DNA from: a virus | Length of the DNA stretch: 20,434 nucleotides | IMG/VR virus record: IMGVR_UViG_3300030116_006490 | Coordinates: 1-20,434 of that record | Strand: one strand, 5' to 3' | Shown here: in pieces, positions 1 through 20,434 of the stretch | How the letters are laid out: each line of letters starts with the position of its first letter | Position numbering within the stretch: the first letter of the stretch is position 1 | The notes under the pieces: generated by a model | Database searches by the model: none | Told to the model about the DNA's origin: nothing | What the model saw: the letters and a program-made list of their open reading frames with translations, nothing else | Program-made: the position numbers and the translations under genes

Positions 1-242
1 CGAGAAGTCTTCTTCATAAAGTTTAACTGAATTGCATCATATTTCAACCTTTCTTTAAGAGGTTTTGTAATAAGTTTTGTTACAGATTGAATCTCTATGT
101 CATTCATCTCACAATACTGACATATCGCATCAATGTAATTTAATTTTTCTTCAGCAACTATTTTTTCTATCTCCATCGAAAACTTTGTAGGAGTTAGAAA
201 CTTACTCTCCATTGCTTTTTCAAGTTCTTTGCTTGGTTCCAT
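1..242 (-). CDS. 33: gp33-like late-transcription accessory protein (C-terminus cut by window edge)
   Basis: Reading from the ATG at 242, the visible 80 codons begin MEPSKELEKAMESKFLTPTK and continue into a helical stretch: MEIEKIV, then NYIDAICQYCEMNDIEI, then ITKPLKERLKYDAIQLN. From memory this resembles T4 gp33 and its cyanophage relatives, which have the pattern IEKxVxExxxxYxxAxxxxxExNxI. In T4, gp33 joins host RNA polymerase to the sliding clamp and gp55 so that late promoters fire. The start at 242 is preferred to the ATG at 212 because GGAG sits 4 nt upstream of it. The ORF overlaps the end of the nuclease gene by 23 nt in another frame, suggesting translational coupling. The reading frame is open to base 1. 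A gp33 role fits the NATAAATA-type boxes elsewhere in the window. The identification rests on recalled sequence pattern, not a search. Confidence 0.7.
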   Translation of the reverse strand, partial: MEPSKELEKAMESKFLTPTKFSMEIEKIVAEEKLNYIDAICQYCEMNDIEIQSVTKLITKPLKERLKYDAIQLNFMKKTS

Positions 243-909
243 AAAACTCCAGTTTGTCTTTGACAAATTTGTCGATGTATTTACCAAGAAGTCTGATATA
301 CTTGGCTTTGTCAGTTTCTTCATAAACAACGCATTCTCCATTTTCACATGCCATAATAATGACTAATTTTTTAACTGCTATATTCTTCATCTCATATAGC
401 ATACAACCATACCCCATAGCTTGAACAAAATAATGTTCAATCCACTCTCGTGGTTTCGGTTTCTTAGATGTTTTAAAATCTATTATTGCTAATTCACCAT
501 CATGTTCTGCGATACAATCGACAGTTCCAGCAATTCCTAGTTGTTTACTATATAGGGCACCTTCTAGAGTGTGAATTTCATTAATTCTACTTAGTTCTTT
601 TTTAGATATTTTAAATAAAAAATCAGATATGGGAGGAACTTTTGGTAACTTTTCATTCTTCAAATAATGCTCAGTAAGTGTATGCATATCTGTCCCACGA
701 GTCGTGGCAGATTTTGTAATACGATCTGCCTCTTCATTACCAACTCTTTTTCTCCAATCAAGGAAGATTTGTTTATTAAAATGACTAGTAATAGAAGTTA
801 TTGAAACTAATTTTACTAGTTCCTCTTCATCTGGAATTTTATAATACCTAACACCATCAATCGTTTCTCTCTCAAGTGGTTCAAGGTCTAAGTCTACATG
901 ATTAAACAT
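220..909 (-). CDS. PD-(D/E)XK exonuclease (RecB/Cas4/MGME1-like)
   Basis: A 229-residue protein with the layout of the PD-(D/E)XK nuclease superfamily. Counting from the ATG at 909, there is a helix with RGTDMH (residues 71-76), a glutamate in TLEG (about 116), GTVDCI with Asp131, IDFKTS with Asp144 and Lys146, and a glutamine (about 163) in a following helix. These match the E, D, (D/E)xK and Q positions of RecB-like and MGME1-like single-strand exonucleases. T4-like cyanophages often carry such a gene, presumably for recombination or degradation of DNA; that role is inferred. A TTG at 912 is in frame, but the ATG at 909 is the better start. It overlaps the phoH stop by 8 nt (ATGTTTAA), so the two are probably translated from one message. 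No N-terminal helicase or C-terminal Fe-S cysteine cluster is present. Confidence 0.85.
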   Translation of the reverse strand: MFNHVDLDLEPLERETIDGVRYYKIPDEEELVKLVSITSITSHFNKQIFLDWRKRVGNEEADRITKSATTRGTDMHTLTEHYLKNEKLPKVPPISDFLFKISKKELSRINEIHTLEGALYSKQLGIAGTVDCIAEHDGELAIIDFKTSKKPKPREWIEHYFVQAMGYGCMLYEMKNIAVKKLVIIMACENGECVVYEETDKAKYIRLLGKYIDKFVKDKLEFYGTKQRT

Positions 910-1669
910 CAAAATTTATCTCTAGTTTCGATAAAAGATATTCCTTAACAAGTCCTGAACGAACTATATCATTAATATCAAATTCTATTATACCAAAGGA
1001 TGGCATTTTACGCAAGACGTTCATGAAGTTGACGATACCATTCTTGTCATTTGTTTTAACTAAATCAGTCTGACTTGCGTCACCACAGAAACAAATCTTT
1101 GTATTTTCACCAACACGAGTAATAATACTATCAAGTTCATGAAAATTTAAATTCTGAAACTCATCAACAATAATGATCGCATTATCCAAAGTAGTTCCAC
1201 GAATGAAAGAAGTGCTCCAAAACTTAATTGTTTCTTGTGCTTTTAGATTACCATAAAGCATTTCAAAGTCTGCATCAGAGGGCATCTGAAACATGTACTT
1301 AACCATATTCTTATATGGTATCTGATAGATGTCTGCTTTATCCTCATGATCACCTGGTAAAAAACCAATCTCTCTTGTGGATACAAGAGATCTTACTAAG
1401 TAAATTTTTTCATATGGAGTGCTCTCATTTAAAACATCGGCAAGTGCCTTGTACAAAGTAATAAAAGTTTTACCAGTTCCTGCACAACCATAAGCAACTA
1501 TATTTTTTTGATCATCATAAAGATCAAACAATTTTTTCTGGTTTTCTGATAGTGGTTCAATATCAATGAGATAACCATTATTCAATGGTTTTTTTCTCTT
1601 CATTTGTTTCGCAGTTAAACCAACTCCAATAGGTTGATCTGAACTTGATCCTCTTTTTCTTCTTGGCAT
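902..1669 (-). CDS. phoH: PhoH-family ATPase
   Basis: 255 residues. Walker A is GCAGTGKT at 61-68, Walker B is IIIVDE at 165-170, and the sensor segment FCGDASQTD is at 194-202, in the order and spacing of PhoH proteins (superfamily 1-like P-loop ATPases). The N-terminus (residues 1-28) is basic (MPRRKRGSSS, then KQMKRKKP) and may bind nucleic acid. PhoH is a common gene of marine phages; its function there is unsettled and need not concern phosphate. The gene starts 2 nt after the stop of the 98-aa gene and overlaps the nuclease start. I see only a weak purine stretch (AGAGAG) about 10 nt upstream, so translation may depend on coupling. The ORF looks intact and of normal length for the phage family. 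Confidence 0.93.
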   Translation of the reverse strand: MPRRKRGSSSDQPIGVGLTAKQMKRKKPLNNGYLIDIEPLSENQKKLFDLYDDQKNIVAYGCAGTGKTFITLYKALADVLNESTPYEKIYLVRSLVSTREIGFLPGDHEDKADIYQIPYKNMVKYMFQMPSDADFEMLYGNLKAQETIKFWSTSFIRGTTLDNAIIIVDEFQNLNFHELDSIITRVGENTKICFCGDASQTDLVKTNDKNGIVNFMNVLRKMPSFGIIEFDINDIVRSGLVKEYLLSKLEINFDV

Positions 1670-1671
1670 TT

Positions 1672-1968
1672 TTAGTCTGTCTCTCTAGCAGATTGAGTTG
1701 AAGATTCATAAGATCCTTTGTTTGCTAATCTTCCAGAAATACCTCCAGATTTTTCAGCACTCTTTAGAACCTCACCCCAACCAGGATTTTTGTTAACCAA
1801 TTTATCTCTCCACTCCCCAACCTCACCTACACCTGGACATGTAGTGGGATCAGAAAAATCTCTTTGCCATTGTGGATTATCTGTTTTCCACTGATCCCAA
1901 TCATGAACACTCATTATAACTTCCTTGGTCTCACCAGTTTCTATGTTTTTAACGGGATATGTTGCCAT
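1672..1968 (-). CDS. Conserved T4-like cyanophage protein of unknown function (98 aa)
   Basis: 98 residues, hydrophilic, rich in Trp. It begins MATYPVKNIETGETKE and contains VHDWDQWKTDNPQW (about 21-34) and GEVGEWRDKLVNKNPGWGEVL (about 48-68). I recall similar small proteins in cyanophage genomes, sometimes annotated as FmdB-like. The FmdB zinc ribbon needs paired cysteines, and here there is only one (Cys44), so a zinc-binding role is not supported. No membrane segment or signal peptide is visible. The gene lies 24 nt downstream of thyX and 2 nt upstream of phoH, so it probably shares their transcript. No Shine-Dalgarno sequence is evident (ACTTTATAATT precedes the ATG). No function can be assigned. 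Confidence 0.8.
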   Translation of the reverse strand: MATYPVKNIETGETKEVIMSVHDWDQWKTDNPQWQRDFSDPTTCPGVGEVGEWRDKLVNKNPGWGEVLKSAEKSGGISGRLANKGSYESSTQSARETD

Positions 1969-1992
1969 AATTATAAAGTATTGTAAAGTTAT

Positions 1993-2625
1993 TTAGACCC
2001 ACTCAAGAGCTTCGGATACAGCAGGAAACTGTTCGGTAAATACCTTCTGGCATTCATTTGCAATATCCATATGTTCTTTTTGTGTTCCGTGTGCAGATCT
2101 TAAATTAATATAATGTATCCAAGAACGACATGAACCAGTCATGTATATTCTTGTTGGAGTGCACAACGGTAATACCATTCTAGCACACTCTTTGGCAACA
2201 CCATCCTCAAGCATCTGATTATATAATGAATAAGCACTACTGAACAATGTGATCATCTGTTTGTTCAATGTTTCAATTACCTTGGGGTCAAGATCATCGA
2301 TACTATTTTGTCTGTTTTTAGAATCTTGTCTACGAAGTTCTGGTAGTTCAATGGTTTCTAAAAGTTTTGTATCAGCATACCTTTGTGAAAATTCTTGGAA
2401 CGTAAAACTACGATGCCTTAAAATCTGTGCTGCAATTGCACGAGTTGTTTCAATCTCAAGTGTCATTGATGATTGCTCAAAGACAGACCAATGGTTGTGC
2501 TTAATACAATACTTCAACAACCCAGAATAATTTTCATTATCTTGATTGGATGGATTAGATACTCTGGCAATATATGCCATAGTTTTCTCTGCATCAGGAG
2601 TGATGCTTATTAATTTTACGTTCAT
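1993..2625 (-). CDS. thyX: FAD-dependent thymidylate synthase ThyX
   Basis: 210 residues. The ThyX signature RHRxxSxxExSxRY appears as RHRSFTFQEFSQRY at 70-83, preceded by the helix RAIAAQIL. The C-terminal half carries ECARMVLPLCTPT and the substrate-binding stretch SWIHYINLR, then KEHMDIA. ThyX makes dTMP from dUMP with methylene-tetrahydrofolate and FADH2, supplying thymidylate for phage DNA replication. Length and motif order are normal for phage ThyX. In many relatives the signature reads RHRxxSxNE; here Phe-Gln replaces Asn before the Glu, as I recall for other cyanophage enzymes. The ATG overlaps the stop of the preceding 52-aa gene as ATGA, so the two are translationally coupled. Confidence 0.96.
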   Translation of the reverse strand: MNVKLISITPDAEKTMAYIARVSNPSNQDNENYSGLLKYCIKHNHWSVFEQSSMTLEIETTRAIAAQILRHRSFTFQEFSQRYADTKLLETIELPELRRQDSKNRQNSIDDLDPKVIETLNKQMITLFSSAYSLYNQMLEDGVAKECARMVLPLCTPTRIYMTGSCRSWIHYINLRSAHGTQKEHMDIANECQKVFTEQFPAVSEALEWV

Positions 2626-2780
2626 TTACCGAACCCTTTTGATTTTACTTTTCGTGATCTTATAACCTCTTCTTCTAAAATTTTTAATTGCTCTCTCATA
2701 AACTTAAGTTCTTCCCTGTTGTACAGATAATCTTGTTGTAGTGCTTTCTTTAAATCATGCACCAATTGTTTAGTTCTCAT
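2622..2780 (-). CDS. Small charged helical protein upstream of thyX (52 aa)
   Basis: A short ORF beginning MRTKQLVHDLKKALQQDY and ending KVKSKGFGK. The middle, NREELKFMREQLKILEEEVI (about 21-40), is strongly amphipathic with heptad-like leucines and acidic residues, so a short coiled coil is likely. The C-terminus is basic. The stop overlaps the thyX start as ATGA, which argues that it is real and coupled. No clear Shine-Dalgarno precedes the ATG. A TATAAT box lies 24 nt upstream of the start. I recall similar small proteins in other T4-like cyanophages but know of no function. Nothing suggests it is a ThyX subunit beyond its position. Confidence 0.75.
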   Translation of the reverse strand: MRTKQLVHDLKKALQQDYLYNREELKFMREQLKILEEEVIRSRKVKSKGFGK

Positions 2781-2798
2781 TTATCAAGATTTTCATTG

Positions 2799-2831
2799 TA
2801 TTTATTATAACATAGAAACAATATTATGCAA
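2799..2831 (-). promoter_or_regulatory. Candidate promoter for the 52-aa gene and thyX, with overlapping late-like box
   Basis: On the minus strand a TATAAT hexamer lies at 2809-2804 with a weak -35 (TTGCAT at 2831-2826, 16-bp spacer). The same bases run on into AATAAATA (2806-2799), which fits the NATAAATA late motif described for T4-like cyanophages. Predicted starts fall about 10-17 nt before the ATG at 2780. The -10 is perfect but the -35 is poor. Confidence 0.5.
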
Positions 2832-3372
2832 GTGGATTATCACCATGAAACCATTTAACTAATGAATATCTCTCTCCTTTAGTAATAGGAGTAACTTCGT
2901 GTGTTAATCTACTGTCAAATACTATAACAGTTCCTTTTACTTTAGGAGCAATATACTTCTCCCCACCAAAATATATAATCAAATCACCACCATCATAAGA
3001 ATTTTCGTCTGATAATTGAACACTCATACTTAATTTTCTAGTGTGCGATTTTGTATCAGGATTACCATAAAAATCAATGTGTTTATTATAAAATTGACCT
3101 AATGTATATCGAGATAGTTGAACTCCCTCTATATCACACTTTGATAATTCATATTTAAAATTTTTACAGTTTGCAAATAGACCATAACCACATATTAAAG
3201 CATTAATCCAATTAAATTCTTCATATAAAAATTTAATATCAACTTGTCTGCCATCATCTTCACCAGATTGTGTTAATCCATTTTCATATTCTATTTGATT
3301 AGAGCAATTTATAATTTGATCGCATATATTATGAGGAATTTCAGATTCCCAAATCCACACAGGACTCCACAT
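2824..3372 (-). CDS. 2OG-Fe(II) oxygenase (prolyl-4-hydroxylase/PKHD type)
   Basis: Starting at the ATG at 3372, the protein has 182 residues beginning MWSPVWIWES. The double-stranded beta-helix signature is present: NKHIDFY gives the HxD pair (His98, Asp100), LTHEV gives the distal His158, and GERYSLVKW gives Arg168, expected to bind the 2-oxoglutarate carboxylate. Such enzymes hydroxylate protein or small-molecule substrates using Fe(II), O2 and 2-oxoglutarate, and are frequent in cyanophages; the substrate is unknown. A longer in-frame start at 3438 would translate through an intrinsic terminator and over the end of the 28-aa gene, so it is rejected. A TATAAT box sits 16 nt upstream of the chosen ATG. 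It is followed by the 52-aa gene and thyX. Confidence 0.88.
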   Translation of the reverse strand: MWSPVWIWESEIPHNICDQIINCSNQIEYENGLTQSGEDDGRQVDIKFLYEEFNWINALICGYGLFANCKNFKYELSKCDIEGVQLSRYTLGQFYNKHIDFYGNPDTKSHTRKLSMSVQLSDENSYDGGDLIIYFGGEKYIAPKVKGTVIVFDSRLTHEVTPITKGERYSLVKWFHGDNPLA

Positions 3373-3388
3373 TTTTCTTTTTTTCACA

Positions 3389-3416
3389 TTATAACATAAA
3401 AAAAGAAGGGGATCAA
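3389..3416 (-). promoter_or_regulatory. Sigma70-type promoter for the 2OG oxygenase, -35 inside a terminator loop
   Basis: TTGATC (3416-3411, matching TTGA of the -35 consensus) is followed after 16 bp by a perfect TATAAT (3394-3389) on the minus strand, 16 nt before the oxygenase ATG. The -35 lies in and beside the loop of the terminator at 3398-3424. Confidence 0.6.
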
Positions 3417-3424
3417 CCCCCTTC
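3398..3424 (-). terminator. Rho-independent terminator after the 28-aa gene
   Basis: A 7-bp GC-rich stem GAAGGGG/CCCCTTC (3424-3418 with 3411-3405) with a 6-nt loop, followed on the minus strand by seven T (3404-3398). It begins 4 nt after the TAA of the 28-aa gene, closing that short unit. The plus strand after the stem (GTTTTATTTT) is also T-rich, so weak bidirectional activity is possible. Confidence 0.85.
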
Positions 3425-3427
3425 GTT

Positions 3428-3514
3428 TTATTTTCCATACAGAAACTTAACTTCAGCAGTTATGATTGTGAGAAAGATGGCAGATGCCAAACAAATCTCT
3501 AGAGTTTCAATCAT
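3428..3514 (-). CDS. 28-aa putative membrane micropeptide
   Basis: ATG at 3514, TAA at 3430-3428. The peptide begins MIETLEICLASAIFLTII and ends in TAEVKFLYGK. Residues 5-21 form one uninterrupted hydrophobic helix with an acidic N-terminal flank and a basic C-terminal end, as expected for a single-span membrane peptide. Its start overlaps the stop of the DUF4278-like gene as ATGA, and a strong terminator follows 4 nt after its stop, so it is positioned as the last gene of a short operon. Its size recalls small photosystem or cytochrome subunits, but I do not recognise it as one of those. It could be a chance ORF, though the coupling argues against that. Confidence 0.6.
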   Translation of the reverse strand: MIETLEICLASAIFLTIITAEVKFLYGK

Positions 3515-3636
3515 TTAATACTTGTAAGTTCTTTTTCTTGTCTTACACCACGGTAAGTTAGATCGACCTTGTTAGTCTGCTTTGCTTTGTTTCTGTCGGT
3601 GTCATAGATAACACCACGGTATGTGACTTTTGCCAT
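3511..3636 (-). CDS. DUF4278-like short peptide (41 aa)
   Basis: ATG at 3636, TGA at 3513-3511. The peptide begins MAKVTYRGVIYDTDRNKAKQ and later contains LTYRGVRQEKEL. The repeated (L/V)TYRGV unit is the hallmark of DUF4278, a family of small cyanobacterial and cyanophage proteins of unknown function. A good Shine-Dalgarno, AGGAG at 3648-3644, lies 7 nt before the ATG. Upstream sits a glutamine-II-type (Downstream-peptide) aptamer, a motif known to precede short ORFs of 17-100 codons, so this gene is the likely regulated target. It is followed with ATGA overlap by the 28-aa membrane peptide. Confidence 0.85.
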   Translation of the reverse strand: MAKVTYRGVIYDTDRNKAKQTNKVDLTYRGVRQEKELTSIK

Positions 3637-3669
3637 CGGTTTTCTCCTGTAGTAGTAGGGGTTTTTAAT

Positions 3670-3712
3670 CCCGTTCCTTCAGTCGGCATTTGCGTCCCCG
3701 TAGGGATGAACG
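3670..3712 (-). ncRNA. Glutamine-II (Downstream-peptide/glnA-type) riboswitch aptamer B
   Basis: Minus-strand RNA from 3712 to 3670. P1 is CGTTC (3712-3708) with GAACG (3676-3672). P2 is TCCC (3706-3703) and GGGA (3698-3695) around a UACG tetraloop. The joining strand GACGCAAATGCCGA and the run GAAGGAACG match the conserved core of glnA/Downstream-peptide RNAs as I recall it. CC(G) at 3686-3684 could form the pseudoknot with GG just 3' of P1. After it, GGG (3672-3670) could instead pair with CCCC (3661-3658), a possible switch before the AGGAG at 3648. The downstream short peptide gene is the expected context. Related RNAs bind L-glutamine. Confidence 0.8.
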
Positions 3713-3714
3713 AA

Positions 3715-3945
3715 CCCGTTCCGTGTCGGCTTACTTGCGTCCAATAATAAAAGCATCACATTCACCTTCAACTTTCGTACGAAGGTAATCTATTAGGTAC
3801 TCGTGTGCGTCAGAGTTTAGATCCCCATCACTGAGTATCTCTATTCTGTTGCGATTCCAATCTGCACATGACATCTCCCAGTGGAAACTATTATGTTCAG
3901 ACAGAAGTGTTGCGAGTAGTGTGAGTTCTATCATTTGGATGAACG
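3715..3945 (-). ncRNA. Candidate split glutamine-II aptamer A enclosing the 67-aa ORF
   Basis: The 5' strand CGTTCATCC (3945-3937) is identical to that of aptamer B and ends 2 nt before the ATG of the 67-aa ORF. The 3' half (3742-3715) reads GGACGCAAGTAAGCCGA, then CACGGAACGGG. It differs from aptamer B mainly in two short joining segments and contains the ORF stop TAA. P1 would be CGTTC/GAACG (3721-3717) and P2 TCCAA (3939-3935) with TTGGA (3744-3740). The whole ORF then forms the P2 loop. The 3' end lies 2 nt from aptamer B, giving a tandem pair. Whether it folds or binds ligand is unknown; it may be a relic of duplication or recombination. Confidence 0.55.
3731..3934 (-). CDS. 67-aa conserved-looking hypothetical protein within a split aptamer
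   Basis: A 67-residue ORF beginning MIELTLLATLLSEHNSFHWE and containing SCADWNRNRIEILSD and YLIDYLRTKVEGECDAFIIG. It has a hydrophobic N-terminus (residues 1-11) followed by a mixed, Trp-containing helical region. No known domain is recognised. The last codons, GGA CGC AAG TAA, are part of a glutamine-riboswitch core sequence. The ATG is only about 12 nt from the predicted transcription start and has no Shine-Dalgarno, so translation would be nearly leaderless. Codon use and the well-behaved amino acid composition suggest a true gene. I recall similar cyanophage small proteins but with no assigned role. Confidence 0.7.
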   Translation of the reverse strand: MIELTLLATLLSEHNSFHWEMSCADWNRNRIEILSDGDLNSDAHEYLIDYLRTKVEGECDAFIIGRK

Positions 3946-3949
3946 TAAA

Positions 3950-3981
3950 GGTATGTTAGCATACCCACACTATATAGTCAA
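3950..3981 (-). promoter_or_regulatory. Sigma70-type promoter with inverted repeat over the -10
   Basis: TTGACT (3981-3976), a 17-bp spacer and TAACAT (3958-3953), with TGC directly before the -10 as an extended element. The predicted start is near 3946, which is the first base before the aptamer strand CGTTCATCC. A perfect inverted repeat GGTATG-TTAG-CATACC (3950-3965) covers the -10 and could be an operator or simply a hairpin. Confidence 0.7.
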
Positions 3982-4012
3982 GAAGTTTTGTAATTTCTGT
4001 TACAATTTTATA

Positions 4013-4321
4013 TTATCTTCTCTTTTTCTTTTCTTTTGGTTTATTATAATTCCATAATTGGGGTTTGATATTTCCCATACCATACTCAATTGATTTTAAT
4101 GACTTCTTAAATTTATCATAATACATGTCAAACAAACTAATTTTAGTTCCTCTTGATAAATCATAACATAATTTATCACCCACTTCATACTTTACAATGT
4201 ATGCATCAGATGGATACTTATTTGATGTAACTTGATCTATTGATCCACATTCAATTAATATTTCGCATCCATATTTTTCTTTTAACTCGTCCTTTTCAGT
4301 TGATGTCCATACACTACTCAT
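4013..4321 (-). CDS. Hypothetical protein (102 aa)
   Basis: 102 residues, beginning MSSVWTSTEKDELKEKYGCE and ending in a lysine/arginine tail (KPKEKKKRR). A central stretch, DAYIVKYEVGDKLCYDLSRG (about 39-58), looks like beta strands, followed by a helical region (SLFDMYYDKFKKSLKSIEYG). The basic tail suggests contact with nucleic acid, but this is only inference. A strong Shine-Dalgarno (GGGGAGGT) lies about 6 nt before the ATG, within the last codons of the upstream DUF6433-like gene, and the start overlaps that gene's stop as ATGA. It is the last gene before the next sigma70 promoter. I do not recognise the family. Confidence 0.75.
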   Translation of the reverse strand: MSSVWTSTEKDELKEKYGCEILIECGSIDQVTSNKYPSDAYIVKYEVGDKLCYDLSRGTKISLFDMYYDKFKKSLKSIEYGMGNIKPQLWNYNKPKEKKKRR

Positions 4322-4923
4322 GATCTACCTCCCCATCTAATATCAGGATAAGCCTGTGCCACAACTTCTTTCGTAATTTTGTACACCTCTCCTAATTTTT
4401 TATCCTTACATAGGATAACTATCTCTGCCTCTAATGGATGCAATCCTTCGAGTATATTAATAAACATACTTTCTCTACGTAAATTGTTTAATCCATCATC
4501 ACCACCCTTTATGAAACGGTAAAAATGCTTTGACTCTCTACGAATTGTGGTATGTCCCTGTCCATCACTAACTCCTAATGAGAAATTACCTTTGGCATGC
4601 ATGGATCTCACTTCTTCTGTAATTTTGGCACTTACACCTCCTTTATAAACATTTTGATCATCATATCCTGTGTATGGAACTTCACCAGGTGGAAGAATAC
4701 TTACTACACTCTCATCAAAATTCCAAATGAGGATTACCTTTAATGGTAATTCTTCATATCTTTTAAGAACTTCGATTTTTTTTGCCTTTGTTCTTTGCTT
4801 TGATACTAAATCTAATATCTCAAATATAAAAGGATTTCTTGGTAAGTCAAGACTTACAGGTTTTTGTACCGAAAACGTTCTAGGTTTTCTAGGTTTAGTC
4901 GTCGTCTTCTTCGTTGTTGTCAT
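4318..4923 (-). CDS. DUF6433-like cyanophage protein
   Basis: 201 residues from the ATG at 4923 (MTTTKKTTTKPRKPRTFSVQ). After a Thr/Lys-rich N-terminus, the body has EILDLVSKQRTKAKKIEVLKRY (about 36-57), IWNFDESVVSILPPGEVPYTGYD, a SKHFYRFIKGG segment, LRRESMFINILEGLHPLEAEIV and ILCKDKKLGEVYKITKEVV, ending AYPDIRWGGRS. From memory this is the pattern of DUF6433, a family widespread in T4-like cyanophages, with W..F...V..LLP.G.PPY and RE.(M/L)FI.LLEG as landmarks. Function unknown. A longer start at 4953 exists; the shorter is chosen because it reduces overlap with the upstream gene to 29 nt. Its end overlaps the next start as ATGA. Confidence 0.75.
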   Translation of the reverse strand: MTTTKKTTTKPRKPRTFSVQKPVSLDLPRNPFIFEILDLVSKQRTKAKKIEVLKRYEELPLKVILIWNFDESVVSILPPGEVPYTGYDDQNVYKGGVSAKITEEVRSMHAKGNFSLGVSDGQGHTTIRRESKHFYRFIKGGDDGLNNLRRESMFINILEGLHPLEAEIVILCKDKKLGEVYKITKEVVAQAYPDIRWGGRS

Positions 4924-5119
4924 AATTTTCAAATCTAAATGCGACAATATCATCAGGAACTAAATTCCCATTTTGATCAAACATCTCTGGATGTGGTCTT
5001 GGAATTTCTTGATAATTCATCATGTAATCTCGAATTAACCATCCACTAACAATTCCAAGAATATAGAGTAAAAAAGCAATTGGTAATGCGATAACTAATA
5101 AAACATTTGTATCCACCAT
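4895..5119 (-). CDS. Small single-span membrane protein (74 aa)
   Basis: Chosen start is the ATG at 5119, preceded by a very strong Shine-Dalgarno (AAAGGAGGTAAA). The in-frame extension to 5239 lies inside the glutaredoxin gene and is rejected. The protein begins MVDTNVLLVIALPIAFLLYI and continues LGIVSGWLIRDYMMNYQEIP, so residues 5-28 form a transmembrane helix. A soluble tail follows with PRPHPEMFDQNGNLVPDDI and ends in an acidic run (NNEEDDD). Small membrane proteins of this form recur beside glutaredoxin genes in cyanophages, as I recall. Function unknown. A late-type GATAAATA box and a leader hairpin lie between it and the glutaredoxin gene. Confidence 0.85.
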   Translation of the reverse strand: MVDTNVLLVIALPIAFLLYILGIVSGWLIRDYMMNYQEIPRPHPEMFDQNGNLVPDDIVAFRFENYDNNEEDDD

Positions 5120-5160
5120 TTTACCTCCTTTTTTTCTCCTGTTAAGGATGAGTTCAGTAC

Positions 5161-5192
5161 CACGGTCAACCGTGAGATTTGTTTTATTTATC
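5161..5192 (-). promoter_or_regulatory. Late-type promoter box with leader hairpin before the 74-aa membrane protein
   Basis: GATAAATA (5192-5185) fits NATAAATA and begins directly after the glutaredoxin stop. The predicted start is near 5179. Five nucleotides on, a CACGG-TTGA-CCGTG hairpin (5174-5161) forms near the 5' end of the message, about 40 nt before the ATG at 5119. Confidence 0.55.
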
Positions 5193-5435
5193 TCAGACGT
5201 TGATAACTTTTTTTTCTTGGAGGAATTTGATTGAGTCAATGCAACCTCCTAACTTTTGACCGTCAACAATGACTTGAGGAAAAGTAGAACCTTCACCAAA
5301 TTCATCATAAAAAGATTTTTTATCAAAGTGCTCTCCTAAATTATACACCACGTAACTAGTTTTTGTCAAGTCTAAAACTTTTTTTATTTTTTCACAATAT
5401 GGACATCCCTCTTTCGAATAAACTGCAAAGTTCAT
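5193..5435 (-). CDS. Glutaredoxin
   Basis: 80 residues beginning MNFAVYSKEGCPYCEKIKKV. The redox site CPYC is at 11-14, the cis-proline motif TFPQV at 51-55, and LGGC, the glutathione-site glycines, at 62-65. Length and order fit a classical dithiol glutaredoxin. Such proteins reduce ribonucleotide reductase and other disulfides with glutathione; in T4-like phages they support nucleotide synthesis (compare T4 nrdC, which is a different relative). An additional cysteine (Cys65) follows the glycines. It is the first gene after the fibre cluster, with a consensus sigma70 promoter and a late-type box upstream, so it could be expressed both early and late. Confidence 0.94.
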   Translation of the reverse strand: MNFAVYSKEGCPYCEKIKKVLDLTKTSYVVYNLGEHFDKKSFYDEFGEGSTFPQVIVDGQKLGGCIDSIKFLQEKKVINV

Positions 5436-5451
5436 ATGCGTCTTAAAATTT

Positions 5452-5459
5452 TATTTATC
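5452..5459 (-). promoter_or_regulatory. Late-type promoter box before glutaredoxin
   Basis: GATAAATA on the minus strand matches the NATAAATA cyanophage late motif. The predicted start is near 5446, leaving a leader of about 11 nt to the ATG at 5435. Confidence 0.5.
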
Positions 5460-5495
5460 TATTTTAACTAATTAAAAAATTATTAAATCTTATAA

Positions 5496-5524
5496 ATTAT
5501 AGAACAATAACCTACAGATGTCAA
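5496..5524 (-). promoter_or_regulatory. Perfect-consensus sigma70 promoter
   Basis: TTGACA (5524-5519), 17 bp, TATAAT (5501-5496): both hexamers are exact and the spacing is optimal. The -35 begins 2 nt after the TGA of the S74 fibre gene. The start would be near 5489. It would let host RNA polymerase transcribe the glutaredoxin unit from the beginning of infection. Confidence 0.85.
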
Positions 5525-5526
5525 GA

Positions 5527-6921
5527 TCAACTACCTCCAGACTCTAGTGCCTTGATACGTGCTTCGAGTGCATCATTCTTTGCAGAGAGTTCCTTAACTG
5601 CATTTATCAGAACAGGAACTAACTTCGAATACTGCATACCATAAGAACCACCTGGATTTATATGAGATATCAACATATCATCAGAGGTATTCGCATATCC
5701 GTGTTCCTTTTCAACCTCTAATTCCTCTTGTGCAATCAAACCAACATTCAATTTAGATTCTTTTTTACTTCCGTCAGGTATACCATCTTCATAGTTCGAC
5801 CTCATATCCCATCTATACGTAACAGGATTTAATTTATTGATCCAAGATAATCCATGAGTAAATGATTCAATATCTGTTTTATCTCTCTTGTCTGAAGTAA
5901 CAGTCCAATCAACCTTAATGTAGGAATTAGATATACTATTATTACCTAGAACAACATTATTATTACTATTAGAAAGCATTCCACTTGGTGAACTACTTCC
6001 ACCTGCTTGATATCCTAATAACAGATTATTATCTGCATCACCTAATGTTGATCCCGTATTTGCAGGACCAATTATAGTATTATATTGTGCTCCGTGCGAT
6101 AAATTTTGACCAGCGACCCAACCAATCCCAATATTATATGATCCTCTAAAGGTATTTGTACCAAGAGTACCACGTAAGGCTAGATAACCAATTGCGATAT
6201 TATTTGCTCCATTTGATTCACCAGAGGTTGTCCTATCCTTATTCAACTGCCACAGAGCTCCGTAACCAATTGCGATATGTCCGTTTGTTTTTACGTTTTC
6301 TGATAATGCTAGTTTTCCAATTGCAATATTATGTCCACTACCAGAACCATCAGTACCACCATTTGAATTCTCAATGGTAAATTTCTTCATGGCACGATAA
6401 CCAATCGCAATTTGACCCTCTATATTATTAGCATCTTCTGTATATGATGACAAAGCTTCCTCTCCAATGGCAACACATTCTACAGCGGTGGTTATATCTT
6501 CAAGAGCACTTCTACCAATTGCAACATTAGTAGTAGACCCACCAGGTTTTGTAGTGAGCATTACAACATTATCATTACTTTTAAGTGTATCAGCAACAAG
6601 TGACGATGCAGTAATGATACCTGAAGTCGCATTAATTGATAGCTCATTAGATGTAATTTTAACGTTTGAATTACTTGATCCTAGAGTTAACGTAACTCCC
6701 GATGTCCCTGTTATTGATCCATCAGCTTCAAATTTAAGATCTACATTATCAGTACCATTTCCAATAAAAATATCTGAAGAAGTATCACCAAAAGAAATAC
6801 CATTATTAGAAGTTAATTCTAAATTTCCATCAGAATCTAACTTGACGGTGCCATCAATATTACTCGACGCATCTTTAAATTCAATTTTTGAACTCGCAGG
6901 CGTAATTAATACATCTGACAT
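5527..6921 (-). CDS. Tail fibre with YadA-head-like repeats and S74 intramolecular chaperone domain
   Basis: 464 residues. Residues 1-125 are beta-rich. From about 130 to 330 there are at least eight copies of a short unit of the form N(I/V)AIGxxAL (VAIGRSAL, IAIGYRAM, NIAIGKLAL, HIAIGYGAL, NIAIGYLAL, NIGIGWVAG and weaker copies), like the head repeats of trimeric YadA-type adhesins. From about 340 the Peptidase_S74 domain begins: TSDKRDK holds the expected Ser343-Lys348 dyad, then NPVTYRW, GLIAQE and a terminal coiled coil (VKELSAKNDALEARIKALES). In characterised phages this domain trimerises the fibre and then cuts itself off. It probably forms a distal receptor-binding fibre. The start abuts the previous stop, with a GGGAGGA Shine-Dalgarno inside that gene's end. 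Confidence 0.92.
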   Translation of the reverse strand: MSDVLITPASSKIEFKDASSNIDGTVKLDSDGNLELTSNNGISFGDTSSDIFIGNGTDNVDLKFEADGSITGTSGVTLTLGSSNSNVKITSNELSINATSGIITASSLVADTLKSNDNVVMLTTKPGGSTTNVAIGRSALEDITTAVECVAIGEEALSSYTEDANNIEGQIAIGYRAMKKFTIENSNGGTDGSGSGHNIAIGKLALSENVKTNGHIAIGYGALWQLNKDRTTSGESNGANNIAIGYLALRGTLGTNTFRGSYNIGIGWVAGQNLSHGAQYNTIIGPANTGSTLGDADNNLLLGYQAGGSSSPSGMLSNSNNNVVLGNNSISNSYIKVDWTVTSDKRDKTDIESFTHGLSWINKLNPVTYRWDMRSNYEDGIPDGSKKESKLNVGLIAQEELEVEKEHGYANTSDDMLISHINPGGSYGMQYSKLVPVLINAVKELSAKNDALEARIKALESGGS

Positions 6922-9456
6922 TTAAAAAATCCTCCCACCTAATCTTATTGATGGTTTTGCAAAAGTATTTATTCCAACACTAACAGGCACTGGAGAAAAG
7001 AGGTTCATGCAATTTACTGTATGAAAAGGAGAAATTTGATATGCTTTATCAAAAAAAGCAAATAAGTCTTTAACCCAATATCCCTCAGTAGCATTTCTAT
7101 TATTACTATAAACTCCAATAGCATAACATCTTGGATATGGTTTAGACGTAATAGTTAATGTTTTTTGTTCATATCCAGAAGCAGCAGCACTAGTATATTG
7201 AGTAAAATATCTTTTTCCCGCCCATTGAGAACTATCTGCACCACCAGCATTACCAATACGATTCTCACCAACAGTGCTATATTGATCCCTTGCACCAAGA
7301 TAAGGATATGCACCAGAAAAACTAGGTGCTAATTTAACATAAGCAGATACATTTACTGTTGTGTTCGCTGGAATATCGATTCTGTGTGATAACGATGCAT
7401 TCCCATCATTATCATGTCTACGGAAAAATCTCCATGCACGTTCTGAGTTATCCCAAAATGCTTCATAATTATATCCATAAATTCTTAAAGCATCAAATTC
7501 ATATTTATGTTCAATACTTCTGACTGGTAAATAATGATTACTTCTAAAGAACCTATCATTCCAAGCGTTGCCCCCTGTATTAGTTCCTGTGCCAGCATCA
7601 ACGTTTACATAACCACTAAGTGGTTTTACATGGCAGTATATAAGTGACATATCACTGTCATTGTTCTGAAATCCATATCTCCATCCACTAAATCTACATC
7701 TGTATATAAATGGTCCTGAATTAGAACTAACTAACTGCATTCCATAAACACCAGAGTCAAAAATATTATCATGAAAACCTAATCCATTTTCATAATAAGA
7801 TACTAATCTAGCACCCCAATATGTTCTACTAACGTAATTATAAGCATATTCATAAGCCTCAGTGCCACCTTCAACTCTCATACCTCTTTCTCTGGCAGCC
7901 ACAGATATACAATTAACAATTGATTGTCCTGGTTCATAATAAGCAACTAAACCATCTTCACCATTCATGGTCATACAACATCTAGCTTTTGCATAACGAG
8001 CGTCCCATAACCACAATGGACCCCAGTCTCTTCGGTGTGTGTTTTCTGGATAAGCATAAACAACAATACCTTCGAGCCATGGTGCTCTTGCTATTGAAGG
8101 TACTTGTTGACCTATTGTTACTGCTAAATTATCAGTGCTCCAATGTCCACGAATAGTGAATCCACACTCTTGGTTAGCATCATTATTACCAACATTTCTA
8201 AAATAAACGTCTTTCGCAATCCCTTTTCTATTATAACCAGTATTGCCTGTAAGGTGCTCGGCATAGAAAAATCCATAATCACTACCATCGGTGGCAACAG
8301 TTTCGATAACAATATTACGACTCATTCTGGAAACTAATGCACCTTCAACAACTTTGTAATTAGAGTTTGCAGTTAACGTAATTGTGTTACCATCTACTGA
8401 TTGTATAACTTGTCTGAACCAACCTGCTTTTTGATAACTATTACGATCATAACCACCTTCATAATCAGTTGACCCAGCTGCTTCAGATCTCATCTCAATC
8501 CAAATCTCATCATCAGCCGTGAACATATTTGAGTTTGCTACTGTAATGGTATTTGTACCACTTGCAGATTCTGCCGTTGTAATTGTTGCAACTTTACGAA
8601 CTTTACTTGAATTGCTGTGAATTTTCTCTGTACCAGTGAGATAAACAGTTTGACCAACTACAGATGGTGAATTATCAACCGTACTATCACATCTAATTAT
8701 ATTTTGATCGTAAAATATACTAGAAATTGTTTTAATATTTCTATTTGTACCCGTTCCAAAAATAATTGTTTGACCTTCTCTAAAAACTTTTGCGTTGGAA
8801 ACTGTTATATCCGTATCATTAACAGTAGAAACACTGGAAATTGTTACGTCATCTGGACCACCAAAAATTCTAAAGTAAATTGTATTTCCATCTACCTCAT
8901 GAATCCAAAACCCCTCATCTTGATGTTGTTGTGTATTGTTATTGTTTTCAGTACTATAATTTGTGGTGTTATCAAAAACAGCAATCCACTCACCCGTAGT
9001 AAAATTAGTTCCACTCGCCACTGCGAGTGATGTTGAACCTTCATTCTTTCCTGATGATAAAGTTGTGGATGGCATTCCATCAGAACCTTCAAAAATAAAC
9101 GATGCTCCTTCTTCATTTTCTATGTAAATACCATGTCGATCAGCAGATGTTCCGTTAATTTGAATTGTTGCACCATCTCTTAAATGGAGAAGACCTAGAC
9201 TTTCGTACCCAGTCCCACCTTTAACATACAATCTTCCATTCATTCTAAGAGTAGTGTTTGCACCAGATTGACTCTGAAGAATTCCATAAACATAACTATC
9301 AGCGTATCCATTTGTTGGAATAGAGATACCAGTATCAATAGTTACTGTATGACCATAAGTTACATTAAATACATCACCATCACCTGGAACACCAGACCCT
9401 CCCCATGTTGAAGAAGCACTAAAATTACCTGATTGTGTACTAGTATATGTTGCCAT
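6922..9456 (-). CDS. G8-like/beta-helix virion or adhesin protein (844 aa)
   Basis: 844 residues. The N-terminus (about 10-110) has GNFSASSTWGGSGVPGDGDV and GHTVTID, the W...P..GD.V.(V/I)..G..V.(I/L)D pattern of G8 domains and related beta folds. A central part (about 380-620) has irregular beta-strand repeats with many Asn, Gly and aromatic residues, typical of a right-handed beta-helix such as those that bind or cut polysaccharide. The C-terminal part (about 690-800) contains NTTVNVSAYVKL, YLGARDQYS and YEQKTLTI, resembling a jelly-roll carbohydrate-binding module. I see no assured catalytic residues. Lying between two fibre genes, with TAATG overlap upstream, it is probably a tail appendage that contacts host surface glycans; this role is inferred. 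Confidence 0.75.
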   Translation of the reverse strand: MATYTSTQSGNFSASSTWGGSGVPGDGDVFNVTYGHTVTIDTGISIPTNGYADSYVYGILQSQSGANTTLRMNGRLYVKGGTGYESLGLLHLRDGATIQINGTSADRHGIYIENEEGASFIFEGSDGMPSTTLSSGKNEGSTSLAVASGTNFTTGEWIAVFDNTTNYSTENNNNTQQHQDEGFWIHEVDGNTIYFRIFGGPDDVTISSVSTVNDTDITVSNAKVFREGQTIIFGTGTNRNIKTISSIFYDQNIIRCDSTVDNSPSVVGQTVYLTGTEKIHSNSSKVRKVATITTAESASGTNTITVANSNMFTADDEIWIEMRSEAAGSTDYEGGYDRNSYQKAGWFRQVIQSVDGNTITLTANSNYKVVEGALVSRMSRNIVIETVATDGSDYGFFYAEHLTGNTGYNRKGIAKDVYFRNVGNNDANQECGFTIRGHWSTDNLAVTIGQQVPSIARAPWLEGIVVYAYPENTHRRDWGPLWLWDARYAKARCCMTMNGEDGLVAYYEPGQSIVNCISVAARERGMRVEGGTEAYEYAYNYVSRTYWGARLVSYYENGLGFHDNIFDSGVYGMQLVSSNSGPFIYRCRFSGWRYGFQNNDSDMSLIYCHVKPLSGYVNVDAGTGTNTGGNAWNDRFFRSNHYLPVRSIEHKYEFDALRIYGYNYEAFWDNSERAWRFFRRHDNDGNASLSHRIDIPANTTVNVSAYVKLAPSFSGAYPYLGARDQYSTVGENRIGNAGGADSSQWAGKRYFTQYTSAAASGYEQKTLTITSKPYPRCYAIGVYSNNRNATEGYWVKDLFAFFDKAYQISPFHTVNCMNLFSPVPVSVGINTFAKPSIRLGGRIF

Positions 9457-9626
9457 TATTCTATATCCTCATCCTCAATTACCTCTAAATCTTCATCTAC
9501 AGTAGATAGTCTTATAGTTCTCGAATCACTATCCGACGATATTATCTTAAAGTCTTGTTCTTCAAAATCACTGTCTAATACTTCAATTTGATTGGAATTT
9601 GTTATTTTAAAAATCATACGTCCCAT
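9456..9626 (-). CDS. Acidic 56-aa protein between fibre genes
   Basis: ATG at 9626, TAA at 9458-9456. It begins MGRMIFKITNSNQIEVLDSD and ends VDEDLEVIEDEDIE, giving a very acidic chain (about a third Asp and Glu) with only a few basic residues. The start overlaps the giant fibre stop as TAATG, with GGAGGTGGAG a few nucleotides upstream, and its own stop overlaps the next ATG as TAATG. Both junctions argue for a real, coupled gene. It could be a small assembly chaperone or fibre-associated protein, by analogy with small genes beside fibres in other myoviruses, but no homology is recognised. Confidence 0.75.
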   Translation of the reverse strand: MGRMIFKITNSNQIEVLDSDFEEQDFKIISSDSDSRTIRLSTVDEDLEVIEDEDIE

Positions 9627-9946
9627 TAGTACTCCACCTCCATTTTTTCGACATCTTTTCTTTCTCCAAATACTGTATAAAAACAGTTGATGTTTCCATC
9701 TTCAGAGCCTACAACCACTGTATTATCATATATATCTATCACCTTATGTAGGGTAGATTCACTTCCGATAGGAGTTAAATTAACGGTAATTGTATCTTCA
9801 TCAACTAATCCTGTCCAATAATCTGGAAGTTCAATCTTATTATTATCTTTCAACCTTCCACGAACATAAACTCCATTTTCTGGACCTTCTAATGATCCAT
9901 GACGAAGTTTCATTCCTTCTTTGGTTGGATGATCAATTACGAATGA
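9626..9946 (-). other. Conserved C-terminal domain of the giant fibre
   Basis: Encodes the last 107 residues. Landmarks are HPTK, LRHGSLEGPENGVYVRG, LPDYWTGLV, TVNLTPIG and VFGERKDVEK. It is non-repetitive and I recall close matches at the end of many cyanophage fibre proteins, so it is likely the trimer-forming or receptor end rather than another repeat. Confidence 0.7.
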
Positions 9947-12900
9947 CTTAGTTGTTGCGGCGAATGAACCATTAACCTGTAATAGATGAGTTGGATTTGT
10001 TACACCGATACCAACTTTTTTACCACTAGTAAAAGCAATAATCTCTCCACTTGGGTTATCAATTGTAATTCTTGGAGTACCAGTACCATCAACTTTGATA
10101 CGATGTTGGAAACCATAGGTTCCCCAGTTTGTAGTCGCACCTGTCCAGTTTTGCGATCCAATAATTAGATATGGTTTGTCCTGATTAGCAGCATAAAGAA
10201 CGTTCTGAACTAATATTCCACCATCATCCTTTGGAGAAGATCCATTATCTATATGAAGTCTTTGAGCTGGATCATCATTTCCAATACCAATATTACCAGC
10301 AGAATCTACGGTAAAAGTTTTTCGGTTTCCAGCATTACTCTCGACGGCAAAAGATTTTCTACCTGCGGTATTATCTTGATCAACAATTAAGAAATCTGTG
10401 CCAGCACCCGTAACAAAAGATTTAATATATGTTCCTGTGGGTATAAATCTAGCATCATAGTGTTGATCACCACCAGAATCATCAGTGTCGTAAAATTCAA
10501 ATCTAGCAACTCCAGTGCCATATGAATCAGTGCTTTTCTGGACTACATGTAGTTGGTGATCTGGACTATCAGTTCCGATACCAACTACGCCAGTAGGAGC
10601 ATCTGCATTCATTATAATGTTCTTGTTAGAATTCTTTAACAGAATATTTGCCCGATCTGCTTGATATCCACCAGAACCTGATAGAAGTCTTAAATCACCA
10701 TTTGCCTGTCCTATAAGTGTCTCTTGTCCTCCTCCAGTAGAATTTGGATTTATATGAAGTGCTCCAGAATTATTACCTTTAATTAATACTGATGATGAAC
10801 CTGTATATACCTCAAATTTCTTGGATGTACTAGTAGTTCCGATACCAACATCACCAGAAAAATAACCATCTCCATTAGTCTTCACCCAGAAAGTATCAGC
10901 TAATGTTGCTGTGCTACCAGCAAGATTATTAGGTCCTGTACCTTCTGCTGCTCTAAACGCATATGTTTTAGCTACATTAGTATAAGGATCCAACACCATG
11001 AAAGCAGAGTTATAGGTATTATCAGTCCTGTAATCATTCATATTACGAACAACAACACCACATCTCAATGAAGAGACTCGAAGATCAACATTAGTCGCAT
11101 AAGTTCTTCCACCAGTGGTGACGTTATTACCAAAAGAACCAGCACTGATGGTCGTCACACCAGTAACACTTAATTCACCACTGGCACCGATGCGAAATGC
11201 TTCACTACCATTAACTTGAAATTGTAGAGTATCAATATTATGATCGTAACTAATTTGACCAGCATTAGTATCACCTGGATCACCAAACATTATACGATTG
11301 CTCTTATTCGCTGGTGATAGCATCTGTATAATAGTATGATCACTATTTTCTGCTACCATAACAGCATTACTATCAGCAGTAACACTACCAGCACTACCGT
11401 TCATTACATGAAAAATGCGATCTGGATTATCAGTTCCGATACCGACTTTATAATCAGATTTAAGATTTAATACATCTGTGCCATCAATTCTAAATTTAAT
11501 CGCATTACCTGTTTGGAATTTGAAGTAATCACTATTATCGTCAGTTGGTGGAGAATACAACTCCATAAATCTGTGACCAGCGGTTGAACCTTGGTAACCT
11601 CCCCATTGCTGTATAATTTTATTAAGTCCATCATGTGTAACTTTAAGTCTGACATCACTGTTAGTAACAGTTCCAAAACCAACATTACCATTTCCAATTA
11701 AATTACCATCAATATCTAATCTTGCTTGTGGATTTGTAGTTCCGATACCAACATCGCCAAGTAGATGTCCACCAAGACCAGATTTTAAGTAACCAATCTG
11801 AATTGCAGAGTTTCCTGATCGTTTTGCTGTTCCATCAGAAACAAAGTTCCATGTTCCACCTGTTCCATAATTTGCAATATCACTATGCCAGATATGATCT
11901 ATATTATTTGCGTTTCCAACTTCAGCATGAGAGATCAACATATTATTATTGAAATTAATATCTCCTCTAATATCTAATTTGTGTAAAGGAATTGAGCTGT
12001 TTATACCAACATTACCATTTTGATTTACTCTAATTCTTTCAGTGTCAGTTCCATTGAATCTTGCAAATATTCTTAATGGAACATTACCTCCAAGTAAATC
12101 ATCAGTATCGATTCTGAATCCATAGTCATTATTTGCAGAAGCAAGATATAAATGAGGTGTTGCATCACCATCTTTTGGTCCGATATGTAATTGTGCACTA
12201 GGATTATTAGTTCCGATACCAACATTACCACCTGTCTGAATACGCATTCTTTCAATAATATTAAAACCAGAATTAGTTCTAAAAATTAATTGACCTTTAC
12301 CCTGTGTGTGATCTGCAGCTGGATCTTGTGCAGCTATCTGCGCCAGGGTATATGGTGCATTTGTGCTATTATCAAACTGCAACATTGATGTATCATTGGT
12401 GAGACCTGTTCTTGCACCACGTATTTTGATTAGTGCATCATAACTAGAAAGTGCAGATGTCTCAACTGTTAATGTTGCAGTATTGGGTCTACTAATCGTT
12501 ACATCATTGTTAAATGTTGCAGCACCTTCAATTTTAGAAGTTCCGACAACATGTAAATTATTACTTGGTGTTGGAGTTCCAACACCAATACTATCCTGAA
12601 ACTCAACATTATTAATAAACGTAGATATACCAGTTACTGATACACCAGCTCCAGTTACATGAATACCATTTCTTGCTGTGATAAGTCCTATGGCATCTAC
12701 ATTCGTTACGTCTTCATATGTTAATGTTCCTGCGATTGATACGTTTCCAGTGAAGGTAGAAACACCAGATACATTTAAATTAGCAAAATTTACATCAGCT
12801 GCACTAAATCCTGCAGCTGCATTACGAATAACTACAGTATTTCCAGCAGCACCGTTTGCCGTAGATTTACCATCTAATAAATCTGCGTTTAAATTTGTTA

Positions 12901-15900
12901 CCTTTGTTGTGGATGCGACTACGAATGGTGCAGTTCCTGTTGCTACTGTTGATTCGAATGATGTAGCAGTCACGACTCCACTAATTTTTGCATCACCAGT
13001 AACATGAAGTTTTGATGTTGGGTTCGTATTTCCGACACCTAATCTACCAAGTGATGAAACAAAAAGCACATCACTTGGAGAATCTCTATGAATTCTCAGC
13101 ACTGCTCGTTTTGTAGAATCATTAATTCCACCAATTCGAACTTCATTTTGAGTATCATAGAAACTAAAATGTGCTCCGTAAGTAGCGGCAGTCGGATCAA
13201 CAATTCTTAAAGAAACAACATTACCAATACCAGGATCTGCAATTGTTAAAGTATCCTTTGCATCACTAGTTCCAACTGCTAGTGAACCACCAGCACTTAC
13301 ACGAGCTTGTTCGGCACCTTTAACATTAACTACGAATGCAGGGTTTGTGGTGACAGAATTATAATCAACATCAAATGCTAAATTACCAACAGAAGAGTCC
13401 GCATTAATTCGATGATGAGCTCCAGTTCCACTATCACTCATCGTAATTCTTGGTGTTCCAGAGTGTATATGTAAATCCGTTAATGGACTAACAGTTCCGA
13501 TACCGACTTGACCACTCGTTACTTTTAAAACTCCAGCTATAGCCGTATCACCCTGCCCATTAACTGTTAATAATTCTTCAGAACCCCAATGATTAATCGT
13601 AAATAAATTATCATTACTACCAGCCGCTCCAGAATACTTATATCCAATAAATGCTGTATTTTTGACACTTCTTTGTCTTCCTAATAATATTATATTTTGC
13701 TGCCCAGCTGTTATATTTGGGGTTAGGGCTTGCATTGTATGAATAAAACTAGCAGATATATTGTTATCAACTTGTAGACTTGGTGTGTTAGCCAATCCAC
13801 CTTGATCTGTAATCGTCACACTACCATCATTACTGACACGAAATCTTTCTTTAGAACTAGTTCCATTTGATGTAAATATTGCATACCTCGAATCAATATT
13901 TGCGTCTGTTGCACCAGTTGCCACATTTGTAGAACCAGTATTCACATCAGCTGCCTCCCATGTACCAAGAGACACATCAGCCATACATTTAGTCATGGCG
14001 TAATTTAGTTCATACTTTATCCAAATCTCAGCTTCTGTGTTACTATTTCCCAACTTATAAATTACCTTTTGAACACCAGGTCTAGTATGAGATATGCTAT
14101 GGAAATGACCATGCATGGTCTCATCCGCAGCGAGTGCAAGGTAAATTACTGTCTCACCAGCAACGTTCTCACCTGAGTTAAATGTTGCAGTTCCAAAAAT
14201 TGTGATTTTTGCTCTAGATCCTACAGTAAAACCTTTCCAAGTACCAATTTTGAAATAATTTTGTGAAGTATCAGTAGATCTTCTACCACCAAGGTGAGTA
14301 CGAGTTAATGCAGTTCCACCATCTGATTTGATGCGAAGTCTTTCTGTACCAGTAGTTGTATTAACTGCTGTTGGAGTTTTACCCGTAGAACCAGTTAAAA
14401 ATATCAAATCAGTTGGCATATCTGTTGCAGAATCAAAACTATCACTAGCAACTGCAGATATGGATGCTGTATATAAAATATTTGCCTCAGTTCCATCTGT
14501 ATGATTACCACCAAAAGCAACAGCACCTAACATGCTACCGTTATTAATTTTATCACCTGTTCTGTTTTTAGCTAAATGTATCTTTCCACCAAAACCTTGA
14601 GAGCTATTACCATCACTTCTTTTACCAATAACTTCTATGTAAGGTGCTGATTGAGCAGCATTGGAGTCTAATAATCTAATTCCTTTTTGAGTATCTCCTC
14701 TTGCAAGAATATCTAATTTTGCTTGTGGAATTGCACTTCCGATACCAACATTAACATTTGCAATTAAATTAGAAGAAAATGTTGCTGTATCTGAAACATT
14801 TAATACATCTAGATCTGTATCACCATCTACATCTAAATCACCACCGATAAATATGTTTCCAGTAGGAGAGAGACCACCAACGACATTTCCGTAAATTGTG
14901 TTTGCAGTTAAAATACCAACCGCTAATGTTGCAGTATTACCTGCAAGAGCATTGGTTCCAATTGGATCATTAGTTCCGATGCCAATATTATTGGATGTAT
15001 CTAAAGTTATAGCAGGACCTAATCCAGCAGCACGAGCTGCATTTCCTTGAACATAAAACTTATCTGTATTTCCGTCAGCAACGAAGTCAAAGAAAGCGTT
15101 ACCATCATCCAGATTTCTCATTGAAAGAATTACTGCTTTGGTTGCTCCTTTTGTTATAAATGAAGCTATTCTCCTAGCGTCACCTGGATCTACTCCTGGT
15201 GTGAAAGTAGCACCATGAGTGTGAGAAACTGTAAGAGTATTTGATCTTGTGGTAGTATCACCAGAATTATTGTCTATCCAAACCGTTCCATTTTCAACAT
15301 GAAGTTTTGCATCTACACTATCAGTTCCGATACCAATATCACCTGCTGAATTGATACATAATGCATCTATAGTATCAACTTGAAATTTAAATGCGTTTCC
15401 TGTTTGGAATCTAAAGTAATCATTTCCAGAGTCAGTTGCTGGAGAATACAACTGCATAAATCTCTGGCCAGTAGTTGAACCTAGATTACCTCCCCACTGT
15501 TGTAATGTTGTATTGAGTCCATCCTTATGAACTCTAAGTCGGGCACCAACTGGAGTATCTGTTCCGATACCAACATCACCATCTTTTGTGATGCGAAGTT
15601 TTTCACTAACTCCTGAGTTACTACCAGTCCAAAATCCCATGCCATGAGCTGCACCTCCTCCATCATCATAAGCATATAAACCTGCTCTTCCTTCACCAAG
15701 AGTTATACCAGTATAAATGTTGCCTGTAGTGTTACTTGGATTCTTAGCACGAACCCAAAGACCTAAATTTTTACAATTAGTGGTGTTTAATGTAGCAGTA
15801 TCTATGGGTGTTGCATAAATATCTAATGCTGTTTGTGGATTATTAGTTCCGATACCAACTTTACCTTGATGTGTGATGCGAATAAACTCATCAAATACAC

Positions 15901-18900
15901 CATTACCTTGACCACCTATTAGATAATTACCATTATTCTCATTTGCTCTCGTATAAACATAAGTATTTCCATTTATATTTGTTAATTGAGTATATGATGT
16001 ATTACCAGCACCAGCCGAACTATTCAAATCTGTTATTCTAAAATTAGGGGAGTTTGACGCAACATTTAATAGTGCTTGTGGAAGATTAGTTCCGATACCG
16101 ACATAACCAATCTGATTAAGAGTTATTTGGGGATCAGGATCATCCGTGCTTGGATTTGAATATCCAATGTTAAATGTAGAACTAGTATCAATGTATTGAC
16201 TATAAGTAGCAGCACTATTTGTACGACTTATTCTAAAACCATCTGTATTGTTATCTGTTCCCTGTCTTAAATGTAACTTTGTTTGTGGACTATTAGTTCC
16301 GATACCAACATTACCTGTGTCGCTTTTGATTATTATTCTTTCTTCAGTCTGATCAGTTGCTAATTTTAAATCTTCATTGAAGGAACCGATTATACCTTCA
16401 TCAACAATTAATCTTTTGTTAAAATAAAACCTTTGTCTATCTGTATAAAAATGAGCATAAGATGTATTTTGTGAACCAACATCAATATATCCTGAAGGTG
16501 ATATTATTCTTAATGCTTTACCCGTACCTACAGTTGTAGAACTTTGTAATGTTGTTCCAGTACCAACCTCAATACCACTTCTTGCTGTTATGATACCAAT
16601 TGAATCTATATTTGTTACGTCTTCGTATGTTAATGTACCAGCGATTGATACATTGCCTTGGAAGGTTGCAATACCAGATACATTTAAAGCACCACTTATA
16701 TCCAATCCACCGTCATTAATTGTAGCTCTGGTAGTATCTGCTGTTTTGAATAGAAAGTCACCACCACCAGTAAAGTCTATAAAAGTGGTAATGTCGTTAT
16801 GATAATAATACTTACCAGAACGCATATAGCTAGTTCCCTGTACTGCATTTGCAGCAAGAACATTTGTACCAGGATTGAATGTCAATCCATTGTTATCTAC
16901 TTGTAATGTATGGTATGAATTACCTCCATCTGGATCTTCATCAGTAAATATAATATTGTAAGCCTTATTATCATCCTCAGATTCATCAACATAAACTTTA
17001 TCAGCACCAGTCGCAATACCTGACAAAGAACCACTGAACGATGATGCAGTTAAGATTCCTGATACAACAGCTCCTGTTGATGTTGTTCGAAATTTAAGAC
17101 TACTACCATCATAAATCTCCACTCTGCCAAACTGCAAGGCAATTCCTCCAGGTCCACCACCTGCATTACCACTATCAGCAGGAGTATCAGGACTAATATA
17201 GATATTTCTAGCGGATTGTAAATTTAGATCACCAGTTGCTGTTGTATGTCCTACATAAGAATCACCAATCTTGTGATATATTTGTAAATATTGATAATTA
17301 CCGAGTTGCAATTTATAAGAATTACTATCTAAGTTTATATTTTTCCAAGCTATGATTGCATCATCACCATTATTCCCAAAAAACGTAGAAACACCACCAA
17401 CAGTCATATTCGTGCTAATAGCAACTGTGGAAGCATTAATGTTTATATTTCCTACGTGTCCTGTGATGAAACTATTATTACTTGTGTGTCCTATTTCAAG
17501 TAGATTCCCAGATGTGTTAGTAAGAAATATAGATTTACCATCAGTAGAACTACTTTGATTAAGAGTCTTTATAAAATTAGTGGATTGAAGAGTTCCTGCT
17601 ACTGATACTCCCCAATTTGCTGTGTTTAATTTTGTTGAACCTCCATATTGTAAGACTGCCTGACCAGAACCACCAGACCCGATTGTTGCAATACCAGAGA
17701 CATTTAAGTCTCCATTTAATCTTGAATTTCCATGTACATCTAATTTTGCACCTGGATCATCAGTTCCGATACCAACATTACCATTCTGGTCAATAAGCAT
17801 CGAAGATGATGGAGTCGAACCTGTTCGTAAATCTATTCCATTTGTATTATTTGAGATTCTGGCAGTATTATTTTCATTCCCGAATATTACCTCACTAGGA
17901 GAAGCACCACCTCTTTTTAAAAGAATTTGAAATGCAGAATCTGCTACTAAATGAAGTTTTTCTGTGGGATTATTAGTTCCGATACCAACATCACCATCTG
18001 ATGTAATGCGAAGTTTTTCAGTGGCATTAGCATATCCAACTGATGTTCCAGTTTTAAATACAATACCACCACCAGAAACAGAGTTAGATAATACTAGTTC
18101 GTTATTTTCAGTTCCAACCGCAGATTGATCTTGTCCTCCATCTTGTCTGAATATTATTCTTGGATTGTCAGATTCATTACTGTTATCCGTATCTGCTTCA
18201 ATTATTAATTCACAATCACCAGATGTTCCAGAAGAAATATGTAATTTACCTGCAGGATTATTAGTGTTTATACCAACATCACCATCTGATGTGATGAGAA
18301 CTTTTTGGCCACCACCACTAAAGATTGAAGTTTTTGTTGCACTTAAAATAAAATTTCCTTGGTTATTTCTTAACTGTATATTTTCATTGTTATCTGTATC
18401 AACTAATTGTATACGAGGATCAGAATCACGTATATCAAGTTTTTGACTTGGATTATTAACTCCAATACCAATATCACTATTCGCAATAATTTTACCAGTG
18501 AATGTTGAAACTCCAGTAACACTTAAATTACCTTTTAATGAACTACCTCCATTAACCTCTAACTTGTGTGATGGAGCTTCAGTTCCAATACCAACGAAAC
18601 CACCTGATGTGAATCGAACTTTTTCACCACCAGCAATACGGAATTCCATATGATTATCAGTATGGAAATATTGAATTCCTGCAGCAGATGAATTAACAGA
18701 ATCTCCAAAAAATAAATTTCCAGTTGCACTCTGACCAGAGAGTATTGTAATTCCCTGATTACCACTTGATTCTCCAAGCACAAGATTATCAGCATTTGCA
18801 TTTGCAGAGATACCTGCTGCATTACCAATTGTTACATTATCATTGAATGTTGATACACCAGATACATTTAAGTTGTCTAATTCTGTATGACCATCTACAT

Positions 18901-19759
18901 CTAAATCACCACTTAGTGCTACATTACCACTTGTATCCTTATTAACTAATTCTATCCAATTACCACCATGAGCATAATATCCTTTACCTGTAGAATGAAC
19001 ATGGGCAAACATACCGTGATACGTGTTCGCATTAGGTAATGCTGCTAGATTTGCATAAAGAGATGGTATCTTATTCTCCCCTGCTTGTGCCTCAATTACA
19101 CCACCAGTAACACGAATACCACTCTGAGCAGTAATTAATCCAACTGCATCTATATTAGTTACGTCTTCGTATGTTAATGTCCCACCAATAGAAACATTAC
19201 CATCAAACTGAGCATTTCCTACAAATGTTGAAACACCAGAAACATTTAAATCATCTAATTCTGTATGTCCAAATACATCTAATTTTGATGATGCTGATGG
19301 ATTATAAGTTCCAACACCAAGACTACCAGTTGTTTGATTGGTTATGATATTTCCATCATGAGTAAATATTAATTCATTCTGGCCAGTTCCACCATAGTTA
19401 AGACTGAATTGAGAGTTAGAAGTATTACTACCAAAGAACATTTTAAGAGTCTCACCAGCACCATTTTCAAAATGTAATCCTGATGTATTACCACCTGTTC
19501 CTTGAAGATGCAACAATGATTCTGGACTATTAGTTCCAATACCAACTGAGTTCAAGTAACTTATTGAAGATGCACCATAACTCTCCGTCCATGGTGTAAG
19601 ATTACTTACAGTTGTTGCTATTCCAACTCCACCAGTATCTCTCTCAGTAAAAAGAGAACCATCATAAGTATTAAGCGCTAATTCTCCTACCTGTAAATCT
19701 GTTAACTGTGGTCTCTTTCCAGATACCGCAGATCTTTTTATTCGTATTGGCGTCGCCAT
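9626..19759 (-). CDS. Giant repetitive tail fibre protein (3377 aa)
   Basis: A single intact 10.1-kb frame. The N-terminus (MATPIRIKRS, then KRPQLTDLQVGELALNTYDG at about 15-34) is typical of cyanophage fibres, probably the attachment end. The body holds about 27 copies of VGIGTxxPxxKLxV, each usually followed by G or N and a new beta module, and three copies of LTYEDVTN(I/V)D with xGLITAR (about 195, 1040, 2345). Residues about 1406-1460 and 2703-2760 are paralogous (QQWGG, YSPxTD, YFxFQTGN). The last 107 residues (from KSFVIDHPTKEGMKL, with LEGPENGVYVRGRLK and CFYTVFGERKDVEK) match a C-terminal domain common to cyanophage fibres. It has no S74 domain. It probably forms a long beta-rich trimeric fibre that touches the host. 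No Shine-Dalgarno is evident before the ATG. Confidence 0.93.
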   Translation of the reverse strand: MATPIRIKRSAVSGKRPQLTDLQVGELALNTYDGSLFTERDTGGVGIATTVSNLTPWTESYGASSISYLNSVGIGTNSPESLLHLQGTGGNTSGLHFENGAGETLKMFFGSNTSNSQFSLNYGGTGQNELIFTHDGNIITNQTTGSLGVGTYNPSASSKLDVFGHTELDDLNVSGVSTFVGNAQFDGNVSIGGTLTYEDVTNIDAVGLITAQSGIRVTGGVIEAQAGENKIPSLYANLAALPNANTYHGMFAHVHSTGKGYYAHGGNWIELVNKDTSGNVALSGDLDVDGHTELDNLNVSGVSTFNDNVTIGNAAGISANANADNLVLGESSGNQGITILSGQSATGNLFFGDSVNSSAAGIQYFHTDNHMEFRIAGGEKVRFTSGGFVGIGTEAPSHKLEVNGGSSLKGNLSVTGVSTFTGKIIANSDIGIGVNNPSQKLDIRDSDPRIQLVDTDNNENIQLRNNQGNFILSATKTSIFSGGGQKVLITSDGDVGINTNNPAGKLHISSGTSGDCELIIEADTDNSNESDNPRIIFRQDGGQDQSAVGTENNELVLSNSVSGGGIVFKTGTSVGYANATEKLRITSDGDVGIGTNNPTEKLHLVADSAFQILLKRGGASPSEVIFGNENNTARISNNTNGIDLRTGSTPSSSMLIDQNGNVGIGTDDPGAKLDVHGNSRLNGDLNVSGIATIGSGGSGQAVLQYGGSTKLNTANWGVSVAGTLQSTNFIKTLNQSSSTDGKSIFLTNTSGNLLEIGHTSNNSFITGHVGNININASTVAISTNMTVGGVSTFFGNNGDDAIIAWKNINLDSNSYKLQLGNYQYLQIYHKIGDSYVGHTTATGDLNLQSARNIYISPDTPADSGNAGGGPGGIALQFGRVEIYDGSSLKFRTTSTGAVVSGILTASSFSGSLSGIATGADKVYVDESEDDNKAYNIIFTDEDPDGGNSYHTLQVDNNGLTFNPGTNVLAANAVQGTSYMRSGKYYYHNDITTFIDFTGGGDFLFKTADTTRATINDGGLDISGALNVSGIATFQGNVSIAGTLTYEDVTNIDSIGIITARSGIEVGTGTTLQSSTTVGTGKALRIISPSGYIDVGSQNTSYAHFYTDRQRFYFNKRLIVDEGIIGSFNEDLKLATDQTEERIIIKSDTGNVGIGTNSPQTKLHLRQGTDNNTDGFRISRTNSAATYSQYIDTSSTFNIGYSNPSTDDPDPQITLNQIGYVGIGTNLPQALLNVASNSPNFRITDLNSSAGAGNTSYTQLTNINGNTYVYTRANENNGNYLIGGQGNGVFDEFIRITHQGKVGIGTNNPQTALDIYATPIDTATLNTTNCKNLGLWVRAKNPSNTTGNIYTGITLGEGRAGLYAYDDGGGAAHGMGFWTGSNSGVSEKLRITKDGDVGIGTDTPVGARLRVHKDGLNTTLQQWGGNLGSTTGQRFMQLYSPATDSGNDYFRFQTGNAFKFQVDTIDALCINSAGDIGIGTDSVDAKLHVENGTVWIDNNSGDTTTRSNTLTVSHTHGATFTPGVDPGDARRIASFITKGATKAVILSMRNLDDGNAFFDFVADGNTDKFYVQGNAARAAGLGPAITLDTSNNIGIGTNDPIGTNALAGNTATLAVGILTANTIYGNVVGGLSPTGNIFIGGDLDVDGDTDLDVLNVSDTATFSSNLIANVNVGIGSAIPQAKLDILARGDTQKGIRLLDSNAAQSAPYIEVIGKRSDGNSSQGFGGKIHLAKNRTGDKINNGSMLGAVAFGGNHTDGTEANILYTASISAVASDSFDSATDMPTDLIFLTGSTGKTPTAVNTTTGTERLRIKSDGGTALTRTHLGGRRSTDTSQNYFKIGTWKGFTVGSRAKITIFGTATFNSGENVAGETVIYLALAADETMHGHFHSISHTRPGVQKVIYKLGNSNTEAEIWIKYELNYAMTKCMADVSLGTWEAADVNTGSTNVATGATDANIDSRYAIFTSNGTSSKERFRVSNDGSVTITDQGGLANTPSLQVDNNISASFIHTMQALTPNITAGQQNIILLGRQRSVKNTAFIGYKYSGAAGSNDNLFTINHWGSEELLTVNGQGDTAIAGVLKVTSGQVGIGTVSPLTDLHIHSGTPRITMSDSGTGAHHRINADSSVGNLAFDVDYNSVTTNPAFVVNVKGAEQARVSAGGSLAVGTSDAKDTLTIADPGIGNVVSLRIVDPTAATYGAHFSFYDTQNEVRIGGINDSTKRAVLRIHRDSPSDVLFVSSLGRLGVGNTNPTSKLHVTGDAKISGVVTATSFESTVATGTAPFVVASTTKVTNLNADLLDGKSTANGAAGNTVVIRNAAAGFSAADVNFANLNVSGVSTFTGNVSIAGTLTYEDVTNVDAIGLITARNGIHVTGAGVSVTGISTFINNVEFQDSIGVGTPTPSNNLHVVGTSKIEGAATFNNDVTISRPNTATLTVETSALSSYDALIKIRGARTGLTNDTSMLQFDNSTNAPYTLAQIAAQDPAADHTQGKGQLIFRTNSGFNIIERMRIQTGGNVGIGTNNPSAQLHIGPKDGDATPHLYLASANNDYGFRIDTDDLLGGNVPLRIFARFNGTDTERIRVNQNGNVGINSSIPLHKLDIRGDINFNNNMLISHAEVGNANNIDHIWHSDIANYGTGGTWNFVSDGTAKRSGNSAIQIGYLKSGLGGHLLGDVGIGTTNPQARLDIDGNLIGNGNVGFGTVTNSDVRLKVTHDGLNKIIQQWGGYQGSTAGHRFMELYSPPTDDNSDYFKFQTGNAIKFRIDGTDVLNLKSDYKVGIGTDNPDRIFHVMNGSAGSVTADSNAVMVAENSDHTIIQMLSPANKSNRIMFGDPGDTNAGQISYDHNIDTLQFQVNGSEAFRIGASGELSVTGVTTISAGSFGNNVTTGGRTYATNVDLRVSSLRCGVVVRNMNDYRTDNTYNSAFMVLDPYTNVAKTYAFRAAEGTGPNNLAGSTATLADTFWVKTNGDGYFSGDVGIGTTSTSKKFEVYTGSSSVLIKGNNSGALHINPNSTGGGQETLIGQANGDLRLLSGSGGYQADRANILLKNSNKNIIMNADAPTGVVGIGTDSPDHQLHVVQKSTDSYGTGVARFEFYDTDDSGGDQHYDARFIPTGTYIKSFVTGAGTDFLIVDQDNTAGRKSFAVESNAGNRKTFTVDSAGNIGIGNDDPAQRLHIDNGSSPKDDGGILVQNVLYAANQDKPYLIIGSQNWTGATTNWGTYGFQHRIKVDGTGTPRITIDNPSGEIIAFTSGKKVGIGVTNPTHLLQVNGSFAATTKSFVIDHPTKEGMKLRHGSLEGPENGVYVRGRLKDNNKIELPDYWTGLVDEDTITVNLTPIGSESTLHKVIDIYDNTVVVGSEDGNINCFYTVFGERKDVEKMEVEY
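11480..11652 (-). repeat. Internal duplication in the giant fibre gene, copy 1
   Basis: This stretch resembles 15382-15543 in both DNA and protein (shared landmarks: HKDGLN or THDGLN, QQWGG, GSTxG, RFM, LYSPxTD, YFxFQTGN, KF). The copies are about 3.9 kb apart, consistent with duplication by unequal recombination. Confidence 0.75.
15382..15543 (-). repeat. Internal duplication in the giant fibre gene, copy 2
   Basis: Partner of 11480-11652, with the same order of motifs and an adjoining VGIGT unit on the distal side. Divergence between the two copies is moderate, so the event is not recent. Confidence 0.75.
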
Positions 19760-19786
19760 TTATTCTATTCGGTATGTACCACAAAA

Positions 19787-19804
19787 AGACAGTATATACT
19801 GTCT
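19787..19804 (-). promoter_or_regulatory. Perfect 18-bp palindrome in the giant fibre leader
   Basis: AGACAGTATATACTGTCT reads the same on both strands. It lies between the late-type box and the ATG at 19759, with its first base at or next to the predicted +1 (about 19803). As RNA it would form a 7-bp stem with an AUAU loop at the extreme 5' end; as DNA it could be a dimeric protein site. Confidence 0.8.
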
Positions 19805-19808
19805 GATG

Positions 19809-19816
19809 TATTTATC
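19809..19816 (-). promoter_or_regulatory. Late-type promoter box of the giant fibre
   Basis: GATAAATA on the minus strand, followed by C, matches the NATAAATA late motif of T4-like cyanophages. It is 49 nt upstream of the fibre ATG, right where a structural gene needs a late promoter, and overlaps the last codon of the HNH gene at 19815-19816. Confidence 0.65.
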
Positions 19817-20186
19817 AGGTTAGATTATTTCTTCTTGGTTTATATAAGAATAAGTTTTTAACAGGATCAGGTTTCATCCATTCTTGAATTTTGTTATATC
19901 GATTCATATTAAAAAATTCCTGATTAAAATACCACTCTTCCCAAGATTCATGTCCCTTTCTTTGATTACAAGTGTTACAACAGCATACAACATTCTTTGT
20001 AAAATCTGTTCCACCTTTACATCTAGGAACAACATGATCGATTGTCAGATTATTTTTATTCCCACAATAGGCACATTCATAATGCCATTTTTCTTTTATA
20101 TCCCTCCTCCATAATCGTTTTGCCTCTGCTGAACTCGTTGTCTGTAAATTAAAAACATAAGCTTTAGATGACTGGAGAATACCCAT
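19815..20186 (-). CDS. HNH endonuclease (putative homing endonuclease) downstream of psbA
   Basis: From the ATG at 20186 the protein has 123 residues. An HNH fold is clear: CAYCG (Cys38, Cys41), LTIDHVVPR with His51, then NVV with Asn65 and CNTCNQRKG (Cys70, Cys73, Asn74), the CxxC pairs binding structural zinc. A longer frame from a TTG at 20231 would begin in the T-tract of the psbA terminator, so the ATG is preferred, though no good Shine-Dalgarno precedes it. Free-standing homing endonucleases beside psbA are known in cyanophages (F-CphI of S-PM2 cuts psbA); whether this is the same family cannot be judged here. It lies between psbA and the giant fibre gene. Confidence 0.88.
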   Translation of the reverse strand: MGILQSSKAYVFNLQTTSSAEAKRLWRRDIKEKWHYECAYCGNKNNLTIDHVVPRCKGGTDFTKNVVCCCNTCNQRKGHESWEEWYFNQEFFNMNRYNKIQEWMKPDPVKNLFLYKPRRNNLT

Positions 20187-20229
20187 ATAAAATTGTAAGT
20201 TAATTTTATTTAGAAAAAGTCTAATAGAC

Positions 20230-20260
20230 AAAAAAATACCCCGAAATTTTTTTCGGGGTA
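20230..20260 (-). terminator. Rho-independent terminator of psbA
   Basis: A 10-bp stem TACCCCGAAA/TTTCGGGGTA (20260-20251 with 20246-20237) with a 4-nt loop, followed on the minus strand by seven T (20236-20230). It lies 27 nt after the psbA stop and separates psbA from the HNH gene. Confidence 0.93.
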
Positions 20261-20286
20261 AATGAAATTAATAAGTGATTTTGGTT

Positions 20287-20434
20287 TTAACCAATGCTTG
20301 GAGCAGTTAGTGCAACCTCTGTAGACTCAGCACATGCTAGGTCTAATGGGAAGTTGTGTGCATTTCTTTCATGCATAACTTCCATACCAAGGTTTGCTCT
20401 GTTTAGAACATCACCCCATGTAGGAATGATTTTT
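20287..20434 (-). CDS. psbA: Photosystem II D1 protein PsbA (C-terminal 48 residues; 5' end beyond the window)
   Basis: The visible frame starts [16 protein letters not shown], then [17 protein letters not shown], then [15 protein letters not shown] and TAA. The segment contains the D1 ligands of the manganese cluster: the His-Glu pair in MHE, the His in NAHN, the Asp in PLDLA, and the new C-terminal Ala after CtpA cleavage. Phage D1 keeps photosystem II repaired during infection. The 15-residue tail after PLDLA would be removed on maturation. Residue 1 of the tail is Cys, where I expect Ala or Ser in most D1 proteins. The gene is followed by a strong terminator and then the HNH gene. Confidence 0.98.

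Follow-up and report, generated by a model that had tools for sequence, protein, structure and literature searches.

The window analysed here is a 20,434-nt stretch of viral DNA (IMG/VR record IMGVR_UViG_3300030116_006490, positions 1-20,434), and the element under study lies on its minus strand. Read in that direction, the locus consists of TATATA, a hairpin, CGTTC, UCCAA, ORF A with UUGGA inside it, CGCA, AGUAA with the stop codon, a 13-nt linker and GGAACGG (3722-3716), followed by GGTT, CGTTC, a short hairpin, CGCA, a second 13-nt linker, GGAACGG (3677-3671), a Shine-Dalgarno sequence (SD) and ORF C. There are thus two 5' and two 3' aptamer halves, here called 5'A, 3'A, 5'B and 3'B. The features are listed below with the evidence for each.

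3976-3971, minus strand: TATATA, T4-late-type promoter-like, upstream of 5'A
3965-3950, minus strand: 5' hairpin GGTATG-CTAA-CATACC, presumed transcript start (sequence)
3945-3941, minus strand: 5'A, CGTTC, predicted 5' strand of outer P1, partner 3676-3672 (covariation, unconstrained minimum free energy fold, MFE)
3939-3935, minus strand: UCCAA, predicted 5' strand of P2, immediately 5' of the AUG, partner 3744-3740 (covariation across ORF families)
3934-3731, minus strand: ORF A, 67 aa, phrog_6471, nested in the P2 arm (ORF list, dN/dS)
3744-3740, minus strand: UUGGA, predicted 3' strand of P2, within the final codons of ORF A (covariation, MFE)
3739-3736, minus strand: CGCA core segment of the outer module (invariant in alignments)
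3735-3732, minus strand: AGUA, 5' strand of loop E, overlapping the UAA stop of ORF A at 3733-3731 (Rfam alignment of CGCAAGUA..GAAGGAACG in relatives L107 and L095)
3731-3724, minus strand: AGCCGACA, predicted 5' strand of P3, common to both modules, partner 3688-3681, two A.C mismatches (linker lengths, covariation)
3721-3717, minus strand: 3'A, GAACG, predicted 5' strand of inner P1', partner 3712-3708 (covariation in a variant class)
3716-3713, minus strand: GGTT, apical loop of the inner helix, first base always G (spacer table)
3712-3708, minus strand: 5'B, CGTTC, predicted 3' strand of inner P1' (covariation)
3706-3695, minus strand: inner P2' hairpin UCCC-UACG-GGGA, the slot of ORF B in most relatives (socket counts)
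3694-3691, minus strand: CGCA core segment of the inner module (invariant)
3688-3681, minus strand: UGCCGACU, predicted 3' strand of P3 (linker covariation)
3680-3678, minus strand: GAA, 3' strand of loop E (Rfam alignment)
3676-3672, minus strand: 3'B, GAACG, predicted 3' strand of outer P1 (covariation, MFE)
3648-3644, minus strand: AGGAG, SD for ORF C (sequence)
3636-3511, minus strand: ORF C, 41 aa, DUF4278 (PF14105 match)

The 9-nt repeat CGTTCATCC described in the initial annotation is exact at 3945-3937 and 3712-3704, and it is the sole 9-nt direct-repeat family in 3600-4000. The 3' half was likewise found twice, at 3742-3716 (GGACGCAAGTAA..GGAACGG) and 3697-3671 (GGACGCAAAT..GGAACGG), sharing an exact core of GGACGCAA (13 nt) plus GGAACGG; the string GGACGCAAGT reported for both copies reads GGACGCAAAT in the second. 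The complementarity of TCCAA (3939-3935) to TTGGA (3744-3740) and the 67-aa ORF (3934-3731) with no SD were also as described. The second socket of the window holds a short hairpin and no ORF B. Transcription had been placed at about 3946, which is not supported, as TATATA (3976-3971) and the hairpin (3965-3950) lie upstream of that position and are both kept in relatives. Of 356 relatives, 325 had TA[AT]ATA at a median of ~32 nt upstream of the first aptamer half, compared to 100/356 shuffled sequences, and 347 had a 5' hairpin with an energy of -4 kcal/mol or lower, compared to 43/356 shuffled. With both elements upstream in most of these 356 relatives, nothing pointed to a start downstream of 3945. 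We propose that this locus serves as leader to a late operon of the phage.

By their substitution pattern, the nested ORFs are genes under purifying selection: their median dN/dS was 0.12-0.39 over five length classes, and that of the ORF A family, found in 61 phage records, 0.12-0.13. Because dN/dS is low, we infer that ORF A is translated, from a UTR with no SD. The AlphaFold model of ORF A had a pLDDT of 62 and a pTM of 0.44. The usual occupant of the second socket is ORF B (~55 aa, phrog_504), which sometimes has a non-conserved GGAG in the inner-helix loop. An SD-like string of some kind precedes 152 of 431 nested ORFs, and their starts have no conserved SD. A DUF4278-like character had been ascribed to the nested peptide, but this domain belongs to the downstream ORF C (3636-3511), whose match to PF14105 scored 25.8 bits against a cut-off of 25.3; a downstream ORF with an SD and a YRG motif was present in 330/355 relatives.

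The gene order A-B-C is fixed, and among the distinct ORFs (146 A, 281 B) none is shared between slots. On this slot exclusivity we reject cassette recombination, in which the repeats would be attC-like sites and the resemblance to an aptamer secondary. Repeat-flanked genes that fold, with differing ORFs in the sockets, would fit such a scheme, but the fixed order, the Rfam match with its conserved ligand core and the lack of any integrase noticed nearby run against it, and we give it almost no credence. Comparison of the A and B protein family profiles was weak (23% probability), and we do not claim common descent. As a separate observation, a TCEQFDWL protein family apparently occupies socket A in L098 and socket B in L182, a rare slot crossing. 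Elsewhere in the window, a single 3377-aa ORF of VGIGTN-type repeats (9626-19759, minus strand) probably encodes a very long fibre or structural protein; a 464-aa ORF near it (5527-6921) ends in a Peptidase_S74 chaperone domain, and an HNH endonuclease gene (PF14279, PF01844) lies immediately upstream of the giant ORF at 19815-20231 on the minus strand.

The conservation of the locus was assessed in 240 loci picked by protein similarity and not by RNA: 80 close IMG/VR relatives, 80 distant relatives via a syn9 protein and 80 via ORF B. The complete double element was present in 228, and the other 12 were either truncated at a contig end or interrupted by an inserted gene. Since these protein-found relatives retain the whole arrangement and the exceptions are explained by cuts or inserts, the flanking of the ORF by aptamer halves is not due to chance. 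All 80 close relatives show the halves, one contig beginning within the first half, and the 80 distant relatives also have them, the exceptions being contig ends and two CAACG variants. The suggestion that the arrangement is a relic of recombination is thus at odds with its conservation, and no 67-aa ORF was found in these loci without flanking halves other than at contig-end cuts or inserted genes. Isolates carrying the element include P-HM2, P-SSM4, syn9, S-TIM5, S-CAM1, S-IOM18, Syn19, S-SSM7 and P-RSM4, and the S-CREM1 record annotates the corresponding span as glnA. When a covariance model of the double element was searched against 201 genomes (200 of the host family and a reference), the only strong match was a phage contig in a single-cell genome; apart from that contig, the double form was not found in the 200 host-family genomes. 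Two 26-bit matches of ~46 nt each were also obtained, one of them being a lone glutamine-II-type RNA. As far as searched, therefore, the double element is specific to phages and found in marine cyanophages. The glnA RNAs found in the hosts are single and ordinary, with a short P3, CGTTG/CAACG and CGGAAGTA. In the window, the 63-bit hit of covariance model R1 starts at 3753 inside ORF A and does not place 5'A across the ORF, so that it supports only the inner module, P3 and the 3' side.

The initial annotation read the halves as an aptamer A, opened by the ORF, in tandem with an intact aptamer B. Covariation indicates instead that they do not form two tandem aptamers: the outermost halves pair, the first 5' with the last 3' (5'A:3'B, outer P1), as do the two in the middle (3'A:5'B, inner P1'), and P3 is common to both. 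At pair 5:36, the bases in 5'A, 3'A, 5'B and 3'B were CGCG in 284, CCGG in 70, TCGA in 8 and TGCA in 1 of 363 parsed double units, which are related sequences, their counts not being independent events. The exchanged topology follows from the finding that the 5'A:3'B and 3'A:5'B pairings were never violated in these units, while the within-unit pairings 5'A:3'A and 5'B:3'B were broken in 79. The three distinct compensated states occur with several loop sequences and socket contents, and 190 distinct rows were also examined for the topology at this pair. In each P1, four of the five pairs are invariant and so carry no information on topology; a pattern search yielded no variants at pair 4:37. 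In the outer helix, CGTTC/GAACG changes to CGTTT/AAACG at a few loci. In the inner helix, a search for non-G36 variants showed that a 3'A of CAACG always goes with a 5'B of CGTTG (115/115), complementarity that holds even with ~590 nt inserted in the inner loop. The two helices vary independently (L492). Compensatory changes were thus found in the P1 pairs and also in those of P2, the two sets of pairs in which the initial annotation expected them.

The linkers between CGCA and GGAACG provided a second line of evidence. They are equal in length in 360 of 365 units (10/10 in 243, 13/13 in 114, 11/11 in 3, unequal in 5), and their P3 pairs change in concert, as AGTCG/CGACT, AATCG/CGATT, ATTCG/CGAAT and AGTCA/TGACT. 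In the 13-nt class, whose P3 has two A.C mismatches, ACTC goes with xxAG and ACAC always with AATG; the window is of the ACAC/AATG kind. The AGUA and GAA around P3 correspond to loop E of glutamine-I RNAs. Unconstrained MFE folding, which for excised elements is biased toward pairing their ends, placed the outer helix in 353/365 units, with within-unit helices appearing in no more than 5. The window's own MFE is the same fold, outer helix included; its arms are all of the common CGTTC/GAACG type, and the exchange there rests on homology, P3 covariation and energy. RNAalifold applied to hairpin-only relatives recovered outer P1, P2, inner P1' and P2' unaided, and the five-helix model had a covariation score of 0.233 in these relatives, compared to 0.082 for shuffled and at most 0.059 for slid alignments.

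A model of two separate aptamers in tandem, with pairing confined to the halves of each and an ORF in the P2 loop of one, would agree with the order of the halves, with the Rfam score of the window's second unit alone (32.5 bits) and with the window's energetics, where forcing the within-unit helices costs only ~4 kcal/mol above the MFE. It would not account for mismatches in 79/363 units under within-unit pairing against 0/363 under exchange, for linkers A and B that pair mutually and match in length, for Rfam alignments that span both units in hairpin-only relatives, or for the near absence of within-unit helices among the MFE structures. In the variant classes this model is contradicted by covariation and P3, and we regard it as very improbable. 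The outer module corresponds to the glutamine-I (glnA) three-way junction with loop E, and the inner module to a circular permutation of it that shares P3. We are highly confident of this nested, doubled glutamine-I-type fold.

The contents of the two P2 arms, which we call sockets A and B, were hairpin/ORF in 171, ORF/ORF in 142, ORF/hairpin in 31 and hairpin/hairpin in 21 of 365 units; slot B was long, with an ORF, in 313 and a short hairpin in 52. As all four combinations occur, the same arm can accommodate either a gene or a hairpin loop. The earlier idea of an ORF sitting within an arm of the aptamer was borne out, as the helix formed beside its start and stop codons covaries. Measured between the bases after CGTTCA and those before CGCA in 58 representatives clustered by protein, P2 with an ORF had a mean uninterrupted helix of 5.98 bp, compared to 4.32 bp (sd 0.16) when strands were re-paired randomly and 4.90 bp (sd 0.17) when re-paired within stop class (0/3000 each). 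Double changes were present in 5 of 7 P2 pairs, with a covariation score of 0.223 compared to 0.101 shuffled and 0.020-0.110 slid; examples are UCUUAUG/CAUAAGA in S-TIM5 and UCUCAC/GUGAGA in S-IOM18. The distance from CGTTCA to the start of the AUG is 4-5 nt in 409/431 nested ORFs, which puts the AUG within or beside the P2 helix, and the stop codon falls at or just before loop E and the core, overlapping loop E in the window. The core nucleotides are kept whether they are coded as GRK-stop, DAND-stop or DAKAD-stop or are located past the stop, that is, across reading frames and outside the ORF, which demonstrates selection on the RNA.

These regularities bear on whether the nested ORFs are passengers, the riboswitch controlling the downstream DUF4278 gene only and its loops tolerating coding inserts as group I introns do. 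The YRG ORF and its SD follow the element in 330/355 relatives whatever fills the sockets, and other genes have been inserted in the element (the inner-loop ORF of L394, the HNH-like ORF of L123), as such tolerance would predict. The AUG spacing and the siting of stop codons at the core show more regularity, however, than tolerance would call for, and the interior sequence of ORF A supports P2, whose formation dropped from 116/142 to 24/100 when that interior was shuffled. We therefore consider a passenger role rather unlikely.

Several inserted genes were observed around the element. Inner P1' is normally capped by 3-4 nt; a 192-aa ORF (L394, 2256-2834; also L227, L412, L414, L461, L471 and L474) sits in this 3-4 nt loop as an insert of ~590 nt, the helix strands staying complementary. 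It is GIY-YIG-like by eye, with no Pfam match. An HNH-like 182-aa ORF in L123, L399 and L409 (identity by eye, no Pfam match at 0.001) lies upstream of CGCAAGTAGAGCATAAGGGAACGG with its own promoter-like TATAAATA, just downstream of a normal element, and is flanked by a copy of the first 5' half and a copy of a 3' half.

The element had been assigned to the glutamine-II class. Both Rfam models that the initial annotation named do match the window's second unit, but both scores are below the cut-off: RF01739 (glnA) gave 32.5 bits, covering the second unit only (gathering cut-off 35), and RF01704 gave 20.0 bits (gathering cut-off 33). Hairpin-only relatives pass the RF01739 cut-off over the whole double element, with 38-39 nt inserted in P3 (L107, 43.6 bits; L095, 41.0 bits), while five relatives scored 25.9-32.8 bits against RF01704, all below the cut-off. 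The L107 contig also carries a PhotoRC-II RNA at 1021-1116 (RF01717, 57.1 bits). The ORF/ORF forms of P-HM2 and syn9 had no Rfam match even at E 0.5; since the models did not detect these ORF-carrying forms in either isolate, such forms are probably overlooked by annotation pipelines. As in glutamine-I RNAs, P1 is CGUUC:GAACG (outer 5'A:3'B, with the compensatory CGTTT/AAACG), a covarying P2 arm with a hairpin or ORF loop follows directly, and loop E and P3 are present, CGCAAGUA..GAAGGAACG being aligned by Rfam and the linkers covarying. For the glutamine-II P2 pseudoknot helix around GGAACGG, most model pairs are non-standard in the window, and this missing P2 together with the sub-cut-off score rules out glutamine-II membership. 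The outer CGCA (3739-3736) corresponds to C17-A20 of the glutamine-II structure, where G18 contacts the ligand (PMC6698751). The equivalents of the contacts C1, G18, C39 and G40, the triple G2>G18:C39 and the pair C19:G41 are invariant in both modules, G41 nearly so, and these nucleotides are common to glutamine-I RNAs too.

Based on this core, L-glutamine is probably the ligand. At high L-glutamine, the double aptamer would be stabilised and P2 and P2' would hide the AUGs, leaving the nested ORFs untranslated; at low glutamine, or with ribosomes already loading, the arms would open, and a ribosome on ORF A would dismantle P2, loop E and part of P3. Because the stop codon lies at the core, a terminating ribosome must open the aptamer, and translation should therefore oppose ligand binding; the mutual exclusion of translation and folding proposed in the initial annotation would follow from this anatomy. 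The ordinary target would be the DUF4278 gene downstream, which has its own SD and is probably regulated through the same fold. Blocking of nested-ORF translation by glutamine-stabilised folding seems the most likely outcome. The direction of the switch is uncertain, since an ON mechanism is reported for the closest glutamine switch characterised so far (PMC6698751), and we rate an OFF direction for the nested ORFs at slightly below an even chance. No anti-aptamer or terminator has been demonstrated at the element, and occlusion of the AUG may be weak, given that a P2 of ~5-7 bp must close a loop of 130-230 nt. We only tentatively suggest that the aptamer contains the genes it controls, the ligand closing over their start and stop codons and translation reopening the sensor.

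A real fold might alternatively bring stop and start together so that terminating ribosomes re-initiate on that ORF or its successor, or might protect the mRNA. The start and stop regions of one ORF pair, ORF A has no SD and its stop lies ~30 nt before the AUG of B, and the transcript as a whole is strongly structured (z = -3.0), all in keeping with such roles. Neither role needs the ligand-contact nucleotides and CGCA, which are nevertheless invariant in both modules, and the same fold is kept in 21 units without any ORF; we find this explanation unlikely. Taken together, the doubled fold, its sockets and the inferred glutamine mechanism are, with fair likelihood, the best overall explanation of the locus.

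Riboswitches are known as leaders controlling an adjacent gene, whereas here complete conserved genes lie within the sensor domain. The element is conserved across T4-like cyanophages, including isolates with laboratory hosts (P-HM2, P-SSM4, syn9, S-TIM5), and a link from host nitrogen state to phage late genes is for this reason directly testable. No earlier description of the element was found in the open-access literature searched, and searches of open-access papers for ORFs in riboswitch loops and for HEARO yielded nothing relevant.

Among known systems, the element most resembles the glutamine-I glnA RNAs (RF01739), with P1 CGUUC:GAACG, a P2 arm, loop E (AGUA/GAA), P3 and GAAGGAACG on the 3' side. 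It differs from them in that P3 continues into a circularly permuted second module instead of a small end loop and in that the P2 arms can house an entire gene; the phage core is CGCAAGUA, compared to CGGAAGUA in host glnA. With glutamine-II RNAs (RF01704, PDB 6QN3) it shares the CGUUCA-P1-CGCA and GGAACGG cores and a site before small ORFs, but not the glutamine-II P2. Group I introns may carry protein ORFs in their peripheral loops, and HEARO/IscB RNAs likewise hold a gene in a structured-RNA loop; the genes in those ribozymes and guide RNAs encode nucleases, whereas here a putative ligand-sensing aptamer holds genes for 50-70 aa proteins of unknown function. The available part of Weinberg 2010 (PMC2864571) reports that glnA RNAs can occur in tandem, similarly placing two glutamine-aptamer cores side by side; that part describes them as tandem only and does not mention strand exchange, a common P3 or nested genes. 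The 6QN3 crystal contains a strand-exchanged glutamine-II dimer, which was ascribed to crystallisation, and a two-piece glutamine-II form binds glutamine (PMC6698751). In the phage element the predicted exchange is intramolecular and fixed by covariation, making the doubled fold a natural, covariation-supported counterpart of that crystal dimer.
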